A stretch of 49,596 bases of DNA, taken from assembly GCA_944326585.1 (NCBI GenBank), contig CALVEN010000009.1, forward strand, positions 1 through 49,596, read 5' to 3'. Every line of letters starts with the position of its first letter. Position 1 is the first letter of the stretch. Of the stretch, positions 1-49,596 are shown one piece after another. Under the pieces are notes generated by a model, which saw only the letters and a program-made list of their open reading frames with translations, ran no database searches and had not been told where the DNA came from. The stretch comes from Candidatus Gastranaerophilales bacterium. GTDB lineage: Bacteria > Cyanobacteriota > Vampirovibrionia > Gastranaerophilales > Gastranaerophilaceae. The position numbers and the translations under genes are program-made.

Positions 1-242
1 TTTTCGACAAAAAAAATGAGCCTTGTCCCGGAGCAAGGTCAAGCCTTGCCCTCTCGCAAAACGATAATCAATCGTTTTGCTCGGCAGAGTGAGACGCGGC
101 ACCATTTTTTTTTAAGGTGATAATTATTTAAAAAAATAAGGTTTTCGACAAAAAAAATGAGCCTTGTCCCGGAGCAAGGTCAAGCCTTGCCCTCTCGCAA
201 AACGATAATCAATCGTTTCGCTCGGCAGAGTGAGACGCGGCA
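1..242. repeat. Two 100-bp direct repeats carrying a REP-like palindrome
   Basis: Bases 1-101 recur at 142-242 with an offset of 141 and almost no mismatches. Each copy holds a small hairpin (CCTTG/CAAGG) and then a 39-bp palindromic core (51-89 and 192-230) whose arms are CGCAAAACGAT and ATCGTTTTGC, ending in CTCGGCAGAG. The same core is seen again at 13983-14021 and 49453-49491, and its right flank alone (TCGGCAGAGTGAGACGCGGC) at 894-913 just after the RAYT gene. This matches REP/BIME elements, which RAYT transposases mobilise. A short open frame across the second copy (157-342) is not believable as a gene. Confidence 0.85.
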
Positions 243-253
243 ATTTTTTTGCT

Positions 254-311
254 CAAAATCCTTGCGGATTTTGAAGTCCTTGGTTTGTCGGTTGGGCATA
301 CTTGCCCAACA
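254..311. repeat. Pair of hairpins in front of the RAYT gene
   Basis: Two perfect inverted repeats lie directly before the transposase. The first is CAAAATCC-ttgc-GGATTTTG at 254-273. The second is GTTGGGCA-tact-TGCCCAAC at 291-310. The second, with flanks (287-311, 25 nt), recurs in inverted orientation inside the coding sequence at 590-614. Hairpins beside RAYT genes are typical substrates of these HUH-type enzymes. Confidence 0.8.
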
Positions 312-338
312 AAACAAATTTTGTGTTAAAATCAAATT

Positions 339-875
339 ATGAATTACCGCAGAGTATTTGTACCAAACGGATATGTCCACATTATAATAACATCCTATGA
401 AAGAAAGCCTGTATTCATTGATAATATTGAAATATTAAGAACTGCATTCAGAAATGTCCAAAAACTGTATAAATTTGAAATTATTGCAATTTGTATTATG
501 CCTGAACACATTCATTTAATTTTGCATCCTGAAAATATAAATAATTATCCCAAAATAATATCTTCTGTAAAACATTACTTTTCAAGAAATGTTGGGCAAG
601 TATGCCCAACCGACGATTTAAAAATTGGATATAAAAATAAACGTGAAAAAGGAATTTTTCAGAGACGTTACTGGGAACATACAATTAAAGACGAAGAAGA
701 ATTAAATAATCAGATTAATTACATTCATTACAATCCTGTAAAACACGAACTTGTTAACAATGTAAAAGACTGGCAGTACTCCTCTTTTCATAAATTTGTA
801 AAGCAAGGTTTATATAAAAATGATTGGGGCAGTAAAGATGATATTAAAAATATTAAAGATTTAAATTTTGAATAG
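339..875 (+). CDS. REP-associated tyrosine transposase (RAYT, IS200-like Y1_Tnp fold)
   Basis: This 178-residue protein belongs to the single-stranded DNA transposases of the HUH family that act on REP palindromes. The HUH motif is seen as PEHIHLIL at residues 55-62, and the family hallmark YIHYNPVKH at 128-136, with Tyr128 the likely nucleophile. A WQYSSFHKF segment follows at 145-153, as in other RAYTs. No partner gene is expected. Residues 85-91 (VGQVCPT) are encoded by a palindrome that also stands upstream of the gene, and they fall in a linker before the FQRRYWEH block, so they look inserted. There is no Shine-Dalgarno; a TAAAAT box ends 6 nt before the ATG. The gene is intact. Flanking REP-like repeats support the call. 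Confidence 0.9.
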   Translation: MNYRRVFVPNGYVHIIITSYERKPVFIDNIEILRTAFRNVQKLYKFEIIAICIMPEHIHLILHPENINNYPKIISSVKHYFSRNVGQVCPTDDLKIGYKNKREKGIFQRRYWEHTIKDEEELNNQINYIHYNPVKHELVNNVKDWQYSSFHKFVKQGLYKNDWGSKDDIKNIKDLNFE

Positions 876-891
876 TCTTATTCCAGTTACT

Positions 892-919
892 GTTCGGCAG
901 AGTGAGACGCGGCACCATT
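892..919. repeat. Partial REP-family copy downstream of RAYT
   Basis: The bases TCGGCAGAGTGAGACGCGGC followed by accattttt match the right part of the upstream repeat at 82-110. Only the right flank is present, not the hairpin arms. It brackets the RAYT gene with related sequence and may mark the right end of the unit. Confidence 0.7.
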
Positions 920-933
920 TTTTGTAATCAATT

Positions 934-1695
934 TTATGCCTGCTGGTTTGCTATGCGTTTAACGATTTTTAAATATTCCTTTTGTGATTCGTAGACCATT
1001 TCAGAAATGAAATTTATAAACGGCTTAAAGTCATTATGATTTGAGCTTTGTAATGCTCTTATATAATCGGCTCTCACAACAGGCGGAATAATTGTTATAT
1101 TGTAGCCTGCTTGTAATAATGCTAAATTCATTAACAACCTCGCTACTCTGCCGTTTCCGTCAATAAACGGGTGAACGTTTACAAATAATGCGTGTACCAT
1201 TGCAGCATATTCAACAGGGTGTAAGCGTTGTTTTAGATCGTAAAGTTCTTTTATAAAGTCTTTCATTTTGTCGTCTAATTCGGCAGGTGAAGGAAAATCA
1301 ATGTCAGCTCCGGTAACTATTACCTGTTTTGTCCTATAGCAGCCGGCATGTTTGTTATCAATCTTTGAATAAAAAAGACTGTGTAATGTCTTTATATCAT
1401 CTTCCGTAAAGTTTTTTTTCTTTGCCAGTTCCAGCAGTAAATCAAATGCTGCAGCATGTCCGATGGTTTCTAAGTGATCTTTCATTGGTTTTCCGTTTAT
1501 TGTTAAACCGTCTTCCAACACTACCTTGGTTTCAACTAAATCAAGGGTATTTCCCTCTAACGCATTTGAGGAATATGTAAGTCCGATTTTGTAATATTCA
1601 TGTATCTGTTTTAAGGCATCTTTGCTTAGTGGTCTGTATTTGTCTATTTCTGTCTTTAATTTATCAATTTCTACACATTTGTTTTCGTAATTCAT
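934..1695 (-). CDS. Fic domain protein (AMPylase family), class II-like
   Basis: Fic proteins transfer AMP or other nucleotide moieties from NTPs to target proteins. The catalytic motif HPFIDGNGRVAR is complete at residues 175-186. An inhibitory-helix motif of the form SxxxEG (SNALEG, residues 43-48) stands before the Fic core, which is the class II arrangement where the enzyme restrains itself. The length (253 residues) fits a single-domain Fic protein with a short helical N-terminal part and no obvious wHTH or membrane segment. The start is supported by a GTGAGGT ribosome site. No antitoxin-sized partner is adjacent, in keeping with built-in inhibition. The target is unknown. Confidence 0.88.
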   Translation of the reverse strand: MNYENKCVEIDKLKTEIDKYRPLSKDALKQIHEYYKIGLTYSSNALEGNTLDLVETKVVLEDGLTINGKPMKDHLETIGHAAAFDLLLELAKKKNFTEDDIKTLHSLFYSKIDNKHAGCYRTKQVIVTGADIDFPSPAELDDKMKDFIKELYDLKQRLHPVEYAAMVHALFVNVHPFIDGNGRVARLLMNLALLQAGYNITIIPPVVRADYIRALQSSNHNDFKPFINFISEMVYESQKEYLKIVKRIANQQA

Positions 1696-1757
1696 TTATA
1701 ACCTCACATATATTCCGGTTATGATTTTAGCATTTATCCTTTTTTATTTCAATTGAT

Positions 1758-3068
1758 TTATATATTCTCGGGAAATTCAAAATCTTCGTCGTTGGTTTCG
1801 CGCAGAAAATCCGTCCAGCTGTTGTAGTATTCGCTCAGAGCGTAAGTGTAGCCCACAATTATGGATTTGTAAGCCTGTTTCATGACAATTAACGCCGTAA
1901 TGTCGGATTTGCCGTGTTCGTAGCTGTCCATTGACATATCAATCATTTTTTCCGAACTCTTCAGAATTTTTTCTTCATAGTAATTGAGGTTTTCCCCTGC
2001 CGTCAAAAATCTTTCGTAAGCCGCACTTACGTCTTTGACTGCTTTATTCTGCACCGATTGATATTTTAATTCCGCCTGCTGAACTTTTAAAGCCGCGTTT
2101 TGAATTTCCGGCGAATAGTTGTAAAAAAGCGGAATGTTCACAAGGCTTGCGCCTGCGTAGGCTCCGTTATTAAAATTCCCTGTGTCGGAATATGCTCCGG
2201 GTTTGTACGCATAGCCGCCCGACAGTGAAATGTCCGGAATCCTTTGCCGCGCCACAACGGTCATATTCTTTTCCGCAATATCAATTTCCTGTTTCGCGAT
2301 TTTTACGTCATAGCGGTTTTCCAGCGCTTTTTCAACAATAATTTTGAAGTCCGGAAATCTGTATGTCGGCGCCGGAGTAAGCATTTCCGTATAATTGTTT
2401 TCTTCCGTAAAAAGTCTGTCTTTGCTGTCATAAATAACTTTATTCGGGTCGTTTATGATTTTATTGAAGTCCGCAAGTGCCGTATTTACATTCACTTTTG
2501 CCGTATTTACCTGCGTAATCAGCTGGTTAAGGGCAATTTCCGCCTGTAATACGTCAATTTCAGGCACTTCATTTGATTTTGTGCGTTGTTCTGCTATGTC
2601 AAGAAGTTCTTCCTGCAGCTCTTTTTGCTGCTCCAGCGTGTCTAGAATTGATTTTTGCGCGACAAGGTTTATGTAAGCTTCCCTGACATCCATCATCAGG
2701 TCAAATTTTGTGTAGCCTACGTTTTTTTCAACCAGCGCAAGATTTGAGGCTGCAAGGTTTTTTCTGGCGCTGCGTTTTAAAACTTCAACTGTTTCACTGA
2801 CTCCGACCTGTCGGGGTTCTGATCTTCCCGACGCCCCGAGAAAATAAAACGCGTCAACGGATGGGTTTTGAAGTCTGTTCGCTGTTTTTATGTTGTTTTT
2901 TGCAATTTCAACTTCTATTTGTGCGGCTTTCAGGTCGATATTGTTCGCAACGGCAGCCTCAACAGCTTCGTTGAGGTAAACTTTTTTGACTTTTTTTACG
3001 TCTTCTATACCCGGCGTAATTACGGGGCATGTTACAATTAAAAGCAATATGACAAGAATCTTTTTCAT
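1758..3068 (-). CDS. TolC-family outer membrane efflux protein
   Basis: This is an outer-membrane channel of the TolC/OEP family, expected to form a trimer that exports small molecules or proteins with an inner-membrane pump. Residues 1-20 are a signal peptide. Long amphipathic helices rich in A, E, K and Q follow in two similar halves (about 30-220 and 235-430), the usual internal duplication. The length of 436 is normal. No periplasmic adaptor or pump gene is next to it, so its partner must be elsewhere. A TATAAT box lies 9 nt before the ATG on the minus strand. Which transport system it serves cannot be told from sequence. Confidence 0.85.
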   Translation of the reverse strand: MKKILVILLLIVTCPVITPGIEDVKKVKKVYLNEAVEAAVANNIDLKAAQIEVEIAKNNIKTANRLQNPSVDAFYFLGASGRSEPRQVGVSETVEVLKRSARKNLAASNLALVEKNVGYTKFDLMMDVREAYINLVAQKSILDTLEQQKELQEELLDIAEQRTKSNEVPEIDVLQAEIALNQLITQVNTAKVNVNTALADFNKIINDPNKVIYDSKDRLFTEENNYTEMLTPAPTYRFPDFKIIVEKALENRYDVKIAKQEIDIAEKNMTVVARQRIPDISLSGGYAYKPGAYSDTGNFNNGAYAGASLVNIPLFYNYSPEIQNAALKVQQAELKYQSVQNKAVKDVSAAYERFLTAGENLNYYEEKILKSSEKMIDMSMDSYEHGKSDITALIVMKQAYKSIIVGYTYALSEYYNSWTDFLRETNDEDFEFPENI

Positions 3069-3098
3069 ACTTTTAATATTATAGCACGAAATTATTTG

Positions 3099-3638
3099 CT
3101 AAACATTTTTTCCCATATCGTAGGCTTCTGCCATATATTTTGTGCCTTTAACTTCGCCCTTATGCCAGATACCCAGACCGTAGAGAATTCCTCTTTCTTT
3201 TGTGCCTTCAAGACAGTCAAGCGTAAAGCCTCTGAAAAAGTCAATTGCTTTTTGCATGTTTTTTTGTCCTGTGTCGGCAGCGGTTATAATGTAATAGAAT
3301 TCTTTGTTTTTTATCTCCGTAAATCTCGGAACGCATCTGTCGATAAGGGTTTTTATCTGTGCGTCGGGTGTGTAGAAATATATCGGTGATGAAAGAACTA
3401 TTACGTCAGCATTCACCATTTTTTCAAGAATTTCCGTCATATCGTCTTGTTGAATGCATTCGTGGGTTGAGTCACAAACTTCACAGCCTTTGCAATAGCT
3501 GATTCGTTTGTCGCCGAAAAAGATTTTTTCAACTTGATTACCGGCTTCCTGTGCGCCTTTTACAAATTCATCGCATAAAAGATCCGAATTCCCGCCTCTT
3601 CTCGGACTGCATGATAAAACTAAAACTTTTTTGCTCAT
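3099..3638 (-). CDS. NADPH-dependent FMN reductase / iron-sulfur flavoprotein-like
   Basis: This is a flavodoxin-fold protein of the NADPH-dependent FMN reductase family, 179 residues. The FMN phosphate loop is S11PRRGGNS18. A cysteine cluster CKGCEVCDSTHEC (C49, C52, C55, C61) resembles the compact Cys motif of archaeal-type iron-sulfur flavoproteins, so a [4Fe-4S] cluster is possible. The segment SSPIYFYTPDAQIKTLIDR is typical of the family. The start has an AAGGGGAAT ribosome site. The electron acceptor is not known. An operator-like inverted repeat upstream (3666-3677) suggests redox- or ligand-responsive control, as is common for such genes under MarR/HxlR regulators; that part is inference. 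Confidence 0.85.
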   Translation of the reverse strand: MSKKVLVLSCSPRRGGNSDLLCDEFVKGAQEAGNQVEKIFFGDKRISYCKGCEVCDSTHECIQQDDMTEILEKMVNADVIVLSSPIYFYTPDAQIKTLIDRCVPRFTEIKNKEFYYIITAADTGQKNMQKAIDFFRGFTLDCLEGTKERGILYGLGIWHKGEVKGTKYMAEAYDMGKNV

Positions 3639-3665
3639 AAAATTCCCCTTCTATATTTATACTTT

Positions 3666-3677
3666 ACTACCTGTAGT
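3666..3677. promoter_or_regulatory. Operator-like inverted repeat upstream of the flavoprotein gene
   Basis: ACTAC-CT-GTAGT is a perfect 5-bp inverted repeat. It lies between a possible -35 (TTGACC, minus strand) and the ribosome site of the flavoprotein gene. Repeats of this TACTxxxAGTA style are known as HxlR-family sites, but no regulator gene is adjacent. Confidence 0.4.
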
Positions 3678-3735
3678 ATACATGCGGTCAAGTAAAATCT
3701 TTTTTTGTTATTCATATATCTTAACATTAGGATAT

Positions 3736-3764
3736 TTGACACTATAGTGTATATATGTTAAAGT
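3736..3764 (+). promoter_or_regulatory. Promoter of the pilin-flippase operon with a palindrome in its spacer
   Basis: A consensus -35 TTGACA (3736-3741) is followed after 17 nt by TAAAGT (3759-3764). The 12-bp perfect palindrome ACACTATAGTGT (3739-3750) overlaps the -35 and spacer, a position where a bound dimer would block RNA polymerase. Confidence 0.6.
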
Positions 3765-3787
3765 GTGAAAAAAAGGGGATTAATTCT

Positions 3788-4429
3788 ATGAAAAAATTGG
3801 CATTCACTCTGGCGGAAGTTTTGATTACACTTGCTATTGTCGGTGTAGTGGCTGTGTTGACAATTCCGACGGTTACAAATAATATGTCGCAGAGATCAAA
3901 TATTGTGAAGCTTGAGGCGACAATCAAATCTTTGAATGATGCTATAAATAATTTGATGATAGATGAAAGAGTTACGGATATAGCAGATTCTTCACTTTTT
4001 GATGATACGTCTATATTCTTTACTCAATATCTTAAAAGTTCTTCAAATTGTGACGACGATAATTTTACTTCATGTTTTGCAGAAAGTTATCATGACATTG
4101 ACGGAGGAATACGCGATCCTTTTAAAAGAGATTTTGAAAATAATGATGCAATGTTACCAAATGGTGCTGCTGTCCAAATTTTGGGGGTTTATGACTCAAA
4201 TTCACCTTTGTTAAATAACGGCTTCTTAATTGACGTTAACGGACCAAAAGGACCAAATATAGCCGGCAGAGATTTGTTTATGGTACGTTTATTTACGGAC
4301 GGCACAGTTGGTTCGGATTCCGCAGATTTAGATGAGGAGCTTATTCTTAAAAGGTGTAAAAACGGTTATACTTACGGTTTGGACTGCGTGTATTTATTGG
4401 AAACTAACGGCTGGGTAATGGATTATTAA
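3788..4429 (+). CDS. Type IV pilin-like / pseudopilin protein (first of a pair)
   Basis: The N-terminus has a class III (prepilin) signal: MKKLA then FTLAEVLITL with Glu5 and a long hydrophobic helix. The residue before the cleavage site is Ala instead of the usual Gly. The mature part has two Cys pairs, a conserved segment DVNGPKGPNIAGRDLF and the C-terminal end WVMDY. The next gene and the one at 38790 share this plan. I chose the ATG at 3788 over 3755 because AAGGGG lies 8-10 nt before it and because prepilin leaders are short. It is probably cleaved and methylated by a PilD-type peptidase encoded elsewhere. It could be a minor pilin, a T2SS pseudopilin or a surface protein using the same export route. 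Confidence 0.85.
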   Translation: MKKLAFTLAEVLITLAIVGVVAVLTIPTVTNNMSQRSNIVKLEATIKSLNDAINNLMIDERVTDIADSSLFDDTSIFFTQYLKSSSNCDDDNFTSCFAESYHDIDGGIRDPFKRDFENNDAMLPNGAAVQILGVYDSNSPLLNNGFLIDVNGPKGPNIAGRDLFMVRLFTDGTVGSDSADLDEELILKRCKNGYTYGLDCVYLLETNGWVMDY

Positions 4430-4431
4430 TT

Positions 4432-5064
4432 ATGATGAAAAAAGGTTTTACTCTTTCGGAACTTTTAATGGCACTGACTGTAGTCGGCGTTATCATTGCG
4501 ATTATGGCGCCTATGGTAGTTACTCATTTTCGTTCAAAATCACAGGTGGCGGCTCTGCAGAGTGTCTATACGGCTATCACAAGCGGAATTAAGCTTATTC
4601 AGGTTGAAGAAAAAGCCGGTTCGCTAAAAAAGACGTCTTTGTATTATACTGACGGCTCAAATATTACAAATACATCAGGTGCGTTTTTGAAAAAATATTT
4701 TAACGTAAGCAAGGATTGTGAAACCGTGCCGGGTGATTGTTTTGCTCAATTTTATAAAAACATGGCAAGAGAAGATATTAATATGCCGGAAAATGTCTAC
4801 TGCGTTCAACTTTCAACCGGTGCATCAATTTGTCTTACGCCTCCGGGGTATAAAGATTTGTCAGCGAGAGTTTATGTAGATATAAACGGTCCTGCAAGAC
4901 CGAATGTTGCGGGCAGAGATTACTTTTTGTTTTATATCTATTCTGACGGATTCGTAGGCGACAGAGCGAATTATTCCGACGGTGTGAATTCCTGCCGTGA
5001 AAATGAATACGGCTCAGGCTGTTTTAACAGAATTGTGGATGCTGACTGGGTAATGGATTATTAA
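4432..5064 (+). CDS. Type IV pilin-like / pseudopilin protein (second of a pair)
   Basis: The leader MMKKG is followed by FTLSELLMALTVVGVI, a canonical prepilin cleavage site with Gly-1 and Glu5. The mature domain carries Cys pairs CETVPGDC and CRENEYGSGC, the segment DINGPARPNVAGRDYF and the C-terminal WVMDY, all matching the preceding gene. The ATG is 2 nt after the upstream stop. Its own stop TAA overlaps the ATG of the flippase gene by one base (TAATG), so the three genes are translationally coupled. Two pseudopilins with identical C-terminal pentapeptides suggest a common assembly partner. Confidence 0.85.
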   Translation: MMKKGFTLSELLMALTVVGVIIAIMAPMVVTHFRSKSQVAALQSVYTAITSGIKLIQVEEKAGSLKKTSLYYTDGSNITNTSGAFLKKYFNVSKDCETVPGDCFAQFYKNMAREDINMPENVYCVQLSTGASICLTPPGYKDLSARVYVDINGPARPNVAGRDYFLFYIYSDGFVGDRANYSDGVNSCRENEYGSGCFNRIVDADWVMDY

Positions 5065-6500
5065 TGTTAAATTTGCCGCTAAACAGGAATTTTAATACAA
5101 TTTTGACATCATTTTTAAGTTATTTGCCTTCAAGGCTGCTTGTTGTATTAAATTCTCTTATAATAGTTCCGATATTAGCGCATATGATGTCCGAGCACGA
5201 ACTCGGGATATTTCAGCTCGCAATCGGGGTATTGAATTTGGTCTGCACCTGTTCTACCGATTGGATTGGGAAATCGGCATTGAGGTTCTACGAAAAATAC
5301 CGTGCCGCGGATAAACTGGATGAGTTTTTTTCAAATATAATATGGCTTAATTTGTTTGTTTATGCGGTGATATTCGTTTGTTTTTTCGTGTTCGGAGATT
5401 TTGTCGAGGAAAAATTTTTTATTTCAAAAGCTGTATTGCTCGTGACATTATTCCTTGTTATTCCGACAGGGATAAGGCAGTTTTTATATCAGATGCTCAG
5501 GGTTTTGGAAAGACCTTTTCTGTATTCTTTTTGCATAATAATTTATCAAATGTCTTTGCTGGCATTATTTCTTGTGCTTACGGACTTTTTGCCGAATGTG
5601 TTTGCGGCGTTATTTGCAATGGGTGCGGCAATGCTGATTATCGACGTATTTATGGTGAGGCAGATTGGTTTAAAAATAAATGCATTAGAGAAAGTTAATT
5701 TTGTAATGCTGGTTGAAAGTCTTAAATATGCCTTGCCGCAGATAATTACAAATACCTGTATCTGGGCTGTTTTGAATATTAATAAGTATGTGTTTCAGTA
5801 TAACCATTATTTTTCGGACACGGCGGCGGCAGGGGTTGCTTATCTTTTTGCGACAAGTATTTTAACCCCTTTGCTTTCAACGTTTTCGTTTGCGGTTTTT
5901 CCGTTTATTGTAAAAAAATACGAAACTAAAAACAGGGTCAAACCTTATATGACAAACGCAATTCAGCTTTATTGCATTGTATTTACGCCGATTATTGCCG
6001 CGTTTTGTTATTATCCGAAAGTAATTGCGGATTTTGCGTTTGCGGGCAAGTATCAGGAAGCCTTTTCTCTTATGGCTTTTGCGGCTGTTACGTTATTTAT
6101 TCACGAATTGATGAAACTTTTCAATATAAAATATCATTTGAAAAACAAGACTTATATTGAAATGGCGGTCAGTATTCTGGCAGGGTTAATCTGTTTGAAT
6201 TTGAATTTTATATTGATTGCAAAATTTCATCTGACCGGTGCAGGGCTTGCGATGCTTATTTCCATGTTGATTTTGTTTACCCTCAATCTTACGGTGCAGT
6301 TTAAAAATTTTATTTTTTTGAATTATATTACGGCGGCTAAAACGTTGATTACGGCTTTTGTTATCAGTTTTGCGGCATATTTAATCACACAGCTTATCTG
6401 CTGGAAACAGGATTATATAGGCATTGTAAAACTGTTGTTATTTGGTTTTTTGAGCTATTTAATCAGTGTGTTTGTATTCCGGAAAGTATTTGCAAAATAA
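5064..6500 (+). CDS. Oligosaccharide flippase family protein (Wzx/MVF type)
   Basis: This 478-residue integral membrane protein has about 12-14 hydrophobic helices spread along its whole length. Its opening, SYLPSRLLVVLNSLIIVPILA, with an early ELGIFQLAIG segment, is typical of the polysaccharide transporter branch of the MOP superfamily. Such proteins flip lipid-linked sugars across the inner membrane for O-antigen, capsule or glycoprotein glycan synthesis. It is coupled to two pilin-like genes, so pilin or surface-protein glycosylation is a possible role, but no glycosyltransferase is in the window. Its last 38 nt overlap the convergent gene at 6463-8235. Confidence 0.8.
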   Translation: MLNLPLNRNFNTILTSFLSYLPSRLLVVLNSLIIVPILAHMMSEHELGIFQLAIGVLNLVCTCSTDWIGKSALRFYEKYRAADKLDEFFSNIIWLNLFVYAVIFVCFFVFGDFVEEKFFISKAVLLVTLFLVIPTGIRQFLYQMLRVLERPFLYSFCIIIYQMSLLALFLVLTDFLPNVFAALFAMGAAMLIIDVFMVRQIGLKINALEKVNFVMLVESLKYALPQIITNTCIWAVLNINKYVFQYNHYFSDTAAAGVAYLFATSILTPLLSTFSFAVFPFIVKKYETKNRVKPYMTNAIQLYCIVFTPIIAAFCYYPKVIADFAFAGKYQEAFSLMAFAAVTLFIHELMKLFNIKYHLKNKTYIEMAVSILAGLICLNLNFILIAKFHLTGAGLAMLISMLILFTLNLTVQFKNFIFLNYITAAKTLITAFVISFAAYLITQLICWKQDYIGIVKLLLFGFLSYLISVFVFRKVFAK

Positions 6501-8235
6501 AGCGTCTTTTAATATTAAAATTTGTTTTATCTTTCAGAAGTTCGGATTTCATATTTTCGTAAATTTGATTTTCTTTATCGGTCGGGTTATAGCGAACCCA
6601 GAGTGCGTATCGGACTTTCGTGCCTGAAAGAGAGGATTTGTTTATAAATTTGTATTCAACATCCGCAAGGCCGTTTTCTTTTGCCATAAGCTTGAGGTCT
6701 TTTTCCTCGATAGTTGATGTAAAGTCGTCTTTTACAATACCGATAAGGTTTTTGTCAAGCCAGCACATATCAATTTTGCGGAATCCCGCGGCTTCAAGAA
6801 TTTTGCCGAAGGTATCAATATAGCCGATAATTTTTTCTTTATCGCGTGTGGCTTCTGTCGTAATTCTGATTGCCGCGTCAATTACGGGGTCGGAATTCTT
6901 GAGTATATATTTGTGGTATTCGTCAAGTTTTGATTCGGAGTTAATCAATTTTTGGCGCTCTGCAATATCGTCCGTGAAATTTTCTATTAAGGCAATATCG
7001 TCTTTATTAAAAAGGCCCGAGTTTTTCATCTCGAGGGTGATCTGTTTCATTGAATCCAGATGCCGTGTAATTTTATTTTTATATTGTGCTTTCAGATAAA
7101 GGCGCGGCATGGCGGTTATTTTTGCGAGATTTTCAAAGGCTGTCTGCCAGTCGTTGACAAGCTGAATTTTAGGGTTGTTTAAATTTGCTTCTATTGTGTT
7201 ATTGATTTCTTCAACTGTTTCGGGGGCAAGAAGCGGCAGAATTAAATCTTCGCATTGCAGAACCCTTTTGAAAAGTTTGACCGGTCGCATTTCAAGTTCA
7301 TTCAGGTTTGAAAATTCCTGTAAATGCCGTTTGAAATTAAACAGTCTGTATTCAATATAGTCATCGTTATTTGTCAAAAGGTTAAGGTGTTTGAGATATT
7401 TGGCGGAACAGTTTCCTGCAAATATTACCGGTACAAAAAATCTTCTGGTCAATTGCAGCCTCTGACCCGTAAAGGATTCAGCGACAATTTCGGCTTTGAC
7501 AAGATTATCTCCTTTTTTTATATCAGCGTAAAAATCAGTTACAATGGTGATTTCCCGCATCATGCCGCGGGTATTTTTATTGTATTTTACAAGCTCCGTA
7601 TAAACAGTCACGGGGCTGAAATCTTCAATAAGGATTTCATTTTCCTTTAAAATAAAAGGAAACGTCATGTGAACGGCTTTTTTATTTTTATCTAAGAGAA
7701 TTTTATCTGTGTAGATAATGTAGTTTTTGTGATTAAACAGGTTCGGAATTGAACTTGTTATTGCTTTGATATTAGCGTCGCTTTTATAGGAGGATTCCGC
7801 CAGTGAGGACATAACGCTGTAATCGGAATAGAATTTTTCGGGGTCGATTGTATTAATATAATTGTAAAATTCCGCCTGAAAAAGTGACATTTTCCGATCA
7901 ATCTCACGTGCGATTTCAAGGCTGTTTTGCCCGTCAAAATCGTATTCGCCGAGATATATGCCGATTGAATAATCAAGGTCATTCGGAATGGGGTTATGTT
8001 TTAGAAATCCCGAACCGTAGGCGTTTTTATAAAGTATTTTTACGTCGAGCTTGTTTGATTTCATTATGGAAACCGTATAATTAAGCGCTTTATCAATGTC
8101 TTTCAGCGTTTTTGAAATATACGGAAAAACTTTGGTGTTAACGTTCGGATTAACCCAGACAATCTGCACGATAAAACGGTCAAAAACAAGCACCGCCAGT
8201 AATATTAATAATATCAGCGACAGATATTTTTTCAT
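6463..8235 (-). CDS. Membrane-anchored hypothetical protein, 590 residues
   Basis: I do not recognise this protein. It has one N-terminal hydrophobic helix (residues about 4-27) with Lys before it, and no clear signal peptidase site, so it is likely anchored in the inner membrane with a large periplasmic or cell-surface part. The body is charged, mixed alpha/beta in appearance, with helical stretches at about 310-470. I see no catalytic motif. The start is supported by GAGGGATT upstream. It converges with and overlaps the flippase gene by 38 nt. Its role is unknown; the position next to envelope genes suggests cell-surface biology. Confidence 0.75.
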   Translation of the reverse strand: MKKYLSLILLILLAVLVFDRFIVQIVWVNPNVNTKVFPYISKTLKDIDKALNYTVSIMKSNKLDVKILYKNAYGSGFLKHNPIPNDLDYSIGIYLGEYDFDGQNSLEIAREIDRKMSLFQAEFYNYINTIDPEKFYSDYSVMSSLAESSYKSDANIKAITSSIPNLFNHKNYIIYTDKILLDKNKKAVHMTFPFILKENEILIEDFSPVTVYTELVKYNKNTRGMMREITIVTDFYADIKKGDNLVKAEIVAESFTGQRLQLTRRFFVPVIFAGNCSAKYLKHLNLLTNNDDYIEYRLFNFKRHLQEFSNLNELEMRPVKLFKRVLQCEDLILPLLAPETVEEINNTIEANLNNPKIQLVNDWQTAFENLAKITAMPRLYLKAQYKNKITRHLDSMKQITLEMKNSGLFNKDDIALIENFTDDIAERQKLINSESKLDEYHKYILKNSDPVIDAAIRITTEATRDKEKIIGYIDTFGKILEAAGFRKIDMCWLDKNLIGIVKDDFTSTIEEKDLKLMAKENGLADVEYKFINKSSLSGTKVRYALWVRYNPTDKENQIYENMKSELLKDKTNFNIKRRFILQILSGIQTH

Positions 8236-8267
8236 AATCCCTCTTTCGGGATAATTATATCACAATA

Positions 8268-8492
8268 TTACACTTCTATAAAAAGTCTTTGCCCGACAAT
8301 ATTTTGTTTGCCGTTGTAGTAGCCGGCAAAATATCCTCCTCTTACGGGATTATTTTTTGCGTAAGAATTGGAACTGTAATTTACAAACGGATTTTTGCCC
8401 TGTAAAGATGCTGATGTGCTTCTTACAGCCGCCGGTGACGCTATATTTTGTCCTGATAATACCTGTGTTAATAAGTTTACTATACCTGCCAT
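8268..8492 (-). CDS. Small hypothetical protein, 74 residues
   Basis: I do not recognise it. The sequence is polar, rich in Ser, Asn, Gly and Tyr, with no hydrophobic helix and no cysteine. A strong GAGAGGG ribosome site stands at a good distance before the ATG, which makes it a real gene despite its size. It is 32 bp from the start of the 590-residue gene on the same strand, so it may be the first gene of a two-gene transcript. Confidence 0.65.
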   Translation of the reverse strand: MAGIVNLLTQVLSGQNIASPAAVRSTSASLQGKNPFVNYSSNSYAKNNPVRGGYFAGYYNGKQNIVGQRLFIEV

Positions 8493-8600
8493 AAAACCCT
8501 CTCAATAGGTTATTAATGAAGTTTTTTCTTTTGTCATTATTATATCATGATTTTGTGAAAAATCTTAAAATATCTTAACAAAATCCTCCTTTTTATGTAG

Positions 8601-8606
8601 TATAAT
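8601..8606 (+). promoter_or_regulatory. -10 box 7 nt before the PurD-like ATG (leaderless)
   Basis: A perfect TATAAT ends 7 nt before the ATG at 8614. There is no Shine-Dalgarno in between, so transcription would begin at or next to the start codon. The best -35 (TTAACA, 8575-8580) is 20 nt away, longer than ideal. Confidence 0.6.
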
Positions 8607-8613
8607 TTTTGTT

Positions 8614-9831
8614 ATGAAAAAGATACTTTTAGTCGGGAATTTGTATGCACTGGCAAAGAAGCTTTCATCATACGGGGCAAAGGTTTTTGCGGCACCCGGA
8701 AGTGAAGAGATGAGGGAATTTGCAGAGTGTGTTGATTTGCGTGAGGATGACACGACAGGGCTTTTGAAGTTTGCCGCGGAAAATGAAATCGACCTGACTG
8801 TTGCGGTTTCGGAAAAAGCGATAAAAAGTGATATTGTGTCTGTTTTTCAGGCAAATGAAATGCCTGTTTTTGGTCCGTCCGAAAAAAGTGCAAATTTTGC
8901 GATAAGCAAGGCGCAGGGGAAGAGGTTTTTGTATAAATTGCACGCACCGACGCCGAAATTCGGGATTTTTGAAAAGCCTCAGTTAGCGTTTGATTATTTG
9001 AAAGAGGCAAATTATCCGCTGGTTGTAAGATGTGATAACAATGATATTTCGCTTGACCGGCTGTGTTGTTTAAATTTTGAAACAGCTAAAAATTTTGCGG
9101 AAGAATTATTTATGAGGGGCGAGGAAAGAGTTGTAACCGAAGAATACGCATTCGGGCATGAATTTACGCTTTATGCAGTGTCAGACGGCTATCATGCGCT
9201 TCCTCTTGCGGTTGTGCATAATTTTAAATTTACGGAAAACGGCGACGGCGGACTTTTAACTTCCGGTGTAGGTGCGTATGTTCCGGATTACAGGGTTCCC
9301 GAAAGTATTATTGAAAAATTATTTAAAAATGTTATCTTGAATGCGCTCAATTCTCTTGAAAAACGCGGCATGCCGTATTCTGGAATCCTCGGGGTTGAAG
9401 CTGTTATGACGGATGAAGATTCCTATACGTGTCTTGAATTCAAGCCGTTTTTGCAGGAATTTGACGCTCAGGCGGTTTTGAATTCCGTGGATGAAAATTT
9501 GATTGAGCTTTTTGAATCCTGTGCTAACGGCTCTTTTGCGGATGAATACGAAGATATCTTGACAAACGACAACTGCTCGGTTTCCTGTGTTGTAAAATCA
9601 CGGACTGACGGACAGGTTATTCCGAATTTAGAGCTTGCGGAGTCTGCTGTAAGTTTTCAGGGTGCGGCGAAAAACAAATATTTTGAATATATTTCCGCAA
9701 AAGGCAATAATTTTGTGCTGACGTCATGTGCAAAGACATTTTCCCGCGCTAAAAAAATGCTCGCGGAAGATTTGGAGCTTGTTAAGTTCGACGGGATGAA
9801 ATACCGCAAAGACATTGCAGAAAGCCGTTAA
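8614..9831 (+). CDS. Divergent PurD-like ATP-grasp protein (GAR synthetase homologue)
   Basis: The fold order follows PurD: N-domain MKKILLVGN, then VFGPSEKSANFAISKAQGKRFL, then NGDGGLLTSGVGAYVP, then a C-terminal FDGMKYRKDI. PurD joins phosphoribosylamine to glycine in purine synthesis. Key motifs are altered: GGREHAL of the N-domain is NLYALAK, the KADGLAAGKGV loop is RCDNNDISLDR, and EFNARFGDPE is EFKPFLQEFD. Length (405) is close to PurD (about 420-430). No other purine gene is adjacent. It could be a fast-evolving but active PurD, or a paralogue with a different substrate or no catalysis. The name is certain only at family level. Confidence 0.75.
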   Translation: MKKILLVGNLYALAKKLSSYGAKVFAAPGSEEMREFAECVDLREDDTTGLLKFAAENEIDLTVAVSEKAIKSDIVSVFQANEMPVFGPSEKSANFAISKAQGKRFLYKLHAPTPKFGIFEKPQLAFDYLKEANYPLVVRCDNNDISLDRLCCLNFETAKNFAEELFMRGEERVVTEEYAFGHEFTLYAVSDGYHALPLAVVHNFKFTENGDGGLLTSGVGAYVPDYRVPESIIEKLFKNVILNALNSLEKRGMPYSGILGVEAVMTDEDSYTCLEFKPFLQEFDAQAVLNSVDENLIELFESCANGSFADEYEDILTNDNCSVSCVVKSRTDGQVIPNLELAESAVSFQGAAKNKYFEYISAKGNNFVLTSCAKTFSRAKKMLAEDLELVKFDGMKYRKDIAESR

Positions 9832-10237
9832 GACGTTAGAATATGGTTACTAAAGTAAAGTGAGTGAAGTGAGATTGTTTGTCATTCTGAGCGTCAGCGA
9901 AGAATCTCAAATAAAAAGTTACTAAGATACTAAGGGACTAAGAAGTTTTTAGAGTGAGAGAAGTGAGTGAAGTGAGATTGTTTGTCATTCTGAGCGTCAG
10001 CGAAGAATCTCAAATAAAAAGTTACTAAGATATTAAGGCACTAAGGCACTAAGAAGTGAATAAGGTAATAAGTAAATAAGTAAATAAGGGAATAAGTAAA
10101 TAAGTGTTATATAAAAAGCAGTTTTGGAGAAATCCCGCGCAGATTAATCTATGATACAACTTATTCCCCTATTCCCATATTACCTTATTCCACCCCCCAC
10201 CCCTTGAAAAATTTCAATTTATCGTTAATATAGAATT
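9832..10237. repeat. 406-bp gene-free stretch made of repeats
   Basis: There are two parts. First, an exact 72-bp direct repeat at 9858-9929 and 9961-10032, each containing GTCATTCTGAGCGTCAGCGA, a unit related to 13929-13963 and 42054-42086. Second, a hairpin-forming element at 10054-10189 whose left side is a run of AATAAGTAAATAAG-type repeats and whose right side (TTATTCCCCTATTCCC...) is its inverse; a second copy is at 27950-28044. No gene is visible. Confidence 0.85.
10204..10231 (+). promoter_or_regulatory. dnaJ promoter, predicted leaderless
   Basis: TTGAAA (10204-10209), a 16-nt spacer and TAATAT (10226-10231) are followed by only 6 nt before the ATG at 10238. No Shine-Dalgarno can fit. 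Confidence 0.65.
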
Positions 10238-11254
10238 ATGAATTATTACGAGATTTTAGGAGTAACACCGGACAGCACGCAGACCGAGATAAAAACTGCG
10301 TACCGGCGCCTTGCGCGTAAATATCATCCTGATGTGAACCCTGACGGTGCAAGAAAATTCAAAGATATTTCAAAAGCTTACGAAACGCTTTCAGACCCCA
10401 AAAAGCGCTCCCAATATGATACTCTGAACGGATTTTTCAAAACCGAAAAAACAAAAACATCTTCCCGTCAGGCAGAAAGCGAATACAGGCAAAAAAACTC
10501 AACCGGCACAGAAAAAAAACAGGAAAATCGCAAAAAAAACGAATTTAAAAGTTCGGATAAAAAATTCTCCGATATTTTCGGCACCATATTTGACACCCCG
10601 AAGCAGGATAAAAAGAAACCCGAACCTGTGAACGGCAAAGATATAAATACAGATATTACAATTTCGCTTGCTGAGTCCGTAAAAGGCACAACAAGAACGG
10701 TTAACGTTGTTCATACGGAGCTTTGCCCGAGATGTCACGGCAGAAAGTTTATAAACGGGTCAAAATGCCCTGTTTGCAGCGGCTCGGGTGAATATTCAAT
10801 CCATAAAAGAATAAGCGTAAAAATTCCCGCCAATGTCAAAAACGGTTCAAAACTCCGGCTGAAAGGCGAGGGCGGTGAAGGTCAATTCGGCGGCAAAAAC
10901 GGCGATTTGTTCCTTTATATTACGGTAAAAGGAACCTCAAATATTACTTATGACGGGCTTAACATCCTGTACAAAGTTCCGATAACTCCTTATGAGGCTG
11001 TTTTGGGCGGAGAAATTACAATTCCGGCTTTTGACGGCACCGTTAAATTAAAATTGCCCGAGAGAACCTCATCAGGTCAAAAGTTTCGTCTCTCCGGTCA
11101 GGGACTTAAACGAAACGGCAAATCAGGCGATATGATTATCACGGTGTCTGTTGAAATTCCAAAACGTTTGTCGGATGATGAGGTTAAGCTGTACGAAAAA
11201 TTAAAAAAACTTTCAGCGGACAATATCAGAGAGAATATTTTGAACGATGAATAA
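10238..11254 (+). CDS. dnaJ: DnaJ-type co-chaperone with a single zinc centre
   Basis: This Hsp40 protein stimulates DnaK ATP hydrolysis and delivers clients. The J domain is residues 1-70 with the essential HPD at 30-32. The usual Gly/Phe linker is replaced by a Lys/Glu/Ser-rich stretch (about 70-130). The zinc region keeps only two CxxC motifs (CPRCHG and CPVCSGSG) instead of four, so one zinc ion. The C-terminal beta domains (from [21 protein letters not shown] on) are complete. At 338 residues it lies between DnaJ and CbpA. It overlaps queE by 8 nt, an odd partner; no dnaK or grpE is in the window. Confidence 0.88.
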
Positions 11255-11930
11255 TAAAACAGTCAGGATAAAGGAAATTTTTGAATCAATTCAAGGAGAA
11301 GGACCGTATATAGGCTGCAAACAAATATTTGTGCGGTTTTGTAATTGTAACCTCAAATGTAACTACTGTGATACGGAATTCGCGCCGGATGAGTATTTTG
11401 AGGAATTTACGCCGGAGGAGCTTGCGGATTATTTGAAAAAATTTGATTTAAAAACAATTCATTCACTTTCTTTGACGGGCGGCGAGCCGCTTCTGGCAGT
11501 TGACTTTTTGAAAGAATTTTTGCCGCTTGCGGGCGGAATTAAGATCTATCTTGAAACTAACGCAACTCTTGCGGATAAACTTGCCGAAATTATTGATTTT
11601 GTCGATATTATAGCCGCTGATATCAAGCTGGAAAGCGCCTCGGGGATTAAGGATTCCTACAAATTCCATGACATGTTTTTTCAAGCTGCAAAACAAAAAG
11701 AATGCTTTGCCAAAATAGTATTTAATTCGGCGATAACCGGTGATGAAATTAAAAAATGTTGTGAGCTGGGGCAAAAACACGATATTGAGCTTGTTTTGCA
11801 GCCTGAGATGAAGGAAAATAAACTTTCGGTTACGTCGGATTTTGCAGCCGGAATTCTGGATAAATTTCTTGAATTACACCCGAAAACCCGTCTTATTCCG
11901 CAGGTTCATAAATTTTTGGATGTGCGCTGA
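11247..11930 (+). CDS. queE: 7-carboxy-7-deazaguanine synthase
   Basis: This radical SAM enzyme converts 6-carboxy-tetrahydropterin to 7-carboxy-7-deazaguanine in queuosine synthesis. The [4Fe-4S] ligands are in CNLKCNYC (C34, C38, C41), the CX3CX2C form. The family start [12 protein letters not shown] and the SLTGGEPLL motif are present, and the C-terminal [10 protein letters not shown] is typical. Length 227 is normal. Its ATG lies 8 nt inside the end of dnaJ, so the two are co-translated. QueC, QueD and Tgt are not in the window. Confidence 0.93.
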
Positions 11931-11976
11931 TTTGCAAAACCCGCGGATTTAGTATATAATTTTAAAAGAGGTAGTT

Positions 11977-12537
11977 ATGGCGATTAAGAAAGTTTTAAAA
12001 TACGGCGAAAAGTCTTTGCGTGAGCCGTCAAAGGAAGTTCATAAAGTTTCAAGAAAAATTACGGATTTAGTAAACGATTTGCTGGATACAATGTATTCCC
12101 AAAACGGCGTCGGGCTTGCGGCACCGCAGATAGGAGTGAATTACAGAGTATTTGTCATTGACGTTTCAACAGGAAACGAGCCTTTGAATCCGATGGTTTT
12201 CATAAATCCGAAAATTATCAAAAAATCAGGCGCGGTTATAAGTAATGAGGGCTGTTTAAGCTTTCCGGAAGCTTATACGGACGTCAGACGCTATAAAAAT
12301 GTTATGGTAAAAGCGCTTGACGCACACGGACGTGCTTTTACGCTTGAAGCAAAAGACGGATGCCTTCTTGCACGAGCAATTCAGCATGAATTTGACCATT
12401 TGAACGGTGTTTTGTTTATAGACCACTGTATAAACAGGTTTGAAACGGAAGGTATTCTTGAAAAATTCCACCTGCCGCCGATTGAACCCGACAAATTGCT
12501 TGAAGAACCGGAATTGGAGAAGGAGCTTAATGATTAA
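11977..12537 (+). CDS. def: Peptide deformylase
   Basis: The enzyme removes the formyl group from nascent proteins. All three motifs are intact: GVGLAAPQIG (44-53), EGCLSFP (91-97) and QHEFDH (136-141), giving the Cys and two His metal ligands and the catalytic Glu. Length 186 is slightly above E. coli Def. A TATAAT box upstream and GAGGT before the ATG give it a normal leader, unlike several neighbours. It overlaps fmt by 8 nt, the classical def-fmt pair. Confidence 0.97.
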   Translation: MAIKKVLKYGEKSLREPSKEVHKVSRKITDLVNDLLDTMYSQNGVGLAAPQIGVNYRVFVIDVSTGNEPLNPMVFINPKIIKKSGAVISNEGCLSFPEAYTDVRRYKNVMVKALDAHGRAFTLEAKDGCLLARAIQHEFDHLNGVLFIDHCINRFETEGILEKFHLPPIEPDKLLEEPELEKELND

Positions 12538-13441
12538 AATCGTTTTTTTCGGAACCCCGAAAATTGCAGTTAAATCGCTTGAATATCTTTATAATTCCGA
12601 CAAAATAGAAGTTCTGGCGGTCGTAACCCAGCCTGACAAACCCGCAGGACGCGGACATAAATTAACTGTGTCGCCGGTTAAAGAATTTGCGCTCAAGCAT
12701 AATCTGCCTGTTTTTCAGCCGAAATCTATCAGAAAAGAACCTGAAATTCAGGATGAATTGAAAAAATTGGAGCCTGATTTTTTCGTGACATTTGCTTTCG
12801 GACAGATTTTGTCGCAGGAAGTTCTTGATATTCCGAAATTTGAAACAATTAACCTTCACGCGTCGCTTTTGCCTAAATACAGAGGCGCAAACCCGATTCA
12901 ACGCGCGATTATAAACGGCGACAAAGAAACAGGTATCTGCACCATGATTACGGAATTGGGGCTTGATTGCGGTGATGTTTGTCTTAGAGAAACAATTAAA
13001 ATCCCTGACAATATGAATTGTATGGATTTGTTTGAAAAAATCAGCGACATGTCGCCTGAATTGCTTGAAAAAACCCTTGTTGACCTTTATAACGGCAATT
13101 TAAAACCTGTTCCGCAATGTGAGGACGGGGTTTGTATGGCAAATAAACTTACAAAAGAAGAAACTCAAATTGACTGGTCAAAGCCTGCATGCGACATTCA
13201 TAACCTTGTGCGCGGGATTTACAAAAGTCCGTCTGCGTATTTTGTTTATGACGGCAAAATTATAAAAGTTCTGGAAAGCCGCGTGGTTGAAGATTGCGGC
13301 GCTTCCGGTGAACTCTTAAGAGCTACAAAAGAAGGTGTTTTGATGGGGTGCGGCAAGGATTGCCTGTTGCTTATCAGGGTTAAGCCCGAAGGCAAAGGCG
13401 AAATGTCCGCACGCGATTGGTATAACGGGTTAAGAAGATGA
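12530..13441 (+). CDS. fmt: Methionyl-tRNA formyltransferase
   Basis: It formylates initiator Met-tRNA using 10-formyl-THF. The N-terminal IVFFGTP, the catalytic block NLHASLLPKYRGANPIQRAI and the later LDCGDV with the catalytic Asp are all present, and the C-terminal OB-like domain completes the 303 residues. I chose the ATG at 12530 because GAAGGAG lies at proper distance and the protein then starts like the family; an upstream ATG at 12440 in the same frame would lie deep inside def. The stop overlaps aroH by 4 nt (ATGA). Confidence 0.96.
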   Translation: MIKIVFFGTPKIAVKSLEYLYNSDKIEVLAVVTQPDKPAGRGHKLTVSPVKEFALKHNLPVFQPKSIRKEPEIQDELKKLEPDFFVTFAFGQILSQEVLDIPKFETINLHASLLPKYRGANPIQRAIINGDKETGICTMITELGLDCGDVCLRETIKIPDNMNCMDLFEKISDMSPELLEKTLVDLYNGNLKPVPQCEDGVCMANKLTKEETQIDWSKPACDIHNLVRGIYKSPSAYFVYDGKIIKVLESRVVEDCGASGELLRATKEGVLMGCGKDCLLLIRVKPEGKGEMSARDWYNGLRR

Positions 13442-13785
13442 TTACAAAAGGTATCAGAGGCGCAATTACTGTTGACGAGAATACGGAATCCGCAATAAAA
13501 GCGGCTGTTGTGGAACTTTTGGGTGAAATGTTCCGCAAAAATGACCTGACCGAAGAAAAAATTTCGCACATTATATTTACGGTGACGTGTGATTTGAATG
13601 CCGCATTTCCGGCAAAATTCGCGCGGCTTGATATGGGGTTGTCAAAAACCGCTATGATGTGCTTTAACGAACTTGATGTGCCCGGGGCGCTTCCAAAATG
13701 CCTGAGGGTTCTTATTGTTACGAATTGCTCGGAGGATTTTGTACCTGAATTTGTATATTTGAAAGGCGCTGATAAGTTGAGATGA
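13438..13785 (+). CDS. aroH: Chorismate mutase, AroH type
   Basis: This small trimeric chorismate mutase rearranges chorismate to prephenate for Phe/Tyr synthesis. The start ITKGIRGAITVDENTESAI has the family GAITV and the Arg of the active site. Later FTVTCDLNAAFPAKFAR and the end VYLKGADKLR also fit. Length 115 is standard. Its ATG overlaps the fmt stop (ATGA), so it is the third gene of def-fmt-aroH. The 3' end runs into repeat DNA. Confidence 0.93.
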   Translation: MITKGIRGAITVDENTESAIKAAVVELLGEMFRKNDLTEEKISHIIFTVTCDLNAAFPAKFARLDMGLSKTAMMCFNELDVPGALPKCLRVLIVTNCSEDFVPEFVYLKGADKLR

Positions 13786-14094
13786 CGGTGCCAAAGGCGC
13801 GACAGCATGTTTGTCGGAGTACATATACTTGTTATTGCGAGCGGACAAGAGAGGTACGTCAAGCAGTAGGTCGGCATTGCAATGCCGACAGAAAATTTTA
13901 TTGTCGGGTTAACCCGACCTACAACTCAGTCATCCTGAGGCGAAGCCGAAGGATCTCAAATAAGCAAGAGATTCTTCTTTTCCTCTCGCAAAACAATACT
14001 CAATTGTTTTGCTCGGCAGAGAGCTCAGAATGACAAGAGTACTTTTCCTCGCCCCTTGCGGGAGAGGGGAAAAACATAACCATACTCACTCTAC
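13786..14094. repeat. 309-bp gene-free stretch of nested palindromes and a REP-like core
   Basis: From left to right: GTAGGTCGG (13866-13874) paired with CCGACCTAC (13914-13922), enclosing two perfect palindromes, 13871-13888 (TCGGCATTG/CAATGCCGA) and 13903-13918 (GTCGGGTT/AACCCGAC). Next comes GTCATCCTGAGGCGAAGCCG at 13929, facing CTCAGAATGAC at 14023. Between these arms is a REP-like core (13983-14021). The remainder shows no gene. Confidence 0.8.
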
Positions 14095-14949
14095 TCACTT
14101 TATTACAAATGCGTCGCAGGAAATATTTTCGACAACGCGTTTGCTTATTGAATCAAGCAAAAATCTGCTCATTTTTGTTCTGGTTTTGGCGCCGAGTATA
14201 ACAAGATCGATTTCTTTTTCTTTGGCAAAATTGATTATGCCCTTTGCGGGAACTCCGTCTAATATTTGCGTTTGCGTAACCGGTATATTGTATTTTTCAA
14301 AAAGTGCCAGCATTGTTTTAATCGCACTTTCCGAATATATTTGCTGCTGCGTTCTTATTGCCGTCATCCAGTTAGCGTCAAGAGTGCCTTCAAGAAATAA
14401 TAAATCCGGATTTTCTTCAACCGTGCAGATATAAACGTTTTTGTCCTCAAGGTTAAGCATTTTTAAAGCTTTTTCAGCAGCTTTAAATGCTACATCAGTG
14501 CCGTCGGTTGCAAATAAGATATTTTTGCCCGTGTTTTCGTGTTTTGAGATAAAAGCCGGAATTTCAACGGCTTCCATAACCTCTCTTGATACGGAGCCAA
14601 GCCAGATTTGGATACCTTTTTTACCATGCGAGCCAAGGATTACGGCATCGTATTTATGTGTATCCAATTCTTCAAGTATGCTTTCTACGGCGGCTCCGCA
14701 GTGTTTTATTTTTTCTCCGGCATTCAGCCCGAGCGAATTTATTTCCGCTTCGGCATTTTTAAGTATGCAGTCTGCATTGTTGCGACAGCTTGTTACAAAC
14801 CCGCTTTCCTCTATTATTGTATTATCAGGTAAAAAGCTCCAGTCGATTACGCAGATTATGTCAACGGTCGCGTTTTTTACCCAGTACGCAAAGTTTCTTA
14901 TTGCGTTATAGCTTATTTTTGAACCGTCTGTGCAGAATAATACTCTCAT
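14095..14949 (-). CDS. Universal stress protein, two UspA domains in tandem
   Basis: This cytoplasmic ATP-binding stress protein has two Usp folds (about 1-135 and 140-284). The first starts RVLFCTDGSK and has the nucleotide loop GSHGKKGIQIWLGSVS, a good G-2x-G-9x-GS motif. The second starts NILFATDGT, but its loop (GAKTRTKMSRFLLDSIS) has lost the glycines, so probably only the first domain binds ATP. A GGAGAAAC ribosome site supports the start. It is a single gene between repeats and a divergent sigma factor. Confidence 0.88.
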   Translation of the reverse strand: MRVLFCTDGSKISYNAIRNFAYWVKNATVDIICVIDWSFLPDNTIIEESGFVTSCRNNADCILKNAEAEINSLGLNAGEKIKHCGAAVESILEELDTHKYDAVILGSHGKKGIQIWLGSVSREVMEAVEIPAFISKHENTGKNILFATDGTDVAFKAAEKALKMLNLEDKNVYICTVEENPDLLFLEGTLDANWMTAIRTQQQIYSESAIKTMLALFEKYNIPVTQTQILDGVPAKGIINFAKEKEIDLVILGAKTRTKMSRFLLDSISKRVVENISCDAFVIK

Positions 14950-15060
14950 TTGTTTCTCCTTTTTTCCTAAAATAAGTTATGTTAAGGAAAATTACATCCT
15001 CTTGTCTGCTATATTTTTTTCTGATATTATGTAATTGTAAACAGGTTAGGGTTTTATATC

Positions 15061-15666
15061 ATGCCGGCAACGCCAAAAGTTAATCTCAGAGATTACAAAG
15101 ATTTAGTAGAAATGATTGCAAAGGTGGAGTATCAAAAGTTTTCGACATCCCATTTGATTGAGCTGCCGGAATTGATTAATATAGGCAACCATACTTTGTA
15201 CATACTTTTTAAAAACCATAATCCGGAGAATTTCAACAGCACTTATCTTTCAACCGCAATAAAATGGGCGATACGAAATGAAGTCAGAAGACGTTACAAG
15301 TGGTATTCTCTGAAAAATAAAAAACAAACCGAGGAAGAATACGATAACAATTTGAGGGAAGAAGTCTACAAAACCATTTTATCAATTGATGAAATGCAGG
15401 ACGCGGAAGTTCCGACCCAGATTAAATCGGAGGACAGAAATCCCGAAGAATCCATTGAATTTGTAGAATTGAAAAATGAGATTATGGAATCAATGAAAAA
15501 GCTTTCTGAAAGGGAAAGAGAGCTTATCGAAAGCAAGTTTTTTCAAGAGAAAAAGCTCAGAGAAATTTCGGAGGAATTTAATATTTCGCAATCGAGAATT
15601 TCCAGAATTATTCAATCAGGGTTGGACAAAATTAAAAAAGATCTGGCAAGGCAGGGGATTATCTAG
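15061..15666 (+). CDS. Small sigma-70 family RNA polymerase sigma factor
   Basis: The protein of 201 residues has a region 2 (about 40-85: LPELINIGNHTLYILF, then STAIKWAIRNEVRRRYKW, the -10 recognition and melting helices) and a region 4 helix-turn-helix (about 147-195: LSERERELIESKFF, then LREISEEFNISQSRISRII). The linker between them (about 90-140) is acidic and too short for a full region 3, so it is near ECF or FliA-like groups. No anti-sigma gene is adjacent. The stop touches the gcvPB ATG (TAGATG), so the two are co-transcribed. Confidence 0.85.
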   Translation: MPATPKVNLRDYKDLVEMIAKVEYQKFSTSHLIELPELINIGNHTLYILFKNHNPENFNSTYLSTAIKWAIRNEVRRRYKWYSLKNKKQTEEEYDNNLREEVYKTILSIDEMQDAEVPTQIKSEDRNPEESIEFVELKNEIMESMKKLSERERELIESKFFQEKKLREISEEFNISQSRISRIIQSGLDKIKKDLARQGII

Positions 15667-17091
15667 ATGAAAACAATTTTTGAAAAATCAAACGGGGTTG
15701 ACGGGATAAATTTAACGGACGAAAAAATTGATACATCCTTTCTCGACAGCTCTTTTATAAGAGATGAAAAAATAGGTTTGCCGCAACTGGGTGAGCTGGA
15801 TGTTATGCGGCATTATAAGGAGCTTTCCGACAGAAATTTTTGTATTGAAAAAGGCTTTTATCCTTTGGGTTCCTGTACTATGAAATATAATCCGAAAGTG
15901 AATGAATTTCTTGCTGCGCTGGAAAATTTCGGCAGCCTTCATCCTCTCTCTGTCGACGAGGATTGTCAGGGCGCTTTGGAATTGATGTTTAAGCTGCAGG
16001 AAGCTTTGAAAACTTTGACAGGCATGGATGCCGTTACTCTTCAGCCATCTGCGGGCGCGCACGGTGAATTGACCGGCATGATGATTATTAAAAAGTATTT
16101 TGAAACAAAAGGTGACCTGCGTAAAAAAGTTATTATACCTGATTCCGCGCACGGTACTAACCCCGCAAGCGCCAAGATGTGCGGGTTTGATATTGTTGAA
16201 ATCAAATCAAACGATAGAGGTCAGGTTGATATTGAAGCCTTGAAATTAGTTCTGGATAAAGATGTTGCCGCGATTATGATGACAAATCCGAATACGCTCG
16301 GGCTTTTTGAAGAAAATGTGCTTGAGATTTCCCGTCTTATGCATGAAAACGGCTCTTTACTATATTATGACGGGGCAAATTTCAATGCGATTATGGGTTA
16401 TACAAATCCGCGGCTTATGGGATTTGACGTGGTGCATTTGAATTTGCATAAAACCATGGCAACCCCGCACGGCGGAGGCGGACCGGGTGCAGGTCCCGTT
16501 TGTGTTACGGAAGCTTTGAAAGAATTTTTGCCTGCGCCGTTGATTGATTTTGACGGGAAAAAATATTTCAGAAATTATAACCTTAAACACTCAATCGGCT
16601 CCGTTAAGGCTTTTTACGGTAACTTCGGGGTGCTGGTTAAGGCTTATGCGTATATTCTTATGATGGGCAAAAATCTTAAAAATGCCTCTGAAAACGCTGT
16701 TTTGAACGCAAATTATTTGAAAGAACAGCTGAAAAAATATTATGATTTGCCGTACGACGAAGTTTGTATGCACGAGTTTGTGCTGTCCGGCGAAAAACAA
16801 AAACATCAAAGCGGTGTTTCCACTTTGAATATTGCAAAAGCGCTTATGGATGAAAATACCCATCCGCCGACGGTTTATTTTCCGCTTATCGTTCACGAAG
16901 CCATTATGATTGAGCCGACGGAATCCGAAACCAAAGAAAAAATGGATGAATTCGTTCAGATTATGATAAAAATTGCCAAAGAGGCGGAAATTTATCCTGA
17001 AAAATTGATTTCGGCACCTCATACAACTCCTGTCAAGCGTGTTGATGAAACGCTTGCCGCACGTCACCCCGATTTAAAATTCCAAGGATAA
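15667..17091 (+). CDS. gcvPB: Glycine dehydrogenase (decarboxylating), subunit 2 (P-protein beta)
   Basis: The P-protein decarboxylates glycine with PLP and passes the aminomethyl group to H-protein. In the two-subunit form this subunit carries the PLP lysine, seen as K262 in HLNLHKTMATPHGGGGPGAG. The LGSCTMKYNPKVNE segment and DSAHGTNPASA are typical. Length 474 is normal. No gcvPA, gcvT or gcvH is adjacent, so the complex must be completed from elsewhere. It follows a sigma factor with no gap, an unusual partner. Confidence 0.94.
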   Translation: MKTIFEKSNGVDGINLTDEKIDTSFLDSSFIRDEKIGLPQLGELDVMRHYKELSDRNFCIEKGFYPLGSCTMKYNPKVNEFLAALENFGSLHPLSVDEDCQGALELMFKLQEALKTLTGMDAVTLQPSAGAHGELTGMMIIKKYFETKGDLRKKVIIPDSAHGTNPASAKMCGFDIVEIKSNDRGQVDIEALKLVLDKDVAAIMMTNPNTLGLFEENVLEISRLMHENGSLLYYDGANFNAIMGYTNPRLMGFDVVHLNLHKTMATPHGGGGPGAGPVCVTEALKEFLPAPLIDFDGKKYFRNYNLKHSIGSVKAFYGNFGVLVKAYAYILMMGKNLKNASENAVLNANYLKEQLKKYYDLPYDEVCMHEFVLSGEKQKHQSGVSTLNIAKALMDENTHPPTVYFPLIVHEAIMIEPTESETKEKMDEFVQIMIKIAKEAEIYPEKLISAPHTTPVKRVDETLAARHPDLKFQG

Positions 17092-17096
17092 ACAAT

Positions 17097-18242
17097 ATGA
17101 AAAAAAATACCAAAAAACTTAAAAAAGTAGCATTTCCGCATATGGGGCTTATATATGTTGCGTGGTCATGCGCCTTAAGAAAAGTCGGTCTGGAACCTTT
17201 TATTGAGCCGTATACAAGCAAAAAAACACTTTCCCTCGGTACTAAACATTCTCCGGAAGCTATTTGTCTGCCGTATAAATTGATTCTCGGCAATTTTATT
17301 GAAGCGCTCGAGGGCGGTGCGGATTACGTTGCAATGATTACGTCGCCGGGGATTTGCAGACTCGGTGAATACGGCAAATGTATTCAAAATGCCCTGCATG
17401 ATATGGGATATGACGCAAAGTATATTGAACTTCAGCTCTATGACGGAATTGAGGGTATGTACAGGTTTTTGAAAGAAATTACCGGCAAAAACAGACCTTT
17501 TATGTTCATTAATGCGATTGTGACCGCTATAAGAAAAGTTTTTCTCGTTGATGATCTGGAAACAAAGCTCGCTTATCTCAGAGCTCGTGAAATTCATCAG
17601 GGCGACGCTGAAAAGGCATTTAACAGAGCTTTGAAAATCGTGGATGCCGAAGATTCTTTTTGGAAGCTGAGAAAAGCTAAGAAAAAAGCTTTTGCGGAAA
17701 TGGATAAGGTTAAAATCGACAAGAACAAAGAAGTTTTGAATGTTGATATTACGGGAGAAATTTTCCTTGTGTGCGATCCTTTTTCAAATCAGAATATTGA
17801 AAAAGAGCTCGGGGCAATGGGAGTTCAGGTGCGGAAAAGTCTTACGGTCAGTAGCTTTTTAAAGGATGCAATTATCCCGAAAATGTTCAGAAAAGGCGAA
17901 ACTCACCTTCAACGTGCAAACAGGCTTGCTAAACCGTATTTGATGAGAGATATAGGCGGCGATGCGCTTGAGTGTGTTTCAGACGTTGCTTACGCAAATG
18001 AACGCGGTATCGACGGAATTATCCATATAAGTCCGTTTACCTGTATGCCGGAGATTATGTCGCAGAATATCTTCCCTGCAATGAGAGAAAACTGCGAAAT
18101 TCCTATCCTGCCTTTGATTATGGATGAGCAGACCGGAAAGGCCGGATACCTGACGCGTCTTGAGGCTTTTGTGGATTTGATGAGGCGCAGAAAACGCAAG
18201 AAAAATCTTGAGCAAAAACAATTAAGCGGTACGGCAATATAA
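17097..18242 (+). CDS. DUF2229 / 2-hydroxyacyl-CoA dehydratase-related protein
   Basis: This protein of 381 residues resembles the DUF2229 part of large CoA-dehydratase activases, which is related to the HgdB/HgdC system. The start KVAFPHMGLIYVAWSCALRKVG and the Cys-bearing segments HSPEAICLPYKL (C57), TSPGICRLGEYG (C87) and HISPFTCMPE are conserved, so an Fe-S cluster is likely. The ATPase activase domain that usually precedes it is missing here. It begins 5 nt after gcvPB. Stand-alone forms occur in many anaerobes with unknown substrate. Confidence 0.75.
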   Translation: MKKNTKKLKKVAFPHMGLIYVAWSCALRKVGLEPFIEPYTSKKTLSLGTKHSPEAICLPYKLILGNFIEALEGGADYVAMITSPGICRLGEYGKCIQNALHDMGYDAKYIELQLYDGIEGMYRFLKEITGKNRPFMFINAIVTAIRKVFLVDDLETKLAYLRAREIHQGDAEKAFNRALKIVDAEDSFWKLRKAKKKAFAEMDKVKIDKNKEVLNVDITGEIFLVCDPFSNQNIEKELGAMGVQVRKSLTVSSFLKDAIIPKMFRKGETHLQRANRLAKPYLMRDIGGDALECVSDVAYANERGIDGIIHISPFTCMPEIMSQNIFPAMRENCEIPILPLIMDEQTGKAGYLTRLEAFVDLMRRRKRKKNLEQKQLSGTAI

Positions 18243-18266
18243 AATTTGTGTGATTTGAGGTAAAAA

Positions 18267-19100
18267 ATGAAAATGGGAAAATTGTTCAGAGAAACTGTCG
18301 GGATTACAAACGATAATATTATTATCGCTTTTCCTTTGATTTTATTTATGTGGGTATTGTCTTTGTACATTAATTTTTCCCGTCAAACTGTTAATTCACT
18401 TCCTCTTTTGATTTTATCTTCGGTAACCATCCTTGTTATGACAGGTGCATTTCTGGCGGGATGGTTTTATATGGTTAAAAAAGCCGTAAAGCTTTCCAAA
18501 CAGGTTTTTGTGCTGGATACTGACCGCGCAAAGGCTACTTTTAATCTTTTGAAAACTATTCCCGCCGGCATTGGCAAATACTTTTTGTCATATTCCGGAA
18601 TGATAATTATCGGCGGTTTTATTGCTGCAATTTTGGGAGCATGTGTTTTTCAGATTGGAATTCATCTTATCGGAAGCCTTGATTTGAATCCGGAACAGTT
18701 GAAAAGCGTGTTGTCCTCGGCTTCTGATATGAAAGCTTTTTTGGATTCTTTGTCTTTTGATCAGTTGATAAAGCTTAATAATTGGAATTTATTATTTTTG
18801 GCGTCCGCTACAGTTATGTCATTTTTGTTTATGCTCTGGGCGCCGGAGATTGTCTTTAATACAAGAAATCCGTTTATGGCGTTTGTTAATTCCGTCAAAA
18901 AGATTTTTCACAGGTTCGGCAGATGTTTAAAATTGTTTGTTTTTCTGACTTTTTTGAATTTTATTCTTTCGTTTATTAATACTTTTTCGCTTTTTAATCC
19001 GATTTTGTATTTTATAATGACGGTCGTGTATTTTTATTTTCTTGTATATCTGGTTATGTTGATATTTTTGTATTATGAGCGGGAATTCACGGAAGAATAA
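18267..19100 (+). CDS. Hypothetical membrane protein with about six helices
   Basis: I do not recognise a precise family. About six hydrophobic helices are visible (residues around 20-37, 44-66, 105-130, 168-188, 220-240, 245-272). A segment of polar residues (131-165) between helices may be extracytoplasmic. Amphipathic pieces and the NPFMAFVNSVKKIFHRFGR motif recall bacterial proteins of the YciC/DUF975 type. The start has GAGGT upstream. Its end overlaps miaA by 26 nt. Confidence 0.7.
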   Translation: MKMGKLFRETVGITNDNIIIAFPLILFMWVLSLYINFSRQTVNSLPLLILSSVTILVMTGAFLAGWFYMVKKAVKLSKQVFVLDTDRAKATFNLLKTIPAGIGKYFLSYSGMIIIGGFIAAILGACVFQIGIHLIGSLDLNPEQLKSVLSSASDMKAFLDSLSFDQLIKLNNWNLLFLASATVMSFLFMLWAPEIVFNTRNPFMAFVNSVKKIFHRFGRCLKLFVFLTFLNFILSFINTFSLFNPILYFIMTVVYFYFLVYLVMLIFLYYEREFTEE

Positions 19101-19944
19101 AGTAATAGCGGTCGTCGGACCTACGGCAAGCGGCAAAACGGCATTTGCCGTTGATTTGGCTGAAAAAATCGGCGGTGAAATTATCTCCGCGGATTCAAGG
19201 CTTGTGTATAAAGGTTTTGACATAGGGACGGCAAAACCGACACTTGATGAGCGCAGGGGGATTCCTCATTATATGATTGATATTGCGGAACCCGAAGTTG
19301 ACTATTCTGCGGGGCTTTACGTTCACGAGGCAAAAAGGATTATTGAGGATATTCAATCCCGCGGAAAAGTTCCGATAATAGCAGGCGGTACGGGATTGTA
19401 TATAAATATTTTGCTTATGAATTATGATCTCCCGAAAGTTGAGCCGGATTATGAATTAAGAAAAGCGCTTAAGCTTGAGGAGGATTTGCCGGCAATTCTT
19501 GCGGAGTTAGACCCTGAAACCGCTCAATTGATTGACAAAAATGACAGGAAAAAACTTATCCGTGCTATAGAAATCGTAAAAACAACGGGCAAGCCTATTC
19601 AGCGCAGAAAAAATAATCCGGAATACGAAATTGAATGGATAGGGCTGAATTTTCCGCGTGATGTGCTTTACGACAGAATAAACCGGCGCGTTGATTTGAT
19701 GTTTGAGGCGGGTTTGATTGATGAAACAAAAAACTTGCTTCAAAAGCACGGTCGTATCCCGAATCTTTTGTATACAATCGGTTATCAGGAGGTTATTCAG
19801 TATCTGGACGGGTTATTGACACTTGATGAAGCTGTCGATAAGCTTAAGCAAAATACAAGACGCTATGCAAAGCGTCAGCTCACTTGGTTCAGAAAAAATC
19901 CGGCGATAAATTGGAATGTTTATCCCGAAAAGTTGAAAAAATAG
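19075..19944 (+). CDS. miaA: tRNA dimethylallyltransferase
   Basis: It adds the isopentenyl group to A37 of tRNAs that read UNN codons. The P-loop GPTASGKT is at 15-22, followed by ISADSRLVYKGFDIGTAKP, IPHYMIDI and IIAGGTGLYI, all family marks. The C-terminal YAKRQLTWFRKNP is present. Length 289 is slightly short at the C-terminus compared with about 310. It overlaps the preceding membrane protein gene by 26 nt. An alternative start would be the GTG-free region downstream, but the P-loop position supports this one. Confidence 0.96.
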   Translation: MSGNSRKNKVIAVVGPTASGKTAFAVDLAEKIGGEIISADSRLVYKGFDIGTAKPTLDERRGIPHYMIDIAEPEVDYSAGLYVHEAKRIIEDIQSRGKVPIIAGGTGLYINILLMNYDLPKVEPDYELRKALKLEEDLPAILAELDPETAQLIDKNDRKKLIRAIEIVKTTGKPIQRRKNNPEYEIEWIGLNFPRDVLYDRINRRVDLMFEAGLIDETKNLLQKHGRIPNLLYTIGYQEVIQYLDGLLTLDEAVDKLKQNTRRYAKRQLTWFRKNPAINWNVYPEKLKK

Positions 19945-19982
19945 TTAAAATTTGATATTATATTTAAAAAGGGGTTTGTGTT

Positions 19983-22900
19983 ATGGATATGTATAAAATA
20001 AAAAGAGCAGGGCTTATAACTGGTGCGGTTTTGTTGTCGCTTTATGTAATATTTTTGCTGCTGCCTGTTGTTTTGTCGCCGGTATTGAATTCTTATACTC
20101 CGCAAATCGAGAGTATGATTGAGGATGCATCAGGGTTTAAGGTTAAACTTGAGCGCCCCGGTATTGTTACAACGCCTAAATTGACGGCAGGTATTAAAAT
20201 AAATCATGCCGAATTCAGCCTTCCTGACGGTGAAGAATTTCTGTCCGCGGATAATTTTAGGGCAAAATTGTCGCTTTTACCGCTTTTAATCGGCAGAATT
20301 GAGGCGGACGCAGTTTCAGTTGAAAGCGTTGAGGCAACTTTGAAAGTGCGTCAGGACGGAAAATTTTTGATGGAAGAATATATGCCGCAGCCCGATCCCG
20401 ATGCCGCGCCGCAAACCGTGCAGCCGCTGCCTTTGGGGTTTAAATTGTCCAACAAATTGCCGGATATTGTTATTGAGGATTATACTTTGACTTTTGTTGA
20501 TATGGCGACAAAAAGCGAGTATACGCTTTCCGGTCAGGATATGAAACTTTGGGATTTTATTCTGGATAAAAAGGTCAGGTTTTCGACAAAAGGTAATTTG
20601 ACACTAAATAATGCTGAGCAATTCAAGTATGATGTGAAATTGTTCAATAAACTTATGCCGGATATTTCTTTGAATGACCTTGTTTTTAACCCTCAGCCGC
20701 AGGAGGAAAAAAAGGCTGAAGAAAATTTTGTCTTTAATTTTATGGATATTTTTAAGGCGCTTTCCAAAACAGGTCTTACCGCAAATTTGAATACTGATTT
20801 GAAAACATCAGGAACCTTTGATGCCCCTGAAATTTCGGGCAGCGCCGCAATTTCAAATCTTTCAATGCTTGTCGACGGGAAAAAACTTCCCGAAAGCAGC
20901 GTTATTTTCCTGGCAAAAGGTAAAAATGCAAAGCTGGATATGAATTTGTTTTCAGCAAATGATGAAAAGACGGTTCTCAACGGTAAATTCAGGCTCGGAA
21001 AAAATCCCGCGGCTGATATGAAATTCACCTCAAATGCCCAATTTAACAATCTGTTTAAAATTTTGAACAGTATTGCGCAGTCGTTTAATTACAATGATTT
21101 AAGAACACTTTCCGCAACGGGCGGAATTGATGCGGATTTTACGGTAAAAGCAGATAAAAAACACGTAAAATCTTCCGGCTTTTTCAAAATTCCAAACGCA
21201 AGCGTAAATTACAGGCTCTATAATGTCGCTTTGAAGAATATAAAAGCCGATATTGATTTTAATAATATGGTTAATATTAAGGATGCCGGGCTTGAGGTTA
21301 TGGGGCATCCTCTAAAAATTTACGGCACAATCCAAAATAACGCCGTGACTGATTTGCATATAAAGGCTGATAATATTTTACTAAAAGGTCTTGCGGCAGC
21401 CGCAGGTCAGGTTCAGCTTTTGAAAGAAAATAAGTTTAATTCAGGTGCTTTGTCGCTGGATGCCTCTTTGACCGGCAAATTGTCCAAAATTGTTCCGGCG
21501 GTTAATCTTTCCGTAAATAATCTTGATATAAAAAATGTTCCTTCAAATACGCGGGTTACCATGCCTGAGGCTAAGTTTGTTATTGATACTGACGGCAAAA
21601 ATTTTACGGGTGATTTGACCGCGAATGAATTGAAAGTTTCAAATCCTCTGGCTGTTGTGTCTTTGCCTGAGGCAGAGGTCGTTATCGGACAAAAAGATAT
21701 TGATATCAAAAAAGCGTATCTTTTGTTTAATAATTCAAGAATTGATGTGACAGGCAAAATTGCCAATTACATAAATGATAAGATGAAAATCGATATCAAT
21801 GCATCGGGTTCGCTTCTTGCAAATGATATCAAATCGCTTTTTCCTAAAGAATTCATGATTAATGCCTCCGGAAAAATTCCTGTAAAAGCTTCAATTACCG
21901 GCGGTGTGAAAGATCAGAATATTAAGTTCAGCGCCTTTGCGGATCCTCAAAATTACGCGGCTATCCTTGATATAAATGAACTCAAAGGAAAAACAACTGT
22001 TATTAATTCTAATATTAAAATTGCTGAAGATACCGCAAAATTATCGGAAACGGGAATTTTTGCGGGTAATAATCCGATTTTGTCAGTAGACGGCACAGTG
22101 AATAATCTTTCTAAATCCCAAAAACTTAATTTGAGGGTATCTGTTCCGAAAAAAGTAAAAATGGCAATTCCGGGATTTAAAAATTCTTCGCTTTCCGCAA
22201 GGGGTGATATTGATGTCACGGGTACTGCCGCAGCACCTTATCTGAAAGGGCTTGTCAGCGTCGCGGATATTTCAATTCCCGATATGGCGCTTACTATGAC
22301 TAATCTTGTGGCAAATCTTAACGGACCTGTTTTGAAAGGTAATGCGACTCTCCAGAATTTCAAATCCGGCGGGATTGTTGCGGATAACATTGCAACATCG
22401 TTTTTGTTGAAAAATTACAGTGTGTTTTATCTGAATAATCTTGTGGCGGATGCTTTTGACGGAAAAATTTCAGGGAATATTTCCTACGGTATAAATGACG
22501 GCAAAATTACGGTTAAAATGTCGGGTTCGGATATGAATGCCGTAAAAACTATAGAGGGTGCTGCCGGAATCAAAAATGCTTTGTCGGGGACTCTCGCATT
22601 TGACGCTGATATTGTGACTAAAGGTACATCGGATGTTGATATGCTGAAAAATCTGACGGGTTCTGCGTCATTCAGCATTAATAACGGTAAATTCCTGAAT
22701 GTGGGGCGTTTTGATACATTATTGTATGCGCAAAATATTCTCGGAAACGCTATTTTGAAAGCTGCTGTGACCTCGGTTACCTCACTTCCGATTATTCAAA
22801 ATACGGCAGAATTCAAAAACATTAACGGAAATCTTAAATTCAAAAACGGCTGGGCTGATATTGAGCCGATTACGACAACAGGGCCTTTGATGGCTTATTA

Positions 22901-23345
22901 TATAACAGGCCGCTATAATTTGTTGAACGGCACTACAAATGTTGTTGTACTCGGGCGTTTGGATGAAAAAGTTGTGACGGTTCTCGGACCTTTGGGAGAT
23001 TTATCGGTTGATAAATTAACGTCTTACATACCGAAATTCGGTGCATTAACAGCTGTTTTGATTGATTCCATGACAACGGATCCGGAAAAAGAAAATACTG
23101 CCAATATCCCTGTCCTTTCAACAGGCAGCACAAGCTATAAAGATTTTAAGGTCGAATTTAACGGCGGTTTGGACAGCACATCTTCGGTTAAATCCTTTAA
23201 GTGGCTTTCTCACTGCGATACATCGGCAATTGATGTGAACAGTGATTTCGAAAACGCTAAAGAAGCTATTAAAAATACTGTAGAAGATACAAAGCAGCAG
23301 CTTCTGGATGCAAAAGAAGGTTTGAAAAATCTCTTTAAGTTTTAG
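19983..23345 (+). CDS. AsmA-like protein, 1120 residues
   Basis: A single N-terminal membrane helix (about 8-36) is followed by a very long beta-rich periplasmic region, with AsmA-type openings such as DASGFKVKLERPGIVTTPKLTAGIKINHAEF. The C-terminal block (NIPVLSTG near 1040, after FKNINGNLKFKNGWADIEP) is like the AsmA_2 domain. The superfamily includes TamB and YhdP, thought to form grooves that carry phospholipid between membranes; that role is inferred. The start has AGGGG upstream. Its stop is interlocked with the opposing gene by 4 nt. Confidence 0.82.
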   Translation: MDMYKIKRAGLITGAVLLSLYVIFLLLPVVLSPVLNSYTPQIESMIEDASGFKVKLERPGIVTTPKLTAGIKINHAEFSLPDGEEFLSADNFRAKLSLLPLLIGRIEADAVSVESVEATLKVRQDGKFLMEEYMPQPDPDAAPQTVQPLPLGFKLSNKLPDIVIEDYTLTFVDMATKSEYTLSGQDMKLWDFILDKKVRFSTKGNLTLNNAEQFKYDVKLFNKLMPDISLNDLVFNPQPQEEKKAEENFVFNFMDIFKALSKTGLTANLNTDLKTSGTFDAPEISGSAAISNLSMLVDGKKLPESSVIFLAKGKNAKLDMNLFSANDEKTVLNGKFRLGKNPAADMKFTSNAQFNNLFKILNSIAQSFNYNDLRTLSATGGIDADFTVKADKKHVKSSGFFKIPNASVNYRLYNVALKNIKADIDFNNMVNIKDAGLEVMGHPLKIYGTIQNNAVTDLHIKADNILLKGLAAAAGQVQLLKENKFNSGALSLDASLTGKLSKIVPAVNLSVNNLDIKNVPSNTRVTMPEAKFVIDTDGKNFTGDLTANELKVSNPLAVVSLPEAEVVIGQKDIDIKKAYLLFNNSRIDVTGKIANYINDKMKIDINASGSLLANDIKSLFPKEFMINASGKIPVKASITGGVKDQNIKFSAFADPQNYAAILDINELKGKTTVINSNIKIAEDTAKLSETGIFAGNNPILSVDGTVNNLSKSQKLNLRVSVPKKVKMAIPGFKNSSLSARGDIDVTGTAAAPYLKGLVSVADISIPDMALTMTNLVANLNGPVLKGNATLQNFKSGGIVADNIATSFLLKNYSVFYLNNLVADAFDGKISGNISYGINDGKITVKMSGSDMNAVKTIEGAAGIKNALSGTLAFDADIVTKGTSDVDMLKNLTGSASFSINNGKFLNVGRFDTLLYAQNILGNAILKAAVTSVTSLPIIQNTAEFKNINGNLKFKNGWADIEPITTTGPLMAYYITGRYNLLNGTTNVVVLGRLDEKVVTVLGPLGDLSVDKLTSYIPKFGALTAVLIDSMTTDPEKENTANIPVLSTGSTSYKDFKVEFNGGLDSTSSVKSFKWLSHCDTSAIDVNSDFENAKEAIKNTVEDTKQQLLDAKEGLKNLFKF

Positions 23346-24277
23346 AGGATGCAGGCCAGCACCATAAGGATAAGGGTTCCTATCTGCATTGCGGTTGCCA
23401 TGTTCTGGGTAAATTTGTTGTTGTCATATTTGGCGGAACTTTTTTGCGCGCGGTAAGCGCTTGCAATCCTTTCCGCGCGTGTTTTTTCGTCATCCTGTGC
23501 AAAATTTGTTCCGAACATAGCGTATTCGAGCCGCGAAAGCCTTTTGTCCATTGATTCGTCTTTGAATGACTGATTTAATATTGCATTTTCAACGGTTGAT
23601 ATGTTCGCCTTTTTTGTCGGGAAAAAGCTGCTTTTTTTAGGGTGCATTGCGTTATATGCGTCGTAATCAAATTGATTTGGCGATTCATAGCGGTCAAGGT
23701 GGTAGTTTCGGTCAAGTGTTATCGCGTCCCCGTCGTCGTAAAAGTCATTTGAGGATTGCGCTATTGCATTATCCATAAAGCTTGACGGTTTTAATTCGGC
23801 TTTTAGTCTGTCCGTTCTCGACGCCAGATCGTCATTGAACGTTTGTCCGAAAGTTTTTTCTTCAAGCGCAGAAAGCCTTGATTTTATCTCCTTTTCGGGA
23901 AATTTTTTATTAAAAACTCTCATTTCTAATTCGTCAACTGCCGGGTATTGTATATTTGCATCCGCTATAGGAACCTCCTCAACCCAATCATCGCTTTCAT
24001 CATGGAAAGTATCTTCTTTCGGTGTAATTTCTTGTCCCATAAGGTCTGCTGACAAATCTTTTTTTAGTTTTGCAATTCGGCTTGAAACATCTCCGGCTGA
24101 CGGCGTTCCGTAAACACTTTCTTCAATTCTGGAAAGTCTTGCGGCGTCGTCTTCCGTATCGTATTGGAAGCCGTAAAGAACGTTTTCAATTTTTCCGAGA
24201 GTCGGTGTATAGGTGCTCGCCTGTGCATAATTATTCAGTAAACATATTACTGCCCCGAAAATTATAATTTTTTTCAT
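23342..24277 (-). CDS. Secreted repeat protein with RL..LE...FG units
   Basis: Residues 1-20 are a signal peptide ending in AQA. Three copies of a double motif are visible at about 28-74, 115-161 and 228-277. Each has the form (L/I)E..(V/F)(Y/F/N)G, then RLSRLE...FG..F, then R..RL. The C-terminus (297-311) is a short hydrophobic helix. Repeats of this type are common in Melainabacteria proteins of unknown function. The region between repeats 2 and 3 is Asp/Asn/Tyr-rich. A strong AAGGAGC ribosome site supports the start. I do not know its role; an envelope location is likely. Confidence 0.75.
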   Translation of the reverse strand: MKKIIIFGAVICLLNNYAQASTYTPTLGKIENVLYGFQYDTEDDAARLSRIEESVYGTPSAGDVSSRIAKLKKDLSADLMGQEITPKEDTFHDESDDWVEEVPIADANIQYPAVDELEMRVFNKKFPEKEIKSRLSALEEKTFGQTFNDDLASRTDRLKAELKPSSFMDNAIAQSSNDFYDDGDAITLDRNYHLDRYESPNQFDYDAYNAMHPKKSSFFPTKKANISTVENAILNQSFKDESMDKRLSRLEYAMFGTNFAQDDEKTRAERIASAYRAQKSSAKYDNNKFTQNMATAMQIGTLILMVLACIL

Positions 24278-24294
24278 ATTCGCTCCTTAAAATC

Positions 24295-24327
24295 AGGATA
24301 GAATTATTTAAGATTGAATTCTATCCT
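24295..24327. promoter_or_regulatory. 11-bp perfect inverted repeat between two minus-strand genes
   Basis: AGGATAGAATT (24295-24305) and AATTCTATCCT (24317-24327) are separated by 11 nt. It sits between the AAA ATPase gene end and the secreted-repeat gene start, 18 nt before that start. The following T-run is weak (GATTTT on the minus strand), so it might be a terminator or a 5'-UTR regulatory hairpin. Confidence 0.5.
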
Positions 24328-24415
24328 ACATTTCAGGAGTTTGAAAAATGCATAAAACAATAGGTTTTGCTTAAACCGAAAGCATTAAATTCCGAAATTA
24401 TATAGGACTTTTTGC

Positions 24416-25780
24416 TTAGTCCCTGCCAAATCCTATTCGTTTTCTCAAACGGTCTTCTACGTATTTATCTTCTTTAATTTTGAGGTTTTGATTTTTTTGG
24501 ATTGCGTTGAAAAAATCTTCTTTTATAATATTGCGTCTGCCGTCTTTTCTTGCCGCATTAGCAGCTTTTTCCGCCATTATTACAATTGCGCTTGCAGGGA
24601 AATCATCCAATTTTGTCGCAATTTCGTGCAAATCGTCGGTTTTTTGTGATAGTTGAACGCCTTTGAGCCATCTTGCAAGTGTTTTTTGCAGAATTTGTTC
24701 ACGTGTTTCAATATCGGGCATGCCTATATAAACCTGTTCGTCAAATCTGCGCTTGACAGCATCATCCACAATATCGTATTTATTAGTTGCACCGAGTACT
24801 ATAACATCTCTGTCGCGTGAGGTTTCAATGAGGTTTAAAAGTGTGCTCATTTGTTTCAAATCCTCGCTTGTAGCATCATTATCCCTTCCCTTTGCAAGTC
24901 CGTCAATTTCATCTATAAATAAAAAACACGGTTTGCCGACTAACTGTGCGCATTCCGCAACATAGTTAAATACGGCTTCGTAATTTTTAGAGGTCTGATT
25001 TATGTAGGAAGAACCTGCTTTGCTTATTTTTAATTTAAAAAGCGGAAGCCCTGATTCCATTGCCATTGCCTCAGCAATGGAGGTTTTGCCGCAGCCCGGA
25101 GGTCCGTAAAGCATTATGCCGCGCGGAGGTCTTTTCCCGTATTCTGCAAAGTCTTCTTGGGCTTCTTCAGGATGTGTAATCGGGAAAAGAATTTTGTCTT
25201 TGAGTTCTTCTTTGAGTTCGTGCATGCCGCCAAGACTGTCAAATCCTCTCGGGCTTGAAAGAGTCGGTTTAAATTTTTCTACTATATCAGGTATTTCGCC
25301 TGCTTTCTCAAGCATTTTGTCGATTTTATCGATTTTATCGTTCTTATCTGTTGTTATTTTTATGTCTTCTGTTCCGTTTTCAAGCTCGTCTTCTTCAAAG
25401 TTATCAAGCGTAAATGCGTACAATTCTTCAGCTATATATTGCTGCCACGGTGCTTCTTCTTCGCTGACAATTTTCGGAATTTCTTTTAAATATGATATGT
25501 ATTCAACCGTCGGGTAATTCAGTTCAGGATATTTTATATCCACAAGGTCGGCAAGCGTAACTTTAGGACGGATAAAGGCATTTAAAAATTCATCTTCTTC
25601 GCCTTCGTCCACGCTTGTGCGGATTAATTCTTCCGTGTTGTTGCAATAATTGTTCAGGCTTCGAATAGTATTTGCCATTTCGTCATCCGGTTTTGCCTGA
25701 TCAAGTTTATAATTAAGCATTTTGTTTAGTTTTTTGTTATAACCGAATGTCGGTGAATACCCTATTTTTTGTATACGCAT
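24416..25780 (-). CDS. AAA+ ATPase, 454 residues, with N-terminal SPTFG motif
   Basis: The C-terminal half is a classical AAA module close to FtsH/Cdc48-like unfoldases: Walker A GPPGCGKT (226-233), Walker B FLFIDEIDG, sensor GATN and arginine finger motif KRRFDE, then a lid. No protease motif HExxH or pore protein is joined. The N-terminal 180 residues are acidic and unrecognised, and begin MRIQKIGYSPTFGY. I use the ATG at 25780 instead of 25798 because AAAGGGA lies inside the longer form at the right distance. Partner and substrate are unknown. Confidence 0.85.
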   Translation of the reverse strand: MRIQKIGYSPTFGYNKKLNKMLNYKLDQAKPDDEMANTIRSLNNYCNNTEELIRTSVDEGEEDEFLNAFIRPKVTLADLVDIKYPELNYPTVEYISYLKEIPKIVSEEEAPWQQYIAEELYAFTLDNFEEDELENGTEDIKITTDKNDKIDKIDKMLEKAGEIPDIVEKFKPTLSSPRGFDSLGGMHELKEELKDKILFPITHPEEAQEDFAEYGKRPPRGIMLYGPPGCGKTSIAEAMAMESGLPLFKLKISKAGSSYINQTSKNYEAVFNYVAECAQLVGKPCFLFIDEIDGLAKGRDNDATSEDLKQMSTLLNLIETSRDRDVIVLGATNKYDIVDDAVKRRFDEQVYIGMPDIETREQILQKTLARWLKGVQLSQKTDDLHEIATKLDDFPASAIVIMAEKAANAARKDGRRNIIKEDFFNAIQKNQNLKIKEDKYVEDRLRKRIGFGRD

Positions 25781-25861
25781 GTAAAATATCCCTTTCATTC
25801 ATATTAAATCAGGGCATAAAATTTTTTGCCAGCGCTTTTGCGTAATCTTTACAATTAGTAA

Positions 25862-27046
25862 TTATTTGTGAGCCTTAAGAGCGGCAAGTTCTTCCTGATA
25901 AGGTGAAATCGCCGTGATTTTTTCGATAATTTCCGGCATTTTTTCACAGACGTAATCAATTTCTTTTTCTGTCGTAAATCTGCTCAATGAAAATCTTATG
26001 CTGCCGTGGATTGCTGTGAACGGAACATTCATTGCTCTTAAAACATGGCTCGGCTCTAAAGAGCCTGATGTGCAGGCGCTGCCTGAACTTGCACAGATTC
26101 CCAAATCACTCATGTGTAATAAAATCAGTTCGCCTTCAACGTATTCAAACCCAATGTTGGTGGTATTCGGAACTCTGTTGGAAACGCCTGTATTGAGTCT
26201 GGAATTGTATATATTTTTCAAAATATTTTTCTCAAGTTTATCTCTCAGTCGTTTAACTTCCGTCAATTCGTATTTCAATCCGTCCATTGCGAGTTCAGCG
26301 GCTTTTGCCATACCGGCTATATATGGTACGTTTTCCGTACCGGCGCGTTTGCCGCGTTCCTGATGACCTCCGACGATTAGTGGTGTGATAAGTGTTTTTG
26401 AATTTACGTATAATGCGCCGACGCCTTTTGGTGCGTGGAATTTGTGACCTGAAATTCCGAGTAAATCAATTCCGTTTTCCTGTACGTCAAGAGGAATTTT
26501 TCCCGCAGCCTGAACAGCGTCTACGAAAAATTTTGTATCAGGGCTTTTTGATTTTATAATTTCGGAAATCTTTTTAATCGGGAAAATAACCCCTGTTTCG
26601 TTGTTAGCCCACATAACGGATACCAGCGCCGTATCAGGGGTGATTGCGGCTTCCAATTGTTCCAAATCTAAGTCGCCGTTTGAATTTACACCTATATAGT
26701 CAACTTTGTATCCCTGTTTTTCAAGTGTTTGATAAAGGTTCAAAACGCAAGGGTGTTCAACTTTTGTCGTTATAATGTGTTTTTTTGATTTATTGTAGTT
26801 CAAAACGCCTTTTATTGCGGTATTAGCGCTTTCTGAACCACAGGAGGTGAAGATTATTTCTTTTTCGTCTTTTGCGTTTAAAAAGTCTTTCAAAACTCCT
26901 CTTGCTTCTTTGAGCGCATTTGAGGCTTTTTTGCTGAAATTATACATGCTTGACGGGTTTGCGTATTCTTCTTTGAAATACGGCATCATAGCGTCAAGAA
27001 CACGTTCATCTATTTTTGTTGTTGCGTTGTTGTCTAAATATATCAT
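25862..27046 (-). CDS. nifS: Cysteine desulfurase, NifS/IscS type
   Basis: It takes sulfur from cysteine for Fe-S cluster assembly. The PLP lysine is K202 in SGHKFHAPKG, the stacking His is in VEHP (98), and the persulfide Cys is C325 in SGSACTSGSLEPSHVL. Length 394 is normal. Its ATG overlaps the end of nifU by 4 nt. The pairing with a full three-domain NifU, and the absence of iscA, hscBA or suf genes, argues for a NIF-type housekeeping system like that of Helicobacter. No nitrogenase genes are nearby. Confidence 0.95.
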   Translation of the reverse strand: MIYLDNNATTKIDERVLDAMMPYFKEEYANPSSMYNFSKKASNALKEARGVLKDFLNAKDEKEIIFTSCGSESANTAIKGVLNYNKSKKHIITTKVEHPCVLNLYQTLEKQGYKVDYIGVNSNGDLDLEQLEAAITPDTALVSVMWANNETGVIFPIKKISEIIKSKSPDTKFFVDAVQAAGKIPLDVQENGIDLLGISGHKFHAPKGVGALYVNSKTLITPLIVGGHQERGKRAGTENVPYIAGMAKAAELAMDGLKYELTEVKRLRDKLEKNILKNIYNSRLNTGVSNRVPNTTNIGFEYVEGELILLHMSDLGICASSGSACTSGSLEPSHVLRAMNVPFTAIHGSIRFSLSRFTTEKEIDYVCEKMPEIIEKITAISPYQEELAALKAHK

Positions 27047-27870
27047 ACTTCTATAACCTCAATATCTTCATCCAGTGCGGTTTTAAGCGTCTGTTCCACA
27101 AACCTTTTTATTGTCAGGGTTGCATTTTTGCAGGAGGAACATTTGCCGTGAAGTTTTACGTAAATTTTGTTGTCCTGTATGTCAACAAGGTTAATGTCTC
27201 CGCCGTCTTTTTGGAGTTCGGGGGAAATTTGGGTTTCAATTATGTTGTTTATTTTCAAAATTCTCTGCGTTGGCGAAAGTTTTGGCTCTGATTTTTCTTT
27301 TGCATAATATGTGTCGATTATGTCTTGAATAAGCCCTTTGCATTTGCCGCAGGCACCGCCGGCTTTTGTGTAGTTTGTAACTTCTTCAACTGTTTTGAGT
27401 CCGTTTTGTTTAATTGCGTCCCAAATGAGATTTTCTGTTACATTGAAGCAGGTGCAGACGATTTTTTCCGGCTTTTCAGGTTCTCTTAAATCATCCAGAT
27501 CCTGATAGTCGCCCCAATTTTTCAGAGCATCTTCAAGCGCTTCATAGCCCATAACCGAGCAGTGCATCTTCTCCGGCGGCAGTCCGCCCAATTCATCGGC
27601 AATGTCTTTGTTGGTAATCTTTCTGACTTCGTCTACTGATTTTCCGATAATCATTTCGGTTAAAATACTTGAACTTGCAACGGCAGAGCCGCATCCGAAA
27701 GTCTGAAATTTCGCATCGGTTACGATATTGTCTTTTATCTTTAAATATATTTTTAACTGGTCACCGCAGGACAATGAACCGGCGCTTCCGATTGCGTCCG
27801 CGTCATCAATTTTCCCGACATTTCTCGGGTTTCTGTAGTGATCCATTACTTTTTCCGAATAATCCCACAT
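27043..27870 (-). CDS. nifU: Three-domain NifU Fe-S scaffold
   Basis: The domain order is IscU-like scaffold (1-125; C35, C60, C104), a BFD-like [2Fe-2S] domain (139-185; CTC at 139-141 and CGKC at 174-177) and a C-terminal NFU domain (about 205-275; CSSC at 244-247). All cluster ligands are present. It assembles and donates clusters with sulfur from NifS. A GGAG site and a TACAAT box upstream make it the first gene of nifU-nifS. The 275-residue length is normal. Confidence 0.95.
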   Translation of the reverse strand: MWDYSEKVMDHYRNPRNVGKIDDADAIGSAGSLSCGDQLKIYLKIKDNIVTDAKFQTFGCGSAVASSSILTEMIIGKSVDEVRKITNKDIADELGGLPPEKMHCSVMGYEALEDALKNWGDYQDLDDLREPEKPEKIVCTCFNVTENLIWDAIKQNGLKTVEEVTNYTKAGGACGKCKGLIQDIIDTYYAKEKSEPKLSPTQRILKINNIIETQISPELQKDGGDINLVDIQDNKIYVKLHGKCSSCKNATLTIKRFVEQTLKTALDEDIEVIEV

Positions 27871-27949
27871 AGTTTTTTCTCCATACTAAAATTGTAGCTC
27901 AAAAAATTTTAGTTTTAAAGTTAATTAATATAATTTTAATGTTTAAGAT

Positions 27950-28044
27950 AAGTGAATAAGTAAATAAGTGTTATATTAAGTTGATATTGAAAAAATCCCG
28001 CTCAGATAGCTTTTAGAAACAACTTATTCCCCTATCACCTTATT
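27950..28044. repeat. Second copy of the AATAAG hairpin element
   Basis: It matches 10054-10189 in order: AAGTGAATAAG, GTAAATAAGTGTTATAT, AATCCCGC-CAGAT, and ACAACTTATTCCCCTAT ending with ACCTTATT. Ends are inversely related, as in MITE-like or hairpin elements. The right end enters the carboxypeptidase gene and supplies its stop codon. The middle part differs between copies. Confidence 0.75.
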
Positions 28045-28934
28045 TCCTTAATTATTATCCCCTTCCCATCGAGAAATACTTTTGCACCGTATGGCAGGGT
28101 AATTTTTTGAGCTCCGTGCGTAATCTTAAACCCGCCGATTACGGGGATGTTAAGTTTTTCACCGATTTCTTTAAATAATTCATCAAGCCGTTCGGGGGTG
28201 TCGACTTCCAAAAAATCACCGGGGATAAACCCTTTGATATTTCGGGTGAATTTATCAATATTAATCAATTGTGTTAACATTTTATCGATTTTGTATGCGG
28301 GTTCATTCAAATCTTCCGCAAAAAATATAAAATCTTCATCCGGTATAAAATCCTGTCCGCAAAGCGATACAAGGGTCGCAAGATTTCCTCCCCACAAAAT
28401 TCCCTCTGCACTGCCGGATTTGTAAATCTTCGGCGGGTCGGGCTCAAACATTAATTCATCTGCGGTGACGGCATTAAAAAACGATTGTACGGTGAATTTG
28501 TCGGGATTTTCCGCCCCGAAATCACCTGATGCCATTGGTCCGTGAAATGTCATAAGATTTGATTTTTTCAAAAACATTGCGCAGAGCGCCGTAATATCAG
28601 AATACCCGCAGAAAATTTTCGGATTTTCGCGGATTAAATCGTAATCAATCTTTTTGATAAGCCTTATTGCGCCATAGCCGCCGCGCATACAGATTATGGC
28701 ATTGATTTCGGGAGTTTTGAAGAATCGGTGAAGTTCTCCAAGCCTTTTTTCGTCCTCTCCCGCCATACCGTGAAATTTTTCAAATGCATTATCGCTTAAA
28801 ATAACATTATAGCCGAGTGTTTCAAAAAATTTTTTTGCGCGTAATATGCTTTCTTTATCCTCTATAGCGCCTGAGGTTGCAAGAATTCCGATTGTGCCGC
28901 CTTTTTTTAATTTTTCAGGTTTAATTATGTTCAT
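28035..28934 (-). CDS. LD-carboxypeptidase (peptidase S66 / MccF-like)
   Basis: The family trims tetrapeptides from peptidoglycan or cleaves microcin-type adducts. The Ser nucleophile lies in the FCGYSDITAL motif, preceded by CMRGGYGAIRLI, and the Glu/His part of the triad is in the C-terminal half (GGFKITHGAQKITLPYGAK). Length 299 is normal. No signal peptide, so it is cytoplasmic, fitting recycling of cell-wall peptides (LdcA role) over export. Its last residues IKEIR and its stop come from the repeat at 27950-28044. Confidence 0.9.
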   Translation of the reverse strand: MNIIKPEKLKKGGTIGILATSGAIEDKESILRAKKFFETLGYNVILSDNAFEKFHGMAGEDEKRLGELHRFFKTPEINAIICMRGGYGAIRLIKKIDYDLIRENPKIFCGYSDITALCAMFLKKSNLMTFHGPMASGDFGAENPDKFTVQSFFNAVTADELMFEPDPPKIYKSGSAEGILWGGNLATLVSLCGQDFIPDEDFIFFAEDLNEPAYKIDKMLTQLINIDKFTRNIKGFIPGDFLEVDTPERLDELFKEIGEKLNIPVIGGFKITHGAQKITLPYGAKVFLDGKGIIIKEIR

Positions 28935-28940
28935 AAACTG

Positions 28941-28970
28941 TTGTCCAATTTGATTATGTTTTGCTATAAT
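28941..28970 (+). promoter_or_regulatory. dnaX promoter, predicted leaderless
   Basis: TTGTCC (28941-28946), an 18-nt spacer and a perfect TATAAT (28965-28970) are followed by 6 nt before the ATG at 28977. No ribosome-binding site is possible in the remaining bases. Confidence 0.7.
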
Positions 28971-28976
28971 TATATC

Positions 28977-30818
28977 ATGAACGATAAATACATACCGCTA
29001 TACCGCAAATACCGTCCGCAAAAGCTTGATGAGCTTGTGGGACAGGATCATATTAAAAATGCTCTTACAAACGCGATTGAGCTTAACAAAATTTCGCACG
29101 CGTATTTGTTTACGGGTCCCCGCGGTACGGGAAAAACTTCCACCGCACGTATTTTTGCTAAATCTTTAAATTGCAAGCAAGGACCTACGATTAACCCCTG
29201 CGGTGTGTGTGAAAGCTGTGTGGATATTACAAATGCAGTTCCCATGGATGTTATTGAAATCGATGCCGCAAGCAACAGAAAAGTTGAGGATACTCAAAAT
29301 ATTCTGGAAAAAATTCTCTATGCACCGGTTTACGGCAAATACAAAATCTATATTATCGACGAAGTTCATATGCTTTCTAATACGGCATTCAATTCTCTGT
29401 TGAAAACACTTGAAGAACCGCCGGAAAACGTTATTTTCATCCTTGCGACAACGGAAGTTCACAAAGTCCTTGATACAATTAAGAGCCGCTGCCAGAGATT
29501 TGATTTCAGAAGAATTACAACCGATGATATTGTTAAACATCTGAGATATATCTCTGATAACGAAAAAATTAATATTACCGATGACGCTTTGTTTACGATT
29601 GCTAAAAATTCGGCGGGCGGAATGCGCGACAGTATTGCGCTTCTGGATCAGTTGAGCATTCTCGGCGGCAAAGACGCAATTACAACTGACGACATAAATC
29701 AGCTCCTCGGAAGAATTTCGTTTGATGTTTTGTACAAGCTTGCCGGTGCCCTTGTAACCTCCAATCCGCAATCTGCGCTTGAAATGCTTGAAAATATTTA
29801 TAATTCGGGCAATGAACCCGTTCAGATTTTGTCTAACCTTCTGGACTATTTGAAAAATCTTTTAATTGTAAAAAATTGCCGCGAAGAAATTGTTTTTGAA
29901 CTTACACAGTTGAATGAAGCGCAGCTGGGCGCATTGAAAGAACAATCCTCCGGGGTTGAAACTCATCAAATCATGTCGCTTGTCGATAAGTGCGCTGAAT
30001 ATATAAAGGAAATTAAATTAACCAATAACCCCCGCCTCTGGCTTGAGGTCGGGATTATTGACCTCGCGAATTTGACTGAAAATACAAAGCTTGAGGATTT
30101 GCAAAAAAGGCTTACCGAACTTGAAGCGGGTCACACTCCGCAGCAAGCCTCTTATAAAACTCCGCCGGCACCGGTTACAAAGCCTGAAATTTTATCAAAA
30201 CAGGAAATTAAAAAAGAAATTCCGAAAGAGCCTGTAAAAGCCGTTCAACCGGAAGTTTCCGATGTAAAAGAACCGGAGCCGGTCAAACCTGTTGCACCGG
30301 AACCTCTTGAAGCGGCGGAAGATTTTTCACCGATGCCGAAATCTCAGCCTGTTGACTCATCAAATGATATTGCGGCTTTGTGGGGCAGATTGCTTGAAAA
30401 TATATCAAGCCTCCCGACAAAATCCCTTCTCCGCCAGTGGGCTAATCCCGTTGAGCTTTCGTCCGAAAAGGTTGTTATAAGTATCAACAGTGAAAATCTT
30501 TTAAAACAATTTTTAGAGGGCAACAAAAGACAAATTCTGTCTGATGCGGTAAATGCTTTGTTTAATCATACAAATATAGTTGTAAGACTTCCGCAGCCCG
30601 ATGACAAACCCGTAAAGGAGAAAACTCCCGCCCCAAAGCCTAGTGCGGCGCCTCCGCCACCTGTTAGCCTTGAACCTCCGGTTGAAGATTTGCCGGCACC
30701 CGAGGAAATTGAGGAAGCAAAAGCAGAGGCTGAAGAAAAAATTCCTGCACATCAGACAATGCGCTCCGATATGGTGAATATGGTTGTGGATTTGTTTGAC
30801 GGCAAATTTTTAGACTAA
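28977..30818 (+). CDS. dnaX: DNA polymerase III subunit gamma/tau
   Basis: The clamp-loader ATPase has Walker A GPRGTGKT (47-54), zinc Cys C66, C75, C78 and C81, and the DEVHMLS Walker B. A Pro/Glu-rich linker (about 400-460) leads to a C-terminal domain for polymerase binding. Length is 613. I chose the ATG at 28977 over 28941: the longer form would overlap the promoter, and the family starts near YIPLYRKYRPQ. I found no frameshift heptamer in the right frame, so a short gamma form is not predicted. Its 3' end overlaps the MEMO-like gene by 9 nt. Confidence 0.96.
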   Translation: MNDKYIPLYRKYRPQKLDELVGQDHIKNALTNAIELNKISHAYLFTGPRGTGKTSTARIFAKSLNCKQGPTINPCGVCESCVDITNAVPMDVIEIDAASNRKVEDTQNILEKILYAPVYGKYKIYIIDEVHMLSNTAFNSLLKTLEEPPENVIFILATTEVHKVLDTIKSRCQRFDFRRITTDDIVKHLRYISDNEKINITDDALFTIAKNSAGGMRDSIALLDQLSILGGKDAITTDDINQLLGRISFDVLYKLAGALVTSNPQSALEMLENIYNSGNEPVQILSNLLDYLKNLLIVKNCREEIVFELTQLNEAQLGALKEQSSGVETHQIMSLVDKCAEYIKEIKLTNNPRLWLEVGIIDLANLTENTKLEDLQKRLTELEAGHTPQQASYKTPPAPVTKPEILSKQEIKKEIPKEPVKAVQPEVSDVKEPEPVKPVAPEPLEAAEDFSPMPKSQPVDSSNDIAALWGRLLENISSLPTKSLLRQWANPVELSSEKVVISINSENLLKQFLEGNKRQILSDAVNALFNHTNIVVRLPQPDDKPVKEKTPAPKPSAAPPPPVSLEPPVEDLPAPEEIEEAKAEAEEKIPAHQTMRSDMVNMVVDLFDGKFLD

Positions 30819-31520
30819 ATACCAGCCCCCGTAACCCGTTACATTTGAGGTGTCGTGGTTTGTTTGTGAAGAGTTTGCGTGTCCTGTTCCGACAAATTCA
30901 AGGTCATTTTGCCTTGCAAATTCTATTGCCGCGCAAATTCCTATTGCGCCGTCCGCAAGCTCCATATCCAAATCCTGAATTTGTTTCCGCTCTATCATTC
31001 TTGCAGTCTGTTCATCCAGTTTTATATTCTCTCTTTCAGGTACATATCGGCTTAAATTGCTTACAATTACGGTTGTTCCGCGGTTAATTATGCCGGCAAT
31101 TTTTTTATAATCTTCACACCCGTAAATAACCGGTGTCACCGTGACATGCGGAAACAGGTATTTTATAACGGGAAGCTGGCATGTGAGAGCGCTTTCGGCT
31201 TCAAAAATTTTATTATTTACTTCCAAATCCGCAGCCTCAATTCTTAAATCGCCAAAAGGGGTTTCAAATCTTTCAGCGTCCGTGGTTACGGAACCGTAGA
31301 TTTTGTTGTATATAGCAGGCGCAATTATAGTAAGATTTTCAACGGTTTGTTGTATTGTCGCATATACGCCGAACGTGATTTCCGCGATGTATTCGTATGC
31401 GGCATGCGGTGTTATTATCAGTTTTGCGCCGGTATCCGAGCAGGTTTTGCGGGCTTTGAAAATATTCTCAAGTGATTCTTTTGTGTCAAAAAGACCCCTG
31501 TAGGACGGTGAAATTTTCAT
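30810..31520 (-). CDS. MEMO-like protein (AmmeMemoRadiSam system protein B family)
   Basis: The order of motifs fits MEMO: TPHAAYEYIAEI near 37-48, APAIYNK after the second strand, VSNLSRYVPER, GICAAIEFA, and the end NSSQTNHDTSNVTGYGGWYLV. In the family these hold a metal site resembling class III extradiol dioxygenases. Here only the first His and the Cys are kept; the GPNH His is replaced (API), and the Asp and His of SSDLSHY have become Asn and Arg. So it may be inactive or bind differently. The radical SAM and AMMECR1 partners are not in the window. A TATAAT lies 6 nt before the ATG. Confidence 0.8.
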   Translation of the reverse strand: MKISPSYRGLFDTKESLENIFKARKTCSDTGAKLIITPHAAYEYIAEITFGVYATIQQTVENLTIIAPAIYNKIYGSVTTDAERFETPFGDLRIEAADLEVNNKIFEAESALTCQLPVIKYLFPHVTVTPVIYGCEDYKKIAGIINRGTTVIVSNLSRYVPERENIKLDEQTARMIERKQIQDLDMELADGAIGICAAIEFARQNDLEFVGTGHANSSQTNHDTSNVTGYGGWYLV

Positions 31521-31526
31521 AAAAGC

Positions 31527-31532
31527 ATTATA
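31527..31532 (-). promoter_or_regulatory. -10 box 6 nt before the MEMO-like ATG (leaderless)
   Basis: A perfect TATAAT on the minus strand ends exactly 6 nt before the ATG at 31520. There is no Shine-Dalgarno. The -35 is weak. Confidence 0.6.
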
Positions 31533-31537
31533 GCGTT

Positions 31538-32572
31538 TTACGTATTTTTATCTATCGGATAATAGGTTAGTAAAATATCCGGATCAAAAAATTCAAAGCT
31601 GTCGATTTTGTAATTCGTGCATTCTGAAATTTCAGTAATTTTTTTGTAGTCAAAGCAGGATTTTGCACTGTTGTCGCCCGTGATTTTCGGGGCTAAAAAA
31701 TGATAAATCTTATCGGCGTATTTGAGCGCTTTGCCGTTAAGCTTGCCTCCGCATTCAATCAAAACACTCATAATTCCGAGTTCGTAAAGTTTTTCAAATA
31801 CGAATTCAAGACTTATTTTGCCGTCTTTGACAGGCGTTTTGATAAAATTTATGTTGCCTTCAAGGTCATCTTCTTTTTCGTTAAAAACGTAAATTTCGCC
31901 CTGCTTATATATTTGGGATTTCAAATCTGTTTTAAGTTCGCGGTCAAGGATAATCTTTTTTTTGTGTTCCATTTTGGGATTATCCGCGATAACCGTTGTT
32001 GAGCTTGTCATAATAGCATCATATCGTCTGCGGATTCTGTGGACTTCTTCTCTTGCTTTTTCTCCTGTAATCCATTTGGAAGATCCGCTTGATGTCGCTA
32101 TTTTCCCGTCAAGAGTGGTGGCTGTTTTTATTGCCACAAAAGTTTTTTTCTCTTTTATGTTTTTTATAAAAACTTCATTAAGCTTTTTGCATTCATCCTC
32201 CAAAACTCCGACGGTTACGTCAATTCCCGCAGCTTTGAGCTTGTCGATTCCGCTTACGATCGGGTTGGGGTCAAGCATTCCCACAACAACGTGTTTTATG
32301 TCTTTTTCAATAATAATATCCGTGCAGGGCGGGGTTTTGCCAAAATGCGAACACGGTTCAAGATTTACATAGAGTGTGTCGCCGTCGCCTTTATTGATTT
32401 TTAAAAGCGCGTCGCGTTCCGCGTGATTTTCTCCGTATTTTTTGTGGTATCCCGTTGCGATTACGTTATCAAATTCGTCCGTAATTACGCACCCCACAAG
32501 CGGGTTCGGAGAGGCGCCGCCTTCACCGAGTTTTGCAAGCTCTATACACTTTTGCATATACTTTTGTTGCAT
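31538..32572 (-). CDS. ribD: Bifunctional riboflavin deaminase/reductase
   Basis: The protein carries out two steps of riboflavin synthesis. The deaminase domain (1-145) has H50-A-E52 and PCSHFGKTPPC with C74 and C83 as zinc ligands. The reductase domain follows (about 148-344) with ATTLDGKIA and SKWITGEKAREEVHRIRRRYDAI. Length is normal. A TAAAAT box 6 nt before the ATG at 32572 supports this start, although Met6 is an alternative. No FMN riboswitch fits in the 57-bp upstream gap and no ribE, ribBA or ribH is adjacent. Confidence 0.94.
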   Translation of the reverse strand: MQQKYMQKCIELAKLGEGGASPNPLVGCVITDEFDNVIATGYHKKYGENHAERDALLKINKGDGDTLYVNLEPCSHFGKTPPCTDIIIEKDIKHVVVGMLDPNPIVSGIDKLKAAGIDVTVGVLEDECKKLNEVFIKNIKEKKTFVAIKTATTLDGKIATSSGSSKWITGEKAREEVHRIRRRYDAIMTSSTTVIADNPKMEHKKKIILDRELKTDLKSQIYKQGEIYVFNEKEDDLEGNINFIKTPVKDGKISLEFVFEKLYELGIMSVLIECGGKLNGKALKYADKIYHFLAPKITGDNSAKSCFDYKKITEISECTNYKIDSFEFFDPDILLTYYPIDKNT

Positions 32573-32578
32573 AATTGT

Positions 32579-32584
32579 ATTTTA
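32579..32584 (-). promoter_or_regulatory. -10 box 6 nt before the ribD ATG (leaderless)
   Basis: TAAAAT on the minus strand, then ACAATT, then ATG at 32572. No Shine-Dalgarno is present. Confidence 0.5.
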
Positions 32585-32629
32585 TCGTAAAATGTGCTAA
32601 ATTTAAAGAAAATGTAAAGGAGTATTATT

Positions 32630-33292
32630 ATGGTTGATATCAAATACATCGGTCACAGCGCGTTCCAGATTACAAACGGTGAAAACGCTGTTCTTATTGA
32701 TCCAATGGTTAAGCAAAATCCCAAATATGATTGGAAAAAAGAACCTGTCAGAGATATTTTGTTAACCCATGCACACGGTGATCATCTCGGACAGGCAATT
32801 GAGATAGCAAAAGATTTGGACATAGAAATTACGGCAGTACCGGAGCTTGCGGCATATTGTAAAGAACAGGGCGCTAAAGCTAAATCAATTTCTCTCGGCT
32901 GCTGGCTTCAATACAGCTGGGGTCGTGCAATATTTTTGCCGGCATTTCATTCAAGTTCGCTTCCTGACGGACGCTACGGCGGCTGCCCCGCAAGCATATT
33001 TCTGGATGTCGCAGGCGCAAGAATTTACCATGCCGGTGACACCTGCCTGTCAGGCGAGATGAAAACAATTAAAGAACTCTATGCCCCGCAAATCGCCATG
33101 CTTCCTATCGGAGGGAATTACACGATGGACGTTGAGCACGCTGCAATTGCGGCTAAATGGTTAGGCGTCAAAACGGTTATTCCTATGCATTACGGTACTT
33201 TTCCCGAAATTGAGGCTGATGTCGAAAGGTTTATTAAACTCGTTAATTTGAACAATACCTCGGTGGGTGTTTTGGATCCCGAAAAAATATAG
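32630..33292 (+). CDS. Metallo-beta-lactamase-fold hydrolase, UPF0173 family
   Basis: The signature of the fold is THAHGDHLGQ (zinc ligands HxHxDH), with later ligands in AFHSS, HAGDT and PMHYGTFPE. The start VDIKYIGHSAFQI is typical of UPF0173. Length 220 is standard. An AAAGGAG site precedes the ATG. The substrate of this family is not known. It heads a pair with gshB, 16 bp downstream. Confidence 0.93.
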   Translation: MVDIKYIGHSAFQITNGENAVLIDPMVKQNPKYDWKKEPVRDILLTHAHGDHLGQAIEIAKDLDIEITAVPELAAYCKEQGAKAKSISLGCWLQYSWGRAIFLPAFHSSSLPDGRYGGCPASIFLDVAGARIYHAGDTCLSGEMKTIKELYAPQIAMLPIGGNYTMDVEHAAIAAKWLGVKTVIPMHYGTFPEIEADVERFIKLVNLNNTSVGVLDPEKI

Positions 33293-33308
33293 TATTAAGT
33301 GAGGCGTT

Positions 33309-34283
33309 ATGAATATTTTATTTGTTATAGACAGAATTGAACTTAAATATTTTGAGTTCAATGATCTGGTGACTAATTTTTGGATGATAAAAGAGTTTTT
33401 ATCTCGCGGCAATGAGGTTTTTATCACGACTATTGATAAATTATCCTTGAAATCCGGTGTAGCGTATGCATCAGGTTTTGATTCTTACGAAAAAGACGGA
33501 AATATATTTTTCGACAAAACAAAGGAATATACAAGAAAAATTGAGGATTTTCGGCTTGTAATGTTCAGACCCGATCCGCCGGTTGATCTGGATTATATAA
33601 ATGCCACATATATTTTTGATTTTGTCGACAGAGAAAAAACATTTATTCTGAACGATACAAAGGCAATTCGTGATTTTAACGAAAAACTTCATGCTGTTTT
33701 ATTTAATGATTTGATGCCGAAAAATATTGTGACGGCTTCGCGTTCGGATATACTTGAATTTTTAGCGGAGAATAACGAAATTATTCTGAAGCCTTTGAAC
33801 AAATGCTTTGGCTCCGGCGTAATGTATTTGAAAGACGGCGACAAAAATACATCTGTTATCATAAATTCCGCAACAAATAACGGCACAAATATGGTTATGG
33901 TGCAAAAATATCTCCCGTCCGCGGTTTACGGCGATAAAAGGGTTTTAATAATCGGGGATACGGTTTATGACTATTGCGTGAGAAAACTTCCGAGCAATAA
34001 TGATTTCAAATTCAATGAGCATAAAGACGATTGTATTAAAAAAGATGTTCTGACGGATTCGGAAAAAGAAAAATTTACCCGCCTTGCTCTTGAACTCAAT
34101 AAACGCGGAATCTATACGGCAGGATTGGATGTTGTGGACGGCAAAATCCTTGAGGTCAATGTTACAAGCCCCTGCTATTTTATAAGAGAAATTAATAACG
34201 CGTTTAATATAAGTTTTGAAAAAATTATTATTGATAAAATTTTGTCGATTGTTAATTCAAAATCAATTTATAAAGTTTTGTAA
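33309..34283 (+). CDS. gshB: Glutathione synthetase-like ATP-grasp ligase
   Basis: The family joins glycine to gamma-glutamylcysteine. The RPDPPVDLDYINATYIFD block matches the conserved KDPPFD region, and the ATP-grasp core has ILKPLNKCFGSGVMYL, VQKYLP, GDKRVLIIG and TAGLDVVDGKILEVNVTSP (metal-binding Glu, Asn). Length 324 is normal. No gshA is nearby. The Cys in NKCFGSG is unusual in the loop that is usually GGxG. Cyanobacteria carry this type of GshB. Confidence 0.88.
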   Translation: MNILFVIDRIELKYFEFNDLVTNFWMIKEFLSRGNEVFITTIDKLSLKSGVAYASGFDSYEKDGNIFFDKTKEYTRKIEDFRLVMFRPDPPVDLDYINATYIFDFVDREKTFILNDTKAIRDFNEKLHAVLFNDLMPKNIVTASRSDILEFLAENNEIILKPLNKCFGSGVMYLKDGDKNTSVIINSATNNGTNMVMVQKYLPSAVYGDKRVLIIGDTVYDYCVRKLPSNNDFKFNEHKDDCIKKDVLTDSEKEKFTRLALELNKRGIYTAGLDVVDGKILEVNVTSPCYFIREINNAFNISFEKIIIDKILSIVNSKSIYKVL

Positions 34284-34350
34284 AGTTTTTGTTTAAAAGC
34301 AGCAAGAATTTATTTCACGGCCTTTGTTATATTTGTAAAAGGAGAAAAAT

Positions 34351-34677
34351 ATGGCATTGAGTAAAATAATCGGCGGTTTAGCCAAAAGCGGCAACATCAG
34401 ATTTTCAAAAAAGTTTCCCGAAGCTCAGAAGAAAGAATTGTGCAATTCTGCAGCGTTTAAAGCTTTGAATCAATCAGCAAAAGAAAAGAAAATTTTTATT
34501 TCGGTTTCTCCTATTCATCGCAATGGTCAAAAAGACGGGATCAGGCTGAAGTTTTCGCAAAAAATGTTTGACGGGTTAAGATTTGTAAAACGTCATGTCG
34601 GTACTCTTAATGCGGTTGACAAATCAGCGGAAGAAGTTTTGCAAAGTACGGCAAGAGTCGTTGATTTGATGGGTTAA
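34351..34677 (+). CDS. Hypothetical protein, 108 residues
   Basis: I do not recognise it. It is basic, rich in Lys, Ser and Ala, with no signal peptide or membrane helix and one Cys. AAAGGAG lies 8 nt before the ATG, so it is surely translated. The stop TAA overlaps the stop of the opposing tsaD by 4 nt. Neighbours give no hint about its role. Confidence 0.7.
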   Translation: MALSKIIGGLAKSGNIRFSKKFPEAQKKELCNSAAFKALNQSAKEKKIFISVSPIHRNGQKDGIRLKFSQKMFDGLRFVKRHVGTLNAVDKSAEEVLQSTARVVDLMG

Positions 34678-35714
34678 GCTCTTGAAAAAACTTCAACGTC
34701 AATGTCGTCAAACGTGTTTGTGTTGAAGTACGCGCATGAGGCAACCATTGCTGCGTTATCCGTGCAGTATTTCATTAAAGGAGCGTTAACTCTGTAGCCT
34801 TCTTCTTCAAGTGAGAAAATTTTTCTTCTTATTTCAGAATTTGCAGCGACTCCGCCCGCGATTACAACTTGATTGTAACCGCTTTCTTCAAGCGCTTTTT
34901 TAACTTTTTTGAATAATGTTAATGAAACGCATTCCTGAAAACTTGCGCAAATGTCGTTTACGGGAAGTTCCTGCCCGTCAAAAGATTTCACAAGCCTGAG
35001 AACAGCGGTTTTCAACCCGCTGAAGCTGAAATTATATCCGTCAACTTTTGCTTCGGGAAGTTTAAACGCATGTGGATTGCCTTCTTTTGCAAGTTTGTCC
35101 AAAATAGGCCCACCCGGATACGGAAGTCCGATAAGCCTTGCGACTTTGTCATACGCTTCCCCTACGGCGTCGTCTATTGTTTCACCGATAATTTTTTGTT
35201 CCGAATATGATTTTACGTCGATAATCTGAGTATGTCCGCCGCTGATTAAAAGCGCAATATAAGGCGGTTTGAGGTCTGTATCAATATAATTTCCGCAAAG
35301 ATGCGCATTCAGGTGATTAACTCCTATAAAAGGTTTGTCATATACAAGTGCAAGCGTTTTTGCGGCATTTAATCCGACCAAAAGACATCCGACAAGCCCC
35401 GGCCCGACAGTTCCGGCAAATGCCGTTATGTCTTGAGGTTTTATATTAGCCTGTCTGAAAGCTTCTTCTATTACTACATTTATGGATTCAAGATGTTCGC
35501 GGGCGGCAATTTCCGGGATTACTCCGCCGTATTTTTCGTGGGTCTTAATCTGGGATGCCACAACGTTTGATATAACTTCGCGGCCGTTCTTTACAATTGC
35601 GCAGGCTGTCTCGTCACAGCTTGATTCAATTGCCATGATGTAATTATCGTAACCGCTTTCTGGCCCTATTGTAACGGGTGTTTCCGTAAATAATGTCTTT
35701 TTTGTCATTTTCAT
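34674..35714 (-). CDS. tsaD: tRNA N6-adenosine threonylcarbamoyltransferase
   Basis: TsaD transfers the threonylcarbamoyl group to A37 of tRNAs that read ANN codons. The N-terminal MAIESSCDETA, the metal motif HLNAH in GVNHLNAHLCG, LLISGGHTQ, and GGVAANSEIR are all present. Length 346 is typical, with a short N-terminal extension of about 26 residues. I use the ATG at 35714 because a TACAAT box lies 6 nt before it; a second ATG two codons on would also do. TsaB, TsaC and TsaE are not in the window. Confidence 0.95.
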   Translation of the reverse strand: MKMTKKTLFTETPVTIGPESGYDNYIMAIESSCDETACAIVKNGREVISNVVASQIKTHEKYGGVIPEIAAREHLESINVVIEEAFRQANIKPQDITAFAGTVGPGLVGCLLVGLNAAKTLALVYDKPFIGVNHLNAHLCGNYIDTDLKPPYIALLISGGHTQIIDVKSYSEQKIIGETIDDAVGEAYDKVARLIGLPYPGGPILDKLAKEGNPHAFKLPEAKVDGYNFSFSGLKTAVLRLVKSFDGQELPVNDICASFQECVSLTLFKKVKKALEESGYNQVVIAGGVAANSEIRRKIFSLEEEGYRVNAPLMKYCTDNAAMVASCAYFNTNTFDDIDVEVFSRA

Positions 35715-35720
35715 AGTATT

Positions 35721-35750
35721 ATTGTAATACAAAGAGGGAAATAAATGCAA
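35721..35750 (-). promoter_or_regulatory. tsaD promoter overlapping the obgE start codon
   Basis: On the minus strand, TTGCAT (35745-35750), an 18-nt spacer and TACAAT (35721-35726) are followed by 6 nt before the tsaD ATG. The -35 hexamer is the complement of the first two codons of obgE (ATG CAA). Confidence 0.6.
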
Positions 35751-37028
35751 TTTTTAGACAAAACCCGAATAAAAATTATTTCCGGCCGCGGCGGAAACGG
35801 TATGGTTGCCTGGCGTCGTGAAAAATACGTTGATAAAGGCGGCCCTGCAGGCGGTGACGGCGGCTCGGGCGGTGATGTCTATTTGATTGCGGATGAAAAT
35901 ATGTCAACTTTGATGGATTTTAAATATAAATCCGTATTCAAAGCCGAAAGCGGTGAAAACGGCAGTATTAAAAACATGCACGGAAAATGCGCTAAAGATT
36001 TAGTGATAAAAGTTCCTGTCGGAACCGTTGTCAGAGATTTAAAAACAGGTAATGCTATTGCGGATTTGACCGAACACGAACAAAAAGTTCTTGTTGCAAA
36101 AGGCGGCAGAGGCGGCAGGGGTAATGCAAGATTTGCAACCGCTCAAAAGCGCGCCCCGCAGTTTTGTGAGCCGGGTGAACCCGGAATTGAACGCGAACTT
36201 GAGCTTGAATTGAAATTAATTGCGGATGTCGGGCTTTTAGGTATGCCGAATGCTGGAAAATCAACACTTATTAGCAGAATTTCTTCCGCTAAACCAAAAA
36301 TTGCGGATTATCCTTTTACTACGTTAATTCCTAATCTGGGCGTGGTTAAAAAACGCTCCGGCGACGGTTATGTGGTTGCGGATATTCCGGGGCTTATTGA
36401 AGGAGCGTCGGAAGGTGTCGGGTTGGGGCATGAGTTTTTGCGCCACATAGAGCGCTGTCGTTTCCTTGTTCACCTTGTCGATATTACAGCTGATGATCCT
36501 TTGAAAAATTACGAAATAATTAATTCCGAGCTTGAAAAACATTCCGAAAAGCTCGCCAATCTCTATCAAATCGTTGTTTTGAATAAAATTGACGCGGTTG
36601 ATAAAAAAATACAGGATGAATTGTCGGTTGAGTTTAAAAATGCCGCTAAGGATGTTTTCCTCATTTCTGCCGTAACAGGCGAAAATCTTGATAAATTGCT
36701 TGATTTTATGGCGGTTAAAGTGGATGAGATTGAACATCACGTGTCAGATATAGTGGTTGAAGAAGATTTGGACGCTTACAACAATGACGACAGCGCTTTT
36801 GAGGTTTATAAAGCAGCAAAAGACACATACATTGTGGACGGCGGTAAAATTAAACGGCTCGCTGCAGTTACGGACGCCAGAAACACCGAGCAGATTATAA
36901 GACTTCAAAACATTTTGACCGGCATGGGTGTGTTTGACGAACTTAAAAAACAGGGTGTAAAAGACGGTGACACAATCGTCATAGGTCATCTTGAAATGGA
37001 ATACTGGGAAGACCAAATGTATTCGTAA
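35745..37028 (+). CDS. obgE: Obg-family GTPase
   Basis: The ribosome-associated GTPase acts in 50S maturation and stress control. The glycine-rich Obg fold is residues 1-158, with GGPAGGDGGSGGDV and GGRGGRGNARF. The G domain follows (GMPNAGKST, DIPGLIEGA, NKID) and then an OCT domain at the C-terminus. Length 427 is typical of Obg with OCT. A GAGGGAA site precedes the ATG, so unlike the divergent tsaD it has a leader. Its promoter must lie inside tsaD. Confidence 0.97.
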   Translation: MQFLDKTRIKIISGRGGNGMVAWRREKYVDKGGPAGGDGGSGGDVYLIADENMSTLMDFKYKSVFKAESGENGSIKNMHGKCAKDLVIKVPVGTVVRDLKTGNAIADLTEHEQKVLVAKGGRGGRGNARFATAQKRAPQFCEPGEPGIERELELELKLIADVGLLGMPNAGKSTLISRISSAKPKIADYPFTTLIPNLGVVKKRSGDGYVVADIPGLIEGASEGVGLGHEFLRHIERCRFLVHLVDITADDPLKNYEIINSELEKHSEKLANLYQIVVLNKIDAVDKKIQDELSVEFKNAAKDVFLISAVTGENLDKLLDFMAVKVDEIEHHVSDIVVEEDLDAYNNDDSAFEVYKAAKDTYIVDGGKIKRLAAVTDARNTEQIIRLQNILTGMGVFDELKKQGVKDGDTIVIGHLEMEYWEDQMYS

Positions 37029-37034
37029 TTAAAA

Positions 37035-37073
37035 CTTGCTTTTTTTAATAAAATTTGTTATTCTTAAAGCAAG
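37035..37073 (+). promoter_or_regulatory. Inverted repeat reaching into a ribosome site
   Basis: CTTGCTTT (37035-37042) and AAAGCAAG (37066-37073) are perfect 8-nt arms around a 23-nt AT-rich loop. The right arm overlaps the AAGGGG site of the amidohydrolase-like gene, so a hairpin in the RNA could hide it. Confidence 0.35.
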
Positions 37074-37082
37074 GGGTGTAAC

Positions 37083-38396
37083 ATGAAGTGCTACAAATCA
37101 AGATGGATATTAACTTCAACCGGCGATGTTCTTGAAAATATGGCTCTGGTCGTTGATGAAGGCAAGTTTGTTGAAATTATTCCGAATGATGAAACTTCAA
37201 AATTTGAAGAAAAGTTCGTCAAAGATCTCGGAAATTCCGTCGTGACGCCGGGATTTATCGACATGTTTACCCAGTACCAGTATACGGATATCGGAAAAAT
37301 AAAGCCCTGCGGTGTTAAAAATAATTTGAAAAAATTTTTTCAAACTGTTGCTAAAAAATACACTTTTGCAGGCGTAAAACCTGATAATTACAGCTTGAAA
37401 TGGGCAAACATTCTCAGCGATTATTTTGTTTTTGACAGGCACGAAAAAATTCAATCTTTTAAAGACGGGCTTGAGGCTTCAATCAAGGCAGGCACCACCT
37501 GTATTGCTCAGGTTTCAAAAGAGGATAAGTATTTTGAAATTATAAATAAAGTACCTATTAAAAACTATATGTTTTTTGAGGTTTTTGCGGACAGCTCAGA
37601 CAAAAGTAAGAAAAAATTCAAGGCTTTACGCGATAAGGTTGAAAATTACGTATTCCATAAAGGCGAAAATACCCATATCGGGATTATGCTTCATTCAATT
37701 CCCGGTGTGCATAAAAAATTATGGGAATTGTTTTCCAAATACTGCCGCAAGCATAACATGCTTTTAATGACACGTTTTGCGGAAGCTCAGGACGAGATGG
37801 AATGGCTCGAACACGGATTTTCGGATATTGATTTATTGCATAAATTTATGGGATTCAGAAAAATTACACCGTACAAGCGTATGGAAGATCCGGTTAAATA
37901 TCTGGATGATTTGAAAGTTTTGACTAAAAAGGTTATAGCTGCAAACGCAAATTATCTGGATGAAACTCAGCTTGAAGAACTCGCTGAAACCGGTGTTAAA
38001 TTCGTTTACCAGCCAAGATACAGCGATGAAATCTGCAATAAAAAACTTGATTTTTCTACTGTTTTGAAATATTTCGGTAAAAATTTCGGGTTCTCAACCC
38101 AGAGTTTTGCACTTGAGAAAGATTACAGCCTTTTGAAGCTCGCAGTTGAATGTAACAGTGAAAATCAGCTTGATGTTATTGAGCTTTTAAAATATTTGAC
38201 AATTTATCCGGCTAAAATTTTAAGACTGGATCATGTTACAGGTTCAATTGAGGTCGGCAAAGACGCTGATTTTAACGTGTTTAAACTGGATGACGGCGAG
38301 GATTACAGAGCACTTGTGAACAAGCACTTCCCGTATTCAACGTATTCCAAAGGCAGAAAAATTGTAAAACGCGGAGAGATAAGATTTAGTCTATGA
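37083..38396 (+). CDS. Amidohydrolase-family protein lacking metal ligands (possible pseudoenzyme)
   Basis: The frame looks like a cyclic amidohydrolase (TRZ/ATZ or SsnA type): N-terminal beta sandwich, then VVTPGFID, and at the C-terminus YLTIYPAKILRLDHVTGSIEVGKDADFNVF. The active site is gone. PGFIDxHxH reads PGFIDMFTQ (F62, Q64), the later His-bearing strand reads LLMTRFAEA, the HC motif reads ANYLDET, and the catalytic Asp is replaced in FGFSTQSFA. It is full length (437) with good codon structure, so it is kept under selection. It overlaps the YjbQ gene by 4 nt. A regulatory or structural role is possible; that is inference. Confidence 0.8.
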   Translation: MKCYKSRWILTSTGDVLENMALVVDEGKFVEIIPNDETSKFEEKFVKDLGNSVVTPGFIDMFTQYQYTDIGKIKPCGVKNNLKKFFQTVAKKYTFAGVKPDNYSLKWANILSDYFVFDRHEKIQSFKDGLEASIKAGTTCIAQVSKEDKYFEIINKVPIKNYMFFEVFADSSDKSKKKFKALRDKVENYVFHKGENTHIGIMLHSIPGVHKKLWELFSKYCRKHNMLLMTRFAEAQDEMEWLEHGFSDIDLLHKFMGFRKITPYKRMEDPVKYLDDLKVLTKKVIAANANYLDETQLEELAETGVKFVYQPRYSDEICNKKLDFSTVLKYFGKNFGFSTQSFALEKDYSLLKLAVECNSENQLDVIELLKYLTIYPAKILRLDHVTGSIEVGKDADFNVFKLDDGEDYRALVNKHFPYSTYSKGRKIVKRGEIRFSL

Positions 38397-38809
38397 CAAT
38401 AATTTGCGAAAAATTTACTGTACATACAAAAGGCAACACCGATATTGTCGATGTTACTAATGAGGTTAAAAATCTTGTCTACAGACATTCTTTGAAAGAT
38501 GCTGTGGTGTTTGTTTATGTTGCCGGAAGCACTGTTTCAATTACAAATATTGAGTATGAACCCGGATTGCTAAAGGATTTGCCTGAGGCTCTCGATAAAA
38601 TTGCGCCGGTTAATAAGGATTATCATCACGATGAAATGTGGCATGACGGGAACGGATATTCTCATATAAGAGCGTCTATCGTCGGAAATTCAACGATGGT
38701 TCCATTGCTGGAAGGCGCTTTGCAGTTAGGACAGTGGCAGCAGATTGTGCTGGTGGATTTTGATAATAAGGCGAGGACAAGGACGGTTCATGTTCAAATT
38801 ACGTACTAA
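38393..38809 (+). CDS. YjbQ/UPF0047 family protein (secondary thiamine-phosphate synthase-like)
   Basis: The family signature is complete: HHDEMWHDGNGYSHIRASIVG, then PLLEGALQLGQWQQIVLVDFD, then RTRTVHVQI. Members bind metal through the His residues and some complement thiE mutants weakly, but the real role is unsettled. Length 138 is normal. Its ATG overlaps the stop of the preceding gene (ATGA), and the third pilin gene starts 20 nt before its end. Confidence 0.92.
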   Translation: MTIICEKFTVHTKGNTDIVDVTNEVKNLVYRHSLKDAVVFVYVAGSTVSITNIEYEPGLLKDLPEALDKIAPVNKDYHHDEMWHDGNGYSHIRASIVGNSTMVPLLEGALQLGQWQQIVLVDFDNKARTRTVHVQITY

Positions 38810-39503
38810 AAAAGCTTTTACTCTGGCAGAGGTTTTGATTACTCTCGGGATTATCGGTGTTGTTGCGGCAATGACCATACCTACTGTTGTAAAAAATTAC
38901 AGGCGTGCCGTTTCAATCGCAAAATTGAAAAAAACATATTCAACTCTCCAGCAGGCAATTCAAAGGACTATGGCAACTAATCTCGGGTATTCTTATGTGA
39001 ATTTCTCAGACGGAAATACCCAGAGCATGGTCGATTGGTACAATTATTACCTGAAGCCGAATTTAAGGGTTCAGAAAGATTGTATTGATACTCCCGGCTG
39101 CTGGCATACCGAAGGCGTCACAAAACAGTTGAACGGTCAAACTGCAATTTGGGACGAGGGAACAAAAGGTATTGGCGGTAATATTATTGTTTTTCAGACG
39201 TTTGATAATGTTTTTGTTAATATGGATGGTGTTGCGGCTGAGGATATTCAAGATGAATTCGGTGTAAATATGGATTCGGCAGGTCTTGTTATGCATGTAG
39301 ATGTCAACGGAAATGACGGACCTAATGTGGTGGGCAGAGATGTTTTCGTTTTTGTTTTTAATAACAAAAACCTCGTGCCTGCGGGTAATGACATGACAAA
39401 TGAGGAAGTCGATGCCGATTGTTCCGAAGGCGGCAGAGGATATTTCTGCTTTTCTTACATTCTCAGACACGACTGGAAAATTAAAGACGACATGATTTTG
39501 TAA
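38790..39503 (+). CDS. Type IV pilin-like / pseudopilin protein (third copy)
   Basis: The leader ends KKA, followed by FTLAEVLITLGIIGVVAAM, with Glu5 and Ala at the cleavage site as in the first pilin. The mature part has Cys pairs CIDTPGC and CSEGGRGYFC, the segment DVNGNDGPNVVGRDVF, and ends near HDWKIKDDMIL in place of WVMDY. I set the start at 38790, where the leader is short; the longer form from 38745 adds residues unlike any prepilin leader. It is translationally coupled to the YjbQ gene and ends 1 nt before the opposing gene. Confidence 0.85.
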   Translation: MFKLRTKKAFTLAEVLITLGIIGVVAAMTIPTVVKNYRRAVSIAKLKKTYSTLQQAIQRTMATNLGYSYVNFSDGNTQSMVDWYNYYLKPNLRVQKDCIDTPGCWHTEGVTKQLNGQTAIWDEGTKGIGGNIIVFQTFDNVFVNMDGVAAEDIQDEFGVNMDSAGLVMHVDVNGNDGPNVVGRDVFVFVFNNKNLVPAGNDMTNEEVDADCSEGGRGYFCFSYILRHDWKIKDDMIL

Positions 39504-39504
39504 T

Positions 39505-40437
39505 TTATTTTACGTAATATTTTATCAAAAGTTTTGTAAGCGGAGCAAGACGGTATGCTTTTAATCCGCTCATTTTTATTGCTTTGCCGTCTTTTGCGCA
39601 GATTGTAAGAGAGCGGGTTCTGGAGCATTTCGTGATAATTTGTCCGGAATCTCCAGATTTATCCAAAATCCTTGCTTTATAAGGATTTACAATAAAAAAT
39701 ACGTTTTTGTAAGTGATATATGTCGGAAGATAAGGGTGCAGCGCGCGGATTGTGTTTAAAATTTCCGCGGAAGTCTGATTTTTAAAATCCAGCATTTTTT
39801 CATCGCCGGAAATGTTCGGAAAATAGCTTGCCTTAGCTTCATTTTGTTCAACAGGCTGAATTATTCCCGCATTCAAGCGTTTTAAAACTTCACAAGCCAA
39901 AAGCCGTGCCTGAAAAACTGTTTTTTCTTTCAATTCTTTTGCAGTGTCGCAGGGAAGAATTTCGACTTTTTGCTGTGCAAGCACGGGACCCTTATCCAAT
40001 TCTTCGGTCATAAGGTGAAATGTAACGCCGGATTGGGTTTCGCCGTGAAGAATTGTTTGGATATACGGGTTCGGACCTCTGTATTCGGGCAAAAGCGACG
40101 GGTGTACGTTTATCGTCGCAATGGTCGGTAGGTCTATTATTTCTTTTTTTAACTTTTCTTTCCATGTTCCGACAAGAATTATATCGGCATTAAGTTTTAC
40201 AATCTCGCGTTTGAATTCTTCGGAATTGGCTGATTTACATTTAATTTCTTTGATTTTGCGCTCTTTTATCATTGTAACCTCGGGCGAGCTTTTGAAAAAA
40301 TCCAGCAAAAACAGCTTAAATTTATTCATTGCCGTCCGTTCATGCCTGAAAACCGCAGCAAGCTCAAATCCGGAATCTTTGACTCCTTCCATAAGGTTTG
40401 CAAGCATTTCGCCTTTTCCTAAAATTACTACTTTCAT
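39505..40437 (-). CDS. Formyltransferase-family protein (second Fmt-like gene)
   Basis: The formyltransferase core has the catalytic Asn, His and Asp in TINVHPSLLPEYRGPNPY and TEELDKGPV. The C-terminal part (about 205-310) recalls the Fmt/ArnA linker fold. A real fmt is present at 12530, so this one likely serves another acceptor, such as an amino sugar (ArnA/Wbt-type) on surface glycans. A GAGGGG site precedes the ATG. It is followed by no sugar gene. Which substrate it uses cannot be told. Confidence 0.8.
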   Translation of the reverse strand: MKVVILGKGEMLANLMEGVKDSGFELAAVFRHERTAMNKFKLFLLDFFKSSPEVTMIKERKIKEIKCKSANSEEFKREIVKLNADIILVGTWKEKLKKEIIDLPTIATINVHPSLLPEYRGPNPYIQTILHGETQSGVTFHLMTEELDKGPVLAQQKVEILPCDTAKELKEKTVFQARLLACEVLKRLNAGIIQPVEQNEAKASYFPNISGDEKMLDFKNQTSAEILNTIRALHPYLPTYITYKNVFFIVNPYKARILDKSGDSGQIITKCSRTRSLTICAKDGKAIKMSGLKAYRLAPLTKLLIKYYVK

Positions 40438-40446
40438 AACCCCTCA

Positions 40447-40899
40447 TTAATATTTTATTTTGGATGCACGTTCAATTTCGCGTTTCTGGTCTTTTTTAGC
40501 AAGTGCGTCGCGTTTGTCGTGAAGTTTTTTACCTTTTGCCAGCCCTATTTCGACTTTTGCAAGACTTCCCTGAAAAAATACCTCAAGCGGTACAATTGTA
40601 TAATTCTCCTTTTTAACTTTGCTTTGAAGTTTCAGGATTTCTTTTTTTGTTAATAAAAGTTTGCGGGTACGCTCCGGGTCTTTGTTATAGCGGTTTCCCT
40701 GCTCGTACGGCGATATGTGGCATTTGTATAAAAAGATTTCATTATCTTCGATTTTGCAAAAGCTGTCTTTTAAATTAATCGCGTTATTGCGGATTGATTT
40801 AATTTCGGTTCCGGAAAGCACAATTCCGGCTACGAATTTTTCAAAAATAAGGTAGTCGTGAAAGGCTTTTCGATTTGTTGTGACAACTTTTCTTTCCAT
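40447..40899 (-). CDS. smpB: SsrA-binding protein
   Basis: SmpB brings tmRNA to stalled ribosomes. The start TTNRKAFHDYLIFEKFVAGIVLSGTEIKSIR and the end KKLHDKRDALAKKDQKREI match the family, and the length (150) is standard. A TATAAT box, made partly by the stop codon of oppF/dppF, lies 6 nt before the ATG. The ssrA gene was not found in the window. Confidence 0.97.
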   Translation of the reverse strand: MERKVVTTNRKAFHDYLIFEKFVAGIVLSGTEIKSIRNNAINLKDSFCKIEDNEIFLYKCHISPYEQGNRYNKDPERTRKLLLTKKEILKLQSKVKKENYTIVPLEVFFQGSLAKVEIGLAKGKKLHDKRDALAKKDQKREIERASKIKY

Positions 40900-40905
40900 A
40901 AAATG

Positions 40906-40911
40906 ATTATA
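40906..40911 (-). promoter_or_regulatory. smpB -10 box overlapping the upstream stop codon
   Basis: TATAAT (minus strand) is formed across the ATA-TAA at the end of the transporter gene. It is followed by 6 nt (CATTTT) and the smpB ATG, with no ribosome-binding site. Confidence 0.6.
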
Positions 40912-41866
40912 TCATGGATTTTGCCAAAAAGCATTTTACGTAGTGTGTATCCGTAATTCGGGTTTCGTCGGGCATTTTTTCGCGGCAGACAGGCATGCAA
41001 TAAGGACAGCGTGTATGGAATTTGCAGCCTTTAGGAAGCGCTGATGGTGAGGGCAGGTCGCCTTCAAGAATAATTTTATCGCCTTTTGTAATTTTAGGCA
41101 CTGAGCTTAAAAGCGCCTTTGTATAGGGATGTTCGGGCGTGAAGAAAATCTCGTCGGTTTTGCCCAGTTCCACAATCTCGCCCAGATACATTATCGCAAC
41201 CCTGTCAGATAAATATTTTATTACGCTTAAATCATGTGAAATAAATAAAAAAGTCAGATTGTAATCGTCTTTTAAATCTTTCAATAGATTAATAATCTGC
41301 GCTTGAATACTGACGTCCAGCGCACTGACAGGTTCATCCGCAAGGATAAATTCGGGGTTAAGAATTAGCGCGCGTGCTATTGCAATTCTTTGCCTCTGTC
41401 CGCCGGAAAATTCGTGCGGGTAAAGGTTCAGACAATCTTTGTCAAGTCCGACTTTGCATATAATTTCCTCAACTTTTTCCCGAATTTCTTCGTCCGTAAG
41501 GTTCGTGTTTATTTTTAGCGGCTCTTTGAGGGTGTCAAAAATTTTCATCTTCGGGTTCAAACTCGCATAAGGGTTCTGGAAAACCATCTGCGCTCTTTTA
41601 CGGAATTCTTTTAATTCTGCCTTTTGCATCTGCAAAATATTTTTGCCGTCAAAAATAATTTCACCGTTACTTGCCGCTTCAAGGAGAATAATTGCCTTTG
41701 CAAGAGTCGATTTGCCGCATCCGGATTCGCCTGCTACCGCAAGTATCTCCCCTTTTTTGATATCAAGCGAAAGATTATTCACGGCATGAATTGTTTCTTT
41801 CTCTCCTAAAATTCCCCGTTGCGATTTGTATTCAACCGATAAATTTTTGATTTCCAAAAGTGTCAT
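40907..41866 (-). CDS. Oligopeptide/dipeptide ABC transporter ATP-binding protein (OppF/DppF type)
   Basis: The ATPase has Walker A GESGCGKST, the signature FSGGQRQRIAIARAL, Walker B ILADEPVSALD and the switch His in FISHDLSVIKYL. The C-terminal zone HTRCPYCMPVC is the Cys-rich tail of OppF/DppF. Length 319 is normal. Permeases, the OppD-like partner and the binding protein are not in the window. A TAAAAT box lies 7 nt before the ATG with no clear Shine-Dalgarno. Confidence 0.92.
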   Translation of the reverse strand: MTLLEIKNLSVEYKSQRGILGEKETIHAVNNLSLDIKKGEILAVAGESGCGKSTLAKAIILLEAASNGEIIFDGKNILQMQKAELKEFRKRAQMVFQNPYASLNPKMKIFDTLKEPLKINTNLTDEEIREKVEEIICKVGLDKDCLNLYPHEFSGGQRQRIAIARALILNPEFILADEPVSALDVSIQAQIINLLKDLKDDYNLTFLFISHDLSVIKYLSDRVAIMYLGEIVELGKTDEIFFTPEHPYTKALLSSVPKITKGDKIILEGDLPSPSALPKGCKFHTRCPYCMPVCREKMPDETRITDTHYVKCFLAKSMI

Positions 41867-42283
41867 ATTGTTAATTTTATATTATTTGTAAATATATTGC
41901 AATCAGTTGGATGATGAATTTCAATGTGAAGCCCCTCTCCCTTAATCCCTCTCCCATAGGGAGAGGGGTGGCTGAGCCACGACATCATGTTTGATAATTT
42001 TGGTATGCCTATTCATGTCTTTGTTAGAGGAGCCAAAGGCACGACAATCCTCTGTCATCCTGAGGCGATAGCCGAAGGATCTCAAGAGAGGTGCCCCGCC
42101 CCCGAATTTCAAACACTCGCAAGCTCGTGTTGAAATTCAACCCCGCCGTGGTGGGGGTTGCTTCGTGAACGAAGCTCACAGATAAAACACATCTCACTTC
42201 ACTCACATTAAATAAGATGAAACGAGTCCAAGCTGACACGCACCCTTACTCTACTCACCCCACTCACTCTACTCACGTTAAAA
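41867..42283. repeat. 417-bp gene-free mosaic of hairpins
   Basis: Visible pieces are CCCTCTCCC-ata-GGGAGAGGG (41947-41967), a GTCATCCTGAGGCGATAGCC unit (42054-42086), a long hairpin GAATTTCA.../...TGAAATTC (42104-42138), AACCCC/GGGGGTT (42139-42159) and GCTTCGT-ga-ACGAAGC (42160-42175). GCCAAAGGCACGACA at 42032-42046 matches GCCAAAGGCGCGACA near 13790. The tail is rich in ACTCAC repeats. No gene is believable. Confidence 0.8.
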
Positions 42284-42880
42284 TTATAATTCGCGTCTGC
42301 CTTCAATTGCTTTTGCAAGTGTAATTTCGTCGGCATATTCCAAATCCGCTCCGACCGGAAGCCCGAAAGCAATTCTGGAAATTTTTATCCCGAAAGGTTT
42401 AATTAATTTTGTTAAATAAAGGCTTGTGGCTTCACCCTCAACTGACGGCGGAAGTGCGAGAATAATTTCCCGCACTTTATCGTCTGTCAACCGGTTTAAA
42501 AGTTCTTTTATTCTAATATCGTCAGCACCGATTCCGTCCATAGGCGATATAAGCCCCTGCAAAACGTGATAAAGCCCTTTGTATTCGTTTGTTTTTTCGA
42601 TTGCTATTAAATCTTTGGTTTCTGCAACAACACAAATGATTGTTCTGTCGCGGGAGGGTGACGTGCAGATTTCGCACGGGCTTTCAGATGAAATATTAAA
42701 GCAAATTTCGCAGGTTTTTGTATTCTGTTTTGCGTCAATCATTGCGCGTGCAAATTTTTCCACCTCTGAGACAGGCATTCTGAGCAGGTAAAATGCCATT
42801 CGCTGTGCGGATTTTGGTCCGACAGAGGGAAATTTTTGAAAATGTTCTATTAACGCAGCAATGGATTTCGGATAAATCAT
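42284..42880 (-). CDS. recR: Recombination protein RecR
   Basis: RecR works with RecO/RecF to load RecA at gaps. The helix-hairpin-helix (FQKFPSVGPKSAQRMAFYLL), the C4 zinc finger (CEICFNISSESPCEIC) and the Toprim domain (IICVVAETKDLIAIE) are in order. Length 198 is normal. The ATG overlaps the ybaB stop by one base pattern (ATGA reading), the usual ybaB-recR pair. Confidence 0.97.
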   Translation of the reverse strand: MIYPKSIAALIEHFQKFPSVGPKSAQRMAFYLLRMPVSEVEKFARAMIDAKQNTKTCEICFNISSESPCEICTSPSRDRTIICVVAETKDLIAIEKTNEYKGLYHVLQGLISPMDGIGADDIRIKELLNRLTDDKVREIILALPPSVEGEATSLYLTKLIKPFGIKISRIAFGLPVGADLEYADEITLAKAIEGRREL

Positions 42881-43212
42881 CAGAATAATCCCGGAATATT
42901 AATCCCGCCGGTGACGGATTTCATTTTGCTTTCCATCAAGTCAGTTGCTTTCATGCTTGCCTGTAAAATTGCTGTTGTAACGATATCTTCAACCATTTCA
43001 ACAACTTCTGGATCAACTGATTCCGGATTGTCGGGATTTAGTGCTTCCGGTTTTAATTTGATTGATTTAAATCTGCCTTGTCCGTCACAGGTTACAACAA
43101 CCGCTCCGCCTGCTGCTTCGCCGGTTACTTCTGTTTTGGAAAGCTCATCCTGAGTTTCTTTTAATTTTTTTTGTAAACTTTGTGCCTGTTTCATCATTTG
43201 CATGATATTCAT
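42880..43212 (-). CDS. ybaB: YbaB/EbfC nucleoid-associated protein
   Basis: This small DNA-binding dimer (110 residues) has the family form MNIMQMMKQAQSLQKKLKETQDEL, then GGAVVVTCDGQGRFKSIKL and the Gly-rich end SVTGGINIPGLF. I chose the ATG at 43212 over 43242 because GGGAGGAT stands right before it. It is coupled to recR. Its -10 (TATAAT, minus strand) is part of a bidirectional promoter with the protease gene. Confidence 0.95.
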   Translation of the reverse strand: MNIMQMMKQAQSLQKKLKETQDELSKTEVTGEAAGGAVVVTCDGQGRFKSIKLKPEALNPDNPESVDPEVVEMVEDIVTTAILQASMKATDLMESKMKSVTGGINIPGLF

Positions 43213-43251
43213 GTAATTATCCTCCCTATAGCCCTGTATCAATTTTTATTA

Positions 43252-43257
43252 TACAAT
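43252..43257 (+). promoter_or_regulatory. Bidirectional -10 box between ybaB and the protease gene
   Basis: The sequence ATTATACAAT reads TACAAT on the plus strand, 6 nt before the protease ATG (43264). On the minus strand the same DNA reads ATTGTATAAT, a TATAAT at a normal distance from the ybaB leader. Confidence 0.55.
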
Positions 43258-43263
43258 AAAAAT

Positions 43264-44037
43264 ATGAAGAAGGAAACTTATTTACAAGAGTCTTTACGAA
43301 ACGGCAGAATTATGCGCTGGACGTGTAAGATGCCTTTGAAAGTGTATATTGCTCCCATGAAGTTCTATTCAAAGCAGGGGCAGGATTCGCGTTACCGTGC
43401 CATGGTTAAGCGCGCTCTTGATGCGTGGCAGGCTGCAACAAAAGGTAAAGTCTCATTTACTGTTGTGAACACGCTTCTTGAGTCCCAGATTAATATTGAT
43501 TGGAAACGGGTTGAAAGAAAAGCGCTCGGACACTGTTATTTTGATTATGACGGCGCAAATCGTTTGTACAGTGCGGAGGTAAATATCGGGTTGACTGACG
43601 GGCTTATTCACAGAGATTATATGGATGACGGAGAGGTTTACCATACTATTTTGCATGAAATAGGACATGCCGTCGGTCTCGGGCACAGCCCTTTTTCGAA
43701 AGATATTATGTATACCCCGCACCAGAAAGGTATTCTGTCAATTTCGCCGTGCGACGCTTTGACTTTAAATTGGCTTTACAGTCTGCCTATGGGGGCAACG
43801 GCTGATGATGTTGCTTCCAAATATCAGGTAAGCGGTTCCGATATTGATGAAATGATTGCTAAAGTTATTCAAAAACACGGCGGTAAAGAAAGTTCTCCGA
43901 CACCTAAAGTCAAGCGCAGAGATTTGTTGGATGAACAGGAATCTATTGCTAATTTAAGAAAATATCATCTTACTCTCCAAAATGTAAAAATTCCCGAAGA
44001 TATGCGTAAATTCTTTTCCAAGCCAAAGGATGTTTAG
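43264..44037 (+). CDS. Matrixin-type zinc metalloprotease domain protein
   Basis: The zinc motif HEIGHAVGLGH is at residues 131-141 and the Met-turn in DIMYTP at 148-153, as in M10 matrixins. There is no signal peptide or membrane helix at the N-terminus, so it appears cytoplasmic or exported by an unknown route. No cysteine-switch propeptide was seen. The C-terminal part (about 185-257) is polar. I chose the ATG at 43264; an ORF from 43180 runs back through the ybaB promoter and its start lacks a site. The gene is leaderless by position of the TACAAT box. Substrates are unknown. Confidence 0.8.
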   Translation: MKKETYLQESLRNGRIMRWTCKMPLKVYIAPMKFYSKQGQDSRYRAMVKRALDAWQAATKGKVSFTVVNTLLESQINIDWKRVERKALGHCYFDYDGANRLYSAEVNIGLTDGLIHRDYMDDGEVYHTILHEIGHAVGLGHSPFSKDIMYTPHQKGILSISPCDALTLNWLYSLPMGATADDVASKYQVSGSDIDEMIAKVIQKHGGKESSPTPKVKRRDLLDEQESIANLRKYHLTLQNVKIPEDMRKFFSKPKDV

Positions 44038-44753
44038 TCTATCCGGTAATCAATATTGTATTTTTTGAATAATGAGTTATAGTAATCCTTATTTTTCAAA
44101 ACGGTTTCTTTTGTCAATTTCATGTGTATTGAATTGCGCAGCAAATTCATCTGTTCTTCTTTTGATAAAATTTTGTTTGCCCTGCGCAGGTATTTGTATA
44201 AGAGTTTATTCCCCTCATCCGAAAGCGTGTCGCTGTTGTTTGAATTCAAAAGAATTTTTGCTTTTGATGCCAGATCATCAAATTCATCTCCTGCGTACAG
44301 CCATAATTCTTTAATATTTTCCGAAAGACCTTCGTTCCATTTCCCGTCCGGATAAAATCCGAATTTTGCGTGAAATGATGCCGCTGTCGGCAGGGCGTTT
44401 AAATGTATTGTATTGATGTTGTTTTCAAGCATTTCAATAATATTGATAAGATGCATGCAGGTGCCGAGTCCGCATCTTTCATAAAATGAATCCATATTGT
44501 TGATGAATAAATAATCTGTCCACGGATATAACCCTATGTTTTCTTGTGCGGTCAAGCCTCTTTTTTTATTTTTAAATTCTATTCTGTAATTGTTGTAGTT
44601 ATACCTTGCAAACGGATTTATGCTTACGTTTTGTTCGTCAAAATTTCTGCTGTCAGAGCTGCACTTCAGATTGTCAAAGATTTTTATGCCTTTGTTATCT
44701 TTCATTTGGATTCTTTGAAATGATATGTTGCAATTTACAGGTGTGATTTTCAT
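44034..44753 (-). CDS. GNAT-like acetyltransferase domain protein with N-terminal NISFQ motif
   Basis: The protein of 239 residues has GNAT marks: ERCGLGTCMHLINIIEML (acetyl-CoA loop and helix) and LNALPTAASFHAKFGFYPDG (the C-terminal NxxAxxFYxKxGF motif). The N-terminus MKITPVNCNISFQR recalls MRIQKIGYSPTFGY of the AAA protein. The tail (about 170-239) is helical and basic. The acetyl-CoA loop is less than ideal, so activity is not certain. It may be leaderless: TATAAC ends 5 nt before the ATG. Its stop is interlocked with the protease gene by 4 nt. Confidence 0.65.
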   Translation of the reverse strand: MKITPVNCNISFQRIQMKDNKGIKIFDNLKCSSDSRNFDEQNVSINPFARYNYNNYRIEFKNKKRGLTAQENIGLYPWTDYLFINNMDSFYERCGLGTCMHLINIIEMLENNINTIHLNALPTAASFHAKFGFYPDGKWNEGLSENIKELWLYAGDEFDDLASKAKILLNSNNSDTLSDEGNKLLYKYLRRANKILSKEEQMNLLRNSIHMKLTKETVLKNKDYYNSLFKKYNIDYRID

Positions 44754-44795
44754 ATAAAGTTATAAAAAACCTGAATGTAAAAATTTGCCAGATTA

Positions 44796-44823
44796 TTGAT
44801 AAGTTTTATTTTTTGTGTATAAT
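44796..44823 (+). promoter_or_regulatory. Promoter of the accD-accA-prmA-kdsB operon
   Basis: TTGATA (44796-44801), a 16-nt spacer and TATAAT (44818-44823), then a leader with AAAGGGAT (44832-44839) 8 nt before the accD ATG. Confidence 0.7.
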
Positions 44824-44847
44824 GTATTTGAAAAGGGATATAAATAT

Positions 44848-45720
44848 ATGACAGTTCAAGATTGGTTTGAAAAGCGTAAAGAGGCACAGATTCAGCGTCG
44901 CGCATTGGAAGCTAAAGCGGCTCAGGTGGTTGAAAACCCTGATTTGTGGACAAAATGTGTTCATTGTGATGCGCAGCTGTTGAAGTCAGATATTGAAGAA
45001 AATATGTTTGTTTGTCCTGTTTGTGACTATCATTTCAGGATAAATGCAAGAACACGTATTAATCAATTGTTCGATGAAAATTCTTTTGAAGAATTATTTT
45101 CGGAGATTAAACCGACAGATCCTCTGGATTTTGTCGATACCGAGCCTTATAAAGACAGACTTCAAAGAGCGCACGAAAAAACGGGGCTTGATGAAGCAGT
45201 TGTGACGGGTATCGGCTCAATTGAGGGTAACCGGGTTGCCTGTGCTATTATGGATTTTGATTTTATGGGCGGCTCAATGGGAAGTGTCGTCGGCGAAAAA
45301 GTTACAAGAATTATTGAAAAGGCAATTGAACTTCGTCTGCCTGTTTTGACGATTACGTCATCCGGCGGTGCAAGAATGCAGGAAAGCGCATTGAGTCTTA
45401 TGCAGATGGCCAAGACTTCCTGCGCATGCGCAAAACTTGATGACGAAAAACTCTTGTATATAAACTTGCTGACTGAACCTACATTCGGCGGTGTTACGGC
45501 AAGTTTCGGTACCCTCGGCGATATTATTGTCGCTGAACAAGGCGCACGAATAGGTTTCGCGGGCAGAAGGGTTATTGAGCAGACTATCAGGCAAAAACTC
45601 CCGTCTGATTTTCAAACTGCGGAATATTTGTTGAAATACGGTCAGGTTGATGTCGTATCTTCACGTAAAGATTTGAAAAGTACGTTGGCAAATATTTTGT
45701 CAATGCACAGTATAGGTTAG
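44848..45720 (+). CDS. accD: Acetyl-CoA carboxylase carboxyltransferase, beta subunit
   Basis: It makes malonyl-CoA with AccA. The zinc ribbon has CVHC (37-40) and CPVC (56-59). The crotonase-fold core follows with MDFDFMGGSMGSVVGEKVTRIIE and TSSGGARMQES. Length 290 is standard. I chose the ATG at 44848, since a GTG at 44815 in frame overlaps the promoter. It heads accD-accA-prmA-kdsB. AccB and AccC are not in the window. Confidence 0.97.
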   Translation: MTVQDWFEKRKEAQIQRRALEAKAAQVVENPDLWTKCVHCDAQLLKSDIEENMFVCPVCDYHFRINARTRINQLFDENSFEELFSEIKPTDPLDFVDTEPYKDRLQRAHEKTGLDEAVVTGIGSIEGNRVACAIMDFDFMGGSMGSVVGEKVTRIIEKAIELRLPVLTITSSGGARMQESALSLMQMAKTSCACAKLDDEKLLYINLLTEPTFGGVTASFGTLGDIIVAEQGARIGFAGRRVIEQTIRQKLPSDFQTAEYLLKYGQVDVVSSRKDLKSTLANILSMHSIG

Positions 45721-45732
45721 TTGAGGTAATAA

Positions 45733-46689
45733 ATGTCTACAATTTTGGATTTTGAAAAGCCTATTATGGAAATTCAGGAAAAGATTGAGGAACTAAAAAA
45801 AATAAGTTTGGAGTCCGGCATGGATTTAGATAAAGAAATTGAAACCTTTGAGCAGCAGGCGGATGATTACAGAAAAGAATTGTATTCTAATCTAAAGCCG
45901 TCCCAGAAAATGCAGATTGCACGTCATCCGGAAAGACCGAATTTTTTGGATTATGTAAACTTAATGTGTACTGATTTTGTTGAGCTGCACGGCGACAGAG
46001 AAGGTATGGACGACAGAGCCATCATTGGCGGGCTTGCAAGACTTGACGGACATCCTGTCATGATTGTCGGTACTATGAAAGGGAAATCTACCAAAGAAAA
46101 TTTGGAATATAATTTTGGTATGCCGCAGCCTGAGGGGTACAGAAAGGCTCTCAGATTATTTAAGCATGCCGATAAATTCAATATTCCTATTGTAACGATT
46201 ATTGATACCCCGGGGGCTTATCCCGGTATCAGTGCCGAAGAAAAAGGTCAAGGCTCTGCTATCGCGGTTAATTTGCGTGAAATGGCTAAATTGGAGGTTC
46301 CGGTTATCGCTATTATCACAGGTGAAGGCTGTTCCGGCGGCGCATTAGGTCTTGCTGTTGCAAATAAAGTTTATTTGCTCGAGCATGCTTATTATACGGT
46401 TATTTCTCCGGAAGGTTGTGCGTCAATTCTCTGGCGTGATGCTTCCAAAAATAACGAAGCGGCTGAAGCGCTTAAAATTACAGCTCCTGACTTGATGAAG
46501 TTTGATATTATTGACGGTGAGATTAAAGAACCCGTCGGCGGCGCGCATACTAATCATGAATTTATTGCCGATGAGATGAAACGCACTATTTTAGATGCTT
46601 TGGATGAATTAAATAAATATTCGGGCACTGAATTAAAATCTATGCGTTATCAAAAATTCAGAAAAATGGGCGCTTTTATTGAACAATAA
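45733..46689 (+). CDS. accA: Acetyl-CoA carboxylase carboxyltransferase, alpha subunit
   Basis: The family start DFEKPIMEIQEKIEELK and the core GRxMGxxKGKST-like VGTMKGKSTKENLEYNFGMPQPEGYRKALRL are present, then TIIDTPGAYPG and ITGEGCSGGALGLAVANKV. Length 318 is normal. It starts 12 nt after accD, so subunits are made together. Together with AccD this shows a type II fatty acid pathway. Confidence 0.97.
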   Translation: MSTILDFEKPIMEIQEKIEELKKISLESGMDLDKEIETFEQQADDYRKELYSNLKPSQKMQIARHPERPNFLDYVNLMCTDFVELHGDREGMDDRAIIGGLARLDGHPVMIVGTMKGKSTKENLEYNFGMPQPEGYRKALRLFKHADKFNIPIVTIIDTPGAYPGISAEEKGQGSAIAVNLREMAKLEVPVIAIITGEGCSGGALGLAVANKVYLLEHAYYTVISPEGCASILWRDASKNNEAAEALKITAPDLMKFDIIDGEIKEPVGGAHTNHEFIADEMKRTILDALDELNKYSGTELKSMRYQKFRKMGAFIEQ

Positions 46690-46698
46690 GGTTTTGTT

Positions 46699-47586
46699 AT
46701 GTATTATGAATTGTCAATAAAAGTTAATCCTGAGATTTCGGATGTCGTGTCAGAGCTTTGTTTTGAAAATCTGCCCTGTGAAGGTGTGATTTTGGCGGAA
46801 GAAGCTTATAAAGACCTTGAATTGATATCTTCAACCGAGGGTACTTTAAAAGTTTTTCTGACCCAAAATGCTGATGTGGAAAGTTTTTTGAAAGAGCAGC
46901 GTGAAATTCTTAAATCCCGCGGGTTTTCGGAGGAGGCTCTCGGCAGCTGGGAATTTTCACTTGTTGAAAAAGAAGATCAGGATTGGTCTAAAAAATGGAA
47001 AGAAAAGTGGGATGTTACGCATGTTTCCGATAAGATTACGGTTGTGCCGGATTGGATTCAATATTCGCCAAAATCGTCTGATGAGGTCATTATAACCCTT
47101 GAACCGGGCTGTGCTTTCGGAACCGGTACTCATTCAACAACCCAATTGTGCATGAAAATGATAGAAAAATATATGCCCTGCGGTGCAAGAGTTGCGGATA
47201 TCGGTGCAGGCTCGGGTATTCTTGCAATTTGTGCGGCAAAATTTGGTGCGTCTTATGTTTACGGCTGCGATAATGATGATACAGTTATTGATGTTGCACG
47301 TGAAAATGCTGCGAAAAACGCTGTAAAATGCGATTTTGAGCTTAATACCGCCGATAAAATTCCGCAAAAATTTGATTTTGTTCTGGCTAATATTCTGCAT
47401 AATGTTCTTGCGGAGATTATGCCTGACTTGAAAAATATTATGAATTCAGACGCGCTGCTTGTTTTGAGCGGTATTTTGGATGAGAAAAAACAGGTTGTTC
47501 TGGATTCAATTAAAAAATGTGATTTAATATTAGTGGAAGAAGTTCACTTGAATCAGTGGACTGCATTTGTAGTGAGGAAAAAATGA
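46699..47586 (+). CDS. prmA: Ribosomal protein L11 methyltransferase
   Basis: PrmA trimethylates L11. The N-terminal substrate domain (1-110) leads to the SAM domain with PGCAFGTGTHSTTQLCM, VADIGAGSGILAI and NILHNVL. Length 295 is standard. It is the third gene in the acc operon and overlaps kdsB by 4 nt. Confidence 0.96.
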   Translation: MYYELSIKVNPEISDVVSELCFENLPCEGVILAEEAYKDLELISSTEGTLKVFLTQNADVESFLKEQREILKSRGFSEEALGSWEFSLVEKEDQDWSKKWKEKWDVTHVSDKITVVPDWIQYSPKSSDEVIITLEPGCAFGTGTHSTTQLCMKMIEKYMPCGARVADIGAGSGILAICAAKFGASYVYGCDNDDTVIDVARENAAKNAVKCDFELNTADKIPQKFDFVLANILHNVLAEIMPDLKNIMNSDALLVLSGILDEKKQVVLDSIKKCDLILVEEVHLNQWTAFVVRKK

Positions 47587-48320
47587 CAGGAAATACGGCA
47601 ATCATAATTCCGGCACGCTACGGCTCAAGCCGGTTAAAAGGAAAACCTTTGATAGAAGTTAACGGAAAACCTATTATCCAGTGGGTTTTTGAAAAAGCGG
47701 TAAAATCAACCCTTGCCGACAGAGTTATTGTTGCTACCGATAATGAGGAAATTTTGACGACATGTCTTTTGTTCGGCGCTGAGGCTGAAATGACCTCGGA
47801 AACTCATAATTGCGGAAGCGACAGAATTCAGGAGGTTATGGAAAGACACCCCGAAATTGAGTATGTCGTTAATCTTCAAGGGGATGAACCTTTGATTAAG
47901 CCCGAAAGCATTGATGAGGTTATAAGATGCGTCCGCGATGACGAAAATGCTGATATTTCAACCTTAATCAGAGTTCTTCGTGATAAAAAAGATATTGAAA
48001 ATCCTAATCTTGTAAAATGCGTCATTGACAATAACGGCTATGCACTTTATTTTTCCCGCTCTAAAATTCCTTATGAACGTAATGAAGGGCATGCTACGTT
48101 TTACGGGCATCTTGGAATCTACGGTTACAAGCGTGAAGCTTTGAAAAAAATGACAAATCTGCCTCAAACTTCGCTTGAGCTTGCTGAAAGCCTTGAACAA
48201 TTACGTGCTTTGCAAAACGGTATGAAAATTAAAACCGGTGTGGTTGATTTTACTCCCGTTGGTATTGATACCGTCGAAGACCTTGAAAAGTTTAGAAAAA
48301 TTGTTGCTGCTCAATTATAA
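47583..48320 (+). CDS. kdsB: 3-deoxy-manno-octulosonate cytidylyltransferase
   Basis: KdsB activates Kdo for LPS core synthesis. The motifs IIPARYGSSRLKGKPL, VATDNEEI, CGSDRI, VNLQGDEPLI and YFSRSKIPYER are intact. Length 245 is normal. I use the ATG at 47583 that overlaps the prmA stop (ATGA); the frame upstream lies inside prmA. The gene implies a Kdo-containing outer membrane. Confidence 0.97.
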   Translation: MTGNTAIIIPARYGSSRLKGKPLIEVNGKPIIQWVFEKAVKSTLADRVIVATDNEEILTTCLLFGAEAEMTSETHNCGSDRIQEVMERHPEIEYVVNLQGDEPLIKPESIDEVIRCVRDDENADISTLIRVLRDKKDIENPNLVKCVIDNNGYALYFSRSKIPYERNEGHATFYGHLGIYGYKREALKKMTNLPQTSLELAESLEQLRALQNGMKIKTGVVDFTPVGIDTVEDLEKFRKIVAAQL

Positions 48321-48347
48321 AAGTTTTTGTTTTTTATAAAAAAGTAC

Positions 48348-48376
48348 TTGCAATTTTTCTTTACTTAGGTTAATAT
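48348..48376 (+). promoter_or_regulatory. Promoter of the RpaB-like gene
   Basis: TTGCAA (48348-48353), a 17-nt spacer and TAATAT (48371-48376) lie about 84 nt before the ATG. The long AT-rich leader in between has no clear hairpin. Confidence 0.6.
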
Positions 48377-48459
48377 ATCGTTATAAAAATACAAAAAAAT
48401 AAATAATTTGTAATATTTTTTTAAAGTTAGTGGTGTAAGATATAGGTAAGGAAAAGACT

Positions 48460-49209
48460 ATGACAGAAAATGCTGAAATGCCTAATGAAACAGAAGATCG
48501 TCAGCGTATTTTGCTGGCTGATGATGAAGCAAGTATAAGACGTATTCTTGAAACACGTTTAAAAATGGCAGGATATGATGTTTATACCGCTCAAGACGGT
48601 GAAGAAACCGTTAATGCGTTTAACAAATATAATCCTGATCTTGTTGTGTTGGATGTTATGATGCCAAAAATGGACGGCTATGGTGTTACCCGTGAAATCA
48701 GAAGAACTTCTGATGTTCCTATTATAATCCTGACAGCGTTAGGTGATGTTTCTGAAAGGATTACAGGGCTTGAACTCGGCGCTGATGACTATGTTATCAA
48801 ACCTTTCAGCCCGAAAGAATTGGAAGCACGTGTTAAAGCGGTTTTAAGACGTACAAACAACCGTGAAACAGCGGCTCCGACAGGCAAAGTTACAAAAAAT
48901 GTTATCACAACAGGTAATATAAAAATTGATACTGCCCGTCGTCAGGTATTCAGAAAAAATGAAAGAATCAGATTGACCGGTATGGAATTCAGTTTGCTTG
49001 AACTTCTGGTAAATAATTCCGGTCAGGCTTTCTCAAGAAATGAAATATTGCAGCACGTTTGGGCTTACCCGCCTGATCACAGAATTGATACACGTGTAGT
49101 TGACGTTCATATTTCAAGATTACGTTCAAAATTGGAATCTGATCCGGCAAATCCGGAATTGATTCTGACCGCGCGCGGAATCGGTTATATGTTCCAGAGA
49201 ATCAGTTAA
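48460..49209 (+). CDS. rpaB: OmpR/PhoB-type response regulator, RpaB-like
   Basis: A receiver domain (about 16-130) with acidic pair D21-D22, phosphorylated D65 in LVVLDVMMPK and K in VIKPFSPKE is followed by a winged-helix DNA-binding domain (about 150-248). The sequence around EASIRRILETRLKMAGYDV and LGDVSERITGLELGADDYV is very near cyanobacterial RpaB (Ycf27), a regulator tied in Cyanobacteria to light and redox stress. No histidine kinase is adjacent, as in Cyanobacteria where the kinase NblS/Hik33 is unlinked. A GGAAAAG site precedes the ATG. It ends in a strong terminator. Confidence 0.88.
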   Translation: MTENAEMPNETEDRQRILLADDEASIRRILETRLKMAGYDVYTAQDGEETVNAFNKYNPDLVVLDVMMPKMDGYGVTREIRRTSDVPIIILTALGDVSERITGLELGADDYVIKPFSPKELEARVKAVLRRTNNRETAAPTGKVTKNVITTGNIKIDTARRQVFRKNERIRLTGMEFSLLELLVNNSGQAFSRNEILQHVWAYPPDHRIDTRVVDVHISRLRSKLESDPANPELILTARGIGYMFQRIS

Positions 49210-49210
49210 A

Positions 49211-49236
49211 AAAATCCCGCTCAGGCGGGATTTTTT
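49211..49236 (+). terminator. Intrinsic terminator of the RpaB-like gene
   Basis: AATCCCGC-tcag-GCGGGATT followed by a run of six T. This is the clearest rho-independent terminator in the window. Confidence 0.95.
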
Positions 49237-49248
49237 ATTGTTTAAGTC

Positions 49249-49276
49249 TTGATTTAGATATTGTTTATGCTAATAT
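49249..49276 (+). promoter_or_regulatory. tRNA-His promoter
   Basis: TTGATT (49249-49254), a 16-nt spacer and TAATAT (49271-49276), about 14 nt before the tRNA. Confidence 0.55.
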
Positions 49277-49289
49277 AAAATATGTAAAT

Positions 49290-49366
49290 GGCGCCTGTCG
49301 TCAAGCGGTTAAGACCTCGGATTGTGGTTCCGATATGCATGGGTTCGAATCCCATCAGGCGCCCCA
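49290..49366 (+). tRNA. trnH: tRNA-His (anticodon GTG) with encoded CCA
   Basis: The acceptor GCGCCTG pairs with CAGGCGC over 7 bp, and the extra G at 49290 pairs with C73 as in all histidine tRNAs. The anticodon arm TCGGA-TTGTGGT-TCCGA carries GTG, and the T arm ATGGG-TTCGAAT-CCCAT is perfect. The 3' CCA (49364-49366) is encoded. A T-run follows at once. Confidence 0.96.
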
Positions 49367-49596
49367 TTTTTGAGAATAGAGCCTCTTTGGAGGCTTTTTT
49401 AATGCGCCTGAGGTCTTCTCACCCGCGTTTTGCAAGCAAAACGGGTTCTTCCCTCTCGCAAAACGATACTTAATCGTTTTGCTCGGCAGAGTCATCAGGC
49501 GCCCCATTTTTAAGAATTAAGCCTCTTTGGAGGCTTTTTTAATGCGCCTGAGGTCTTCTCACCCGCGTTTTGCAAGCAAAACGGGTTCTTCCCTCT
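49353..49596. repeat. Tandem 140-bp repeat that includes the tRNA-His 3' end
   Basis: The unit beginning at CATCAGGCGCCCCATTTTT (49353) starts again at 49493 and runs to the window edge with only a few changes (for example GAGAATAGA versus AAGAATTAA). Each unit holds the last 14 bases of the tRNA, a GCCTC-ttt-GGAGGC terminator hairpin, the imperfect palindrome ACCCG..GTTTTGC/GCAAAAC.GGGT, and a REP-like core (49453-49491 in the first). The array probably goes on beyond the window. Confidence 0.9.
49377..49399 (+). terminator. Terminator after tRNA-His
   Basis: GCCTC-TTT-GGAGGC followed by six T and AA. The same structure is repeated 140 nt on. Confidence 0.8.

What the first reader, a model, noticed from the sequence alone, without database searches (positions are those of the whole stretch)
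1..919. RAYT gene with its own REP-like palindromes, which covary between copies
Four full copies of a 39-bp palindromic core are in the window (51-89, 192-230, 13983-14021, 49453-49491), with a RAYT gene at the first two. The copy at 13983 changes CAAAACGAT to CAAAACAAT and its other arm from ATCGTTTTG to ATTGTTTTG. That is a compensating change that keeps the stem. The spread over 49 kb and the conserved pairing suggest a working REP/RAYT system in a lineage where, as far as I know, it has not been described.
Basis: partly seen in the sequence, partly recalled or inferred. Interest (0 to 1): 0.62.

Follow-up and report, generated by a model that had tools for sequence, protein, structure and literature searches.

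The report
Transposase gene inside unrelated tRNA-end hairpin array
The hairpin repeats next to this gut bacterium's REP-transposase gene are real and structurally conserved, but they are a separate repeat found on copied tRNA ends and inside other hairpins; the transposase has its own, different hairpin, one copy of which lies inside its own coding sequence.

Summary
Four 39-bp hairpins ("core39") lie at the stated positions, ten in the 1.70-Mb Gastranaerophilales genome. The copies at 51 and 192 adjoin an intact RAYT gene (339-875). The stem covaries (7 of 10 inner pairs have double changes in 39 variants).

The link between the two fails. Across 146 related genomes core39 is no commoner with a RAYT (mean 0.70 against 0.87, p=0.35). 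The richest genomes (27, 12, 10 copies) have no detectable Y1 transposase. Core39 lies in loops of other stem-loops and on copied tRNA ends. Window 1-919 is an array of tRNA-Phe 3'-end copies; the RAYT sits where the core39 hairpin of one copy should be (RAYT-free form in a same-genus genome).

The RAYT's own REP is GTCG-GTTGGGCATACTTGCCCAAC. It precedes the gene (287-310) and recurs inverted inside it (591-614), encoding VGQVCPTD in frame. It tracks RAYT (7.7 against 1.4 copies, p=5e-9). In 32 of 35 relatives flanking and internal REPs share their arm (permuted maximum 20). REPs inside RAYT genes are published (subclass 2.4, Quentin 2018), so this half extends known biology. I found the tRNA-end core39 family undescribed; what moves it is unknown.

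The parts
51..89 (+). core39 hairpin, copy 1, in a tRNA-Phe 3'-end unit
   Evidence: exact pattern; flank matches the genome's tRNA-Phe end
90..104 (+). TGAGACGCGGCACCA: copy of the tRNA-Phe T-stem/acceptor/CCA end
   Evidence: sequence against tRNA-Phe at G000:C8:55683
192..230 (+). core39 hairpin, copy 2, in a second tRNA-Phe unit
   Evidence: 1 mismatch
252..285 (+). left part of a third tRNA-Phe unit (...AAGTCCTTGGTT), broken off where the RAYT cassette begins
   Evidence: uninterrupted form in L077
287..310 (+). cognate REP: tag GTCG + palindrome GTTGGGCATACTTGCCCAAC, 28 bp before the start codon
   Evidence: abundance follows RAYT
339..875 (+). RAYT gene, 178 aa; HUH motif H57-I-H59, catalytic-type Y128
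591..614 (-). inverted copy of the REP with its tag, inside the RAYT gene; on the + strand codons 85-92, VGQVCPTD
   Evidence: 25-bp inverted repeat of 287-311, 100%; disordered loop in the model
893..917 (+). right remnant of a core39 unit (TTCGGCAGAG + TGAGACGCGGCACCA) where the RAYT cassette ends
13983..14021 (+). core39 copy with the compensating change, in the loop of a GAGATTCTTC...GCTCAGAATGACA repeat
49291..49366 (+). tRNA-His (gtg)
   Evidence: ARAGORN and Rfam
49453..49491 (+). core39 copy in a tRNA-His-like unit (ends TCATCAGGCGCCCCA at 49492-49506); a second unit begins at 49493 and runs off the contig

Best explanation
Two unrelated repeat systems overlap here. (1) The RAYT is a REPtron. 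By homology its Y1/HUH protein should cut single-stranded DNA at a GTNG-tagged hairpin. Its REP is GTCG-GTTGGGCATACTTGCCCAAC, with one copy 28 bp before the start codon and one inverted copy inside the gene, in a disordered loop. The two copies stay matched as REP types change, so the pair is probably the recognised REP/inverted-REP unit, kept in step by selection or by conversion through the RAYT itself (inferred). (2) Core39 is a separate hairpin found in one Gastranaerophilales family plus one other genome of the order. It sits in loops of other stem-loops, often degenerate copies of the ends of a neighbouring tRNA, often in tandem. The RAYT cassette sits where the core39 hairpin of one tRNA-Phe unit should be, which explains why they are neighbours. 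How core39 spreads is not shown; I favour spread as the loop of composite stem-loops through hairpin-driven replication errors or recombination at tRNA ends.
For: Core39 copy number is independent of RAYT in 146 genomes (0.70 against 0.87, p=0.35), and genomes with 27, 12, 10, 5, 5 and 4 copies have no RAYT and no Y1_Tnp match. The REP follows RAYT (7.67 against 1.45, p=4.5e-9). Flanking and internal REPs share the 8-nt arm in 32 of 35 genes (permuted mean 10.8, maximum 20 of 5000) and the tag in 29 of 35 (permuted maximum 28) over six REP types. Of 96 sampled core39 copies, 35 lie within 300 bp of a tRNA, and 26 of these share at least 9 nt with that tRNA against 1.5% for other tRNAs. Flanks pair around core39 more than permuted flanks do (10.3 against 6.75 pairs, 0 of 60). 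RAYT-free form: L077 against L148, right flank 91% identical over 1511 bp beginning at TTCGGCAGAG.
Against: With the strict RAYT cut-off core39 presence is weakly associated (p=0.044; 0.077 for copy number without the window genome). Three of 75 RAYT loci have a full core39-like hairpin within 500 bp and none in 166 kb of distal flank, although both favour tRNA flanks. RAYT could have been lost from core39-rich genomes, or missed in drafts. No test was corrected for phylogeny. Cleavage by this RAYT is untested.
Confidence: 0.8

Rival explanations
1. Core39 is a second substrate of this RAYT, or of RAYTs in general: a REP without the usual tag, mobilised in trans, with RAYT later lost from core39-rich genomes.
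For: Strongly conserved, covarying stem with an asymmetric bulge, two copies next to the RAYT, a weak association at the strict cut-off and core39-like hairpins near 3 of 75 RAYT genes.
Against: No GTNG tag beside core39; no overall association with RAYT and none needed in the richest genomes; the RAYT has another REP that meets the criteria.
Confidence: 0.08
2. Core39 units are the products of a site-specific recombinase that inserts at tRNA genes, each unit ending in a copy of the tRNA 3' end as an att site would.
For: Tandem units of about 90-140 bp ending in the acceptor/CCA sequence of the neighbouring tRNA, tracking that tRNA between genomes (ACGCGGC in the window genome, TTGCGGC in L077 and L069), for His, Phe, Glu, Leu and others.
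Against: Many tRNA types; some units carry antisense 5' halves (Ile, Pro, Leu); many copies are in non-tRNA repeats; units hold no gene. No search for a recombinase was made.
Confidence: 0.25
3. The REP inside the RAYT gene is a neutral passenger insertion in a permissive loop and plays no part in RAYT function.
For: The loop is disordered in the model (residues 87-101 of the alignment, pLDDT under 50); REPs inside unrelated genes are known (PMC3733652), and the published subclass 2.4 insertions are thought to lie away from the active site (PMC6006769).
Against: Same codon position across the clade, tag kept, and arm matched to the flanking REP across six REP types in 32 of 35 genes; the peptide changes with the REP (VGQVCPTD, VGVETPTY, VGLESPTY, VGLVNPTY, VGLVKPTY). 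A few genes have a decayed internal copy (L150, L156, L172, L174).
Confidence: 0.3

Closest known systems
REPtron / TnpAREP (RAYT) with GTAG-tagged REPs (Nunvar 2010 PMC2817692; Di Nocera 2013 PMC3733652; Corneloup 2021 PMC8266576)
   Same: Y1/HUH protein, tagged hairpin next to the gene, inverted partner, copies elsewhere in the genome, abundance linked to RAYT
   Different: Few REPs (12 in the window genome at up to 3 mismatches) and a GTCG tag at the gene
TnpAREP subclass 2.4 = RAYT group 4 (Quentin 2018 PMC6006769)
   Same: [quoted passage not shown] scattered in Cyanobacteria and other phyla
   Different: Y motif YIHYNP instead of YIxNNP, EHIH instead of NH[IFV]H in the window protein, REP foot not three G-C pairs
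Intragenic REPs and rickettsial palindromic elements (Di Nocera 2013 PMC3733652)
   Same: Palindromes translated in frame inside genes
   Different: Here at one fixed codon position in the transposase gene and matched to the flanking REP
REP/BIME-type palindromic repeats (for core39)
   Same: Short conserved hairpin, intergenic, inside composite structures
   Different: Core39 often sits on copies of the ends of neighbouring tRNA genes, in tandem, with sequence matched to the local tRNA; I found no description of such a family in the open-access library

Membership tests
RAYT / TnpAREP | Y1/HUH catalytic core similar to TnpAREP | tested here: met
   NF047646 143.8 bits; 4er8 at E=2e-32; invariant H56, H58 and Y127 in alignment numbering
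RAYT / TnpAREP | Gene beside a tagged REP | tested here: met
   GTCG-palindrome at 287-310; GTAG, GTCG or GTAA in relatives
RAYT / TnpAREP | REP number in the genome linked to RAYT presence | tested here: met
   7.67 against 1.45, p=4.5e-9; not corrected for phylogeny
RAYT / TnpAREP | Mostly single copy, housekeeping-like | tested here: inconclusive
   one in the window genome, but 1-7 matches and many fragments, patchy in the family
RAYT / TnpAREP | Cuts its REP as single strand | not testable with these tools
   needs a biochemical assay
TnpAREP subclass 2.4 (RAYT group 4) | In-frame REP inside the gene between HuH and Y motifs | tested here: met
   591-614, codons 85-92
TnpAREP subclass 2.4 (RAYT group 4) | Y motif YIxNNP and HuH NH[IFV]H | tested here: not met
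   YIHYNP and EHIH in the window protein
TnpAREP subclass 2.4 (RAYT group 4) | Three G-C pairs at the foot of the REP stem | tested here: not met
   foot pairs are G-C, T-A, T-A (criterion)
core39 as REP of this RAYT | Conserved hairpin | tested here: met
   7 pairs with double changes
core39 as REP of this RAYT | GTNG-type tag at the foot | tested here: not met
   no constant tag in the flanks of the sampled copies
core39 as REP of this RAYT | Number linked to RAYT | tested here: not met
   p=0.35; richest genomes have no Y1 transposase match
tRNA-targeted integrative element | Direct repeat of the tRNA end at the far side of each unit | tested here: met
   His, Phe, Glu and others
tRNA-targeted integrative element | Linked recombinase gene or cargo | not tested
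   units of about 90-140 bp hold no gene; no search for a recombinase was made

The most novel reading that the evidence does not exclude
Core39 is the recognition hairpin of an unknown non-Y1 system in gut Gastranaerophilales that duplicates tRNA ends and lodges a hairpin in the loops of tRNA arms and other stem-loops, building tandem tRNA-mimic arrays; RAYTs then use these arrays as landing sites.
Probability: 0.25. Interest if true: 0.72.

Novelty: new variant of a known kind. Interest (0 to 1): 0.5.

Why it matters
It separates two palindrome families that a plain reading merges, and gives the RAYT its real REP. The REP inside the RAYT gene, matched to the flanking REP over six REP types, is a natural series for asking whether RAYT and REP co-evolve and whether the internal copy is part of the substrate or regulates the gene. 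The tRNA-end core39 arrays, if confirmed in closed genomes, would be an unusual repeat that copies the ends of many different tRNA genes; they also break draft assemblies at tRNA genes, as here between contigs C8 and C9.

Tried and rejected
Core39 as the RAYT's REP: rejected on association and on lack of a tag. Rfam on the window: only tRNA-His. Phage origin of core39: no exact match in IMG/VR. The REP pairs about 182 bp apart as deletion forms of the RAYT gene: by eye the spacer does not look like the RAYT 5' part; no alignment was run. Novelty of a REP inside the RAYT gene as such: dropped, since it is published for subclass 2.4. Literature searches for tRNA-associated palindromes in bacteria returned nothing relevant; one query was malformed. 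No fold search was run, because the profile match to 4er8 was clear.

Full report
Setting. The window is contig C9 of a 1.70-Mb draft genome (16 contigs, 99.7% complete). Its closest RAYT relatives are in Candidatus Gastranaerophilales genomes. The RAYT ORF (339-875, 178 aa) matches REP_Tyr_transpos far over its cut-off, Y1_Tnp and solved TnpAREP 4er8. It is the only one in the genome.

The observation. All four core copies are as described and unexpected by chance; the genome holds ten.

The proposed link fails. I searched 146 genomes of the family for the RAYT model (57 positive) and for core39 at up to 3 mismatches (37 positive). Copy number does not differ (0.70 against 0.87, p=0.35). Genomes with 27, 12 and 10 copies have neither RAYT nor any Y1_Tnp match. 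In the window's own genus, five genomes with a RAYT or fragment have 10, 7, 1, 0 and 0 copies and five without have 5, 1, 1, 0 and 0. Core39 is found in this family and one other genome of the order, and in none of the sampled genomes of the rest of the class. A weak association appears with the strict RAYT cut-off (p=0.044).

The real REP. A different palindrome, GTTGGGCATACTTGCCCAAC, lies 28 bp before the start codon (291-310, tag GTCG at 287-290) and recurs inverted at 591-610 with its tag at 611-614, inside the gene. It has 12 copies in the genome at up to 3 mismatches, mostly with GTCG, GTAG or similar tags, and it follows RAYT presence across the family (7.67 against 1.45, p=4.5e-9).

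A REP inside the gene. In 30 family RAYTs and 75 loci from named genomes, partly the same genes, two layouts recur: REP before the gene with an inverted REP just after the stop codon, or REP before the gene with the inverted REP inside, near codon 85. In the second layout flanking and internal copies match gene by gene: 32 of 35 arms, 22 of 35 whole palindromes and 29 of 35 tags, over six REP types. The encoded peptide changes with the REP. All internal-REP genes fall on one side of a moderately supported branch (84/75); the peptide columns were not removed from that tree. The peptide lies in a low-confidence loop after a helix in the model. Quentin et al. 2018 (PMC6006769) reported in-frame REPs inside subclass 2.4 genes, so the architecture is known; the gene-by-gene matching and this host lineage are what is added. 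The permutation test does not remove relatedness between genes.

What core39 is. Its flanks are not random. At 49453 the unit ends TCATCAGGCGCCCCA, like the tRNA-His that ends 87 bp upstream. At 51 and 192 the unit ends TGAGACGCGGCA(CCA), like the genome's tRNA-Phe, which lies near the end of contig C8; C8 and C9 share their terminal sequence there. In relatives with tRNA-Phe ending TTGCGGCACCA the units end the same way, so units follow the local tRNA. Of 96 sampled copies, 35 are within 300 bp of a tRNA, and 26 of these share at least 9 nt with it against 1.5% for other tRNAs. The sample favours one locus per genome plus regions I chose, so 35 of 96 is not an unbiased rate. Other copies sit in loops of unrelated interspersed repeats: GAGATTCTTC...GCTCAGAATGACA in the window genome and two other repeats in G138 and G020. 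Flanks are complementary beyond permuted flanks.

Why they are neighbours. In same-genus genome G116 (no RAYT found) the tRNA-Phe array holds two intact units (L077). In L148, which has the same RAYT protein, the right flank is 91% identical to L077 over 1511 bp, beginning at TTCGGCAGAG, the right end of core39; the left side breaks at GGTT of a tRNA-Phe unit, as in the window. So the RAYT cassette took the place of a core39 hairpin, with loss of part of the array. RAYT genes as a group lie near tRNAs more than expected (10 of 75 within 500 bp; about 2 expected from 44 tRNAs in 1.70 Mb) and sometimes near core39 (3 of 75), which fits a shared landing zone.

Shown and inferred. Shown: positions, covariation, association statistics, matching of the two REPs, tRNA-end identity, RAYT-free form. 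Inferred: that the RAYT cuts its REP, that the internal REP matters, and how core39 spreads. Limits: draft genomes, contig breaks in these repeats (counts are lower bounds), no correction for phylogeny, pattern search limited to 3 mismatches.

Noticed in passing
L092 933-1136, L104, L108 1501-1701, L111, L113, L115; window genome C14:710-1153: Two inverted REPs about 149-184 bp apart around a similar non-coding spacer recur in several genera: a REPIN- or MITE-like element of this REP.
   Followed up: partly
window 1-77 and end of G000:C8 (L126): Contigs C8 and C9 end in the same sequence inside the tRNA-Phe array, so they are probably neighbours and the array may be collapsed.
   Followed up: partly
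G116 (same genus): 36 copies of the REP but no RAYT or other Y1 transposase found: lost, missed, or REPs moved in trans.
   Followed up: no
75 RAYT loci L148-L227: Ten have a tRNA gene within 500 bp, about five times the expectation: RAYTs in this group may favour tRNA flanks.
   Followed up: partly
window 934-1695, minus strand: A Fic-type protein (HPFIDGNGRVARLL) lies directly beside the RAYT cassette.
   Followed up: no
L001 1-50, L077, L010, L086: Some core39 units mix sense and antisense pieces of the neighbouring tRNA, including antisense 5' halves for Ile, Pro and Leu, which looks like template switching.
   Followed up: partly
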